A stretch of 45,910 bases of DNA from Synergistaceae bacterium. Lineage in GTDB: Bacteria > Synergistota > Synergistia > Synergistales > Aminobacteriaceae. Below, in pieces: positions 1 to 45,910 of this stretch. Location of the stretch: NCBI GenBank assembly GCA_012521675.1, contig JAAYLU010000023.1:1-45910 (forward strand), written 5' to 3'. The notes beneath the pieces were generated by a model. That model made no database searches. It was given only the letters and a program-made list of their open reading frames with translations, and had not been told where the DNA came from. Each line of letters starts with the position of its first letter. The first letter of the stretch is position 1. The position numbers and the translations under genes are program-made.

Positions 1-1
1 G

Positions 2-331
2 ACGATAGAGGCCTACGACGTCGCCGCGGGCAAGGCGGCGGTGAAGGAGGCATGGGAGCACGCCAAGACCAAGGGCGAGCCCGCGGTGCTCATCTTCAGG
101 CACCCGTGCATGCTGCTGCGCCCTGAACAGCCGTCGATCCCGGTCAATGTCGACCCGGAGAAGTGCATAGGCTGCAAGTTCTGCATTAACTTCTTCAACT
201 GCCCCGGGCTCGTCTTCTCCGAGGAGACCGGCAAGGCGTACATAGACGAACGGTTCTGCGTGTCGTGCGGTGTCTGCGTGTCCGTATGCCCGCACGGAGC
301 GATCCTCGCGACTTCCGGGGGGGTGGAGTAA
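2..331 (+). CDS. iorA: Indolepyruvate:ferredoxin oxidoreductase alpha subunit, C-terminal part (5' end outside window)
   Basis: Only the last 109 codons are present and the reading frame is open at the left edge. The visible part ends in a two-cluster ferredoxin domain, with C-x2-C-x2-C and then C-P (CIGCKFC near base 165), followed by CVSCGVCVSVCP near base 257. This is the usual C-terminus of IorA, the thiamine-diphosphate subunit that oxidises aryl pyruvates from amino-acid transamination to aryl-acetyl-CoA and passes electrons to ferredoxin in the cytoplasm. The adjacent iorB gene, one base after its stop, supports the assignment. A distant 2-oxoacid oxidoreductase with a fused ferredoxin domain is the main alternative. 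Confidence 0.85.
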   Translation, partial: TIEAYDVAAGKAAVKEAWEHAKTKGEPAVLIFRHPCMLLRPEQPSIPVNVDPEKCIGCKFCINFFNCPGLVFSEETGKAYIDERFCVSCGVCVSVCPHGAILATSGGVE

Positions 332-332
332 G

Positions 333-890
333 ATGCAGTACATCATAGTGGGTATAGGCGGCCAGGGGATACTCTTCTCCGGAAGGGTGCTGGGCGCGGT
401 GGCGCTTGCGAAGGAACAGCGCGTCACGGGCAGCGAGGTCCACGGGATGGCCCAGAGGGGCGGCTCCGTGATAAGCCACTTCAAGACCGGCGACTTCATC
501 AGCCCGCTGGTGAGGGCCGGGGAGGCCGACGTGCTCCTCGCCTTTGACCAGAACGAGGGGATCCGCAACCTTCACTTCCTGAGAGAGGGCGGTGCCTTCG
601 TGGTCAATGTGCACGACAAGGCCGCGTTCGAGAACGAGAAGCTTAAGGAGTTCCTCGAGCAGCGACGGATCTCCCTCTTCCCGCTGGAGGGATACAGCAT
701 CCTCAAGGAGCACATGGGGGGTAACTTCCTCTTCTTGAACGTGCTCCTGATGGGGGCCATGAGCGCTGCCGGGATCGGTGCACCGTCGTTCGAGGATACC
801 GAAGCCGCGGTGAAGTCCCTGTCGCCCGCCAAGTTCGAGGATGCCAATATGAAGGTCCTCAGACTTGGCTACGAGGCAGTGGCGAAGTAG
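333..890 (+). CDS. iorB: Indolepyruvate:ferredoxin oxidoreductase beta subunit
   Basis: The 185-residue protein belongs to the pyruvate/ketoisovalerate oxidoreductase gamma family. It opens with a beta strand and the glycine-rich turn GIGGQG (residues 8-13) and has the family segment EVHGMAQRGGSV near residue 35. It is the partner of IorA in the heterodimeric indolepyruvate oxidoreductase used in aromatic amino-acid fermentation. The ATG at 333 lies one base after the iorA stop, and GGGGGG about ten bases upstream may act as ribosome binding site. An in-frame extension back to 270 exists but would overlap iorA, so I prefer 333. Length is normal for the family. Confidence 0.9.
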   Translation: MQYIIVGIGGQGILFSGRVLGAVALAKEQRVTGSEVHGMAQRGGSVISHFKTGDFISPLVRAGEADVLLAFDQNEGIRNLHFLREGGAFVVNVHDKAAFENEKLKEFLEQRRISLFPLEGYSILKEHMGGNFLFLNVLLMGAMSAAGIGAPSFEDTEAAVKSLSPAKFEDANMKVLRLGYEAVAK

Positions 891-1407
891 GGCAAAGGAC
901 AGTATCCGGTCGAAAGGGGGCCTCCGGAAGGAAGCCCCCTCTTTGGCCTTTTCCCTCGTGGAGCTCCTGGTGGCGCTGTGCATATCCGGGGCTCTCTTCG
1001 GGGCCCTGGCGCTCGGAGGGGCAAACCTCTTCGGTTCGCCCTCGCCGGAGACCACCAGGCGGGAGGCCGAAAGGGCGGCCTCCTGGCTGCAGAGGGTGCA
1101 CCACAGGGCTCTGCTGTCGAAGAGGGGCTTTGATTTGGAGGTCCTGCCGTACATCTCCAACACGAAAATCGTCGTCTACTGGGCGGACGCCCGGAAAGAG
1201 ACGTTCAACAGCGGGGGGAAGGCGTACTTTCTGAACCACGCCGTGGATCAATCCAGGTGCCGATACTCCCCGGTGTGGAACACTCTTACTCCCGCCTTGA
1301 CGATCAGGGTGGGGGCGTCGAAGGTGCCCAGAAAAAGCTTCCTGACCGAAGCATACATCATCGTCTCCCCCTTCATGCGGATCTCGGTCACCTCCTCGCC
1401 GCCGTAA
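865..1407 (+). CDS. Type IV prepilin / pseudopilin-like protein (GspH/FimT-like), start uncertain
   Basis: The reading frame of up to 180 residues carries a prepilin signature. A basic leader ends in Ala, then the processed segment starts FSLVELLVAL, with Phe at +1 and Glu at +5 (residues 29 and 33 from the TTG at 865), running into a 20-residue hydrophobic stretch. The remaining 120 residues are a small soluble head; its first helix (residues ~63-85) resembles minor pseudopilins. Such proteins are cleaved by prepilin peptidase and assembled into type IV pili or secretion pseudopili. No other pilus gene is present here. The TTG start overlaps iorB and reads through the terminator at 915-952; a later start leaves almost no leader. 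The function is inferred from the N-terminal motif alone. Confidence 0.6.
   Translation: MATRQWRSRAKDSIRSKGGLRKEAPSLAFSLVELLVALCISGALFGALALGGANLFGSPSPETTRREAERAASWLQRVHHRALLSKRGFDLEVLPYISNTKIVVYWADARKETFNSGGKAYFLNHAVDQSRCRYSPVWNTLTPALTIRVGASKVPRKSFLTEAYIIVSPFMRISVTSSPP
915..952 (+). terminator. Probable intrinsic terminator of the iorAB operon
   Basis: AGGGGGC (915-921) pairs with GCCCCCT (934-940). After one mismatch, three more pairs close a GGAA tetraloop (26-29 within 901-930). The tail CTTTGGCCTTTT is T-rich but interrupted. It begins 24 bases after the iorB stop, where a terminator would be expected. It also lies inside the reading frame of the following pseudopilin-like gene, which makes either the terminator or that gene's long start doubtful. 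Confidence 0.5.
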
Positions 1408-1450
1408 CCGCCCCGCCCCCGCGCTCGGCGTCTTTTCTTCGCCCGCAGGA

Positions 1451-1479
1451 TTGAATCTATCGCCCGATAGAGGTATAAA
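1451..1479 (+). promoter_or_regulatory. Sigma-70-type promoter for the lepB-rbgA-rnhB run
   Basis: TTGAAT (1451-1456) and TATAAA (1474-1479) are separated by exactly 17 bases. They sit in an AT-richer gap 69 bases before the lepB start, after the pseudopilin ORF. The spacer contains the inverted repeat CTATC-GCCC-GATAG (1457-1470), so a repressor or other regulator could bind between the two elements. This is the only clear promoter upstream of the overlapping gene chain that runs to trmFO. Confidence 0.6.
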
Positions 1480-1547
1480 GGATCGGGTGGGATAATAATC
1501 GCCTTTTTTTCGCATCTGCTCATCCACTTAGAAATGGAGGTCATTGT

Positions 1548-2087
1548 ATGGCGGCGGCAAAACCTTGGTGGCGCGAGACCATCGAGACTATCATCTGGGC
1601 CCTGGTCCTTGCCCTGATCCTGCGCACGTTCGTGGTGCAGGCCTTCTGGATCCCCAGCGGATCAATGATACCGACACTGGAGGTCGGCGACAGGGTACTG
1701 GTGGCGAAGTTCTGGTACCATCTGCAGAATCCGGAGAGGGGACAGCTCTTCGTCTTCAAATACCCGGTCGACCCGAAGCGCGACTTCGTAAAGCGGATAA
1801 TCGGTCTTCCGGGCGAGATGCTGGAGGTGCGCAACGGCGTTGTATATATCGATGGGCAGCCGATACAGGAGGAATATGTCAAGAACCACGACCACTTCTC
1901 GCTCGCCGTCGGGCCTGTCTTTCGCGAGGTCCCGGTAAGGATACCCGACGACTCCTACTTCGCTATGGGGGACAATAGGCCGAACTCGCAGGACAGCCGT
2001 TTTTGGGGCTTCGTCCCGAAGCAGAACATTCGAGGCCCGGTCTTCTTCCGCTACTGGCCGCTGAACAGGATCGGGTTGGTGGACTGA
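1548..2087 (+). CDS. lepB: Signal peptidase I
   Basis: This 179-residue membrane-bound serine/lysine protease removes signal peptides from exported proteins. One N-terminal membrane segment (residues ~11-32) is followed by box B PSGSMIPTL with catalytic Ser39, then box D with Lys82 in KRIIGLPGE, and the C-terminal box GDNRPNSQDSRFWG. The length matches the short, Bacillus-type enzymes with a single membrane anchor. GGAGG at 1536-1540 lies seven bases before the ATG. Its stop overlaps the rbgA start (TGATG), so translation is likely coupled. In many bacteria lepB and rbgA are neighbours downstream of rplS; rplS is not seen here. Confidence 0.97.
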   Translation: MAAAKPWWRETIETIIWALVLALILRTFVVQAFWIPSGSMIPTLEVGDRVLVAKFWYHLQNPERGQLFVFKYPVDPKRDFVKRIIGLPGEMLEVRNGVVYIDGQPIQEEYVKNHDHFSLAVGPVFREVPVRIPDDSYFAMGDNRPNSQDSRFWGFVPKQNIRGPVFFRYWPLNRIGLVD

Positions 2088-2908
2088 TGTCGCGCACCGT
2101 CTGGTATCCCGGTCACATGGCGAAGGGAAAGAGGCTGCTCGCCGAGCTCGCCGGGAAACTCGACATGATCATCGAGGTGAGGGACGCGAGGGCGCCGGAA
2201 CTTACCTCGTCCCCGCTGATGGAGGATCTTTCAGGAGTCTGCCCGGTGGCGGTCGTCCTCTCGAAACAGGACCTCGCGGACGAAAGAGCCACCGCACGGT
2301 GGCTCTCTTACTTCGGGGAGTTCGGAGTCTCCGCCTGGGCGCAGAACCTGTTGAGGCCGAAGGTCGACCGCATCCGAAAAGATCTGGCCCTCTTCGCCCC
2401 CTCCCACAGGGAGGTCAGGCTGGCAGTGGTCGGCATCCCCAACGTGGGAAAGTCCATGCTGCTGAACGCGCTCGTGGGCAAGTCGTCCGCCAAGGTCGGT
2501 GGAATTCCGGGGATAACGCGCGGTGTCTCGTGGTACAAAGGCAAGGGGATTCTCGCGGTGGACTCGCCCGGTATTCTCGATCCGAAAGCGGATGCCTCCG
2601 TGCAGCTGAAGCTGGCGTGGCTCGGCTGCAGCAAGGCCGAGGTTATCGGCATAGAGAGCGCTGCGCTCGACCTTGTCTCGTTTCTTCGCAGCAGGGGGTT
2701 TTGGGGGATCGTCGAGGGAAAGTGGAACATCTCCGCCCCGGAGGAACTCGCCGACCTGGAGGTGCTGGAGGCCGTCGGAAGGCGGCTGGGCTGCCTGGTC
2801 GCGGGCGGCGGGGTCGACATGACTGCGGCGGCGAAGCGCCTGCTAGACGCCTTCTCGACCGGGCGCCTGGGCCGAGTGACCCTGGAGACGCCGGAGGCGC
2901 CGATGTGA
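2087..2908 (+). CDS. rbgA: Ribosome biogenesis GTPase RbgA (YlqF)
   Basis: This 273-residue protein is a circularly permuted GTPase that acts late in 50S subunit assembly. The G motifs appear in the permuted order: G4 SKQD (59-62, the usual NKxD with Ser in place of Asn), G1 GIPNVGKS (116-123), G2 in PGITRG (141-146) and G3 DSPG (159-162). The family N-terminal signature WYPGHMAK (6-13) is intact. The C-terminal ~100 residues form the family's RNA-binding helical domain. The ATG at 2087 overlaps the lepB stop, and the stop overlaps the rnhB GTG. rbgA followed by rnhB is a widely conserved pair. Confidence 0.96.
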   Translation: MSRTVWYPGHMAKGKRLLAELAGKLDMIIEVRDARAPELTSSPLMEDLSGVCPVAVVLSKQDLADERATARWLSYFGEFGVSAWAQNLLRPKVDRIRKDLALFAPSHREVRLAVVGIPNVGKSMLLNALVGKSSAKVGGIPGITRGVSWYKGKGILAVDSPGILDPKADASVQLKLAWLGCSKAEVIGIESAALDLVSFLRSRGFWGIVEGKWNISAPEELADLEVLEAVGRRLGCLVAGGGVDMTAAAKRLLDAFSTGRLGRVTLETPEAPM

Positions 2909-3492
2909 CGCCGGAAGGCTGCGATAGGATAGCCGGAACGGACGAGGCCGGGAGAGGCCCTCTTTGCGGTCCCGTCTTGGCCGCATCGGTGGTGCTGACC
3001 GACGAACAGGCGTCCGAGCTCCTCTCCCTCGGCCTGGCCGACTCGAAAAAGCTGACCGCCCGCAGGAGGGAGCTCCTGTTCGACAGGATGAACGAACTCC
3101 GGGTGGTCTGGCGGGCGCAGGCCGCCACCCACATCAGGATCGACGGGATGAACATCCTGCGCGCCACACTGTGGGCGATGGCGCGCAGCCTGGCCAGGCT
3201 TCCGCCGGTGTTCGACGAGGTCATAGTGGACGGGACTATCACGCCGCCCGGCCTGCTCTTCCCCGCGAGGGCCGTCCCGAAGGCGGACTCGCTGCATCCC
3301 CAGGTCGCCGCCGCCTCGGTGGTCGCCAAGGTGCTGCGGGACCGGGCGATGAGGGCCCTTGATTCGGTCTACCCCCAGTACAAACTGGCGAAGAACAAGG
3401 GGTACCCGACCGGGGAGCACAGAGCCGCGCTGCTTTTGCACGGGCCTTCCCCGGTCCACAGACGCAGCTTCACATGGAGGTCGCGCCTATGA
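2905..3492 (+). CDS. rnhB: Ribonuclease HII
   Basis: The 195-residue enzyme cleaves the RNA strand of RNA-DNA hybrids and nicks at single ribonucleotides in DNA. Visible motifs are GTDEAGRG with catalytic Asp13 and Glu14, LADSKKL near residue 46, VDG near residue 112 and the conserved KADSLHPQVAAASVVAK segment. The GTG start at 2905 overlaps the rbgA TGA (GTGA), which fits the coupled pattern here. The length is typical. The stop overlaps the next ATG in the same way. Confidence 0.96.
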   Translation: MTPEGCDRIAGTDEAGRGPLCGPVLAASVVLTDEQASELLSLGLADSKKLTARRRELLFDRMNELRVVWRAQAATHIRIDGMNILRATLWAMARSLARLPPVFDEVIVDGTITPPGLLFPARAVPKADSLHPQVAAASVVAKVLRDRAMRALDSVYPQYKLAKNKGYPTGEHRAALLLHGPSPVHRRSFTWRSRL

Positions 3493-4535
3493 GCATATCC
3501 AACGTTAGCGGGCCGCAGATCCGCCCGAACCTGCCGGACTCCCAGCAGCCCCGAATAGATGCCGACAGGCCGCAGCAGCCAGTCAGGCAGCAGCCGCCTA
3601 TCCCTGACGGCGCGGTGGTGAGAGGCACGGTGCTCGCCGCGCGCGAGGAGGGTTCGTACCTCGTAAACGTGGAGGGAAGGACTCTGCTCGCGCAGGCCAA
3701 CATCCAGATGTTGGTCGGGCAGCGCTTCAGGGCGATATGGGATTCCTCCGGCGAGGTACCCGTTCTTCGCCTCTCGGAGGAGGAGCTGGCTCTGCTGGGC
3801 AGGCTGTCAGCCGACGACAGGGATGTCGCAGGAGCGCTGCTGTCACGCGGCCTCTCCCTCGACCCCAAGGCCCTGGCGTCCATCCGTACCGCGTGGCTCG
3901 GCATGGGTGCACTTCCCGGGCAGCTCGCCCCGTTGGCGGAGCTTTGGGCCCGCGGACTTCCCATGACCGAGGCCAATGTGCAGCTTCTCTCATGGTACCT
4001 GTCTCTCGACGAGAAAAAGACGTCGGAGCTGTGGAAAAGGACCAGGACGGAGCTGCGCGATCGCCTCTCCCGAGGGGACGACCCGCGCAAGGCCGTGCGC
4101 TCGCTGCTTGCGGGCAGAGACGAACTGTCGGACTTCCTTCGAGGGCACGGTCTGCTCTCGTCCCCCGCGCGCGAGGGTGTGGACCCGTCGTTTCTCGCCG
4201 GGGCATTCCTGCCGGCGGGCGAGGAGTCCAAGCCCCTTAACGCCAGGGTATCGGCGGGCGTCTCCAGGCGGGGGGGCAAGTCCCTCTGGTCCGTCTCGTT
4301 CGACATGGAGGGCGACAGGCTCGGACCGGTGTCCGGCGTCGTGGAGACGGACGGGACGTCGCTCAGCGTCATACTCAGGGCGGAGCGCGAGCCGGCGTAC
4401 GTGGAGCTGAGCAGGCGCGCGCGCCACCTGAGACGTGAACTGGAGGGAATCCCGCTCGTCCTTCAGAACGTGGCGGTCGCTCACGGCGTGCGAAGGCTGC
4501 GCACGCCGGGGCGGGGGTTGGACGTGACGGCATGA
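3489..4535 (+). CDS. FliK-like hook-length control paralogue (YlqG-like)
   Basis: A 348-residue protein without signal peptide. The first ~35 residues are rich in Pro and Gln, followed by a small beta-rich domain (GAVVRGTVLAA to FRAIWD). The C-terminal ~90 residues resemble the FliK C-terminal (Flg_hook) domain: LGPVSGVVETDG, hydrophobic strands, then a helix and PLVLQNVAV. FliK interacts with the FlhB cytoplasmic domain to switch type III export from hook to filament substrates. The next gene encodes just such an FlhB domain. The same pair, ylqG-ylqH, occurs at this place in Bacillus. GGAGG at 3476-3480 lies eight bases before the ATG at 3489, which I prefer over 3474. The precise role is unknown. 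Confidence 0.6.
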   Translation: MSISNVSGPQIRPNLPDSQQPRIDADRPQQPVRQQPPIPDGAVVRGTVLAAREEGSYLVNVEGRTLLAQANIQMLVGQRFRAIWDSSGEVPVLRLSEEELALLGRLSADDRDVAGALLSRGLSLDPKALASIRTAWLGMGALPGQLAPLAELWARGLPMTEANVQLLSWYLSLDEKKTSELWKRTRTELRDRLSRGDDPRKAVRSLLAGRDELSDFLRGHGLLSSPAREGVDPSFLAGAFLPAGEESKPLNARVSAGVSRRGGKSLWSVSFDMEGDRLGPVSGVVETDGTSLSVILRAEREPAYVELSRRARHLRRELEGIPLVLQNVAVAHGVRRLRTPGRGLDVTA

Positions 4536-4810
4536 CCCGGCAGGGAAAGAAACGCGCCAAGGCGGCCGCCGTCCAGTACGACCAGAAGACAGACGATGCC
4601 CCGAGGCTGCTCGCATCCGGAGAGGGATTCATCGCGGAGAGGATAATCGAGATCGCCAGGCAGGCGGACGTCCCGGTGGTGGAGGATGCCGCCCTGGTCA
4701 GCGCCCTGCTCGTCCTGGAACTTGGGGAGGAGATCCCCGGGGAGCTCTACGAGGCGGTGGCCAAGGTCCTGGCGTTCGTCTACAAACTTGACAAGGGAGA
4801 GAGTATATGA
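4532..4810 (+). CDS. Stand-alone FlhB C-terminal-domain protein (YlqH-like)
   Basis: The 92-residue protein aligns with the last part of FlhB encoded at 37783-38928. Shared blocks include GFIAERIIEIA (FlhB: GFVADKIRALA), VPVVED (VPIVEN), LELGEEIPGELYEAVA (LEVGDEIPEHLYRAVA) and VLAFVYKL (VLAFIYKL). It lacks all four FlhB membrane segments, and the autocleavage tetrapeptide (NPTR in this genome's FlhB) is absent; AVQYDQ stands where FlhB has AVALEYD. It therefore equals the product left after FlhB cleavage. Together with the upstream FliK-like protein it may modulate export switching. The start overlaps the previous stop (ATGA). Confidence 0.85.
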   Translation: MTRQGKKRAKAAAVQYDQKTDDAPRLLASGEGFIAERIIEIARQADVPVVEDAALVSALLVLELGEEIPGELYEAVAKVLAFVYKLDKGESI

Positions 4811-5178
4811 CGGCGGAACACCTGCGGACCGGAGTTCGGGGCGAGGAATTGGCCGCCTCCTACCTGTGCGACCTGGGCTGGACGATACTGGAGCGCAACG
4901 TCCGCTTCAGGGGAGGCGAGCTCGACATAGTCGCCCGCGACGACGACGAGCTCGTCGTCGTGGAGGTGCGAACCAGGTCGCCGGGGTGGATGCAGACGGC
5001 GGAGGAGTCCGTCGGCCCCAGGAAGATAGGCAGGCTGGTCCGCGCAGGGCGTATATACATGGAGCATATCGATTGGGACGGCCCCTGGAGGATAGACCTG
5101 GTCGCCGTAACCCTGCACGAGGACAAGCCGGAGATAGAGAGGTTCGAGGACATAACCTACGGGAGGTGGCGCACGTGA
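4807..5178 (+). CDS. yraN: YraN / UPF0102 family endonuclease-like protein
   Basis: The 123-residue protein has the UPF0102 pattern: RGEELAASYL (residues 11-20), GWTILERNVR, then GELDIVARD (37-45) and VVEVRTR (51-57). These correspond to the active-site layout of the PD-(D/E)xK nuclease fold: Glu38/Asp40, Glu53 and a basic residue, Arg55, instead of Lys, which is common in this family. The cellular function of YraN proteins is poorly defined; a link to Holliday-junction-like DNA has been proposed from the fold. It is translationally coupled on both sides. yraN next to rnhB and comM is a common bacterial arrangement. Confidence 0.88.
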   Translation: MTAEHLRTGVRGEELAASYLCDLGWTILERNVRFRGGELDIVARDDDELVVVEVRTRSPGWMQTAEESVGPRKIGRLVRAGRIYMEHIDWDGPWRIDLVAVTLHEDKPEIERFEDITYGRWRT

Positions 5179-6677
5179 GCTCCGTCCAGGGCATAACCCT
5201 CCGCGGCATAGAGGCGGTGAGCGTCGAGGTGGAGGTGGAGATAGCCGGTGGGCTCTTCTCCATCTCGATCGTCGGCCTGCCGGACGCGGCCGTGCGTGAA
5301 TCAAGAGAGAGGGTGCGTGCGGCGTTGCGCCGTCTTGACATGGCGGTGAAGGGAAGGGTGGCCGTCAACCTGGCCCCCGCCGACCTACCCAAGGAGGGGG
5401 CTGTTCTCGACCTTCCCATAGCGATCGGCATAGCCTCCGCGATGGGGCACATCCCGCCCGTCCCGAGGGGCATCTTCCTGGGAGAGCTCGCGCTCGACGG
5501 CAGGCTGCGGGGTGTCAGAGGCGCGGTGGGGGCCGCGATACTGGCCCGAGAAACGGGAGTACCGCTCTTCGCCCCCGCCGACAATGCCGAGGAGATCTCA
5601 CTGGTCAAGGGGTGCGAGGCCTACACGGTCGATAACCTCGCCGACCTGTTCGCCTTCTTTCGCGGGGAGACGTCCCTGCCCCCCGTGCCCGAGTACGAGC
5701 CAGGAGAGCATCGCATTCGTCCCGACCCGGACTTCGCCGACATACGGGGGCAGGCCGGGGCGAGGAGGGCGCTGGAGATAGCAGCGGCCGGACATCACAA
5801 CATCCTGCTCATAGGTTCGCCCGGCAGCGGAAAGACCCTGCTGGCCCGGGCGCTGCGCGGTATACTGCCGCCGCTTTCGCACGAGGAGCTGCTTGAGGCC
5901 ACCCTGGTGCGCAGCACCCTTGGACACCTCTTCGAGGGAAGCCTCGAGCCTCCTTTCCGATCCGTGCACCACACGGCCAGCACTGTCTCGATCTGCGGAG
6001 GCGGGGCTAACCTGCGCCCGGGCGAGGTCAGCCTCGCCCACAGGGGCGTGCTCTTCCTCGACGAGTTCCCCGAGTTCCGCCGCGATCTGCTCGAAGGGCT
6101 GCGACAGCCTCTGGAGGATGGTGTGATCACGGTGAGCAGGGCGTCAGGCTCCGCTCTATACCCGTGCCGCGTCCTGCTCGTGGTTGCTGCCAACCCCTGC
6201 CAGTGCGGCTGGGACGGGGATCCCGTCCAGCAGTGCGTCTGCTCGCACGTAGAGCGGGAGCGATACCGCCGCAAGATCTCCGGCCCCATACTCGACCGAA
6301 TAGACCTTCACGTCTCCGTGCCTCGCCTGCTGCCGGAGGAGCTTGTTGCGGTGGAGGATGCCGGGGGCGAGGGCAGCGAGGCGATAGCGGTCAGGGTCAG
6401 AGCCGCCAGGGAGATACAGAGGGACAGGTGGGCCGACCTGGGATTTTCGTGCAACGCGGAGCTCCCGGAGCGGGTGATAAAGCGCAACCTGCTCCTGTCG
6501 TCCGACGTGCGCCCCTTTCTGTCGTCCATGGCGGGAAACCTGCGCCTGTCGGGCAGGGGAATCAGCCGCGTGCTGAAGGTGGCTCGCACGATAGCCGACC
6601 TGGCGGGCAGCGAAAGGGTCGAAGTCCCGCACGTCGGCGAGGCGATAGCCTACCGAGACGGAGGCGCCTTCCGATGA
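5175..6677 (+). CDS. comM: ComM/YifB family AAA+ ATPase (magnesium-chelatase-like helicase)
   Basis: A 500-residue protein with an N-terminal Lon-S5-like fold (GLPDAAVRESRERV, LAPADLPKEG) and a central AAA+ module: Walker A GSPGSGKT (214-221), Walker B VLFLDEF (292-298) and a Cys-rich loop CQCGWDG...CVC before DRIDLHV. ComM is a hexameric helicase that promotes branch migration when single-stranded DNA integrates during natural transformation. dprA directly downstream, overlapping by four bases, fits this role. The GTG at 5175 overlaps the yraN stop (GTGA) and gives the normal family N-terminus, starting just before the QGITLRGIEA strand. Confidence 0.95.
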   Translation: MSSVQGITLRGIEAVSVEVEVEIAGGLFSISIVGLPDAAVRESRERVRAALRRLDMAVKGRVAVNLAPADLPKEGAVLDLPIAIGIASAMGHIPPVPRGIFLGELALDGRLRGVRGAVGAAILARETGVPLFAPADNAEEISLVKGCEAYTVDNLADLFAFFRGETSLPPVPEYEPGEHRIRPDPDFADIRGQAGARRALEIAAAGHHNILLIGSPGSGKTLLARALRGILPPLSHEELLEATLVRSTLGHLFEGSLEPPFRSVHHTASTVSICGGGANLRPGEVSLAHRGVLFLDEFPEFRRDLLEGLRQPLEDGVITVSRASGSALYPCRVLLVVAANPCQCGWDGDPVQQCVCSHVERERYRRKISGPILDRIDLHVSVPRLLPEELVAVEDAGGEGSEAIAVRVRAAREIQRDRWADLGFSCNAELPERVIKRNLLLSSDVRPFLSSMAGNLRLSGRGISRVLKVARTIADLAGSERVEVPHVGEAIAYRDGGAFR

Positions 6678-7777
6678 GTCCTCTGCTCCGAGCCCTGTTG
6701 CTTATATCGGCTTCTGGCGCCCCCGCATCGCGCCTGTGGAGCGCGATTGAGTCCGAGGGTCTGCCGCCGGAGGCCCTGTGGCAGGAGGGACCGCCCCTGT
6801 GGAGGCGCCTCGGCTGCTCCCAGTCCGTGATCGACTCGCTCCGGACCTTGTGCGAGTCCTCTTGGCCCGAGGAGGAGGCGGAGCGCGCCGATGGGCTCGG
6901 CGTGCGTTTGGTAGCCTTCCGAGACGACTCGTGGCCGAAGGATCTGTCCGGACAGCCGGACTCCCCTCGTCTTCTCTACGTCGCAGGCGAATGGCCCATG
7001 CGGGGTCCGTTCGTGTCGGTCGTCGGCACCAGGCGCTGCTCCCAGTACGGGTCGCGCGCCGCCTTCGAGATAGGCCGAGCGGTGGCCGACGCCGGTGGGA
7101 CGGTCGTCAGCGGAGGAGCGGCGGGCATAGACAGGGCGGCGCACGAGGGATGCCTCTCCGTCGGCGGGGCAAGCACGGCGGTGCTCGGCACGGGGGTGGA
7201 CGTCGCCTACCCTCGGGGGCACGAGCCTCTCTTCGAACGGCTTGCCGGGGGCGAGGGAACACTGCTGTCGGAGTACCCGCTCGGCTCGGGGCCGAAACAG
7301 TGGCGCTTTCCCGAGAGGAACAGGATCATCGCGTCTTTTGCCAGGCCGCTCGTGGTGGTGGAGGCGCCTGTCAGGAGCGGCGCCATGATTACGGCCCGGC
7401 TGGCGCTCGAGCTGGGGCGCGAGGTGTGGGCCGTGCCGGGGAGGATCAACGAAGGAACCTGCGAGGGGTCGAATCGCCTGATATACGACGGGGCTACGCC
7501 GCTCGTCTCCATACCGGACTTCATATCGTTGACGTTCAACCGGCAGCTCTCCCTCTTTTGCGACCTTCCACCGGACGACAGGAATACAGCGGTCTTGTCC
7601 GAAAAAGAACAAAGAATTCTTTGCCTTTTGGAAAAATCGGGCGACAGAACTGTTGACAACCTGGCCGTTGAAGGTAAAATGACTCCCGCTGACGTTTTTT
7701 CAAGCCTCGCCGCTCTCATGGCCGCGGGGCAAGTCTTTCAGGCGGGACCGGGCCGATGGAGCTCGACGCCGAAGTGA
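6674..7777 (+). CDS. dprA: DNA processing protein DprA
   Basis: The 367-residue protein has all DprA Rossmann motifs: VGTRRCSQYG (~117), SGGAAGID (~147), VLGTGVDVAYP (~170), EYPLG, the FPERNRIIASF block and RSGAMITARLALELGREV. DprA loads RecA on incoming single-stranded DNA during transformation. A short N-terminal helical region and a C-terminal winged-helix-like tail (EKEQRILCLLEKSG to QVFQAGPGRW) complete the three-domain layout. It sits between comM and topA, as dprA-topA does in many bacteria. Together with comM it suggests at least residual natural competence. Confidence 0.96.
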   Translation: MSPLLRALLLISASGAPASRLWSAIESEGLPPEALWQEGPPLWRRLGCSQSVIDSLRTLCESSWPEEEAERADGLGVRLVAFRDDSWPKDLSGQPDSPRLLYVAGEWPMRGPFVSVVGTRRCSQYGSRAAFEIGRAVADAGGTVVSGGAAGIDRAAHEGCLSVGGASTAVLGTGVDVAYPRGHEPLFERLAGGEGTLLSEYPLGSGPKQWRFPERNRIIASFARPLVVVEAPVRSGAMITARLALELGREVWAVPGRINEGTCEGSNRLIYDGATPLVSIPDFISLTFNRQLSLFCDLPPDDRNTAVLSEKEQRILCLLEKSGDRTVDNLAVEGKMTPADVFSSLAALMAAGQVFQAGPGRWSSTPK

Positions 7778-7808
7778 ATAAAACCGAATCGGGAAAGGAT
7801 GGAACCTG

Positions 7809-8135
7809 TTGTCCACTAATAATCACTCATCAAGGCACGGCCGACGCACACTGCCGCCCTGCGGATTCAAGAGAGTGCTGCACGACCTTGAGCGCAGGTA
7901 CCTGGCGCCGGATGCCCAGGCCGCCGTATACCACTATTTGATAACCGAGGAGATCCCGTTCGAGGTGACCGAGAGGGCTATCCTCGAGGCCGTCTCTCTT
8001 GCACGTTTGAAGAACTCGACGGTCGACGCGCCTCTGTTAGCCTGTCTCGTCGACGCACTGCTGGACGACTGCTCCTTCGAGATACCCGGGACCGCGTCGG
8101 AGAGGCTGTATCCGGCAAGCTGCACCCTCTGCTGA
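7809..8135 (+). CDS. Small conserved protein, possibly Smg/DUF494-like
   Basis: A 108-residue protein starting at TTG 7809, with AAAGGA (7794-7799) upstream; no ATG is available in frame before the conserved-looking part. The centre (FKRVLHDLERRYLAPDAQ, HYLITEEIPFEVTERAI, LEAVSLARLKNSTVDAPLL) is helical. It follows the pattern of the C-terminal half of Smg (DUF494) proteins: LxPEAQ, a helix, REx(V/I)I, and a helix with acidic residues before LK. In Proteobacteria smg lies between dprA and topA, the same place as here. Two cysteines close the C-terminus (CTLC). The similarity is from memory and by eye, and the function is unknown. Confidence 0.45.
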   Translation: MSTNNHSSRHGRRTLPPCGFKRVLHDLERRYLAPDAQAAVYHYLITEEIPFEVTERAILEAVSLARLKNSTVDAPLLACLVDALLDDCSFEIPGTASERLYPASCTLC

Positions 8136-8150
8136 GGAAAGGTCCGAAGG

Positions 8151-10382
8151 ATGCCGCGTAAAGAGGATGTCTCCAAGGCGGAGGAAACGAAGGCCTTGAA
8201 GCCCTCCGGGAGGAGAGGCGCGAAGAAGGACGCGCCCAAGGGAAATAAGAAGACCAGGACGGGCGCCTCCGACGGGGCGAAAAAGAAGCTCGTCATAGTC
8301 GAGTCCCCTACCAAGGCAAAGACCCTGACCAAGATACTGGGCCCGAAGTACGTCGTCAAGTCCAGCGTCGGGCACATCAGGGACCTGCCAAAGAGCCGCC
8401 TTGCGATCGACGTCGAGAACGGGTTCACCCCGGAGTACATACTTGTCAAGGGCAAGGCCAAGCTGAAGAACGAGCTCGTGGCCTCGGCCAAGAAGGCCTC
8501 CCGGGTGCTGCTCGCGTCCGACCCGGACCGGGAGGGGGAGGCCATAGCCTGGCACTTGGCCGAGCTGCTGGGCATCCCGCCCGAGGACGAGTGCCGCGTC
8601 AGGATCTACGAGATGACGCCCTCCGCGGTGAAAGAGGCCCTGGATCGCCCCGAGCCGGTCGACATGAACAAGGTCGAGGCGCAGCAGACGCGCCGCATCC
8701 TCGACCGGCTGGTGGGCTACACCCTCAGCCCCCTGCTATGGAAGAAAATCCGCCGGGGTCTTTCCGCCGGCAGGGTTCAGTCGGTGGCCCTGGCGCTGGT
8801 CTGCGCCAAGGAAAGGGCGATAGAGGGCTTCGTCCCGAAGGAGTACTGGAACATCCTCGTCCTTGCGAAGGCCTCGGACGGCAGAAGCTATGCCCTTAAA
8901 GTCGACTCGTTCGGCGGAAAGAACCTCTGGAAGGAGGGCAAATCCCTTCTGATAGACTCGGCGGAATTCGCGGACGAGATAGCAGAGGAGATTCGCAAGT
9001 CGCCCCTCTCCGTGACGGATTTCAAGGTACGGGAGACGGCGCGCGCGGCGCCCGCCCCCTTCAAGACCAGCACCCTTCAGCAGGAGTCCGCCCGCAGGAA
9101 CGGCATGTCGCCGCGCAGGACCATGAGAGTGGCCCAGGAGCTCTTCGAGGGGGTCTCCATCCCCGACAGAGGGCCGACCGGGCTCATCACCTACATGCGC
9201 ACCGACAGCCTGAGGATAGCCCCGGAGGCGGTCGCAGCCTGCAGAGCCTACATATCCTCCTCCTACGGCAAGGGCTATCTACCTACGAAGGCAAACGAAC
9301 ATGCGTCAAAGGGCAGGTCACAGGACGCGCACGAGGCGATACGCCCCACGGACGTGGGGATCGCACCGAACAGCCTCGAGGGCGTTCTCTCCGGCGACCA
9401 GATGAAGGTCTACTCGCTTATATGGCGAAGGTTCGTCGCCTCTCAGATGACCAAGGCGAAGGTGGCCAACGCGACCCTGAAGGCGGAGGCCGGGAAGGCC
9501 GGCATGAGGCAGCTCGGCGAGTCGCTCGTATTCCCCGGATGGAGCGCCGTCTGGCCTATCGACCTCAAGGGGGAGGCCATCTCGCCCGCGAAACCGGGAG
9601 AGCCCCTGGGAGTGGAGGAGATCGAGCGGGAGCAGAAGTTTACCCGCCCCCCGGCCCGCTACTCCGAGGCTACCCTGATCAAGGTGTTGGAGGAGGAGGG
9701 CGTGGGACGGCCGTCCACCTACGCCAGCATCGTAGAGACTCTGTACGACCGAGGCTACACCGTTCGAGGCGACGACAGGCGCATCCAGCCTACAAGCCTT
9801 GGCATGACGGTGGACTCTTTCCTAAGAAAGTACTTCGACGAGAAGAGTCCCTCGGCAATAGTCGACACCAAGTTCACCGCCGACATGGAGGAGAGGCTTG
9901 ACGGCATAGAGGGGAACAAGGCCTCCGGCGTCGCTGTGCTCGAGGGTATGTGGAGTGCCTTCACCAGCGCTATGCAGGAGGCCGAGAAGGCCCCGGCTGA
10001 GAAGCTGCCGCCGCCCGAGCCCACCGGGGAGGACTGCCCCGAGTGCGGAAAGCCCCTGGTGATAAAGAACGGGCGCTTCGGCGAGTTCATAGCCTGCACC
10101 GGCTACCCCGAGTGCAAGTTCACAAAGCCCAAACTCACCAAGACGGGCGCGGTCTGTCCCAAGTGCGGCGAGGGAGACGTGGTCAAGCGCAGAAGCCGCA
10201 AGGGGAAAGTCTTTTACGGTTGTTCCCGCTACCCGGACTGTGACTTCGTCTCGTGGGGCCCGCCGTCGGGCGAGAAGTGCCCCCAGTGCGGCGTCCACCT
10301 GTTCATGAAGGGAACCAAGACCGAGGAGTGCCCTAAGTGCGGCTTTACCCGACCGAAGGAGAAGGCGGACGGCGATGAGTAG
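8151..10382 (+). CDS. topA: DNA topoisomerase I
   Basis: A 743-residue type IA topoisomerase that relaxes negative supercoils. After a basic, Lys-rich extension of about 45 residues comes the Toprim domain (VIVESPTKAKTL, Glu51; DPDREGEAIAWH). The active-site Tyr348 is in GLITYMRTDSL. Further family blocks are AHEAIRPTD and EEGVGRPSTYASI. The C-terminus carries three zinc-ribbon units with CPECG...CTGYPEC, CPKCG...CSRYPDC and CPQCG...CPKCG. The ATG follows GAAGG closely. It overlaps trmFO by eight bases. The extended basic N-terminus (positions 1-45) is longer than usual. Confidence 0.97.
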   Translation: MPRKEDVSKAEETKALKPSGRRGAKKDAPKGNKKTRTGASDGAKKKLVIVESPTKAKTLTKILGPKYVVKSSVGHIRDLPKSRLAIDVENGFTPEYILVKGKAKLKNELVASAKKASRVLLASDPDREGEAIAWHLAELLGIPPEDECRVRIYEMTPSAVKEALDRPEPVDMNKVEAQQTRRILDRLVGYTLSPLLWKKIRRGLSAGRVQSVALALVCAKERAIEGFVPKEYWNILVLAKASDGRSYALKVDSFGGKNLWKEGKSLLIDSAEFADEIAEEIRKSPLSVTDFKVRETARAAPAPFKTSTLQQESARRNGMSPRRTMRVAQELFEGVSIPDRGPTGLITYMRTDSLRIAPEAVAACRAYISSSYGKGYLPTKANEHASKGRSQDAHEAIRPTDVGIAPNSLEGVLSGDQMKVYSLIWRRFVASQMTKAKVANATLKAEAGKAGMRQLGESLVFPGWSAVWPIDLKGEAISPAKPGEPLGVEEIEREQKFTRPPARYSEATLIKVLEEEGVGRPSTYASIVETLYDRGYTVRGDDRRIQPTSLGMTVDSFLRKYFDEKSPSAIVDTKFTADMEERLDGIEGNKASGVAVLEGMWSAFTSAMQEAEKAPAEKLPPPEPTGEDCPECGKPLVIKNGRFGEFIACTGYPECKFTKPKLTKTGAVCPKCGEGDVVKRRSRKGKVFYGCSRYPDCDFVSWGPPSGEKCPQCGVHLFMKGTKTEECPKCGFTRPKEKADGDE

Positions 10383-11715
10383 CCTCGTATCGATAGTCGG
10401 TGGAGGGCTCGCGGGCGCCGAGGCGGCCTGGCAGCTGGCGCGCCGAGGCATACCGGTCGATCTCTACGAGATGCGGCCGGAGAAGACCACCCCCGCCCAC
10501 ACCACCGGCCTGCTTGCAGAGATAGTATGCAGCAACTCGCTCGGTGCGGACGGGCCGACCAGCCCGGCCGGCATCCTCAAGGAAGAGCTAAGGAGGCTCG
10601 ACAGTTTGATACTCTCCTGCGCGGATGACTCCCGCGTTCCGGCGGGCAAGGCTCTGGCGGTGGACCGAGACAGCTTCTCGGAAAAAGTTTCCGACAGGCT
10701 GGGCGATATGCCAGGCGTGAGGGTTATTCGAAAGGAGCTCGCGGCCCCGCCCGGGGGGCCCGCGATCATCGCAAGCGGACCCCTGACCTCGCCGCCTCTG
10801 GCCGACGAGCTGAAGAGGCTGGCGGGCGCCGATCACCTGGCCTTCTTCGACGCGGTAGCCCCGGTGGTAACGGTCGACTCGATAGACATGTCTAGGGCCT
10901 TCCGCGCCGGTCGGTGGGGCCAGGAGGACGACTATATCAACTGCCCCTTCACCCGCGAGGAGTACGAGGCCTTCTGGCGCGCGCTGGTCTCCGCGGAAAG
11001 AGCAAAACCTCACGACTTCGAGGACTCCCCCTCATTCTTCGAGGGTTGCCTGCCGGTGGAGGTAATGGCCTCTCGCGGCTTGGACACCCTGCGCTTCGGG
11101 CCCATGCGACCCGTCGGCCTGCCCCTGCCGGACACGGGCAGGGAGGCGTGGGCCGTGGTGCAGCTTCGCCAGGATAACCGCGAGGGAACCCTATACAACC
11201 TCGTCGGCTTCCAGACCAATCTGAGATGGGGGGAGCAGGAGAAGGTCTTCCGCATGATCCCCGGGCTGGAGAAAGCGGAGTTTGCACGCCTTGGGGTCAT
11301 GCACCGCAACATCTACGTCAACTCCCCGGCGGTGCTCGACGGCAGGCTGAGGTTTCGCGGAGGTAGGGAGGATCTCTTCCTCGCCGGACAGATAACCGGG
11401 GTGGAGGGGTACGTCGAGAGCACCGCCATGGGCTGTGTCGCCGCACTAAACGCGGCCGCTCTCGTACGTGGGACGCCCTTCCCTGACTGGCCGAGGGAGA
11501 CCGCTATCGGCTCGCTGCTGCACTACCTTGCGGACGCTAACCCCGATCGTTTTCAGCCCATGAACATGAACCTTGGCATAATGCCGAGGCCCGAGGGCAG
11601 GATACGGAACAAGGCCAAGAGGTGCGAGATAGTTGCCGCGGCGGCCTCCAGAGCGCTCGGAGTCTTCCTGGAGGGGCTGAATCGAGATCTCCCCGTCGGC
11701 GGGACCGAGGAATAG
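10375..11715 (+). CDS. trmFO: Methylenetetrahydrofolate--tRNA-(uracil-54-C5)-methyltransferase TrmFO
   Basis: The 446-residue flavoenzyme makes ribothymidine 54 in tRNA using methylenetetrahydrofolate and FAD. The N-terminal FAD-binding fold has VGGGLAGAEAA (8-18) and YEMRP. The two functionally important cysteines of the family can be identified as Cys52 in VCSNSLG and Cys225 in EGCLPVEVMA. The C-terminal FAD block is GQITGVEGYVES. The length is normal. Because TrmFO (formerly Gid) replaces TrmA in Bacillota and some other phyla, it supports a non-proteobacterial host. Downstream begins an AT-rich regulatory gap. Confidence 0.97.
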   Translation: MSSLVSIVGGGLAGAEAAWQLARRGIPVDLYEMRPEKTTPAHTTGLLAEIVCSNSLGADGPTSPAGILKEELRRLDSLILSCADDSRVPAGKALAVDRDSFSEKVSDRLGDMPGVRVIRKELAAPPGGPAIIASGPLTSPPLADELKRLAGADHLAFFDAVAPVVTVDSIDMSRAFRAGRWGQEDDYINCPFTREEYEAFWRALVSAERAKPHDFEDSPSFFEGCLPVEVMASRGLDTLRFGPMRPVGLPLPDTGREAWAVVQLRQDNREGTLYNLVGFQTNLRWGEQEKVFRMIPGLEKAEFARLGVMHRNIYVNSPAVLDGRLRFRGGREDLFLAGQITGVEGYVESTAMGCVAALNAAALVRGTPFPDWPRETAIGSLLHYLADANPDRFQPMNMNLGIMPRPEGRIRNKAKRCEIVAAAASRALGVFLEGLNRDLPVGGTEE

Positions 11716-11872
11716 GGTTTTTTCTCTTAATTATCTTGGAAAATTAAATTGACTCAAAGAGCCAAATAATCATATGAACCAGCTGTTCATGAGCTTTTGG
11801 ACACCTCCACCGAGATCAAATAGATTCTTTAGAAAAATAGCGAGTATCTAGAAAACATGATAAAATGACTTC
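11716..11872 (+). promoter_or_regulatory. AT-rich promoter region of xerC-hslV-hslU-codY with CodY-box-like inverted repeat
   Basis: This 157-base gap is far richer in A+T than its surroundings. AATTATC (11729-11735) and GAAAATT (11739-11745) form an inverted repeat resembling the CodY box AATTTTCWGAAAATT: the halves match at 6/7 and 7/7, but the centre is two bases longer. Four bases further on, TTGACT (11749-11754) and TATGAA (11773-11778), 18 bases apart, are a candidate promoter. It overlaps a second inverted repeat, ATGAAC-CAGCT-GTTCAT (11773-11789 approximately). TAAAAT at 11861-11866 is a further -10-like match close to the xerC ATG. codY lies three genes downstream, so the site suggests autoregulation. 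Confidence 0.5.
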
Positions 11873-12763
11873 ATGTTGGAGAACATATCCTCAAGCATGG
11901 ATGCATTTATCGATCATCTGCGCATGGAGAGGGAAAGCTCGCCTCACACGGTGACGAACTACGCCGTGGACCTGGCGCAGTTCAGCGAGTTTCTGGCCAT
12001 GCGCGGCGCGGAGAGCCTCGCCGATGTGGACTCGCGCGCGATCCGGTCCTTCGTCCGGGAGATGATGGGATTCGGGTACTCGAACACGACAGTCGCAAGA
12101 AAGCTCTCGGCCGTCAGGAGTTGGTCCGCCTTCCTGAAGGAACGTGGGTTGATCGAGACGGACGCCGCGAGGGGGATCAAGGGACCGAGGACGCTGGAGC
12201 CCCTTCCACGTGCCCTCTCCCGCGAGGACGTCGCCAGGATGATCGAGCAGGGGCCCGAGGGAAGGACGTTCGCGAGGGACCGAACCATCCTCGAGTTGCT
12301 CTACGGGTGCGGTTTGAGAGTCGCGGAGCTCGTGTCGCTGAAGTGGGAGGATATGGAACCGGTCGAGGACCGGATGCTCAGGGTCCTCGGCAAGGGCGAG
12401 AAGGAGAGGATAGTGCCCTACGGGAGGTTCGCCCTGGAGGCGCTTCTGGAGTGGAGGGATCTGCTGCCCGAGGGGGCCGCGCTGGTCTTTCCCGGTACCA
12501 AAGGAAGGCCGATCACCGTGCGCACCGTGCACAGGGTAGTGGTGAAGGCGGCTGCGCGGGCAGGGCTCAACGAGGTGACTCCCCACACGCTGCGCCACAG
12601 CTTCGCCACACACCTGCTGGAGGGGGGGGCCTCGCTGGCGGCGGTCAAGGGGCTTCTCGGACACGAGAGCATGCTCACAACTCAGCGCTACGTCGCTGTG
12701 AGCGCGGAACACCTGAGGGAGAGCTACCGGCTCGCCCATCCGCGCGCAAAAGGAGAGGACTGA
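11873..12763 (+). CDS. xerC: Tyrosine recombinase XerC (CodV)
   Basis: A 296-residue site-specific recombinase that resolves chromosome dimers at dif. The N-terminal SAM-like DNA-binding domain (residues ~10-95) is followed by a catalytic domain with Arg149 (CGLRVAEL), Lys174 (GKGEKER), His238 and Arg241 ([12 protein letters not shown]), His264 (LLGHES) and the nucleophile Tyr273. All six are intact. The position directly before hslV-hslU-codY is that of codV in Bacillus, which argues for the chromosomal Xer protein rather than a phage integrase. No dif site was found in the window. Confidence 0.95.
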
Positions 12764-12764
12764 C

Positions 12765-13298
12765 TTGTTCAAGGGAACGACCGTGGTCTGCGTCAGGCGA
12801 GGGGACATGGTGGCCTTGGCCGGTGACGGGCAGATAACTATGGGAGACCAGATAGTGAAGTCGGGCGCCAGGAAGGTGCGCAGGCTGTACAAGGGCTCGG
12901 TGCTGGCCGGGTTCGCCGGGAGCACCGCCGATGCCATGACCCTGCTGGAGCGCTTCGAGTCCCGCCTGGAGGAGAACTCCGGCGACCTGATGCGCTCGGC
13001 CGTGGCGATGGTCAAGGAGTGGCGCACCGACCGGGCTCTGAGAAGGCTGGAGGCGCTGATGATAGTCGCGGACGCGAAACTCTCTCTTCTGATGTCAGGC
13101 TCGGGCGACATAATCGAGCCGGAGGACGCCATAGCGGCGATAGGCTCGGGCGCCGGGTTTGCCAAGGCTGCCGGGGTCGCGCTGCTCGAGACCTCCGACT
13201 GGTCTCCGTCAAGGATAGCCAGGCGGGCGATAGAGATCGCGTCGGAGATATGCATATACACGGACAACGTTGTGACAGTGGAGGCAATCGGCGAATGA
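12765..13298 (+). CDS. hslV: ATP-dependent protease subunit HslV (ClpQ)
   Basis: The 177-residue proteasome-like peptidase forms two stacked hexamers capped by HslU. Removal of the propeptide MFKG would expose the nucleophile Thr5 ([10 protein letters not shown]). The family blocks [28 protein letters not shown], and the [10 protein letters not shown] region near the C-terminus are present. The start is TTG at 12765, two bases after the xerC stop; the residues preceding the catalytic Thr fix this start. The stop overlaps the hslU ATG (ATGA). Confidence 0.97.
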
Positions 13299-14704
13299 AC
13301 TCGGACCAGTTTGAGACGGAGCTCACCCCCAGGCGTATCGTCGAGTTCCTTGACAGGTACATAGTGGGACAGGACAAGGCAAAGAAATCAGTAGCCATCG
13401 CGCTCCGGAACCGGGTACGCAGGAGAAGGCTGCCCCGTGAGATAGCCCGCGAGATTGCGCCGAAGAACATACTGATGGCCGGGCCCACCGGTGTAGGCAA
13501 GACGGAGATTGCCCGAAGGCTCTCAGATCTCGTCAATGCTCCGTTCGTCAAGGTGGAGGCCACCAAGTTCACCGAGGTCGGCTACGTGGGCCGCGACGTC
13601 GAGTCCATCATCAGGGACCTGGCCGAGACGGCCGTGGCCATGGTGAAGAGCCGCATGATCGAGGAGGTCCAGGTCTCGGCGGCCGAGAGGGCCGAGCAGA
13701 GGCTGGTGGACGCCCTTCTCCCCGGCTCCGAGAGGAGAAGATCGATGCCGGACATCATGAAGATCTTCGGCGGAGAGAAAGAGGAGGCGCCCAAGCCCGC
13801 CCCCGAGGAGGAGCGAGCGAGGGAATCCACTCGCAGGAAGCTCCTGGCACTGCTCGAGGAGGGGAAGCTAGATGACCGGGAGGTAGAGATCGACGTGGTC
13901 GAGAGCCAGTCCGTCGGCATTCCGATACTCGGCGGCTCGGGCATGGACTCGATGGGGATCAACATAGGCGACATGCTCGGCGGGCTTCTCCCCAAGAGGT
14001 CCAGGAGGCGCAGAGTGAAGGTGTCCGAGGCAAGGCGCATCCTCCAGGCGGAGGAGGCGGAGAAGCTTGTGGACATGGACGCGGTCGTCCGCGAGGCACT
14101 GGAGAAAGCGGCCGAAGAGGGAATAGTCTTCATCGACGAGATAGACAAGGTCGCCTCCCGCGGCGGAGGTGGAACCGGCCCGGACGTGAGCCGCGAGGGG
14201 GTCCAGAGGGACCTTCTGCCGATAGTCGAAGGCTCTCCCGTGCCGACCAAGTACGGCACGTTGAACACGGACCACATACTCTTCATAGCGGCCGGGGCCT
14301 TCTCCAGCGTGAAGCCTTCGGATCTCGTCCCGGAGCTGCAGGGGAGGTTTCCCATAAGGGTGGAGCTTCAGCCCCTGTCCAGGGAGGACCTAGCCAGGAT
14401 ACTCGTGGAGCCGGAGAACAGCCTGCTGACCCAGTACTCGGCTCTTCTGGGGGTGGAGGGAGTGGATCTGGAGTTTCAAGACGACGCGGTGGCAGAGATA
14501 GCGCTACTCGCGGAGAGGATGAACGCCGAGATGGAGAACATCGGCGCGCGCAGGCTCCACACCATGATCGAGCAGCTTCTTGAAGAGGTGAGCTTCGAGG
14601 CCCCGGAGAGCGGCGCGAGAAAGTATCCGATCAGCGCGGAGTTTGTCAGAGAGCGACTCGAGCCCCTGATCTCGGACGGCGACATCAGAAGATATCTTCT
14701 GTAG
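13295..14704 (+). CDS. hslU: ATP-dependent protease ATPase subunit HslU (ClpY)
   Basis: A 469-residue AAA+ unfoldase that feeds substrates into HslV. Visible are [17 protein letters not shown] near the N-terminus, Walker A GPTGVGKT (63-70), [12 protein letters not shown], an inserted I domain (residues ~110-240, charged and rich in Glu/Arg), Walker [12 protein letters not shown], and the sensor region ARRLHTM. The C-terminal tail DIRRYLL resembles the SRFIL-type tail that docks into HslV pockets. An earlier in-frame start exists, but the ATG at 13295, overlapping the hslV stop, gives the normal N-terminus. Confidence 0.97.
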
Positions 14705-14732
14705 GTGGTAAATAAACGAATTGTGTACGAAT

Positions 14733-14749
14733 ATCCGCGCAATGCGGAT
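14733..14749 (+). promoter_or_regulatory. Small inverted repeat between hslU and codY
   Basis: ATCCGC (14733-14738) and GCGGAT (14744-14749) flank GCAAT, forming a six-pair stem with a five-base loop. It lies 24 bases before the codY start, just ahead of the strong ribosome binding site AGGAGGG. No T-run follows, so it is not a terminator. It may affect translation of codY or serve as a binding site; nothing shows which. Confidence 0.35.
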
Positions 14750-14772
14750 CATCACTCAGGAGGGATATAAAA

Positions 14773-15636
14773 ATGGCAGCGAAGAAAAAGAGCACGGTTG
14801 AAAAAAAGAGCGAACGCACGGCGAAGGAGGTCTTCCCCCACATGGAGGACGAGGATCCCGGGCTTAAGGATCTCCTCGAGCAGACCAGGCAGGTTGGCAG
14901 GGCGCTTCAGAGCAGGCGCGAGGGCACAAGGCCGGACTTCAACAAGCTGGCCAAGCTGCTGGGCGAGTTCTCCACCGCGAACGTATATCTTATAAACAGG
15001 GAGGGAATGCTCCTGGGCCACTCGTGGGTGTCGGAGTACCACTCCGAGGAGCTCTCCAACTACATCGAGAAGGGCTACATGCCGGAGCACTTCGTCGAGA
15101 AGATGAACCAGATCAGGGAGACATCCTACAGCGAGACTGACGGCTATCTATTCGACGACGACGACGGAGACACGCCCGTAAAGCACATGGTCTACATACC
15201 CATCTACGGCGCTGCAGAGCGCCTGGGCACCCTCTTCTTTGTCCGCTTCTTCGACAGGTTCACCATCCGCGACCTGGTTCTGGCGGAGTACCTGGCGACA
15301 CTCGTGGGCATCGAAATTCTGCACGAGAGGACCAAGATCATCGAGGAGCGTGCCCGCGAGCGCCTGATAGTCCAGATGGCGATGAGAGCCCTGTCGTACT
15401 CCGAGGTCGAGTCGGTAAAGCACATCATAAACGAGCTCGGATCGTTCGAGGGAGTCGTCATAGCGAGCAGAGTCGCGGACCGGGTCGGAGTCACCCGCAG
15501 CGTCATAGTCAACGCGCTGCGCAAACTGGAGAGCGCAGGCATCATAGAGAGCCGCAGCCTGGGAATGAAGGGGACCTTCATAAAAGTCCTCAGCCCTCTC
15601 TTCACCGAGGAACTCGGGCTACTTCTGGACGACTAG
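14773..15636 (+). CDS. codY: GTP-sensing global transcriptional regulator CodY
   Basis: A 287-residue CodY. The N-terminal part is a GAF domain that in the family binds branched-chain amino acids (visible blocks NVYLINREGMLLGHS, ERLGTLFFVRF, DLVLAEYLATLVGIEI). The C-terminal winged helix-turn-helix (231-272) is almost identical to that known from Bacillus: ASRVADRVG, TRSVIVNALRKLESAG, IESRSLGMKGTFIKV. CodY represses or activates amino-acid and stationary-phase genes. It has about 35 extra, charged N-terminal residues compared with the usual ~259-residue protein. AGGAGGG eight bases upstream supports the ATG at 14773. The gene is last in the xerC-hslVU-codY run and precedes flgB, as in Bacillus. 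Confidence 0.95.
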   Translation: MAAKKKSTVEKKSERTAKEVFPHMEDEDPGLKDLLEQTRQVGRALQSRREGTRPDFNKLAKLLGEFSTANVYLINREGMLLGHSWVSEYHSEELSNYIEKGYMPEHFVEKMNQIRETSYSETDGYLFDDDDGDTPVKHMVYIPIYGAAERLGTLFFVRFFDRFTIRDLVLAEYLATLVGIEILHERTKIIEERARERLIVQMAMRALSYSEVESVKHIINELGSFEGVVIASRVADRVGVTRSVIVNALRKLESAGIIESRSLGMKGTFIKVLSPLFTEELGLLLDD

Positions 15637-15644
15637 CCGGGAAC

Positions 15645-15673
15645 TTAAGTTATCGGCGCGTCTCGCCGATAAC
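15645..15673 (+). promoter_or_regulatory. Sigma-28 (FliA/SigD)-type promoter of flgB, inside a perfect 10-bp inverted repeat
   Basis: GCCGATAA at 15665-15672 is an exact match to the known sigma-28 -10 element. TTAAGTTA (15645-15652) matches the extended -35 TAAAGTTT at six of eight positions, with a 12-base gap (TTAA to GCCGATAA, 16 bases). The flgB ATG is 35 bases downstream. The same bases form the palindrome GTTATCGGCG (15649-15658) and CGCCGATAAC (15664-15673) around CGTCT. Read-through RNA from codY would carry this stem; RNA started at the sigma-28 site would not. No T-run follows, so it is not a classical terminator. Confidence 0.65.
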
Positions 15674-15707
15674 AGGAACGCAGGTCATTATTGGGAGGTA
15701 TGCGGTC

Positions 15708-16109
15708 ATGATGGGCGACTTTAACTGGAAGGTGATGGAGAAGACCATGGAGGGGCTTTCGAAGCGATTCGAGGCCACCTCGCGCAATCTTGCCAACGCC
15801 AACACGCCCGAATACGGCCGCCGCAACGTCTCGTTCGAGGACGAGCTTCGCGACCTCGTCGACGGACCCAGGAGACTGCCGATGACCGTCACGAACGAGG
15901 GGCACATCCCCTCCATGCCGATGGCGGTCAGCGGAGTCATCCCGCTGGAGACAAGGATCTACGACGAGAAGTTCAGACTCGACGGAAACAACGTCGATCC
16001 GGAGAGAGAGATGGCGGTCATGTCCCAGACGAGGATGGCCTACAACGCCATGACCCGCTTCGCGGCGAAGAAGAGCTCTCTGTACCGCCTCGTGATAGGA
16101 GGTAGATAA
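15708..16109 (+). CDS. flgB: Flagellar proximal rod protein FlgB
   Basis: The 133-residue protein is one of the rod subunits connecting the MS ring to the hook. It has the rod-family N-terminal motif NLANANTPEYGRR (~residues 29-41) and ends with the helical segment VDPEREMAVMSQTRMAYNAM, typical of FlgB. It is exported by the flagellar type III system and has no cleavable signal. GGGAGG (15693-15698) lies nine bases before the first of two adjacent ATGs. It is the first gene of the flagellar run, directly after codY and a sigma-28-type promoter. Confidence 0.94.
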   Translation: MMGDFNWKVMEKTMEGLSKRFEATSRNLANANTPEYGRRNVSFEDELRDLVDGPRRLPMTVTNEGHIPSMPMAVSGVIPLETRIYDEKFRLDGNNVDPEREMAVMSQTRMAYNAMTRFAAKKSSLYRLVIGGR

Positions 16110-16112
16110 GCC

Positions 16113-16532
16113 GTGAGGATGTTCAGATCCCTTGACGTCTCCGGAAGCGCCCTGACGGCCCATCGCCTGTGGATGGACGCGATATCGTCCAACCTGGCCA
16201 ACGTCAACACCACTCGAACGCCGGAGGGCGGCCCCTACAGGAGGCGCGTCCCGGTATTCGCCGAGATGCTCGACAAGACGATAGGCGGATACGAGGACAT
16301 AGGCGGAGTACGTGTGACCGAGATCGCCAGGGACAGCCTGCCGCCTCGCCTCGCCTACCAGCCGGAGCACCCGGACGCGGACGAGGAGGGGTACGTCGCC
16401 TTCCCCAACGTCAACGTCGTCAGGGAGATGACCGACATGCTGGTCGCAAGCAGGGCCTACGAGGCCAACCTGGCGGTGGCCGACGCCGCGCGCAACATGT
16501 GGTCGGGCGCCCTGGAGATCATGAGAGGGTAG
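16113..16532 (+). CDS. flgC: Flagellar rod protein FlgC
   Basis: A 139-residue rod subunit. It has the family motif SSNLANVNTTRTPEGGPYRRR (about residues 25-45, longer than FlgB's as expected) and the C-terminal helix NVVREMTDMLVASRAYEAN. The GTG at 16113, two codons before an ATG, follows AGGAGG of the flgB end by about nine bases, so I prefer it. It is followed by a terminator hairpin, so flgB-flgC may form a short transcript of their own. Confidence 0.95.
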   Translation: MRMFRSLDVSGSALTAHRLWMDAISSNLANVNTTRTPEGGPYRRRVPVFAEMLDKTIGGYEDIGGVRVTEIARDSLPPRLAYQPEHPDADEEGYVAFPNVNVVREMTDMLVASRAYEANLAVADAARNMWSGALEIMRG

Positions 16533-16601
16533 CCGGGCGTTTTTTCAGTAATAATCGTGGTTTTTCCAAAGGACGGTTCTTTAGTCCTAGCCGTGATGAT
16601 C

Positions 16602-16634
16602 CGGGAGGCTTGTCATAAGCCTCCCGCTTTTGTT
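16602..16634 (+). terminator. Intrinsic terminator after flgC
   Basis: CGGGAGGCTT (16602-16611) pairs perfectly over ten bases with AAGCCTCCCG (16617-16626) around the loop GTCAT. CTTTTGTT follows. This is the clearest intrinsic terminator in the window. It lies in the 168-base gap between flgC and fliE, a place where these genes are normally cotranscribed. Confidence 0.8.
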
Positions 16635-16666
16635 ATAAATTAACGGTTGTGTTACAATGACGATAA
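16630..16666 (+). promoter_or_regulatory. Promoter upstream of fliE (sigma-70-like, with overlapping sigma-28-like match)
   Basis: TTGTTA (16630-16635) and TACAAT (16653-16658) are 17 bases apart (4/6 and 5/6 matches). The -35 begins within the T-run of the terminator. TAAC (16641-16644) and GACGATAA (16659-16666) are a weaker sigma-28-like match with 14 bases between them. Either would restart transcription just after the terminator, about 40 bases before the fliE start. The first option is the stronger by sequence. Confidence 0.5.
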
Positions 16667-16700
16667 TTGAGCTCTCATCACTATCGGGGAGGTTATCCAA

Positions 16701-17021
16701 GTGAACCATTTGAAGCTCGATCTGACGAAACTGGCCGACGTAAAGAAGGGGCCGGCCGTCTCTCCCGTGGCGGAGTCAACCGGCTTGAAGCGCGGACTCG
16801 GCCTCACATTCGAAGACCTCCTGGAGAGTTCCATAAAAAACGTGAACGACCTTCAGCAGGATTCGGACAAGATGGTCAACAGACTGGCGACCGGCGATGT
16901 GGACGATATTTCAGAGGTCGTACTGTCGGCCCAGCGTGCCGAGTTTGCCCTGCGCCTGATCACCGAAGTGCGCAACAAGCTCGTGGACGCGTACCAACAG
17001 CTCGGGCGCATGTCGGTTTAG
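16701..17021 (+). CDS. fliE: Flagellar hook-basal body protein FliE
   Basis: The 106-residue protein is the junction between the MS ring and the rod and an early type III export substrate. It shows the family pattern: FEDLLESSIKNVNDLQQDSDK, a gap, GDVDDISEVVLSAQRAEFALRL and the end VRNKLVDAYQQLGRMSV. The start codon is GTG at 16701, nine bases after GGGGAGG (16686-16692). The C-terminal MSV corresponds to the usual MxV end of FliE. It opens the second flagellar transcript. Confidence 0.93.
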   Translation: MNHLKLDLTKLADVKKGPAVSPVAESTGLKRGLGLTFEDLLESSIKNVNDLQQDSDKMVNRLATGDVDDISEVVLSAQRAEFALRLITEVRNKLVDAYQQLGRMSV

Positions 17022-17029
17022 GTTAGCCG

Positions 17030-18592
17030 ATGGACTGGTTGCGCCAGGCGCTTGCACGGGGCGGCCTATTCTGGTCGTCGTTGAGGCCGTGGCAGCGATT
17101 ATCCATAGCCGGAGCAGCGGCGGCCGTCGTGCTCGCTCTGGTCTTTGCCGTTTTCTGGGCCGGACGATCGCCGTACGAACCCCTCTTCACGGCCCTCGAG
17201 GTGGAGGACCAGTCCGCCATAGTGGCCTGGCTCCGCGAGAACAAGGTGGACTACAAGCTTGACCCTGCAGCGAATGCCATCTTGGTCCCGAGGACGCTGG
17301 TCTACGAGACCAGGCTCAGCTTGGCGCAGGGCGGTCTTCCTAAGGGGGGCAGTGTCGGATACGAGCTGTTCGACACGGCCAAGATGGGCCTGAGCGAGTT
17401 TCAGCAGAAGGTCACCTACACAAGAGCCCTGGAGGGAGAGCTCGAGCGCACCATACGCCAGATCGACGCCGTCGACTACGCGAAGGTGAACATAGTCATC
17501 CCGGAGCAGCGCCTCTTCCTCGAACAGCAGCAGCCATCCACGGCATCGGTCCTCATACGGCTCAAGACCGGGATGAGCATAGGGGCCGACCACGTCAAGG
17601 CCATAGTCCACCTGGTCTCGCACGCTGTCCAGGGGCTTCTCCCCGAGGATATAACGGTGGTGGACACGTCAGGAAAGGTCCTCTCCGACCTCCTCGACGA
17701 GGAGTTCTTCATCTACACCGGCGCGGGCGAGGGACGCACCGTCTCATCCGTTCAGCGAGAGCTGGAGCGGCAGCAGGAGCGGGAGCTCGAGAACAAGGTC
17801 CGCATAATGCTCGAGAAGGTCTTCGGTCCGGGAAAGGTCGTTGTCAGGGTCAAGGTCGACCTCGACTTCGACCGAAGGACCAGTGCCACCAAGGAGTACA
17901 TCCCTGGAGAGACCGGGAAGGGGGTCATCCGCAGTCAGCAGCAGATGGAGGAGACCTACACCGGAACGGGAGGACCGGTAGGGGGCGCGCCCGGTACCAC
18001 CACCAACATCCCCGGCTACGCCATAGCCCAGCAGCAGGCCGGGCTGACCGAGTACGAGAAGACCGAGACCACCAACAACTACGAGATCACGACCAGGGAG
18101 ACGCAGCAGGTGGCGACCCCCGGGGCGATACTGCGCATGACCGCCTCCGTCCTCGTCGACGGAGAGCTTGAGCCTCAGCGGATAACCGAGCTTCGCGCAC
18201 TGGTGGCGCCCGCGATCGGCCTTAAAGAGGCCAGGGGCGACCAGCTTGAGATCAACGGCATGCCCTTCTCCACGACCTTCGCCGATGCCCTGGCCGAACA
18301 GCTGGCTGCGGAGCAGAGGATGAAGCTGATAATCTCCGCTGTCGTCGCTCTCGTCCTGCTGGCTGCGGCCGCTCTCGCCGCGTTCTACCTGATCCGCAGG
18401 AGGAGAATGCGTGTCAGGGCGGTTCAGCCGGAGCCGCAGCACTTCCCGACGATACAGGAGCTTCTCTCCTCGCCGGAGCTGCTGGAGGCGCAGGGCGAGC
18501 TGGCGGTGCTGGAGGAGCAGCTTCGCGCCTACGCGAGAAGCAAGCCGGAGGAGATAGCCAACCTGGTTCAGGACTGGCTGTCCGAGGAATAG
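17030..18592 (+). CDS. fliF: Flagellar MS-ring protein FliF
   Basis: The 520-residue protein forms the membrane-supramembrane ring on which the flagellum is built. Two membrane segments are visible, at residues ~24-47 and ~428-453. Between them lie the YscJ/FliF ring domains (PYEPLFTALEVEDQ, VPRTLVYETRLSLAQGGLP, QKVTYTRALEGELERTI) and a long periplasmic region with a low-complexity loop (GTGGPVGGAPGTTTNIPGY). The C-terminal cytoplasmic tail ends LVQDWLSEE, the typical FliG-binding helix. The ATG is nine bases after the fliE stop, with a weak AGGTTAG upstream. Confidence 0.96.
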   Translation: MDWLRQALARGGLFWSSLRPWQRLSIAGAAAAVVLALVFAVFWAGRSPYEPLFTALEVEDQSAIVAWLRENKVDYKLDPAANAILVPRTLVYETRLSLAQGGLPKGGSVGYELFDTAKMGLSEFQQKVTYTRALEGELERTIRQIDAVDYAKVNIVIPEQRLFLEQQQPSTASVLIRLKTGMSIGADHVKAIVHLVSHAVQGLLPEDITVVDTSGKVLSDLLDEEFFIYTGAGEGRTVSSVQRELERQQERELENKVRIMLEKVFGPGKVVVRVKVDLDFDRRTSATKEYIPGETGKGVIRSQQQMEETYTGTGGPVGGAPGTTTNIPGYAIAQQQAGLTEYEKTETTNNYEITTRETQQVATPGAILRMTASVLVDGELEPQRITELRALVAPAIGLKEARGDQLEINGMPFSTTFADALAEQLAAEQRMKLIISAVVALVLLAAAALAAFYLIRRRRMRVRAVQPEPQHFPTIQELLSSPELLEAQGELAVLEEQLRAYARSKPEEIANLVQDWLSEE

Positions 18593-18610
18593 GGGCGGGA
18601 GGATCCAGCA

Positions 18611-19627
18611 ATGGCTAAGAGCTTGACGAAGGGGATGCCCGGAAAAGAGAAGATAGCCATCCTGATGGTGGCCCTGGGGAACGAGGTGGCCGCCGAGGTC
18701 TACAAGAGGATGGACGACACGTCCATAGAGATAGTCACGCTGGAGGTCGCGAACCTCCGGAAGGTGACGCCCGAGATGCGTCTGGCCGTGCTGAAGGAGG
18801 CCCAGGAGCTCCTTCTCGCCCGCGAGTACATGGCCCGCGGCGGAGTCGAGTATGCCAGGGATATCCTGGAGAGAGCGCTCGGCCCGGAGAGGGCTCACAA
18901 CCTTCTCACTCGCATCACCGCCAGCCTGCAGGTCCGCCCGTTCGACTTCATGCGCCACACGGACGCGCAGCAGGTGCTGGGCTTCATCCAGGGCGAGCAC
19001 CCGCAGACGATCGCCCTCATACTGTCGTACCTGGAGCCGACGCAGGCCGCGGGCATCATCGGAGGGCTGCCGGCCACCATGCAGGCCGAGGTGGCCAAGC
19101 GCATAGCCAAGATGGACCGCATCACCCCGGAGGTTCTTCGGGAGGTGGAAAGAGTGCTGGAGAGAAAGCTGAGCACGGTAATGGGGCAGGACTTCACCCT
19201 CGCCGGCGGCATCGACGCCATAGTGAACATCATCAACCAGGTGGACCGGGGCACGGAGCGCAACATCATGGAGCACCTGGAGGAGAACGACCCGGAGCTG
19301 GCCGAGGAGATCAAGCGCAGGCTCTTCGTTTTCGAGGACATCATCAGGCTCGACGACCGCTCGCTGCAGAGGGTGCTCCGCGAGGTCGAGATGAAGGACC
19401 TCTCGCTGGCCCTCAAGGGCGCCACGGACGAACTGCGGGCCAAGTTCTTCAAGAACATGTCCAAGCGCGCCTCCGAGATGCTCAGGGAGGACATGGACTA
19501 CATGGGTCCCGTGCGCGTGAAGGACGTCGAGGAGACGCAGCAGAAAATCGTCAACGTCATCCGGGCGCTCGAGGACGTCGGCGAGATAGTCATCTCCCGC
19601 GGCGGAGAGGAAGAGCTTATTGTATAA
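18611..19627 (+). CDS. fliG: Flagellar motor switch protein FliG
   Basis: A 338-residue switch protein linking the C ring to FliF and to the stator. Armadillo-type repeats fill the sequence; the EHPQTIALILSYLEP middle-domain motif (~residue 130) is present. In the C-terminal domain, the charged helix that interacts with MotA is visible around DDRSLQRVLREVEMKDLSLAL. GGAGG lies a few bases before the ATG. It overlaps fliH by eight bases. The size and domain layout are normal. Confidence 0.97.
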   Translation: MAKSLTKGMPGKEKIAILMVALGNEVAAEVYKRMDDTSIEIVTLEVANLRKVTPEMRLAVLKEAQELLLAREYMARGGVEYARDILERALGPERAHNLLTRITASLQVRPFDFMRHTDAQQVLGFIQGEHPQTIALILSYLEPTQAAGIIGGLPATMQAEVAKRIAKMDRITPEVLREVERVLERKLSTVMGQDFTLAGGIDAIVNIINQVDRGTERNIMEHLEENDPELAEEIKRRLFVFEDIIRLDDRSLQRVLREVEMKDLSLALKGATDELRAKFFKNMSKRASEMLREDMDYMGPVRVKDVEETQQKIVNVIRALEDVGEIVISRGGEEELIV

Positions 19628-20507
19628 GTTCTCGAAGGCGAAGATCATCCGCGCGGTCCGAGTGCTGCCCGAGGCCGTGAAGATCGGCCTTGCCCCGGAA
19701 GAGGCCGAGGCGCCCGAGGAGAGCCTCGATTCTCAAGGCCCTCGGGAGGCGGAGCGTGGCGGCGACGAGTCGCTGCAAAAGGAGATTGAACGCCTGAAAG
19801 TCGAGCTGGAGAACGAGCGGCTCGAGAACAGCGACCTCGTCTCCCGCCTGTCGCTCTCCGAGAAGGAGATGGTCCGGGAGCGGGAGAATCTGGCCGCAGA
19901 GCGCGACCGGATGAAGGCCGCCATGCAGGCGGAGGCCGAATCGCTCAAAAAGAAGGCCGCCGTCGAAGGGGCCGAGGAGGGGCGCAAGGCGGGCTACGAA
20001 GAGGGCGCCGCCACGGCCAGGGAGGAGATCTCCAGGGAGTACGAGGAGAAAGTGTCATCCCTGGTCTCGGTCCTGGAGGGAGTCCATGCGTCCCTGAAGG
20101 GGAGCGGAGAGGATCTTGCCGCTCTCGTCATGCCGCGCCTGATACGCCTATGGGAGCTTATGCTCTCCAGGATGCTCCACCGCGAGGTCGAACTCTCGGA
20201 GGACACGGTCGTCCCCGTCCTGCGCACCCTGATGGAGCGCCTCAGCGACAGGGAGAGCATACTGGTCTACCTGAACCCCGGCGATGCGGAGCAGACGGCC
20301 GACCGCAGGGACGAGTTCGGCGACCTGTTGCTGGGCGTGAAGCACCTGGAGTTCATACCCGACCCGAACGTCGAGAAGGGCAGTTGCGTAGTCGAGACCA
20401 ACCTTGGTATATACGACGCCCGGTGGCGAACACAACTTGAACAGATACAAAAAGAGATAGACCATCTCTTCATCGAGGGTCGAAAAGATGCTATCGAAAA
20501 CGACTGA
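19620..20507 (+). CDS. fliH: Flagellar assembly protein FliH
   Basis: The 295-residue protein is the negative regulator and stator of the FliI export ATPase. After a short N-terminus comes a long Glu/Arg/Lys-rich coiled coil (residues ~45-135), including the glycine-spaced stretch EGAEEGRKAGYEEGA typical of FliH, followed by a globular C-terminal domain (PRLIRLWELMLSRMLHREVEL...). The start is TTG at 19620, overlapping fliG, with GGAGAGGAAG upstream. It overlaps fliI by 20 bases. The order fliG-fliH-fliI is the common one. Confidence 0.9.
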   Translation: MYKFSKAKIIRAVRVLPEAVKIGLAPEEAEAPEESLDSQGPREAERGGDESLQKEIERLKVELENERLENSDLVSRLSLSEKEMVRERENLAAERDRMKAAMQAEAESLKKKAAVEGAEEGRKAGYEEGAATAREEISREYEEKVSSLVSVLEGVHASLKGSGEDLAALVMPRLIRLWELMLSRMLHREVELSEDTVVPVLRTLMERLSDRESILVYLNPGDAEQTADRRDEFGDLLLGVKHLEFIPDPNVEKGSCVVETNLGIYDARWRTQLEQIQKEIDHLFIEGRKDAIEND

Positions 20508-21876
20508 CGAAGGGCTGCTGGATATCCTTCGGCACAGGCTGGAGGACGTCCAGCTCACCAGGATAAACGGGCGCATCGTGCAGGTGGTCGGCTTGGTGGC
20601 GGAGTCCAGGGGCCCCGACGTCCGCGTCGGGGATCTTTGTTCAATACGCTACAGAAACAGCGACTCCTCCCTCTCAGCCGAGGTGGTCGGCTTCCGCGGA
20701 GAGAGAGTCCTGCTGATGCCGCTAGGCAACCTCAAGGAGATAGGCCCCGGATGCGACGTCCTGTCCATGGAGCGCCCACTCGGAGTCAGGGTCGGGCAGG
20801 CCCTGCTCGGCAGAGTGCTCGATGGACTGGGACAGCCTCTCGACGACAAGGGACCGATAGCTGCATCCGATTTTTACCCCCTCCACGCAGAACCCCCTCA
20901 CCCTCTACGCAGAAAGATGATATCCTCCCCCCTCCCGGTGGGAGTGAAGGTAATAGACGGAGTGCTCACCCTGGGCACGGGGCAGCGCATAGGAATATTC
21001 GCCGGCTCCGGAGTGGGGAAGAGCACCCTCCTTGCCATGATGGCCCGGTACACGGAGGCGGACATAAACGTCATAGCACTTGTCGGCGAGCGAGGCAGGG
21101 AGGTTCGGGAGTTCCTCGACCGAGACTTGGGCCCGGAGGGGCAAAAGCGCTCGGTCGTCGTGATAGCCACGTCCGACCAGCCGCCGTTGATCCGCCTGAA
21201 GGCCGCCATGACCGCCACCGCGATAGCCGAGTACTTCCGCGACTGCGGCAAGAACGTGCTTCTGATGATGGACTCCGTCACCAGGGTGGCCCGCGCCCAG
21301 CGCGAGGTCGGCCTGGCCGTCGGTGAACCCCCCACCACCAGGGGTTACACCCCGTCCGTCTTCGAGTTCCTCCCCCGCTTGCTCGAGAGGGCCGGCGCGG
21401 GAGAGACAGGCAGCATAACCGGGATATACACAGTCCTGGTGGAGGGTGACGACATGAACGAGCCCGTGGCCGACACGGTGCGAGGCGTGTTGGACGGTCA
21501 CGTCGTCCTGTCTCGCAAGATTGCCGCTCGCAACTTCTACCCGTCCGTCGACGTGCTTGAAAGCGTCAGCCGCGTCATGCCCTTCATAGTCGACGAGGAG
21601 CACCTGGAGGCGGCCGGGCGGGTGCGGGAGCTGCTTGCCGTCTACGGCGAGGCGGAGGACCTGATTAACATCGGTGCATACAAGAGAGGCAGCAACCCCA
21701 GGGTGGACTGGTCCATAACCCACCTGCAGAAGGTCCGTGATTTCCTCAGGCAGCCCGTGGAGGAGATGGTCTCATTCACGGACGCCGCCCGCGAGCTGAA
21801 GAACCTCGTGCCCGACTCGTCCGCCGTAAAGAAGAGCGAGCGGGATGCCGAAACAATAACCGGAACCGGCGAATAG
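20488..21876 (+). CDS. fliI: Flagellum-specific export ATPase FliI
   Basis: A 462-residue F1-ATPase-beta-like hexameric ATPase of the flagellar type III export apparatus. Walker A GSGVGKST spans residues 173-180 (Lys178). The Walker-B region is VLLMMDSVTRVARAQREVGL and the catalytic glutamate lies in LVGERGREVREF. GEPPTTRGYTPSVF is a family signature. The first ~100 residues form the beta-barrel that contacts FliH. It starts inside fliH (ATG 20488), giving the normal N-terminus. Confidence 0.97.
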   Translation: MLSKTTDEGLLDILRHRLEDVQLTRINGRIVQVVGLVAESRGPDVRVGDLCSIRYRNSDSSLSAEVVGFRGERVLLMPLGNLKEIGPGCDVLSMERPLGVRVGQALLGRVLDGLGQPLDDKGPIAASDFYPLHAEPPHPLRRKMISSPLPVGVKVIDGVLTLGTGQRIGIFAGSGVGKSTLLAMMARYTEADINVIALVGERGREVREFLDRDLGPEGQKRSVVVIATSDQPPLIRLKAAMTATAIAEYFRDCGKNVLLMMDSVTRVARAQREVGLAVGEPPTTRGYTPSVFEFLPRLLERAGAGETGSITGIYTVLVEGDDMNEPVADTVRGVLDGHVVLSRKIAARNFYPSVDVLESVSRVMPFIVDEEHLEAAGRVRELLAVYGEAEDLINIGAYKRGSNPRVDWSITHLQKVRDFLRQPVEEMVSFTDAARELKNLVPDSSAVKKSERDAETITGTGE

Positions 21877-21891
21877 TTACCGGAGGACGTC

Positions 21892-22353
21892 ATGAAAGAA
21901 AAAGTGGACAGGTTTCAGCGAATACTGAAGACCAGGGAGAAAAGCCGCGAGGAGGAGCAGCTCCTGCTCGCCGACCAGAGAGGCGAGGAGGAGAGGCTGG
22001 TCACTCGTCTCGATGTGCTGCACACCGAAAAGAAAAAGGCCTTCGACGAGTTCCGCACTCAGCAGGGAGAGCTCGTCTCGCCGCGCGAGATGTGGTTTCA
22101 CCGCAGATCCATAGATGTTGTGGACAAGCGAATCTGCGACGGCAACTCCTCCCTCTGCGACGTCCGTCAGGCCATAGAGGCCACAGAGGTGAGACTTGTG
22201 GAGAAGCATCGCGAGGTCAGGATAATGGAGAACTACATAACGTCCATGCTGGACGACTGGCGCACCTCTATACTGAAAAGCGAACAGTCCGAGATGGATG
22301 ATATAGCAGGAATACGCCACGGCAACGGCACGAGAGGCGGAAGCGGATCATGA
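21892..22353 (+). CDS. fliJ: Flagellar export chaperone FliJ
   Basis: This 153-residue, almost entirely helical, charged protein has the FliJ layout of a two-helix antiparallel coiled coil with an N-terminal VDRFQRILKTREKSREE. FliJ links FliI with the FlhA export gate. The assignment rests mostly on position after fliI, size and coiled-coil character, because the family is poorly conserved. CGGAGGACGTC precedes the ATG. It overlaps the next gene by four bases (ATGA). Confidence 0.85.
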   Translation: MKEKVDRFQRILKTREKSREEEQLLLADQRGEEERLVTRLDVLHTEKKKAFDEFRTQQGELVSPREMWFHRRSIDVVDKRICDGNSSLCDVRQAIEATEVRLVEKHREVRIMENYITSMLDDWRTSILKSEQSEMDDIAGIRHGNGTRGGSGS

Positions 22354-22967
22354 GGCTGAATCTGTCGGGCATTGTGCGCGTGCAGAGTCGAATAGAGGAG
22401 ATCGAGCGCAGGGTGCGGCCAAAGAAGGACGAGCCGAGGCAGGAGGAGAAGGAGCGCTTCGTCGACGTTCTGACGAAGGAGGAGGCCAAGCGACCCTCGC
22501 TCCCGGCACCCGCCCCCGCCCCGAAGCTCGACGAAGTCGAGGAGAGGGAGAAGCCGAGGGCTAAGAAGCCGTCCGCCGACTGGGAGGAGAAGCTCCCCGA
22601 GCTGGCCGCCAGGTACGGGCTCGACGAGGCGCTTGTAAGGGCAGTGGTGCGGATGGAGTCCGGCGGCAGGATCGACGCCGTGTCGCACAAGGGAGCGATG
22701 GGACTGATGCAGCTGATGCCCGGAACGGCGAAAATGCTCGGGGTGGACGATCCTTTCGACCCGGCGCAGAACCTCGAAGGGGGAATTAAATACCTCTCCA
22801 GGCTGTCCGATAAATACGAGGGAGACCTCTCCAAAGCGCTGGCCGCGTACAACGCGGGGCCGGGAAGAGTGGACGCCTGCGGTGGCATACCTCCCATAGC
22901 CGAGACGCAGAACTACGTGCACGGTGTCCTTGCGATCTACGCCCGTAACTCGAAGGGAGAAAACTGA
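22350..22967 (+). CDS. Lytic transglycosylase (SLT domain) in the flagellar operon, no signal peptide
   Basis: A 205-residue protein. Residues ~1-75 are charged and probably disordered, with Pro/Ala repeats (PAPAPAPK); residues ~82-200 are a soluble lytic transglycosylase domain. Catalytic Glu103 is in RMESGG, followed by GAMGLMQLMPGTA, a GGIKYLSRL segment and ALAAYNAGPGRVD. The enzyme cleaves peptidoglycan glycan strands and could open the cell wall for the rod. Unlike most family members it has no N-terminal signal peptide or lipobox, so export through the flagellar type III system is a reasonable inference. flgJ, the usual rod-associated muralytic gene, is not in the window. Confidence 0.9.
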   Translation: MRLNLSGIVRVQSRIEEIERRVRPKKDEPRQEEKERFVDVLTKEEAKRPSLPAPAPAPKLDEVEEREKPRAKKPSADWEEKLPELAARYGLDEALVRAVVRMESGGRIDAVSHKGAMGLMQLMPGTAKMLGVDDPFDPAQNLEGGIKYLSRLSDKYEGDLSKALAAYNAGPGRVDACGGIPPIAETQNYVHGVLAIYARNSKGEN

Positions 22968-23650
22968 TGCCCGAAGAGCGCGAAGATATCGAGCGCGAGG
23001 GGCGTGAAGAGGCGGAGGCCCCCCTCCCTCAGGCCAAGAAAAAGGTCAAGGCCAAGAAGAAAAAGAAGAAGACCGGCAAGCTGGGGATCCTCCTCCTGGC
23101 GCTCGCGGTACTGGCTGGAGTCGGCGCGGGCATGCACTTCGCCGGCACCTGGGACGCCAGGCCCTACGTCTACGAGATAGTCCCCAGGATACCCTGGGTC
23201 GGCAAGAGGCTGGCCGGGTTCGCCGGGATACCCGAGGAGTACACACTGACAGTGGAGCAGCGTCGAAAGCTCGAGCTGGAGCGTTGGAACCAGCGTTTGG
23301 ACGAACTGGAGCGCGAATTGATTGAGAAGGAGGCCCTGCTGGAGGGTCTCTCCGACGAGCTTGACGCGAGGGCCGAGGCCCTCGACAGGAGGGAGGCGGA
23401 GTTCGCCCAGCGCGATGACGCCCCGCCCGAGAGCACCGAGGACGAGCAGGAGTACCTCGACATGTTGATGAAGACCTACCAGGAGATATCGCCCAGGCGT
23501 GCTGCTCTTATCTTGGAGCAGGTGAGCGAGGATCTGGCGGTGAGGATGCTCGCCGCCATGCCCCAGGATGCCAGGGCGTCGATATTGGGCCGCATGGAGG
23601 CGGTCCTTGCAGCGAGGCTGACGGAGCGGCTAGCGGCCGGAGCGCCGTGA
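22967..23650 (+). CDS. MotE/YlxF-like membrane protein
   Basis: A 227-residue protein with an acidic start, a run of lysines (residues ~25-37), one membrane segment (~39-58), a charged coiled coil (~96-150) and a C-terminal MgtE-N-like helical repeat (YLDMLMKTYQEISPRRA, VRMLAAMPQDARASIL). This matches MotE/YlxF, a MotC chaperone-like protein in rhizobia and a gene of unknown role between fliJ and fliK in Bacillus. The topology (N-in, coiled coil outside the cytoplasm) suggests a periplasmic role at the motor. It starts at TGATG, overlapping the previous stop. Confidence 0.75.
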   Translation: MPEEREDIEREGREEAEAPLPQAKKKVKAKKKKKKTGKLGILLLALAVLAGVGAGMHFAGTWDARPYVYEIVPRIPWVGKRLAGFAGIPEEYTLTVEQRRKLELERWNQRLDELERELIEKEALLEGLSDELDARAEALDRREAEFAQRDDAPPESTEDEQEYLDMLMKTYQEISPRRAALILEQVSEDLAVRMLAAMPQDARASILGRMEAVLAARLTERLAAGAP

Positions 23651-23674
23651 TAACAATACCGGGAGGTGCCACTC

Positions 23675-25627
23675 ATGTATTCAGCCTTCTTTCCCGTCGC
23701 GGGCGACCCTCTGTCCGGCCAGGCGCAGGACGCCGGCATAATGCCGCCGTCCAGAACGGCCGGAGACCCGGAGAGGACGGACAGTTTCGCCCGCCTGCTC
23801 TTCTCGACCAGGGAGGAGCCCGCGCAGACGCCTGGAGACACGGAACAGACCCCGGAGACACCCGCCGGGAGCATCCTCTTTTTCCCCCTTGCGGAAACCG
23901 ACCTGTTTCCTGACGAAGAAGACGACCTTGCAGACGACGAACGTGCCCTTGAAATACCCGTGCCTCCTGCGGAGGCCGGGGCGGCGTTTGTCGCGGAGTT
24001 CCTTGCCGCGGCGAAGCAGCCGCCTATTACCATGACGACACCTGCCGCCGAAGTGATGGCAGTAGGCCCAGAGGCGGTGGAATCACCGGACTTAGCCGAT
24101 CCCCGGACGAGCGACGAGAATCGCATGCCGGTGGAGGTTGAACCCGGCGAGCCGCACAGAGATGGTGGCTTCGCTCTTCCCGAGGGCATGCAGCCTGTGC
24201 GAGAGGACGATCCGGACGCAAGGGAACTGCTGTCGAGGCCGATTCCCCGCGCGAGGCCCGCAAGCGGCGGCGCACGACAGGAGAGAGCCAGTCCGGTGGA
24301 ACGGCCGGACGAACGACGGACCTCCCCGACACGCCCCCTTCCATTCATCGAGAGCGCACGGACGGAGCCCGTCAGGACCCTTATGAGCACGGGCCGCGTC
24401 CTTGGCGATGCCGGCACATCCGCAGGCCGGGACGAGATCACCGTCGTCCCGACCCTCGAGGAACCCGCCCGGGCCGATGAGACGGCCAGGGCGGCCGGAT
24501 TCACCCTGTCCATGACCGACAATGTGCGCCCCAGGAGGGGCTTCGCTCTTACCTTCGCACTCGACGGTGGGCAGAAGGCCGGGCCCGTGGAGGCCGAGGC
24601 GAACATGCCGGAGCGCCCGGCCCTCTTCGACGACGAATCGGACGATCTCTTCAGGGATGACTCCCCCGAGCGACGCGACCACGCAACCGGCGGACCGGCC
24701 GAGCCGTCGGGAGACGAGACCTCGGCGAGGGACAGAGGCGAGAATGTAGCCTCCGGCCTCTCCGCGACGTTCGACCACGAAAGTGGCAGAGGCGCGAGCG
24801 CCGCCTCCGGCCTCACCGCGGCCGTCGCGGGAGAGAGGGAGCTGAAGGCCGAGGCAGAGTCCGATCTCTCCACGAACCGCATCCCCGAGGGGCGCGATCG
24901 CGAGAGGACCATATTTCCCGAGGAGCGCGACATCTTCGGCGAGAGGGCGCGCGAGACCGCCGCTCCAGCCCTCCCGAGGGCCGCGACTGCTGATACGAGA
25001 GAAACTCCATCCGACCCGGTTCGCGCGAGCGCCGATCCGAAGGGCGCGGCCACGCCCGCGAGGAAACCCGCCGACCAGCCATTGAAGAGCGGAGCGAAGG
25101 ACCAGGAAACCCCGAACCCGACCATGGTCGCACCACGCCCCTGGCACGCCGAGCCCCTCGCCTCGAGGTCGTTCGAGTCGGTCGCCAGGGAGACGGTGCT
25201 CCAGGGGCGCGGAGGAGAGGCCCTTGAGGACGGAGTTCAGCACGTGGTGCGCTTCCTCAGGTCCGAGGGACGGCAGGCGGCGAGCATAATCGTCGACCCG
25301 CCCGCCCTGGGGAGGATCGAGGTGGAGCTCGTCGCCGTCGCAAAGGGCATCGAGGCCTCGATTAAAGTGAGCAGCGATCAGGTCCGACAACTTGTTCAGG
25401 ATCATATAACAGTCCTTCGGAACCATCTCGAACAGCAGGGAGTCCACCTGGGCGAGTTCGTCGTAGACCTTCGCGACAGCAGCGAGGGCAGGCAGGATCG
25501 CGACGGATCAAGCCACAAGCCGCGCCGCGGGCGGACAACCCCTCTGACGGGAGCCGAGGATACCGAGGACATAACGCCATCCTTCAGGATGGATTTGGAG
25601 CACGGGCTGCTTTATCTGCTGGCCTAG
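23675..25627 (+). CDS. fliK: Flagellar hook-length control protein FliK
   Basis: The 650-residue protein measures hook length and triggers the export switch via FlhB. About 510 N-terminal residues are of low complexity, rich in Glu, Arg, Pro, Ala and Thr, and probably disordered. The C-terminal Flg_hook domain (~520-605) has the pattern IVDPPALGRIEVELV, IEASIKVSS, RNHLEQQGVHLGEFVVDL. GGGAGG (23661-23666) places the start at ATG 23675, not at the GTG overlapping it. The protein is longer than the ~400-480 residues of most FliK, as might suit a longer hook subunit. Confidence 0.88.
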   Translation: MYSAFFPVAGDPLSGQAQDAGIMPPSRTAGDPERTDSFARLLFSTREEPAQTPGDTEQTPETPAGSILFFPLAETDLFPDEEDDLADDERALEIPVPPAEAGAAFVAEFLAAAKQPPITMTTPAAEVMAVGPEAVESPDLADPRTSDENRMPVEVEPGEPHRDGGFALPEGMQPVREDDPDARELLSRPIPRARPASGGARQERASPVERPDERRTSPTRPLPFIESARTEPVRTLMSTGRVLGDAGTSAGRDEITVVPTLEEPARADETARAAGFTLSMTDNVRPRRGFALTFALDGGQKAGPVEAEANMPERPALFDDESDDLFRDDSPERRDHATGGPAEPSGDETSARDRGENVASGLSATFDHESGRGASAASGLTAAVAGERELKAEAESDLSTNRIPEGRDRERTIFPEERDIFGERARETAAPALPRAATADTRETPSDPVRASADPKGAATPARKPADQPLKSGAKDQETPNPTMVAPRPWHAEPLASRSFESVARETVLQGRGGEALEDGVQHVVRFLRSEGRQAASIIVDPPALGRIEVELVAVAKGIEASIKVSSDQVRQLVQDHITVLRNHLEQQGVHLGEFVVDLRDSSEGRQDRDGSSHKPRRGRTTPLTGAEDTEDITPSFRMDLEHGLLYLLA

Positions 25628-25642
25628 GAGGTGTGGAGAAAA

Positions 25643-26059
25643 ATGAGCGTAAACAGCGTAACCAACGGATATTCGACCACCGCGACCAACTCCCCTGCGA
25701 CCGAGGCGGTTCGCGATGTCAACAACGACCTGGGGAAGGACGCCTTCCTCAAGATACTGATAACACAGCTGAGCAACCAGGATCCCTTGGATCCCTTGAA
25801 GGACAAGGACTTCATAGCTCAGATGGCCCAGTTCAGCACGCTGGAGCAGATGACCAACATGAACAAGAGCATCGAGCAGATGGCGGCGCTGAACAAGGCA
25901 TCCGCGGTCAGCTACATCGGGCGCATCATAGAGTACATGGACGACGACGGTCTGCCCGCCTACTCGCAGGTCGGGTTCGTGCGCTTCGAGAACGGCAAGG
26001 TGATACTCAACACCGCCGACGGCGATGTCCCGCTCGAGAAGGTGATATCGGTAGCGTGA
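25643..26059 (+). CDS. flgD: Flagellar hook assembly (cap) protein FlgD, short form
   Basis: The 138-residue protein forms the scaffold on which hook subunits polymerise. Its conserved core (residues ~28-75) reads DLGKDAFLKILITQLSNQDP and then FIAQMAQFSTLEQMTNM. It lacks the Tudor-like/Ig-like C-terminal domains of enterobacterial FlgD (~220-230 residues), like the short Bacillus protein. The ATG at 25643 follows AGGAGG (25627-25632) by ten bases; a GTG at 25631 is less likely because it overlaps that site. Confidence 0.93.
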   Translation: MSVNSVTNGYSTTATNSPATEAVRDVNNDLGKDAFLKILITQLSNQDPLDPLKDKDFIAQMAQFSTLEQMTNMNKSIEQMAALNKASAVSYIGRIIEYMDDDGLPAYSQVGFVRFENGKVILNTADGDVPLEKVISVA

Positions 26060-26168
26060 CAACCGTCGCGCATACCGTGCGAACAACAGGCCCCAAGGAC
26101 GGAAGGCCCTTATCTGATCGGAGCAACGGAGTGCACCGTCTTTTTCCATACAGCAAGGAGGAGTTACC
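26060..26168. other. 109-base gap between flgD and the first hook gene
   Basis: No gene is visible. The gap ends in AAGGAGGAG, a strong ribosome binding site for the hook gene. A weak inverted repeat around 26131-26143 (ACGG...CCGT followed by CTTTTT) could be a minor terminator or attenuator, but the stem is only four pairs. No convincing promoter is seen. Confidence 0.4.
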
Positions 26169-27524
26169 ATGCTTCGATCTTTAATGTCGGGCGTGTCGGG
26201 CGCCAGGGGGCATCAGACCTTCCTGGACGTCGTCGCTAACAATATAGCGAACGTCAACACAGTGGGCTTCAAGAAGTCCAACATCACCTTCCAGGACCTG
26301 CTCTACCAGACCCACAGGGGCGCCATGCCCCCGGCGGAGGGCAGGGGCGGGGTGAACTCGATCCAGGTCGGCCTCGGGGTCCGCGTCGCGGCCATCGAGA
26401 CGATCCACACCCAGGGGAACATCAACTTCACCGGAGGCAACACGGACGTAGCCATCCAGGGCGAGGGCTACTTCGTCGTCATGGACGGCAACAGCAGGCT
26501 CTTCACCAGGGGGGGCAACTTCACCGTGGACTCGGAGAACAAGATTGTCCAGTCGGGGACCGGGTACAGGGTCCAGGGCTACCAGATGGTGCCGGACCCC
26601 AACGACCCGACAAAGTTCAACAGGAGTTCCACCCTTACGGACGTAACCATCCCGATCGGCTCCAAGATGGAGGCGCGCGCCACCCAGACCGTGGGCTTCA
26701 GGTGCAACCTCGACAGCAGATCGGCTGTCGTCGAACCCGCAGACTGGGACCCGGCCACGTGGGACCCGTACGCCGACCCGCCCATGGACCCGCCGCCTGC
26801 CGCCAGCTCCCACAGGTCGCAGATAGAGATCTACGACTCCTTGGGCAACCCGCACGAACTGATCGTGCAGTGGGTTCACACAGGAGACCCGGCGGACAAC
26901 GAGTGGAGCTGGGTAGCATATCTGACTGACGGAAACCCGCCGTTTATCGATAGAGGAGTACTTAACTTCGGCCCCGACGGCAAACCCGTGGCGGGAGCAG
27001 TCACTCAGCCGCAGGTTACGATCGACTTCACCGCCCTCGGCGCGGCCTCGTCCGACATAGTCCTCGACTTCGCCGGAGAGTCATTCGAGAAACCTCCAAT
27101 CGAGGGCGTTACTCAGTACGGCTCCCCCTTCACCACCAAGGGCTACTACCAGGACGGCTGCTCGATGGGCGTGATGGACAGCTTCGCCGTCTCGGCCGAC
27201 GGCACAGTGATGGCCACCTACGACAATGGCCAGAACGTCCCGATGTTCAGGCTGGCGCTGGCCACCTTCGTCAACGCCTCCGGCCTCACCAAGGTGGGTG
27301 ACACTGTCTTCAGGGAGAGCAGCAACTCCGGCCTCGCCAGAATAGGCGTTCCCATGGAGGACGGAGCGGGCGCGCTTATTGGCGGTGCGCTGGAGATGTC
27401 CAACATCGACCTGACGGAGGAGTTCACCAGGCTCATCCTGGCCCAGAGGGGCTTCCAGGCCAACGCCAGGGTGATAAACACCAGCGACCAGGTGCTGGAG
27501 GAGCAGATAAACATAAAGAGATAG
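26169..27524 (+). CDS. flgE: Flagellar hook protein FlgE (first paralogue)
   Basis: A 451-residue hook-family protein. The N-terminal D0 region has MLRSLMSGVSG and NNIANVNTVGFKKS (~residues 27-40). The second conserved block is GEGYFVVMDGNSRLFTRGGNF. The C-terminal D0 helix ends AQRGFQANARVINTSDQVLEE. The middle (residues ~178-235) is short and Pro/Asp/Trp-rich (DWDPATWDPYADPPMDPPP) before the shared IYDSLGNPHELIVQW strand. The size is typical for a hook subunit. It is a tandem paralogue of the next gene; which of the two builds the main hook cannot be decided from sequence. Confidence 0.93.
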   Translation: MLRSLMSGVSGARGHQTFLDVVANNIANVNTVGFKKSNITFQDLLYQTHRGAMPPAEGRGGVNSIQVGLGVRVAAIETIHTQGNINFTGGNTDVAIQGEGYFVVMDGNSRLFTRGGNFTVDSENKIVQSGTGYRVQGYQMVPDPNDPTKFNRSSTLTDVTIPIGSKMEARATQTVGFRCNLDSRSAVVEPADWDPATWDPYADPPMDPPPAASSHRSQIEIYDSLGNPHELIVQWVHTGDPADNEWSWVAYLTDGNPPFIDRGVLNFGPDGKPVAGAVTQPQVTIDFTALGAASSDIVLDFAGESFEKPPIEGVTQYGSPFTTKGYYQDGCSMGVMDSFAVSADGTVMATYDNGQNVPMFRLALATFVNASGLTKVGDTVFRESSNSGLARIGVPMEDGAGALIGGALEMSNIDLTEEFTRLILAQRGFQANARVINTSDQVLEEQINIKR

Positions 27525-27701
27525 CCCAGATAAGCGCCAGGGGCGATCGGTGAGATGACACGCCCCGGGCGAGCAAGGACTTAAGAACGGACGAAAAATC
27601 GCCGAAACCAACATGTACAAAACGCCCTCCACGGACGGCCGGGCACCCAACTCAAAGCAAGGGATTGCTACATACACTAGAAAAGCAAGGAGGAATGCGC
27701 T
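27525..27701 (+). promoter_or_regulatory. 177-base gap between the hook genes: hairpin and weak sigma-28-like site
   Basis: GGGGCG (27540-27545) and CGCCCC (27561-27566) can pair around a 15-base loop; no T-run follows. Further on, TAAG (27582-27585) and GCCGAAAC (27601-27608), 15 bases apart, are a weak sigma-28-like match (3/4 and 6/8). AAGGAGGAA gives the second hook gene a strong ribosome binding site. The gap therefore could let the two hook genes be expressed at different levels. No gene is seen in it. Confidence 0.35.
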
Positions 27702-30662
27702 ATGCTGCGATCCCTTATGTCAGGCGTCTCGGGCGTCAGAGGGCACCAGACCTCGCTTGACGTCGTCGGCAACAACATCGCCAACGTCAACACCGCGGGG
27801 TATAAAAGATCCACCATCACCTTTCAGGACCTTCTGTATCAGAACACCAGCAACACGATGGCCCCCGGAGATCAGAGGGGCGGAGTCAACGCCAAGCAGA
27901 TAGGACTGGGGATGCAGGTCTCGGCCATAGAGGTGCTGCACACCCAGGGCACTACGGAGTTCACCGGCAACAGAACCGATTTCGCCATCGAGGGCGACGG
28001 CTACTTCGTCATCAAGGACGGCGACGGCAACCTGTTCACAAGAGCGGGCAACTTCGTGCTGGACGCCGAGAGCGACCTCGTCCAGGCAGGCACCGGCTAC
28101 AGGCTGCAGGGCTACCAGATAGTGCGTGACCCGATCGACCCGCTGCAGTTCAACCAGGGCTCCACCCTGACGGACATCAACATCCCCACCGGGCAGAAGA
28201 TGGAGGCCAGGGCCACCACGGTGGTCGGCTACCGGTGCAACCTGGACAGCCGCGCCGCCACCTACCTTCCGATGGGCCTCACCTGGAACAACTTCTCCAC
28301 GGTCGCCACGCTGAACAACCAGAGGTACGACGTCACGATGCAGGAGGGCACGACAGCCGACTCCTTCATGACCCTGACAGTTGGCGGCCAGGACCTGGTG
28401 ATGAGGCTGACCGGCGTGGACGCCGGCACCGGCAGGCCGATGCTCGTCTGCGACGGCTTCTTCGATGACGGAGCCACCGTCTACTCGGTCGAGTTCGACC
28501 CGGCCACCTGCGTCCTCTCGCTCAAGAGCATCGACCCCAGCAACCCGGAGGAATGGTCGCTGAACCTCGAGGACCACATGGACTACCAGCAGTTTACGAT
28601 AGTGGACGGCACCACTCGCTACTCCTATCTCGCCGAGTTCACCGACATAGCCGCGGACGGGAGCAGGAGCCTGCGCCTTTGGGGGAAGGACGAAAGTGGC
28701 GAGATGGCGGTGTTCGAGTACACGGTCAGGATGAACGATGACGGCTCGTTCGACATACCCGACGGAGCGATCGACGGGGTCACTCGGCTCGGCGGCTTCG
28801 CCGGCGGCGCCTACGTCACGATAAGCAACGCCACCGGCGGAAGAGGGATCGAGCTGACCAGCAGCGTCGAGATAGTCGACTCTTCTGGAATAACTGGCCT
28901 CGTCGGAGTGAGGCCGACCATACTTAGAAATATCGAGATTGACGGCAAGGAATACGATGTAACGATTACGGAGGGAAACCCTGGCAGCGGCTATGTCACG
29001 ATGCGCTTTGTCGACCGAGGCGATCCGAACAACACGGGGACTTTACAGCTTAACTACAATGGAGCAACTGATGGAGTTATCCATCTGACTGAGAGTGGAA
29101 CGGTTACTCTTGATGGCAAGGCCTATGAAATCACTCCTAACTCGGCTGTTCTAGATACTGCTACTTCCCAAGGGAGTGTAACCTTAAGGGACGTACTTAC
29201 GAGTACCGATCTTCCGCCATTGCAATTCCAAATCGGGTTTTGGCATGATCCCCTCGCGGATGCTAACTCTCCACTAGGGAACGGATTTGGAACTAATTTA
29301 TTCGGGGAGTTTGATTCGCGCGGGGCGGGGGACTACAGGTTTACCGTATTGGGTGGGGCTGCTAATGATCCGAGGTTTGTGGAGATAGAAACCAATAATT
29401 TCCGCCAGTACGTTAGAAACGTGCCTGCAGATACGACCGTGACGGTTGGGGGCAATCCATATGATGTGAGCCTTACCCCGGGTTCTACTTCCGATAATGT
29501 TATGACACTGACGTTCACTAGAGGCGGTGTGTCGAGTACTGTTGACTTCGGAATGGCCGGCGTGGTCGGGAATCGTGTGGTATTGGAAGCGACTGCGCCT
29601 ATTACCCTTCCTGGGGCAGGAGGCCCGACCTTTAATCCGACGGTGTCGCCGTCACATATAGTCTACGATCCTGCCACCGGCGTGATTAACTTCGATAATG
29701 GAACGGACAGCTTTACCTACGACCTCGGGAACTACGGCAATTTTCATGTTTTTCCCGATAATAGCACCCCTGCAAATCACTATGCAGTGGACTTCGTCGA
29801 GGCAGGCAGCGGGGCATTCACGATGAGGGTATGGGATGCCTCGGGTACGGCGACCGGAGCCCCGAACAGCTTCAACATCCCCGTCACCCGGGACGGCAAC
29901 ATGCAGGCCCTGTCGACGATCAACCAGCGCATCGCCAACGTCCACAACACGAAGATCGACGTCTACGACTCGCTCGGGAACAACTACACTCTGGAGGTCT
30001 CCTGGGAGAAGCAGGACAATGGAATCTGGCGTTGGCGGGCGTGGATGCCGGACAGCGAGATCTCGCTGAGTAACAACACGGGGCTCATCCGCTTCGGGCC
30101 TGACGGCAAGATCGACACCACGGACACGGGCATGTACAACGCCAGGCCGATCATCAACGTCCAGTTCGACGAGGTGGGCGCGATGGAGTCGGAGATCAGG
30201 CTAGACTTCTCCGGCGAGAGCTTCCAGAAGGAGCTGCTCGACGGAGTGACCCAGTACGGCTCCGAGTTCACCACCAAGGGCTACTACCAGGACGGCTACA
30301 CGATGGGAGTGCTGACGGACTTCGCGGTTGCGCAGGACGGCACGGTGAACGGCATCTACAGCAACGGCCAGAACATACCGCTGTACAGGGTGGCCCTGGC
30401 GCTGTTCGCCAACCCTGCGGGCCTGGTCAAGATAGGCGACACGGCCTTCAGGGACAGCAACAACTCCGGCGTACCGCAGATCGGATCTCCGCTTGAGGAC
30501 GGCGCGGGTGCCATCATCGGCTCGTCGCTGGAGATGTCCAACGTCGATCTAACGGAGGAGTTCACCAAACTGATCACCTCCCAGAGGGGCTTCCAGGCCA
30601 ACGCCAGGATGATCACGACCAGCGACCAGGTGCTGGAAGAGCTGATCAACATCAAGCGCTAG
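27702..30662 (+). CDS. Very large flagellar hook-family protein FlgE2 with repeated insert
   Basis: The 986-residue protein has the same ends as FlgE: MLRSLMSGVSGVRGHQT, NNIANVNTAGYKRS, GDGYFVIKDGDGNLFTRAGNF and the C-terminal SQRGFQANARMITTSDQV. Between residues ~190 and ~745 it carries about 500 residues more than the first paralogue, inserted just before VYDSLGNNYTLEVSW. The insert consists of beta-rich repeats (three YDV-type units and two DPAT-type units, annotated separately) and would form extra surface domains on the hook or a hook-like section. Its second half is markedly lower in G+C. Strong ribosome binding site AAGGAGG. It could be the main hook subunit, a distal hook variant or an adhesive surface form. 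Confidence 0.88.
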   Translation: MLRSLMSGVSGVRGHQTSLDVVGNNIANVNTAGYKRSTITFQDLLYQNTSNTMAPGDQRGGVNAKQIGLGMQVSAIEVLHTQGTTEFTGNRTDFAIEGDGYFVIKDGDGNLFTRAGNFVLDAESDLVQAGTGYRLQGYQIVRDPIDPLQFNQGSTLTDINIPTGQKMEARATTVVGYRCNLDSRAATYLPMGLTWNNFSTVATLNNQRYDVTMQEGTTADSFMTLTVGGQDLVMRLTGVDAGTGRPMLVCDGFFDDGATVYSVEFDPATCVLSLKSIDPSNPEEWSLNLEDHMDYQQFTIVDGTTRYSYLAEFTDIAADGSRSLRLWGKDESGEMAVFEYTVRMNDDGSFDIPDGAIDGVTRLGGFAGGAYVTISNATGGRGIELTSSVEIVDSSGITGLVGVRPTILRNIEIDGKEYDVTITEGNPGSGYVTMRFVDRGDPNNTGTLQLNYNGATDGVIHLTESGTVTLDGKAYEITPNSAVLDTATSQGSVTLRDVLTSTDLPPLQFQIGFWHDPLADANSPLGNGFGTNLFGEFDSRGAGDYRFTVLGGAANDPRFVEIETNNFRQYVRNVPADTTVTVGGNPYDVSLTPGSTSDNVMTLTFTRGGVSSTVDFGMAGVVGNRVVLEATAPITLPGAGGPTFNPTVSPSHIVYDPATGVINFDNGTDSFTYDLGNYGNFHVFPDNSTPANHYAVDFVEAGSGAFTMRVWDASGTATGAPNSFNIPVTRDGNMQALSTINQRIANVHNTKIDVYDSLGNNYTLEVSWEKQDNGIWRWRAWMPDSEISLSNNTGLIRFGPDGKIDTTDTGMYNARPIINVQFDEVGAMESEIRLDFSGESFQKELLDGVTQYGSEFTTKGYYQDGYTMGVLTDFAVAQDGTVNGIYSNGQNIPLYRVALALFANPAGLVKIGDTAFRDSNNSGVPQIGSPLEDGAGAIIGSSLEMSNVDLTEEFTKLITSQRGFQANARMITTSDQVLEELINIKR
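28311..28457 (+). repeat. YDV-type protein repeat, copy 1 (FlgE2 residues ~204-252)
   Basis: Residues around Tyr209 read RYDVTMQEGTTADSFMTLTV. Copies 2 and 3 have the same order: Tyr-Asp-Val, an acidic/Gly turn, a Ser-rich loop, then Met/Val-Thr and alternating hydrophobics. This copy lies in DNA with the window's usual high G+C, unlike the other two copies. Confidence 0.6.
28476..28770 (+). repeat. DPAT-type protein repeat, copy 1 (FlgE2 residues ~259-356)
   Basis: It begins VYSVEFDPATCVLSL and continues through YQQFTIVDGTTRYSYLAEF to SRSLRLWGKDESGE. The later copy has the same sequence of elements: V-x-(F/Y)-DPAT-x-V, an acidic stretch, Y-x-(N/Q)-F, a turn, Y-x-(V/L)-x-F, then (M/L)R(V/L)W. 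High G+C, as in the flanks. Confidence 0.55.
28938..29100 (+). repeat. YDV-type protein repeat, copy 2 (FlgE2 residues ~413-467)
   Basis: Around Tyr418 the protein reads DGKEYDVTITEGNPGSGYVT, matching copy 1 in order and spacing of Tyr-Asp-Val-Thr, Glu-Gly, Gly/Ser loop and the following strand. The DNA is low in G+C. A shorter partial relative (DGKAYEIT, near base 29110) follows directly. Confidence 0.6.
29445..29600 (+). repeat. YDV-type protein repeat, copy 3 (FlgE2 residues ~582-633)
   Basis: Around Tyr587 the protein reads GGNPYDVSLTPGSTSDNVMT. It shares Tyr-Asp-Val, the Gly/Ser loop and the MTLT strand with copy 1 (SFMTLTV against NVMTLTF). It lies in the low-GC segment. Confidence 0.6.
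29655..29900 (+). repeat. DPAT-type protein repeat, copy 2 (FlgE2 residues ~652-733)
   Basis: It begins HIVYDPATGVINFDNG, then YGNFHVFPDN, HYAVDFVEAGSGAFTMRVWD. It mirrors copy 1 at 28476-28770 element by element, but is shorter in the middle. Together with the YDV units it suggests an A-B ... A ... A-B domain order in the insert. The DNA returns to high G+C within this unit. Confidence 0.55.
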
Positions 30663-30680
30663 GGCAGGGGTGAATAGGAT

Positions 30681-30914
30681 ATGATCTTGGTGAGGCGGAT
30701 CAACGGCGAGAGGTTCACGATCAACGCCGATCTCATAGAGACGGTGGAGTCGACCCCCGACACGGTGATCCGCCTCGTCAACGGTCATCGCTACGTCGTG
30801 GCCGAGCCTATGGACGAAATCGTGGATTTAGTGGTAAAGTACAGGAAGAAGGTTTTTTTCTCCTTCATCTCCGGAGAAGCCCTCGCCGTGAGGGCGGAAG
30901 AGGAGGAGGAGTAA
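30681..30914 (+). CDS. swrD: SwrD/FlbD family flagellar protein
   Basis: A 77-residue protein of the FlbD family (SwrD/YlzI in Bacillus): MILVRRINGERFTINADLIETVE, then VIRLVNGHRYVVAEPMDEIVDLVVKYR, ending in a run of glutamates. In Bacillus SwrD raises motor torque by supporting stator function, and the gene lies between flgE and fliL. Here motA and motB follow directly, in keeping with a stator-related role. AGGGGTG lies upstream of the ATG. Confidence 0.92.
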   Translation: MILVRRINGERFTINADLIETVESTPDTVIRLVNGHRYVVAEPMDEIVDLVVKYRKKVFFSFISGEALAVRAEEEEE

Positions 30915-30968
30915 AAGAGTCGTTGACTCGCGCCGGACGGCGTCTCACTTTCGAGGGGCGGGATTTGT

Positions 30969-31763
30969 TTGGATCTTTCCACTGTCGTCGGTCTTTTAAT
31001 CTGCTATATCCTGGTGTTCGGAGCGCTGGTGGTCGGAGGGCAGCCGATGGCCTTCGTCGATTTTCCGTCGATACTGATCGTCGGGGGAGGCACTATAGGG
31101 GCGCTTATCACCTCCTATCCGTTCGACAGGATGAAGGGCCTCCCGAGGGTCATGAAGATGGCGTTCGTCGGCGATCCTCCGGATACGGTGGAGCTGGTCC
31201 AGACGATCGTGAGCTTCGCGGAGAAGGCCCGCCGCGAGGGATTGCTGGCGCTTGAGGCGGACGCTTCCGAGCTTGAAAACGAGTTTTTGAAGAAGTCGAT
31301 CCAGCTGGTTGTCGACGGTACGGACCCGGAGCTGGTGAAGGGGATACTGGACACGGAGATTGGCATCCTCGAGTCGCGCCACTCGGACAACAAGACCCTG
31401 CTGGACTCGATGGCGGAGCTTGCGCCGGCGTTCGGGATGCTCGGCACTCTGATAGGGCTGATCCAGATGCTGGGAAACCTCACCGACCCGGACGCGCTCG
31501 GGCCGGGCATGGCGGTGGCGCTGGTGACGACCTTCTACGGGTCGTTCGTGGCGAACGCATTCGCCATACCGCTGGCCAAGAAGCTGGCCTCTCGCTCCGC
31601 GCAGGAGGTCCTGTCGATGGAGCTGATGGTGGAAGGGGTCCTGTCGATCCAGGCGGGCGAGAACCCTCGAATTGTCGAGGAGAAGCTCAAGGTCTTCCTG
31701 TCACCCGCACTGCGGAGGACTCTAGAGGAAAAGGTGAAAGCGGCGAAGGAAGGAGTGGCATAG
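30969..31763 (+). CDS. motA: Flagellar motor stator protein MotA
   Basis: A 264-residue inner-membrane stator subunit with four membrane segments (residues ~3-25, ~30-50, ~145-168, ~178-200) and a cytoplasmic loop carrying charged residues that contact FliG. Motifs include GGTIGALITSYP and the conserved PAFGMLGTLIGLIQML, followed by MAVALVTTFYGSFVAN. The start is TTG at 30969, about seven bases after a GGGGCGGG site. The motB start follows one base after the stop. Placement of motAB inside the fla operon differs from Bacillus. Confidence 0.95.
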   Translation: MDLSTVVGLLICYILVFGALVVGGQPMAFVDFPSILIVGGGTIGALITSYPFDRMKGLPRVMKMAFVGDPPDTVELVQTIVSFAEKARREGLLALEADASELENEFLKKSIQLVVDGTDPELVKGILDTEIGILESRHSDNKTLLDSMAELAPAFGMLGTLIGLIQMLGNLTDPDALGPGMAVALVTTFYGSFVANAFAIPLAKKLASRSAQEVLSMELMVEGVLSIQAGENPRIVEEKLKVFLSPALRRTLEEKVKAAKEGVA

Positions 31764-31764
31764 C

Positions 31765-32487
31765 ATGGCGCGGAAGAAGAAGGAAGAGTCACAGCCCGGC
31801 GCCCCTCTGTGGCTGCTCACCTACGGTGACATGGTCACGCTGGTGCTGACCTTCTTCGTGCTTCTGTACTCGATGTCGTCCATAGACGTACAGAAGTTCG
31901 AGCTGATGATCCTCTCATTCCAGGGCGCTATGGGATTCCTGCCCGGGGGAAAGACAGTGCAGCAGGATTCGTCAGTGTTCGGAGGGCAGACGTCTCAGAG
32001 CGCAGGCGAGTCGCCCAAGACCAGCACGGAGATGCAGCAGGTCGCCAGGAATCTGCGCAACTACCTGCGAGCCGAGGGCCTTGAGAAGGAGATCGAGGTC
32101 CGGGTCGACCAGAGGGGGGTCACCGTCTCGCTGTCCGACCAGTTCCTGTTCGACTCCGGGCGCGCAGACCTGAAGCCCGAGGGTATGAGGGTCATGTACA
32201 AGATCGCCGAGTTCGTCAAGGACGTGATACCGGCCGTAGCCGTGGAGGGGCACACCGACTCGGTACCTCTCCTGGGCGGAATATACCGCGACAACTGGGG
32301 GCTGTCGGCCGCGCGCGCTGCCGCGGTGGTCTCCTATCTAGATAGTCGAGCAGGGTTCGATCCGCAGAAGCTTCAGGCTGTGGGCTACGGCCCAAGCAGG
32401 CCCCTGGTCCCGAATGACACGCCGGAGCACCAGGCCCTTAACCGCAGAGTGGACATAGTGTTTCTGTCGAAGTATCCGAAACAGTAG
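31765..32487 (+). CDS. motB: Flagellar motor stator protein MotB
   Basis: The 240-residue partner of MotA. It has a basic N-terminus, one membrane segment (~14-37) with the proton- or sodium-binding Asp22 in TYGDMVTL, a plug/linker region, and a C-terminal OmpA-like peptidoglycan-binding domain (SLSDQFLFDSGRADLKPEG, VEGHTDSVPL, NWGLSAARAAAVV). The coupling ion cannot be told with certainty from this sequence. ATG is one base after the motA stop. Confidence 0.96.
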   Translation: MARKKKEESQPGAPLWLLTYGDMVTLVLTFFVLLYSMSSIDVQKFELMILSFQGAMGFLPGGKTVQQDSSVFGGQTSQSAGESPKTSTEMQQVARNLRNYLRAEGLEKEIEVRVDQRGVTVSLSDQFLFDSGRADLKPEGMRVMYKIAEFVKDVIPAVAVEGHTDSVPLLGGIYRDNWGLSAARAAAVVSYLDSRAGFDPQKLQAVGYGPSRPLVPNDTPEHQALNRRVDIVFLSKYPKQ

Positions 32488-32499
32488 GGGGAGAAGAAG

Positions 32500-32943
32500 A
32501 TGAAGCGGATGATGATCCTGTCTCTTGTAGGGGTATTGCTGTTTTCCTTGGGTTTCGGCGGCGGCATGATGGCCGGAAGGCTCTGGCTGACGCCCGAGGG
32601 CTCGACTCCGTCCAACGTGGAGGAGCCAGGCCCGGTCTTCTTCGTTGGCGACTTCATCGCGAACCTGACGGGGACGGGAAATCACGTGGCCAACTTCAAA
32701 CTGTCGCTTGAGACCAGCGGGCCCAAGGCGTTCGAGATGGTGGCGTCGGCGAGCTGGGTGGCGCGCATTCGCAACGAGGTCGTCCTGCTGGTGAAGGACA
32801 GGGTCTTCGACGAGCTGACGACCGCCGAGGGGATCATGAAACTGGCCGAGGATATCAAGAGAACCGCGAACTCCATGATGCCGACGATAAAAGGCAAGGC
32901 GCCCGTGGTGCGGGTCCTGTTCGAGGGTTTCATCCTGCAGTAG
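32500..32943 (+). CDS. fliL: Flagellar basal-body-associated protein FliL
   Basis: A 147-residue single-pass membrane protein: short cytoplasmic start, membrane helix (residues ~3-25), then a periplasmic stomatin-like domain with FFVGDFIANLTGTGNHVANFKLSLE and LVKDRVFDELTTAEGIMKLAED. FliL surrounds the stator and supports torque. Its place directly before fliM is the common one. GGGGGAGAAG precedes the ATG. Confidence 0.92.
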   Translation: MKRMMILSLVGVLLFSLGFGGGMMAGRLWLTPEGSTPSNVEEPGPVFFVGDFIANLTGTGNHVANFKLSLETSGPKAFEMVASASWVARIRNEVVLLVKDRVFDELTTAEGIMKLAEDIKRTANSMMPTIKGKAPVVRVLFEGFILQ

Positions 32944-32986
32944 CGCGAACCTCGGCATATAAGCGTAGGGAGAGGGGGGAGAGACC

Positions 32987-34024
32987 GTGACTCCAACAGT
33001 TATGTCGCAGAGCGAGATAGACTCTCTGCTGGCGGCGATGTCCACTGGAGAGGTGGATGTCGACTCGATCGCCAAGGAATCCGATGAGAAGAACATAAAA
33101 AGCTATGACTTCCGCAGGCCGGACAAGTTCAGCAAGGACCAGCTGAGGGCGATCCAGATGATCCACGAGTCCTTCGCCAGGCAGATGACCACGGCGATGT
33201 CGACGATGGTGCGCTCGATGGTCTCGGCCGAGATAGCGACCGTCGACCAGCTCGCCTACGACGAGTTCCTGCGGTCTCTCATGCAGCCCACGGTGATCGG
33301 CATACTGGAGATGTACCCGTTCAGCGGAAACGCTCTCATCGAGATAAAGCCCAACCTTGTCTTCGCCATCATCGACAGGATGCTCGGCGGACGGGGCGAG
33401 TTCACCGGCAAGGTGAGGGAGCTGACCGATATAGAGAGGACCGTGGTGGAGCGGATGATCATGAGGATGCTCGAGCTTCTCGAAGAGGCTTGGAGCACCG
33501 TCGTGGACGTGCGCTTCAGGTACGAGAACCTGGAGAGCAACCCGTTCTTCGTACAGATATGCCCGGGAACGGACATGGTGCTGCTGGTGATCCTGAAGCT
33601 GAAGGTCGGCGACGTCGAGGGTATGGTGAGCATCTGCATCCCCTACTTCCTGATGGAGCCGATAATGGACAAGCTAAGCTCGCAGCAGTGGTTCGCCTCG
33701 ACGGGACGCAAGATGGACGAGAGCACGGGCGAGTACATAAGGAAACATCTTGACAAGGTGCGTGTGCCGCTTGCGCTCGAGCTGGGGCACACGATTCTGA
33801 GCGTCGCCGACGTGATACAGCTCTCCGTGGGCGATGTGATAAAACTGGACGAGGGGTTGGACGACCCCCTGGAAGTCCGGGTCGGCAACATGGTGAAGTT
33901 CAAGGCCGTGCCGGGTACGGCGAACGGCAACTTTGCGGCGGAGATAACCGAGATAGTACGTGCCGAGGACGAGGCCGAACCGGAGGAGATCCCCCGCGAG
34001 GAAGGAGGCGCAGGCGATGATTGA
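32987..34024 (+). CDS. fliM: Flagellar motor switch protein FliM
   Basis: A 345-residue C-ring protein. The N-terminal CheY-binding peptide is present (MSQSEIDSLLAAM, residues 6-18), followed by the CheC-like middle domain (RRPDKFSKDQLRAIQMIHESFARQ, near residue 45 onward) and a C-terminal SpoA domain (LGHTILSVADVIQLSVGDVIKLD, ~residue 265). The GTG at 32987, five bases from GGAG, fits better than the ATG five codons later. It overlaps fliY by eight bases. Confidence 0.96.
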   Translation: MTPTVMSQSEIDSLLAAMSTGEVDVDSIAKESDEKNIKSYDFRRPDKFSKDQLRAIQMIHESFARQMTTAMSTMVRSMVSAEIATVDQLAYDEFLRSLMQPTVIGILEMYPFSGNALIEIKPNLVFAIIDRMLGGRGEFTGKVRELTDIERTVVERMIMRMLELLEEAWSTVVDVRFRYENLESNPFFVQICPGTDMVLLVILKLKVGDVEGMVSICIPYFLMEPIMDKLSSQQWFASTGRKMDESTGEYIRKHLDKVRVPLALELGHTILSVADVIQLSVGDVIKLDEGLDDPLEVRVGNMVKFKAVPGTANGNFAAEITEIVRAEDEAEPEEIPREEGGAGDD

Positions 34025-35180
34025 CGAGCTTCTTAGCCAGAGCGAGATAAACGCCCTTCTGTCGGGCGGCGGTTTGTCGGAAGATGGAGGGGCGGCCGCC
34101 GACGGCGACTCCGGAGGGCTCTCCCCCGAGCAGAGGAGCGTCCTCGACGATATAGCGAACATATTCTCCTCCTCGGTCGCCAGCGTCTTCGGGATGCTGG
34201 CCGGCAAGGAGGTAACGGCGGACATCAAGCAGTCAGAGGCCCTCTCCCAGGAGGAGTTTGTGGCGGCCTCCGAGGAGACGCCCTTCGCATTCCGCGTCCA
34301 GGCGGGCGGCCTTGATGATGCACCGATCACGGTGCTCTCGACGCAGAAGTGCGCCCTCACCCTGGCCGATTTGATGATGGGCGGCGAGGGGACCGAGCTT
34401 CCGGACGAAGCGGGGGAGCTCTACCTCAACGCAGCGCAGGAGGGCTTGAGCCAGGTCGTCGGAGCGGCCTTCACGAGCATGAGCAGCCTTCTGGCGGGCA
34501 AGAGGCTGATGCCGGAGAATGTCTCTTCCACCCTGGAGGAGGGAGATGACTGGCTTCCGTTCCCGTCGAACGACGCGGCGGACATGATATGGCGGGTGGC
34601 GGTGACCCTTGAGATCGAGGGCCTGGGTGGCTTCCCGCTCGATATTCTTTTTCCGCTGGATACGGCGAAGAGCGTGGCGGACGAGGTACACGCCGCAGTG
34701 GCCGAAAAGCCCGCGGCAGAGCCGCATGCGCCGCAGGCGGCACCCCCGCGGCCGGCCACCGCTCAGCCACAGGCGGCACCGCCGCCCCAGCAGGTACAGT
34801 TCGACCCGGGAATGGCAGGCACCGCTCCGTCTTTCGGAAATGTGTACGACCAGTCCTCGGTAGACGTGAGGCCCGCTGAGTTCGTGCCCTTGATGCAAAG
34901 GGGCGTCATCGGACTCGGAGGAAGGATCGAACTGGTAGCCGATATCCCCGTAAGGGTTACTGTAGAGTTGGGAAGAACAAGGAAAAATATCGCGGATATA
35001 TTGAGCATGACTCCCGGTTCCGTGATAGAATTGGACAAGATGGCGGGCGAGCCGGTCGATGTTCTTGTCAACAGCAAGCTGATAGCCAAAGGCGAAGTGG
35101 TGGTTATCGACGAGAATTTCGGCGTCCGTATCACGGAGATTGTGACATCCGCCGGTCGAGTCCATTCACCGCAGCAGTGA
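34017..35180 (+). CDS. fliY: Flagellar motor switch protein FliY (FliN-type with CheC-like domain)
   Basis: A 387-residue protein. It starts with a FliM-type CheY-binding peptide (LLSQSEINALLSGG), continues with a CheC-like domain (~35-225), a Pro/Ala/Gln-rich linker (~235-270), and ends with a FliN SpoA domain (IPVRVTVELGRTRKNIADIL). In Bacillus FliY dephosphorylates CheY-P through two [DS]x3ExxN sites. Here the first reads SVLDDIAN (Glu changed to Asp) and the second NAAQEGLS (Asn changed to Ser), so activity may be reduced. ATG 34017 lies in the fliM end with GGAGG upstream. Confidence 0.93.
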   Translation: MIDELLSQSEINALLSGGGLSEDGGAAADGDSGGLSPEQRSVLDDIANIFSSSVASVFGMLAGKEVTADIKQSEALSQEEFVAASEETPFAFRVQAGGLDDAPITVLSTQKCALTLADLMMGGEGTELPDEAGELYLNAAQEGLSQVVGAAFTSMSSLLAGKRLMPENVSSTLEEGDDWLPFPSNDAADMIWRVAVTLEIEGLGGFPLDILFPLDTAKSVADEVHAAVAEKPAAEPHAPQAAPPRPATAQPQAAPPPQQVQFDPGMAGTAPSFGNVYDQSSVDVRPAEFVPLMQRGVIGLGGRIELVADIPVRVTVELGRTRKNIADILSMTPGSVIELDKMAGEPVDVLVNSKLIAKGEVVVIDENFGVRITEIVTSAGRVHSPQQ

Positions 35181-35228
35181 ATTGGCCAACGGACTTTACA
35201 GTTATAACCGAGAGAGGGATGTGGAAGT

Positions 35229-35591
35229 ATGGGCAAAACAGTTTTGATAGTTGATGATGCCGCTTTCATGAGGATGATGCTTAAGGACATTCTGTCGAAA
35301 AACGACTTCGAGGTGGTGGGCGAGGCGGAGAACGGAAAGGTCGCCGTGGCCGCCTACCAGAAGTTGCAGCCCGATATCGTGACGATGGATATCACCATGC
35401 CCGAGATGAACGGCATCGATGCGGTAAAGGAGATAAAGGCCCTGGACGCGGGGGCGAAGGTGGTCATGGTAAGCGCCATGGGTCAGCAGCCGATGGTCAT
35501 CGAGGCCATACAGGCCGGGGCCGTGGACTTCATCGTCAAGCCGTTCCAGCCCGACAGGGTCGTCGAGGCTCTGAACAAGGCGCTCGGTTAG
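35229..35591 (+). CDS. cheY: Chemotaxis response regulator CheY
   Basis: The 120-residue protein is a single receiver domain that carries the CheA signal to the switch. Acidic pocket residues Asp9 and Asp10, phosphorylation site Asp54 (TMDITMPEM), Ser82 and Lys104 (VKPF) are all present. It sits directly after fliY, as in Bacillus. GAGGGATG lies upstream. An AT-richer 48-base gap before it contains TATAAC but no well-spaced promoter. Confidence 0.97.
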   Translation: MGKTVLIVDDAAFMRMMLKDILSKNDFEVVGEAENGKVAVAAYQKLQPDIVTMDITMPEMNGIDAVKEIKALDAGAKVVMVSAMGQQPMVIEAIQAGAVDFIVKPFQPDRVVEALNKALG

Positions 35592-35607
35592 GAGCGCGGG
35601 ATATTTC

Positions 35608-35961
35608 ATGGTCTTTCGGGGCGCTGCGGGGCTGCTTCTGGCGCTTCCCGCCGCGGCCTCCGCTTCATCTGCGGACACACCCTCTCTGACGAGTTATCTA
35701 CTGAAAGTAGGCCTCAGCCTGGCTCTTCTAGCAGCCGCCGGGTACGCTCTTGTCCGTCTTTCGGGGAAGCGAGTACCTCTTCAGGCGAAAGGCGTGCTTG
35801 TGTTGTTGGCATCCTTGTCGCTCGGCAGGGATGTTATTTTTATCGTCAGGTGCGGCCCCGATGTGATCGCCATACTCTCCGGCAAGAGCGGCGGTCGCGC
35901 GATAGGCAGGTGGCGATATGATGAGTGGATTGCCGGTGTTGAAGAGGTTGACGGCGATTAG
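35608..35961 (+). CDS. fliO: Flagellar biosynthesis protein FliO (FliZ)
   Basis: A 117-residue membrane protein with a signal-like N-terminal hydrophobic segment (~5-20), a second membrane helix (~29-50) and a cytoplasmic domain with VPLQAKGVLVLLASLSLGRDV. FliO is an assembly factor for the FliP-containing export gate. Identification rests on position between cheY and fliP and on topology; the family is weakly conserved. It overlaps fliP by 44 bases. Confidence 0.8.
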   Translation: MVFRGAAGLLLALPAAASASSADTPSLTSYLLKVGLSLALLAAAGYALVRLSGKRVPLQAKGVLVLLASLSLGRDVIFIVRCGPDVIAILSGKSGGRAIGRWRYDEWIAGVEEVDGD

Positions 35962-36718
35962 GCGACCTTCGCTTGTGCTGGTGTCCGCGGCCGTCCTCAT
36001 GGGGTCGGTGGCGGCGTTCGCCGAGGAGGGGGCGGGATTCATCCCGATACCGCTGCTGCAATTCGGGCTCGGCGTGGCCGAATCGCCGCGCGACGTGGCG
36101 ACCACGCTGCAGATACTCGCGCTGCTGACGGTGCTCAGCGTGGCGCCGGGCATCCTGCTGATGATGACCTGTTTCACGCGTCTCCTGATAGTCCTCGGCT
36201 TCGTCCAGAGGGCGATCGGTCTGCAGCAGACCCCTCCGGCCCAGGTCATATCCAGTTTGGCTCTCTTTTTGACGCTGTTCATCATGGCCCCTACCTGGGG
36301 CAAGGTCTACGACGAGGCCCTGTCGCCCTACCTGGCCGGCTCCATCAGCTCCGCCCAAGCGTGGGAGGGGACTATAAAGCCCGTGAGGGACTTCATGTTC
36401 AAGTTCACCCGCCAGGAGGAGCTCTCCCTGATGATCACGATGTCGAAGATGGAGCAGCCGCATAATACGGATGACGTGCCCACGAGGATCCTGATTCCCG
36501 CTTTCGTGCTCAGCGAGCTGAAGACCGCCTTCCAGATGGGGGTGGTCATCTTCATACCCTTCATCATCGTCGATATGATCGTGGCCAGCGTGCTGCTTGC
36601 GATGGGCATGATGATGCTGCCGCCCATGATGATATCGTTGCCATTCAAGATCCTTCTCTTCGTCATGGCGGACGGGTGGAACCTGGTGGTGACCAGCCTG
36701 CTGAGGAGCTTCTCATAG
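35918..36718 (+). CDS. fliP: Flagellar type III export gate protein FliP
   Basis: A 266-residue integral membrane protein of the export gate core. A hydrophobic leader (~15-36, ending AAFAEE) may be cleaved. Then come the family blocks LTVLSVAPGILLMMTCFTRLLIVLGF, QQTPPAQVISSLALFLTLF and the C-terminal MLPPMMISLPFKILLFVMADGW. The start overlaps fliO strongly, but the ATG at 35918 is followed directly by a plausible signal sequence. Tandem ATGs make the exact start uncertain by one codon. Confidence 0.96.
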   Translation: MMSGLPVLKRLTAIRRPSLVLVSAAVLMGSVAAFAEEGAGFIPIPLLQFGLGVAESPRDVATTLQILALLTVLSVAPGILLMMTCFTRLLIVLGFVQRAIGLQQTPPAQVISSLALFLTLFIMAPTWGKVYDEALSPYLAGSISSAQAWEGTIKPVRDFMFKFTRQEELSLMITMSKMEQPHNTDDVPTRILIPAFVLSELKTAFQMGVVIFIPFIIVDMIVASVLLAMGMMMLPPMMISLPFKILLFVMADGWNLVVTSLLRSFS

Positions 36719-36734
36719 AGAGGAGGCGTTTTGC

Positions 36735-37004
36735 TTGTTCCCGGTCAACATGAACGATGTGCTGAGCTCGGCGATATGGCTCGCATTGACATCCGCGCTG
36801 CCCATCCTCCTGGTTGCGATGCTGGTGGGTTTGACCATCGGCATTCTGCAGACCGCCACGTCCATACAGGAGCAGACCCTGATATTCATCCCCAAGATAG
36901 TCGCGGTCCTGACCGCCCTGTTTGCCTTTGGACCCTGGATGTTTCAGCGGGTGGGGGACTTCGCTTCTCTCCTGTTCGGTCAGCTCGACCGATTCATAAA
37001 ATGA
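36735..37004 (+). CDS. fliQ: Flagellar type III export gate protein FliQ
   Basis: The 89-residue protein has two membrane hairpin helices (~16-38 and ~52-72) and the family core VGLTIGILQTATSIQEQTLIFIPKI. It packs around FliP and FliR in the export gate. AGGAGG (36721-36726) is eight bases before TTG 36735; an ATG five codons later is a possible alternative. The stop overlaps the fliR start (ATGA). Confidence 0.95.
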   Translation: MFPVNMNDVLSSAIWLALTSALPILLVAMLVGLTIGILQTATSIQEQTLIFIPKIVAVLTALFAFGPWMFQRVGDFASLLFGQLDRFIK

Positions 37005-37786
37005 CAGCCGATCAGACGGCATTCGTCTCCCTGCTCGTCTTCTATCTGCTGACGGGCATTCGTTTCACCGGCATGATGTTCACCGCGCCGATCTTCTTCG
37101 CCTCGGCCTCGCCAATCCAGCTCCGCTTCTGGACCGCGTTCATCCTCACTCTCATAGCCGCCGGCGCGATGCGCGCCGACGTGCCGCTGGTCCTGTTCGA
37201 GGACTGGACGTCGATAGTCGTCCTCGCGATAAGGGAGCTCCTCATCGGCGCTCTCACAGGCTTCCTGGCGGCGCTGCCTCTGTACGTGCTCCAGATATCA
37301 GGAGAGCTGATAGGCATCAGCATGGGGCTTTCGATGCTGAGCGTCATGGACCCTCTCAGCCAGGTACAGGTCTCGATAATCGGGCAGCTGCAGTTCCTCG
37401 TCGGGATGTGGTTCTACTTCAAGTGGAACGGACATCTGCTGATGACTCAGGCCATCGTGGAGAGCCTGACACTGGTCCCTCCGGGGAAGCTCGCGCTGGC
37501 CGCCGCCTGGGACATGGGGCTGGGCGCTTGGCTGGAGCAGGCCTTCGTGCTCAGCCTTCGGTTCGTGCTGCCCTTCTACGGGGCGATACTCCTGGCGGAT
37601 ACTGGCCTGGGCTTCCTGGCCAGGACCGTCCCCCAGATGAACATCTTCGTCCTCGGGCTTCCCCTCAAGATCACCCTCGGCTTCTTCGTGCTGATGGTGG
37701 TGCTCCCCGAAACGGTAGACCTGATGACCGACAACATCGAGCGTTTCATCGAGTTCGCGCTAATGGGGATCACCGCGTGGCGATGA
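37001..37786 (+). CDS. fliR: Flagellar type III export gate protein FliR
   Basis: A 261-residue membrane protein with about six hydrophobic segments, including RELLIGALTGFLAALPLYVLQ and GELIGISMGLSMLSVMDPLS. FliR closes the FliP/FliQ gate assembly and connects with FlhB. The ATG at 37001 overlaps the fliQ stop, and the stop overlaps the flhB ATG, so the three gate genes are coupled. Confidence 0.95.
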   Translation: MTADQTAFVSLLVFYLLTGIRFTGMMFTAPIFFASASPIQLRFWTAFILTLIAAGAMRADVPLVLFEDWTSIVVLAIRELLIGALTGFLAALPLYVLQISGELIGISMGLSMLSVMDPLSQVQVSIIGQLQFLVGMWFYFKWNGHLLMTQAIVESLTLVPPGKLALAAAWDMGLGAWLEQAFVLSLRFVLPFYGAILLADTGLGFLARTVPQMNIFVLGLPLKITLGFFVLMVVLPETVDLMTDNIERFIEFALMGITAWR

Positions 37787-38928
37787 GGTTCGACCTCCAG
37801 TTTTTCGCACAGGAGCGCACCGAGCCTGCCACTCCCAGGAAACGAAGGAAGGAGCGGGAGCAGGGTCGGGTCGCCAAGAGTCAGGACCTCGGCGCAGCCG
37901 TCGTCATACTTACAGGGCTCTTCTCCCTCCTTGTCTTCGGCCGCTTCATGCACAGTTACATGAGATCGCTGCTGATCGACCTGGTGGCCTTCATGGGAGG
38001 GGAGACGATCCGCGAGGCGGGCTGGCTCCGCGTGCTCTCCCGCGAGGTTCTGCCGGCTATTCTGCTGCCGTGGCTTCCCCTCGGGTTGACGACGGCCATA
38101 GGAGCACTCCTGGTTACCACGGCCCAGGTCGGAATAGAGATCACCCCCAAGCCCCTTATACCCAACATGGGTCGCTTCAACCCGGTATCCGGTCTGAAAA
38201 AAGTATTGTCCCTCCGCTCCGTGATGGAGCTGCTCAAGGGGCTCCTGAAGGCGAGCTTGTTCGCTCTTGTGATCTACTTCGCCATGAAAAAGGACATGCC
38301 GGAGCTAGTGGCTGCCATCCGTATGCCGTTGCCGGACGGCGTCGCCCTCCTATTCTCGAAGCTTCTGGGGCTCTGCTTCCGCCTCGCGTTTCTTCTGCTT
38401 GTGATAGCTCTCTTCGACTACGCCTACCAGAAGTGGGAGTTCGAGAAGTCGATCAAGATGAGCAAGCAGGAGCTGAAAGAGGAGTACAAGCAGATGGAGG
38501 GAGACCCCCAGATAAAGAGCAAGATCCGCCAGAAGCAGAGGGAGCTGGCGCGGAGCAGGATGATGTCCTCCGTGCCGAAGGCGGACGTGGTTATAACCAA
38601 CCCCACCCGACTGGCGGTGGCCCTGGAGTACGACCGGGAGATCATGGAGGCGCCGGTGATCGTGGCCAAGGGCAGCGGTTTCGTAGCCGACAAGATTCGC
38701 GCCCTTGCGGAGGAGCACGGAGTCCCCATAGTGGAGAACAGGCCGCTCGCCTGGTCTCTGTTCGAGTCGCTCGAGGTCGGCGACGAGATCCCGGAGCATC
38801 TGTACAGGGCGGTTGCCGAGGTGCTGGCCTTCATCTACAAGCTGAAGGGCGGGGGGAGAAAAAAGCCGGCCGTTCCGGTGTCCGGAACGCGGGCCGACGG
38901 CGCCCCCGAATCGGGGCTTTTCATGTAG
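37783..38928 (+). CDS. flhB: Flagellar type III export switch protein FlhB
   Basis: A 381-residue protein with the N-terminal signature ERTEPATPRKRRKEREQG, four membrane segments (~37-58, ~92-113, ~147-165, ~190-210) and a cytoplasmic domain. The autocleavage site reads Asn273-Pro-Thr-Arg276, with Arg where most FlhB proteins have His. Cleavage between Asn and Pro lets FliK switch export from hook to filament substrates. A free copy of the C-terminal domain is encoded at 4532-4810. The final ~25 residues, after KGGG, are Pro/Gly-rich. Confidence 0.96.
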   Translation: MRFDLQFFAQERTEPATPRKRRKEREQGRVAKSQDLGAAVVILTGLFSLLVFGRFMHSYMRSLLIDLVAFMGGETIREAGWLRVLSREVLPAILLPWLPLGLTTAIGALLVTTAQVGIEITPKPLIPNMGRFNPVSGLKKVLSLRSVMELLKGLLKASLFALVIYFAMKKDMPELVAAIRMPLPDGVALLFSKLLGLCFRLAFLLLVIALFDYAYQKWEFEKSIKMSKQELKEEYKQMEGDPQIKSKIRQKQRELARSRMMSSVPKADVVITNPTRLAVALEYDREIMEAPVIVAKGSGFVADKIRALAEEHGVPIVENRPLAWSLFESLEVGDEIPEHLYRAVAEVLAFIYKLKGGGRKKPAVPVSGTRADGAPESGLFM

Positions 38929-38956
38929 AATAGGACGGTAGGCAGGCAAGGGAAGG

Positions 38957-41068
38957 ATGGGAAAAGTGCAGGAATCCACCGCAGGAATGTCTCCTTTTAA
39001 GAAAATGCTCCACTATTCGGACATAGGGATGGCCTCGCTGGTCATTCTCATCGTCGTGATGATGGTCATTCCCCTGCCGACGTGGCTGCTGGACATCCTT
39101 CTGTCCGCGAACATCACCATCGGCGTAGTTGTGCTGCTGGCGACCTTCTACGCGCAACGGGCGCTCGACCTTGCGGCCTTTCCAACCCTTCTGCTGATTG
39201 TCACCCTCTACCGGCTGGCTCTGAACGTGTCCACCACAAGGCTGATCCTGCTACAGGCGGACGCGGGCGAGGTGGTCAGCGCGTTCGGCAACTTCGTCGT
39301 CGGTGGTAACTATGTTGTGGGCGCGGTGGTCTTCCTGATACTCGTCATCATCCAGTTCGTGGTGATAACCAAGGGCGCGGAGCGAGTGGCGGAGGTCGCG
39401 GCGCGCTTCACGCTGGACGCGATGCCCGGAAAGCAGATGGCGATCGACGCGGACCTGAACGCCGGTCTGATAGACGAGGCGGGGGCTAAGGAGCGTCGCC
39501 TAGACATCCAGAGGGAGGCGGACTTCTACGGAGCGATGGACGGCGCCTCCAAGTTCGTCAAGGGCGACGCGATCGCGGGCCTCATCATCACCGTGATAAA
39601 CATCGTCGGGGGACTCGCCATCGGCGTGCTTCAGAGGGGGATGCCTCTTGAGACGGCTCTGACGACGTACAGCCTTCTGACGGTCGGGGATGGATTGGTG
39701 TCGCAGGTGCCGGCGCTGCTTTTCTCTACCGCGACGGGAGTCATCGTGACTCGCGCGGCGGGGCAGGCGGACCTCGGCAAGGAGATCTTCTCATCCCTGA
39801 CGGCCTATCCCAGGCCCCTTTTCATCGGATCCGCTCTGCTCTTTGCCCTGGCGGCGGTGCCCGGTCTGCCGAAGATTCCCTTCCTGGTCCTAGGGGCGTT
39901 CCTGTGCCTGATGGGGTACTGGGTCTACCGAGAGGGGAAGATACAGGAGGAGGAGGGGGCGAGAAGGGATCCGGGAAGGGGCGCTCCCGGCGTTCCGGTC
40001 GGGGAGCCGGAGAGGCCCGCTCCTGCATCGCCCGAGGACGTGATGCGCCTGCTGACGGTCGATCCGATGGAGGCGGAGATCGGATACGCGCTGATTCCGC
40101 TGGTCGACCCGGCCCAGGGAGGGGACATGCTCGACAGGATCGGGACCATCAGAAAACAGATGGCTATGGATCTCGGCATCGTGGTGCCCCCGATTCGCAT
40201 CCGCGACAACATCCAGATCAAGCCGACTGAGTACATTCTCCGCGTGAGGGGCGCGGAGACGGGGCGGGGGGAGCTGCTTCCCGACCACTACCTGGCGATG
40301 AACACGGGAGGGGCGGAGGAGGAGCTGGTCGGCATTCCGACCGTCGAGCCCGCATTCGGGCTTCCGGCCGTCTGGATTCCGCCCGAGATGCGAGACAAGG
40401 CGGAGTCGCTCGGCTACACCGTCGTGGATGCTCCGTCGGTGCTGGCCACTCACCTGTCGGAGACGATAAAGAGATATGGCGCGGATCTGCTCACCCGCCA
40501 GGAAATCCAAAAACTGGCCGATATGGTGAAGGAGGCCGCGCCGGCGGTCGTCGACGAGATGATGGCCTCTCTGTCCCTAGGGGAGATCCAGAAGGTGCTC
40601 CAGAACCTGGTAAGGGAGCAGATACCCGTGCGCGACCTTGTGACCATCTTCGAGGCGCTGGCGGACTACGGGAAGATCTCCCGCAGCGTGGACTTCCTCA
40701 CGGAGAGAGTGCGCGAGTCGCTTGCGCGGCTGATCACGCTGAAGATCCAGGACGAGGACGGTGTCGTCACCGTGGCGACCCTGTCCCCGAACTGGGAGGC
40801 CAAGGTGATGGAGGCGGTTGAGGGGGATCTTATGCGGGGCTGGCAGTTCAACATGGATCCGCGAGAGGTGCAGAGCATGCTCGCCTCGGTCTCCAAGGCG
40901 GTGGAGGAGATGTCGATGCAGGGCCACACGCCGGTGCTTCTGGTGCACCCGGATGTGCGCCTTATAGTTCGCCGTCTTATGGAAGGGTCGTTGCCAACAT
41001 TGTTCGTTATATCCTATAATGAAATATCACAGGGCGTGCAGCTAAAATCGATTGGGATGGTGGAGTAA
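38957..41068 (+). CDS. flhA: Flagellar type III export protein FlhA
   Basis: The 703-residue protein forms the nonameric export-gate ring. The N-terminal half has about eight membrane segments and the FHIPEP region with LLIVTLYRLALNVSTTRLIL and AARFTLDAMPGKQMAIDADLNAG. The C-terminal cytoplasmic half (~345-700) binds chaperones and FliJ; HLSETIKRYGADLLTRQE and MSMQGHTPVLLVHPDVR are family blocks. AAGGGAAGG precedes the ATG. A 28-base gap separates it from flhB, and flhF starts directly after the stop. Confidence 0.97.
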   Translation: MGKVQESTAGMSPFKKMLHYSDIGMASLVILIVVMMVIPLPTWLLDILLSANITIGVVVLLATFYAQRALDLAAFPTLLLIVTLYRLALNVSTTRLILLQADAGEVVSAFGNFVVGGNYVVGAVVFLILVIIQFVVITKGAERVAEVAARFTLDAMPGKQMAIDADLNAGLIDEAGAKERRLDIQREADFYGAMDGASKFVKGDAIAGLIITVINIVGGLAIGVLQRGMPLETALTTYSLLTVGDGLVSQVPALLFSTATGVIVTRAAGQADLGKEIFSSLTAYPRPLFIGSALLFALAAVPGLPKIPFLVLGAFLCLMGYWVYREGKIQEEEGARRDPGRGAPGVPVGEPERPAPASPEDVMRLLTVDPMEAEIGYALIPLVDPAQGGDMLDRIGTIRKQMAMDLGIVVPPIRIRDNIQIKPTEYILRVRGAETGRGELLPDHYLAMNTGGAEEELVGIPTVEPAFGLPAVWIPPEMRDKAESLGYTVVDAPSVLATHLSETIKRYGADLLTRQEIQKLADMVKEAAPAVVDEMMASLSLGEIQKVLQNLVREQIPVRDLVTIFEALADYGKISRSVDFLTERVRESLARLITLKIQDEDGVVTVATLSPNWEAKVMEAVEGDLMRGWQFNMDPREVQSMLASVSKAVEEMSMQGHTPVLLVHPDVRLIVRRLMEGSLPTLFVISYNEISQGVQLKSIGMVE

Positions 41069-42457
41069 ATGCCGGTGCGAGTTCGATCCCAGATAACCTT
41101 CGAGGCAAACGATGAGGCGGAGGCCTTCAGGACCGCCAGGGACCGTCTTGGCTCGGAGGCGGCGATCCTGTCCCAGCGGCCGGTCAAAAAGGGCGGCTTC
41201 CTGGGCTTCTTCCGCAGGACGGTGCTTCATGTCACGGCCGGGATTCTCGAGACGGACGACAGGCGCGAGGAGACGGACGGGGAGAAGAAGGAGCGACTCG
41301 CGGCTTTTCAGAAGCTGCTGGAGTTCAAACAGGCTATGGCCGCGTCCGAGTCGAAGACCTCCGCGGGTGACGAGCTGCTGTCTAAGCGCGACGCGCCGGC
41401 CTCGGCGGGGGTCTATTCCCCTGTGGCGAGGCGGCATTCGGAGCCTGTTCAAAAGGCGATCGTCGGAGATGCAGATGACAGGGCCGAGCTCTCGTCCGCC
41501 GGTCGGGATCTTGCCATGGACAAAAATTCCGCGGCCGAGCAGGAGTACAGGACAAGGCTGGAGCGCGAGGTCAGCGAGCTATCCGAACGGCTTGACAGGG
41601 TGCTTAAAAGGCTGGAGATAGATGAGAAGCCCCCCTCCGGCCTGCCCGTGGCGCCGCGCACTGCCGCTGCAAGCGGCCCCGGACATCTCGGCGTGGAGGA
41701 GGCAGCAGCTCGGATGAGGGCGCACGAGGTGAGCGAGGTCCATACTCGGAGCCTGGCCCAGGAGTACCAGATCCAGAGTCCGGGCGTTCCCTTCAAGAAG
41801 TGGCTGTCGGACAGGATTCCTGTCGCGTCCGATGACAACTGGGAGGCCCTTGGAGGCGGCAGGGTCATGCTTATCGGCCCGACAGGCGTCGGAAAGACCA
41901 CCACCATAGCCAAGCTCGCCGCGATCCACTCGCTTTTTGAAAAGAGAAACGTGGTCTTCCTGACTGCGGACACCTATAGGATCGCCGCCCCGGAGCAGCT
42001 TCGAACGTACGCCAAGATCCTGTGCGTGCCGATGGAAGTGATCTACGATGCGGTCGAGGTCCCGGGCATCCTGGAGCGATACGAGGACGCGGATCTGCTC
42101 CTCCTCGACACGGCGGGTCGCTCTCACAAGGACGGGCGCAGGATGGACGAGCTGAAGGTCCTGTACGAGCATTTCCGGCCGGATGCGGTTCATCTCGTGC
42201 TCTCCGCCAACATGAAGTATCGCGATATGCTCGACGTCATCCAGAGGATGGGCGTCGTTCCGATCGAGCACGTGCTGTTCACGAAGCTCGACGAGACGTC
42301 CACGTTCGGGGCGCTTCTGAACATCATGATGGACTTCGACAGGACGGCCTCCTTCTTCACCACAGGACAGAACGTGCCGAACGACATCGAGATCGCAAGC
42401 GGCGCGAAACTCGTCGAACTTCTTCTTGAGAAAAAGGGAGAAGCGGGTCGTGCATGA
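41069..42457 (+). CDS. flhF: SRP-type GTPase FlhF (flagellar placement)
   Basis: A 462-residue protein. The basic N-terminal domain begins with FEANDEAEAFRTARDRLG, then comes a variable charged region, the helical N domain and the G domain with G1 [15 protein letters not shown] (from residue 270), the insertion-box-like VFLTADTYRIAAPEQL, G3 DTAGR and TKLDETSTFGA. FlhF directs where the flagellum is built and how many there are, with FlhG stimulating its GTPase. The ATG abuts the flhA stop. It overlaps flhG by eight bases. Confidence 0.95.
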   Translation: MPVRVRSQITFEANDEAEAFRTARDRLGSEAAILSQRPVKKGGFLGFFRRTVLHVTAGILETDDRREETDGEKKERLAAFQKLLEFKQAMAASESKTSAGDELLSKRDAPASAGVYSPVARRHSEPVQKAIVGDADDRAELSSAGRDLAMDKNSAAEQEYRTRLEREVSELSERLDRVLKRLEIDEKPPSGLPVAPRTAAASGPGHLGVEEAAARMRAHEVSEVHTRSLAQEYQIQSPGVPFKKWLSDRIPVASDDNWEALGGGRVMLIGPTGVGKTTTIAKLAAIHSLFEKRNVVFLTADTYRIAAPEQLRTYAKILCVPMEVIYDAVEVPGILERYEDADLLLLDTAGRSHKDGRRMDELKVLYEHFRPDAVHLVLSANMKYRDMLDVIQRMGVVPIEHVLFTKLDETSTFGALLNIMMDFDRTASFFTTGQNVPNDIEIASGAKLVELLLEKKGEAGRA

Positions 42458-43358
42458 GATGACGACGGTGCCCCTTGACCAGGCCGGCGAGCTCAGAAGG
42501 ATAACCGAAGAACGGCGCAGAGGGCTTAAGGGGCTTGCCGGGCTCAGGTCGATATCGGTGCTCAGCGGCAAGGGAGGCGTCGGGAAGAGCAATCTCGCGG
42601 TCAACCTGGCCGCGGCTTTCGCCCGCAGTGGCAGAAAGGTCGTCCTGCTGGACGCGGACCTGGGCATGGCGAACGTGGATCTTCTGTGCGGTGTCTCGTC
42701 GAGTTACAACCTTGCGCATCTTGTGAGGGGCCAGAGGAGCGTGGAGGAGGTGCTGCTGCCCCTCGAGAACGGGGTTTTGCTTCTTCCCGGAGGGGCGGGC
42801 GTGCAGGAGCTCGCGGAGCTGGACGAAGTTGAACAGTCTCTGCTCATCGACAAGCTCGCGGACTTGGAGAAGTACGCCGATGTACTGCTTATCGACGCAG
42901 GTGCGGGAATTCACAGGAACACCCTGTCCTTCGGGAGGGCGTCGGATGTGGCGCTGTTGGTCACGACCCCGGAGCCGACCTCCATCAGGGATGTCTACGG
43001 AGTGTTGAAGACTCTGTCCATCAGCGCGGGCGGGAAGCTGGAGGTGACCCTGGTGGTCAACATGGCCTCCTCCCACTCGGAGGGAAGGGAGATCGCGGAG
43101 CGAATCCAGATGGCGGCCAACCAGTTCCTGAGCCTGCCGGTGGCGTTCGGCGGCGTGGTAGTCACGGATGAAAAAGTCCGCAAGGCCGTCCGTATGCGGG
43201 TCCCTTTTTCCCAGGCCTTCCCGGACTGCCAGGCCAGCAGGGACGTCGCAGCCATAGCCGCGCGCATGATGATGGACGAAGAGGAGGCGCCTCGGGAGGG
43301 GAGAGGGGCGAAAGCATTCTTTCTGAGGTTGGCGAGAAGCCTCGGGTTGGGGGGGTAG
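42450..43358 (+). CDS. flhG: MinD/ParA-type ATPase FlhG (YlxH)
   Basis: The 302-residue protein limits flagellar number and activates FlhF. The N-terminus carries the FlhF-activating motif DQAxxLR (Asp10-Arg16, DQAGELR). The deviant Walker A is SGKGGVGKSN with Lys41 and Lys46, followed by LLDADLGMANVD and LLIDAGAGI. I place the start at GTG 42450, nine bases from GGGAG, inside the flhF end; TTG 42426 and ATG 42459 are alternatives. A C-terminal positively charged amphipathic tail (FFLRLARSLG) probably binds the membrane. Confidence 0.94.
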   Translation: MHEMTTVPLDQAGELRRITEERRRGLKGLAGLRSISVLSGKGGVGKSNLAVNLAAAFARSGRKVVLLDADLGMANVDLLCGVSSSYNLAHLVRGQRSVEEVLLPLENGVLLLPGGAGVQELAELDEVEQSLLIDKLADLEKYADVLLIDAGAGIHRNTLSFGRASDVALLVTTPEPTSIRDVYGVLKTLSISAGGKLEVTLVVNMASSHSEGREIAERIQMAANQFLSLPVAFGGVVVTDEKVRKAVRMRVPFSQAFPDCQASRDVAAIAARMMMDEEEAPREGRGAKAFFLRLARSLGLGG

Positions 43359-43361
43359 CGA

Positions 43362-44033
43362 GTGGAATCGGAAGCGTTTCTCTCGATGCTCTCCGGAGTT
43401 ATCGGCAGTAAAGTGTCAATAGTGATCGATGCGGGTCTTTACAAGGGCGTGTATAATTCCAGGTTGGAGGATGTGAGTTCCGAGGCCATCGGGCTGGCGC
43501 ACCCGATGCTTCGCGGTGCGCTGCTTCCCGTGCACAGGAGCGTGCACATCAAGATGAGCGTCGAGACCGGAGGAGCGCTCTTCGTGACCGAAGCGTCGAT
43601 AGTCAGGGGCCAGACACAGGACACTGTGCCTATCCTGTGGGTCGCCCCCGTGGGAGAGGCCTCCAGGGTGCAGCGCAGGCAGTTTGTACGAGTTCCTTGC
43701 CTCTTGAGGACGGGGTTTTTTCGCTTGGACGGCGAGAACTACAGGCCGGAGATGCAGGAATGGTCCTTCTCCGTCGCGAAGGACATCAGCCTCGGCGGAA
43801 TAGGGCTGTCCATCCCGCAGGACAAGGAGTATCTGTACGTGCAGGGGGGAAGATATCTCCTCGAGATCACGTTCCCGGACAGTCTCTTCTACCTGGTCGG
43901 AAACCTGGTGAAAAAGCTGCCGAGGGATGGTTTTCAAGAGATAGGATTGGCTTTCGAAGGATTGCCGGGCCTTATTGAAAAGACGATGAGGGCCTTTATC
44001 CGCCAACAGGAACTGGCGGAACGTCAACTTTAG
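43362..44033 (+). CDS. PilZ-domain flagellar brake protein (YcgR/YpfB-like)
   Basis: A 223-residue protein with an N-terminal YcgR-N-like beta domain (~10-95) and a C-terminal PilZ domain. Both cyclic-di-GMP contact motifs are present: the RxxxR loop RRQFVR (105-110) and DISLGG (141-146). Such proteins slow or bias the motor when cyclic-di-GMP is high. Position between flhG and cheB ties it to motility. The start is GTG at 43362, three bases after the flhG stop; no ideal ribosome binding site is seen beyond the G-run in flhG. Confidence 0.88.
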   Translation: MESEAFLSMLSGVIGSKVSIVIDAGLYKGVYNSRLEDVSSEAIGLAHPMLRGALLPVHRSVHIKMSVETGGALFVTEASIVRGQTQDTVPILWVAPVGEASRVQRRQFVRVPCLLRTGFFRLDGENYRPEMQEWSFSVAKDISLGGIGLSIPQDKEYLYVQGGRYLLEITFPDSLFYLVGNLVKKLPRDGFQEIGLAFEGLPGLIEKTMRAFIRQQELAERQL

Positions 44034-44051
44034 AGAGCGATGTGAACAGAC

Positions 44052-45140
44052 ATGGCGAAACCAAAGATCAGAGTGCTTGTCGTCGACGATTCATCCTTTA
44101 TGAGAAAGGTCATAAGCGATATACTGAGAAACGCCCCCGGCATCGAGGTCGCAGGCACGGCCCGGGACGGTGAGGACGCGCTTAGAAAGATAGAGGAGCT
44201 CTCTCCCGATGTGATCACCCTCGACGTCGAGATGCCCAAGAAGGACGGCATCGCTACCCTCGAGGAGATAATGTCGAACCGCCCGATTCCCGTGATAATG
44301 GTCAGCAGCCTGACCCAGGAGGGCGCGCAGGTCACGCTGAAGGCGCTGTCCATGGGGGCGATAGATTTTGTGGCCAAGCCGTCGGGGCACATCTCCCTCA
44401 ACATGAAGGATGTGGCCGAGGACCTCGTCGCGAAGGTGCTGGCGGCTAGCACGGCACGCCTTCCGCCTCCCCGGAGAGCCGGAAAAGCCGCCGGACGGCG
44501 TCCGTACGAGGAGCCAGTCAGGCACCCTGTAAGGTCGTTCTCCTCTCGGTTCATCAAGGGGCGTCCGGAGATGGTCGCCATAGCCACCTCCACCGGCGGG
44601 CCAAGGGCGTTGCAGCAGGTCTTCTCTCGGCTTCCGGGAGACTTCCCCGTCCCGATTGTGATCGTGCAGCATATGCCGAAGGATTTCACCCTCTCCTTTG
44701 CAAAGAGGCTGGACTCCCTCTCGGAGCTGGACGTCGTGGAAGGGGCCGAGGGGATGGAGTTGCGTCCGGGACTGGCCGTTGTGGCGCCTGGAGGTTATCA
44801 TATGATAGTACGGAGGAAGACTCAGGGCAGATTCTCGTGCGCGATCTCCGACGCGCCGCCGGTCCTGTCCGTGAAGCCCTCCGCGAATGTCCTCTTCAAC
44901 AGCGTCGCCAACGAGGTAGGCGGCGGCACTGTAGGGGTTATCCTGACCGGTATGGGACGGGACGGCGCGGAAGGCGCGTCGGCTCTGAAGAACAAGGGCG
45001 CCAGGATAATCGCCGAGTCCCAGGAGACTTGCGTGGTCTATGGAATGCCGAAGGCGGCGGTGGAGATCGGCGTTGTCGACGAGCTGTTGCCGCTGTATTC
45101 GATTCCCGAGGCCATAATAAGAAGTGTAAGAGAAAGATAG
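44052..45140 (+). CDS. cheB: Chemotaxis protein-glutamate methylesterase CheB
   Basis: A 362-residue two-domain enzyme. The receiver domain has Asp12/Asp13 and the phosphorylation site Asp58 (TLDVEMPKKDG); a linker (~135-172) rich in Pro, Arg and Ser follows. The methylesterase domain has Ser180 (ATSTGGPRAL), His207 (VQHMPK) and Asp304 (MGRDGAEGA) as catalytic triad. It removes methyl groups from chemoreceptors to adapt signalling. GAGAGCGATG lies upstream. In Bacillus cheB also comes between flhG and cheA. Confidence 0.97.
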   Translation: MAKPKIRVLVVDDSSFMRKVISDILRNAPGIEVAGTARDGEDALRKIEELSPDVITLDVEMPKKDGIATLEEIMSNRPIPVIMVSSLTQEGAQVTLKALSMGAIDFVAKPSGHISLNMKDVAEDLVAKVLAASTARLPPPRRAGKAAGRRPYEEPVRHPVRSFSSRFIKGRPEMVAIATSTGGPRALQQVFSRLPGDFPVPIVIVQHMPKDFTLSFAKRLDSLSELDVVEGAEGMELRPGLAVVAPGGYHMIVRRKTQGRFSCAISDAPPVLSVKPSANVLFNSVANEVGGGTVGVILTGMGRDGAEGASALKNKGARIIAESQETCVVYGMPKAAVEIGVVDELLPLYSIPEAIIRSVRER

Positions 45141-45175
45141 ATAACTAGACTTTACAAGGCTGGAGATGATCTGCC

Positions 45176-45910
45176 ATGACGAATATGGATATGAGCCAAT
45201 ATCTGGGCGCCTTTCTCGATGAGGCAGGGGACAACCTCAAGCACCTCGACGATTTGGTGCTGTTGATCGAGAGGGACCCCGGAGATTCGGAGGCGATAGC
45301 CGAGATCTTCAGGTCTGCGCACACCCTCAAGGGTATGTCGGCCACGATGGGCTTCGACAGGATGGCCTCATTGACCCACGCCATGGAGGATATGCTGGAA
45401 AAGATCCGCCAGGGGGACAACGAGCTGACCCCCGGGACCATAGACCTGCTCTTTCGCTCGCTGGACACGCTGCAGGCGATGGTGGACGCCATCCGGAGCG
45501 AGGGGAACGACTCCTCGGTGGAGACGGACGACCTGGTGGCGACCATACGCACCGCCTCCATCTCTTTCGAGCCGGAAGAGGAGCCGGAGAAGGAGCTGGA
45601 CTCCAGCCTCTCGGATCAGGAGAAAGAGTGGGTGGACGAGGCGGCTGCCAAGGGGCTCTCCGTCTTCGAGATCTTCGTCACTCTCTCTTCCGGGTGTCTG
45701 CTGAGGGCCGCCAGGGCGTACATGGTTGTCAACAGGCTTGACGAGACCGGCGACATAATAAAGACGGTCCCCCCGGTGGAAGCCCTGGAGAGAGAGGAGT
45801 TCGACTTCAGCTTCTTCGTCTACGTGTCGACCCACTATAAGGCGGAGGAGCTGGAGGATCTGGTCAATAGGGTCAGCGAGGTCGAATCCGTCACCGTAAG
45901 GGAACTCTCC
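45176..45910 (+). CDS. cheA: Chemotaxis histidine kinase CheA, N-terminal part (runs off right edge)
   Basis: The first 245 codons are present and the frame is open at the end of the window. The HPt domain has phosphorylated His49 in AHTLKGMSATMGF. An acidic linker (~128-145) follows, then the start of the CheY-binding P2 domain (KEWVDEAAAKGLSVFEIFVTL and KAEELEDLVNRVSEVESV). CheA phosphorylates CheY and CheB in response to receptors; the dimerisation, kinase and CheW-like domains lie beyond the window. The ATG at 45176 follows GGAGATGAT. Confidence 0.96.
   Translation, partial: MTNMDMSQYLGAFLDEAGDNLKHLDDLVLLIERDPGDSEAIAEIFRSAHTLKGMSATMGFDRMASLTHAMEDMLEKIRQGDNELTPGTIDLLFRSLDTLQAMVDAIRSEGNDSSVETDDLVATIRTASISFEPEEEPEKELDSSLSDQEKEWVDEAAAKGLSVFEIFVTLSSGCLLRAARAYMVVNRLDETGDIIKTVPPVEALEREEFDFSFFVYVSTHYKAEELEDLVNRVSEVESVTVRELS

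Follow-up and report, generated by a model that had tools for sequence, protein, structure and literature searches.

The second of two tandem hook genes in a 45,910-nucleotide stretch of Synergistaceae DNA (the window), flgE2, probably encodes a flagellar hook subunit whose surface-layer domain D3 would have expanded from a single unit to three tandem copies, of which one is partial, with the outer layer swapped between lineages by recombination and the polymerising core D0-D1-D2 inherited vertically. A wider and stiffer hook, possibly with cross-linked subunits, would be the outcome. The hook is commonly regarded as a conserved universal joint. Within a single phylum its surface layer is here anything between absent and very large; it expands by tandem repetition and seems to pass from one family to another, the core staying in place. 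FlgE2 is about twice the usual size of a hook protein and carries its outer surface domain three times in a row.

Locus and assignment of the giant hook protein

The window is contig C23 of a fragmented genome (G000, 121 contigs), the GTDB relatives of which are Synergistetes MAGs. The gene order is flgD - flgE1 - flgE2 - small flbD-like gene - motA - motB - fliL, where names other than those of the two hook genes were assigned from reading of the translations. The features discussed below, with the basis of each, are as follows.

26169..27524, + strand: flgE1, 451-aa hook protein without D3, tandem partner of flgE2 (open reading frame, domain search and alignment)
27687..27693, + strand: Shine-Dalgarno sequence AAGGAGG, 8 nt 5' of the flgE2 ATG (read from the sequence)
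27702..30662, + strand: flgE2, 986-aa giant hook protein, stop codon included in the coordinates (open reading frame, domains, PDB matches)
27702..28271, + strand: FlgE2 N-terminal core, residues 1-190; D0, D1 and start of D2 (Pfam, alignment with FlgE1)
28197..28241, + strand: Lys166, Cys179 and Asn180 of FlgE2, aligned with Treponema K165, C178 and N179 (alignment)
28266..28916, + strand: D3 copy A, residues 189-405, HMM match 189-388 (shuffled alignments, HMM, model)
28890..29875, + strand: outer tract in which GC3 is low and synonymous divergence raised, a probable recombinational replacement with approximate edges (composition, divergence, four-fold sites)
28917..29456, + strand: segment B, residues 406-585, of which residues 410-488 are a partial D3 copy (shuffled alignments, HMM)
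29424..29930, + strand: D3 copy C, residues 575-743 (shuffled alignments, HMM)
29937..30659, + strand: FlgE2 C-terminal core, residues 746-986; D2, D1 and D0 (Pfam, alignment with FlgE1)
30270..30278, + strand: Thr857-Thr858-Lys859 of FlgE2, aligned with Treponema T334, T335 and K336 (alignment)

The original prediction of an intact flgE2 with a strong ribosome binding site holds: the reading frame 27702-30662 is unbroken and AAGGAGG lies 8 nt before the ATG. The two tandem hooks also have their terminal parts in common, as had been claimed, with 66% identity over residues 1-190 and 56% over residues 748-986. A FliK-like gene (23666-25627, + strand, 653 aa) is fast-evolving, with 55% identity to its counterpart in the related genome G017 over the aligned part, in contrast to the 86-90% identity of flgD, flgE1, motA and motB.

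FlgE core domains are present in both FlgE1 and FlgE2. The N- and C-terminal rod/hook and FlgE D1 domains PF00460, PF22692 and PF06429 score above the Pfam cut-off in FlgE2, as does the FlgE D2 domain (PF07559, 53.3 bits, cut-off 22.7). Both proteins pass the subfamily model TIGR03506, and FlgE2 matches solved FlgE structures. The best NCBIfam FlgE equivalog score of FlgE2 (NF004241, 412.9 bits) is below the cut-off of 469, and FlgE1, of ordinary size, likewise falls under it (422); these models appear not to be tuned to Synergistota. Since both hooks miss the equivalog cut-offs, the FlgE naming rests on Pfam, TIGR03506 and the solved structures. Sequence evidence thus supports the identification of FlgE2 as a hook-type protein with a repeated beta-rich insert.

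Repeats and probable exchange of the outer layer

The extra block of FlgE2 occupies residues ~191-745 between the FlgE1-like ends. Its existence had been correctly predicted, and its size is ~555 rather than ~500 residues. Three YDV-type motifs (at 209, 418 and 587) and two DPAT-type motifs (at 266 and 656) are found in it, in agreement with the earlier count of at least three and two; DTAT occurs at residue 485. Self-alignment of FlgE2 gave a best internal score of 88, versus a maximum of 56 in 60 shuffles. In local alignments of segments A (191-405), B (406-585) and C (586-745) against shuffled sequences, A and C scored 85 (shuffles 34 +/- 5; reached by 0 of 1000) and B and C scored 60 (3 of 1000), and the similarity of A and B was weak (47; 33 of 1000). 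An HMM of D3 was built from 40 relatives with a single-unit insert, FlgE2 being excluded, and it matched FlgE2 at residues 189-388 (3e-48), 410-488 (3e-7) and 575-743 (7e-21), with E-values for a set of ~75 inserts. Judged by these matches, copies A and C are the ordinary D3 of Synergistota hooks, and B, which is partial and weaker than A and C, holds part of a third copy.

Copy A is predicted to be all-beta (mean pLDDT 75, best blocks >90) and, at E <= 0.001, matches neither a PDB fold nor a viral one. The model of full-length FlgE2 is poor (mean pLDDT 46.6), and its Foldseek matches beyond FlgE, to propeller-type peptidases and sortilin, were ignored for this reason. Searches of the insert against Pfam, PDB sequences, PDB folds and viral folds gave no match. 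No D3-like units were detected in other proteins of the window's genome with a model that included the window's own copies. The D3 unit is a putative beta-rich domain, seen here only in Synergistota hooks.

The relatives do not all contain the same continuous insert: they carry 0, 1, 2 or 3 units. In a set of 96 Synergistota hook proteins in which both termini were matched, the shortest has 431 aa and the longest 1487 aa, not counting a 376-aa protein truncated at a contig end. Most have one D3 unit, and two or three are found in a few lineages. Three units are present in G000, G017, G018 and G104 and two in G108; G101 carries a related block, and the hooks of G111 and G113 have 1487 and 1334 aa. 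These last two (L112:634-5094 and L113:1644-5645) are bigger than FlgE2, and a short hook gene lies closely 3' of each. The three-unit layout is kept with intact frames in G017 (987 aa, 76% identical) and G018 (993 aa, 70%). In the core tree, which keeps genera together, both paralogues of G000 have those of G017 as sisters, with G018 branching next.

The history of the multi-unit blocks is different from that of the core. The copies of G104 (family f5) cluster with those of G108, G111 and G113 (f6), and the copies of the window's genus cluster with those of G101 (f4). No multi-unit copy clusters with the single-unit D3 found in its own genus, and AU tests reject every constrained own-genus placement (p 3e-8 to 0.004). 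The f5-f6 case cannot be explained by binning error, because G104 and G113 are single-contig genomes; the G101 case is weaker, because its contig is only 3.5 kb. The D3 copies are short and divergent, and alignment error could inflate the tree conflict. Since vertical placement of the multi-unit blocks is rejected by the tree tests, the outer domain appears to have been exchanged laterally between lineages, the blocks not following the gene core.

A more recent event may be recorded within flgE2. GC3 changes from 0.86-0.91 to values of 0.49-0.61 in segments B and C, and synonymous sites differ more from G017 in the outer tract (0.65-0.77, up from ~0.4), most neighbouring genes being at ~0.5. 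The edges of the tract lie near codons 397-405 and 710-725, and the synonymous jump within the gene is evident at four-fold sites (113 of 284 changed vs 48 of 78, p = 8e-4). The simplest reading is that the outer ~320 codons of flgE2 were replaced recently in G000; the matching tree switch is suggestive (UFBoot 94), and the topology tests are not significant (p-AU 0.19; quartet p-AU 0.31). No close donor for the tract was found among 188 genomes of the phylum. The insert is thus a mosaic in a stronger sense than originally claimed, the outer block having a base composition and a history of its own. An assembly chimera or misbinned DNA might be invoked in view of the sharp composition break and the fragmented genome; this is highly improbable, given the intact frame and the occurrence of the same layout in G017 and G018, and was rejected on account of these full-length relatives.

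Lysinoalanine signature and the possible role of the short paralogues

In Treponema, Lys165 and Cys178, aided by Asn179, bond hook subunits covalently (PMC10691653, PMC9254593), and the Treponema loci compared here give exactly the numbering K165, C178 and N179. K, C and N occupy the aligned positions in both hooks of the window, and Treponema Thr334 and Lys336 are matched by T857 and K859 of FlgE2. The 103 readable Synergistota sequences include 87 with K-C-N and three with K-S-N; the latter have the residue pattern of the Leptospira Ser variant, which does cross-link (PMC10691653). Of the 76 long hooks, 72 combine K with C or S, and the remaining four lack K as well as C and S (Fisher 8e-7, uncorrected for descent). 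On the core tree, K and C were lost jointly in at least three separate lineages, and the same four K/C-less long hooks have Ala or Val in place of Thr at Treponema position 335. Both K and C are absent from the C. jejuni and Salmonella FlgE. The conservation of the spirochaete cross-link residues suggests that subunits of Synergistota hooks may be tied by lysinoalanine bonds at the D1-D2 interface.

The 2023 survey of lysinoalanine hooks analysed spirochaete sequences only, and the papers found in the literature searched treat such hooks as spirochaetal. The joint losses of K and C lead to the prediction of lysinoalanine cross-linking outside spirochaetes. We consider the chances about even that external hooks of Synergistota combine covalent locking by lysinoalanine with a cover of repeat-expanded outer domains that are exchanged laterally. 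If this is true, lysinoalanine hooks extend beyond spirochaetes and the hook surface becomes a swappable module; the lysinoalanine by-product may matter more than the giant hook itself.

A short D3-less paralogue alongside the long hook gene arose separately in g1, g13, f4, f6 and f8, with moderate support in places. In nine short paralogues C is retained without K. These belong to f4 and f8 (L118, L119, L123, L137, L138, L140, L141, L144 and L170) and have V, T, E or S in place of Lys; a cross-linked polymer could afford such a loss in a subunit that sits at one of its ends.

That a short gene arose repeatedly beside a long one points to a division of labour, whereby FlgE1 would build the hook and FlgE2 would be a minor or conditional subunit, located for example at one hook end, or hardly used. 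C. jejuni NCTC 11168 offers a precedent, as it has two hook genes and the product of only one is present in the hook (PMC5069557). The loss of the cross-link Lys from the short paralogues of f4 and f8, which a polymer-end subunit could afford, also speaks for it. However, the C. jejuni product present in the hook is the long one. Moreover, many Synergistota have the long hook gene only, so the long type must be hook-competent, and FlgE2 itself has a good ribosome site and a strongly constrained core (dN 0.04-0.06 vs dS ~0.55). A minor role of FlgE2 is therefore unlikely.

Comparison with known hooks and flagellins

A close reference for FlgE2 is the long FlgE of C. jejuni (865 aa; PDB 5jxl, 5az4; PMC5069557, PMC5097172). 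The two proteins have the hook core D0-D1-D2 in common, and the insert of FlgE2 is located inside D2, where C. jejuni FlgE carries D3/D4. By analogy with this surface site, the insert should project outward, as originally proposed. C. jejuni also has a second, shorter hook gene and variable outer domains. In contrast, the inserts match neither in sequence nor in fold (the latter for copy A, E <= 0.001), that of FlgE2 is longer and consists of a single unit repeated, and the window's genome has its two hook genes in tandem. The D3 of Caulobacter crescentus FlgE (PDB 5ay6) has no convincing similarity to the Synergistota unit either (Foldseek E 0.063, TM 0.23).

In C. jejuni, D3/D4 add inter-subunit contacts and make the hook more robust and wider (280 A, versus 180 A in Salmonella), with their variable parts facing outward (PMC5097172). 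By this analogy, the extra units of FlgE2 would form added shells outside D2, like Campylobacter D3 and D4, and the assembled hook would be thick, wide and stiff, its outer face being variable. Assembly can accommodate large inserts at this site, because Salmonella FlgE provided with the C. jejuni D3-D4 gave nearly normal, working flagella (PMC5069557). The same tolerance would permit a surface loop to grow almost neutrally by tandem duplication, with packing undisturbed. This is improbable, since the three-unit layout is kept with intact frames in G000, G017 and G018 and copy A has a dN/dS near 0.2.

Another possibility, close to the adhesive, sheath-binding and phage-avoiding properties originally suggested, is that the outer units are selected for binding rather than for mechanics, as an adhesin, a sheath-binding device or a phage receptor decoy. 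The outer layer is the fastest-varying part and is exchanged between lineages, as expected under recognition pressure, and a similar argument was made for the variable D3/D4 of C. jejuni (PMC5097172). Variability and exchange are, however, no demonstration of binding, and comparison of the insert with Ig-like, adhesin and phage-tail folds gave no match. An Ig-like or adhesin fold was rejected as no family or fold match was recognisable, and a phage origin of the outer block as there was no match in phage records or viral contigs. A binding device is thus conceivable and rather doubtful; mechanical reinforcement combined with a variable surface, as in Campylobacter (PMC5097172), is the better-supported comparison. 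Natural hooks whose outer units number from 0 to 3 offer material for testing the effect of outer domains on stiffness and torque tolerance.

In the window's genome, the flagellin frames measure 711, 915 and 1872 aa and one FlgL-like frame measures 1042 aa, counted from stop to stop. These long frames indicate that the filament and the junction are probably thick too. The 1872-aa frame is located at L179:539-6154 (- strand), the 915-aa frame is on the same contig and the 711-aa frame is elsewhere. The genome G010 of the same family has eighteen flagellin matches, with frames up to 1714 aa. A coupling of giant hooks to giant flagellins was considered and no tight link was found, as flagellin frames of ~780-1000 aa occur phylum-wide, including f11 genomes with 434-aa hooks.

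Spirochaete lysinoalanine FlgE (PMC10691653, PMC9254593; PDB 6ndx) resembles the Synergistota hooks in the aligned positions of Lys, Cys and Asn and of the T-x-K motif. It belongs to another phylum, the Treponema hooks compared have 463 aa without the insert, and in Synergistota the cross-link is a prediction. The closest evolutionary parallel to FlgE2 is the growth of giant flagellins by internal domain duplication (PMC6248924): in both cases a surface domain of a flagellar polymer subunit is repeated in tandem, and related species have fewer copies. Giant flagellins are filament rather than hook proteins and grew stepwise by descent, whereas multi-unit blocks of the FlgE2 type appear also to move between lineages.
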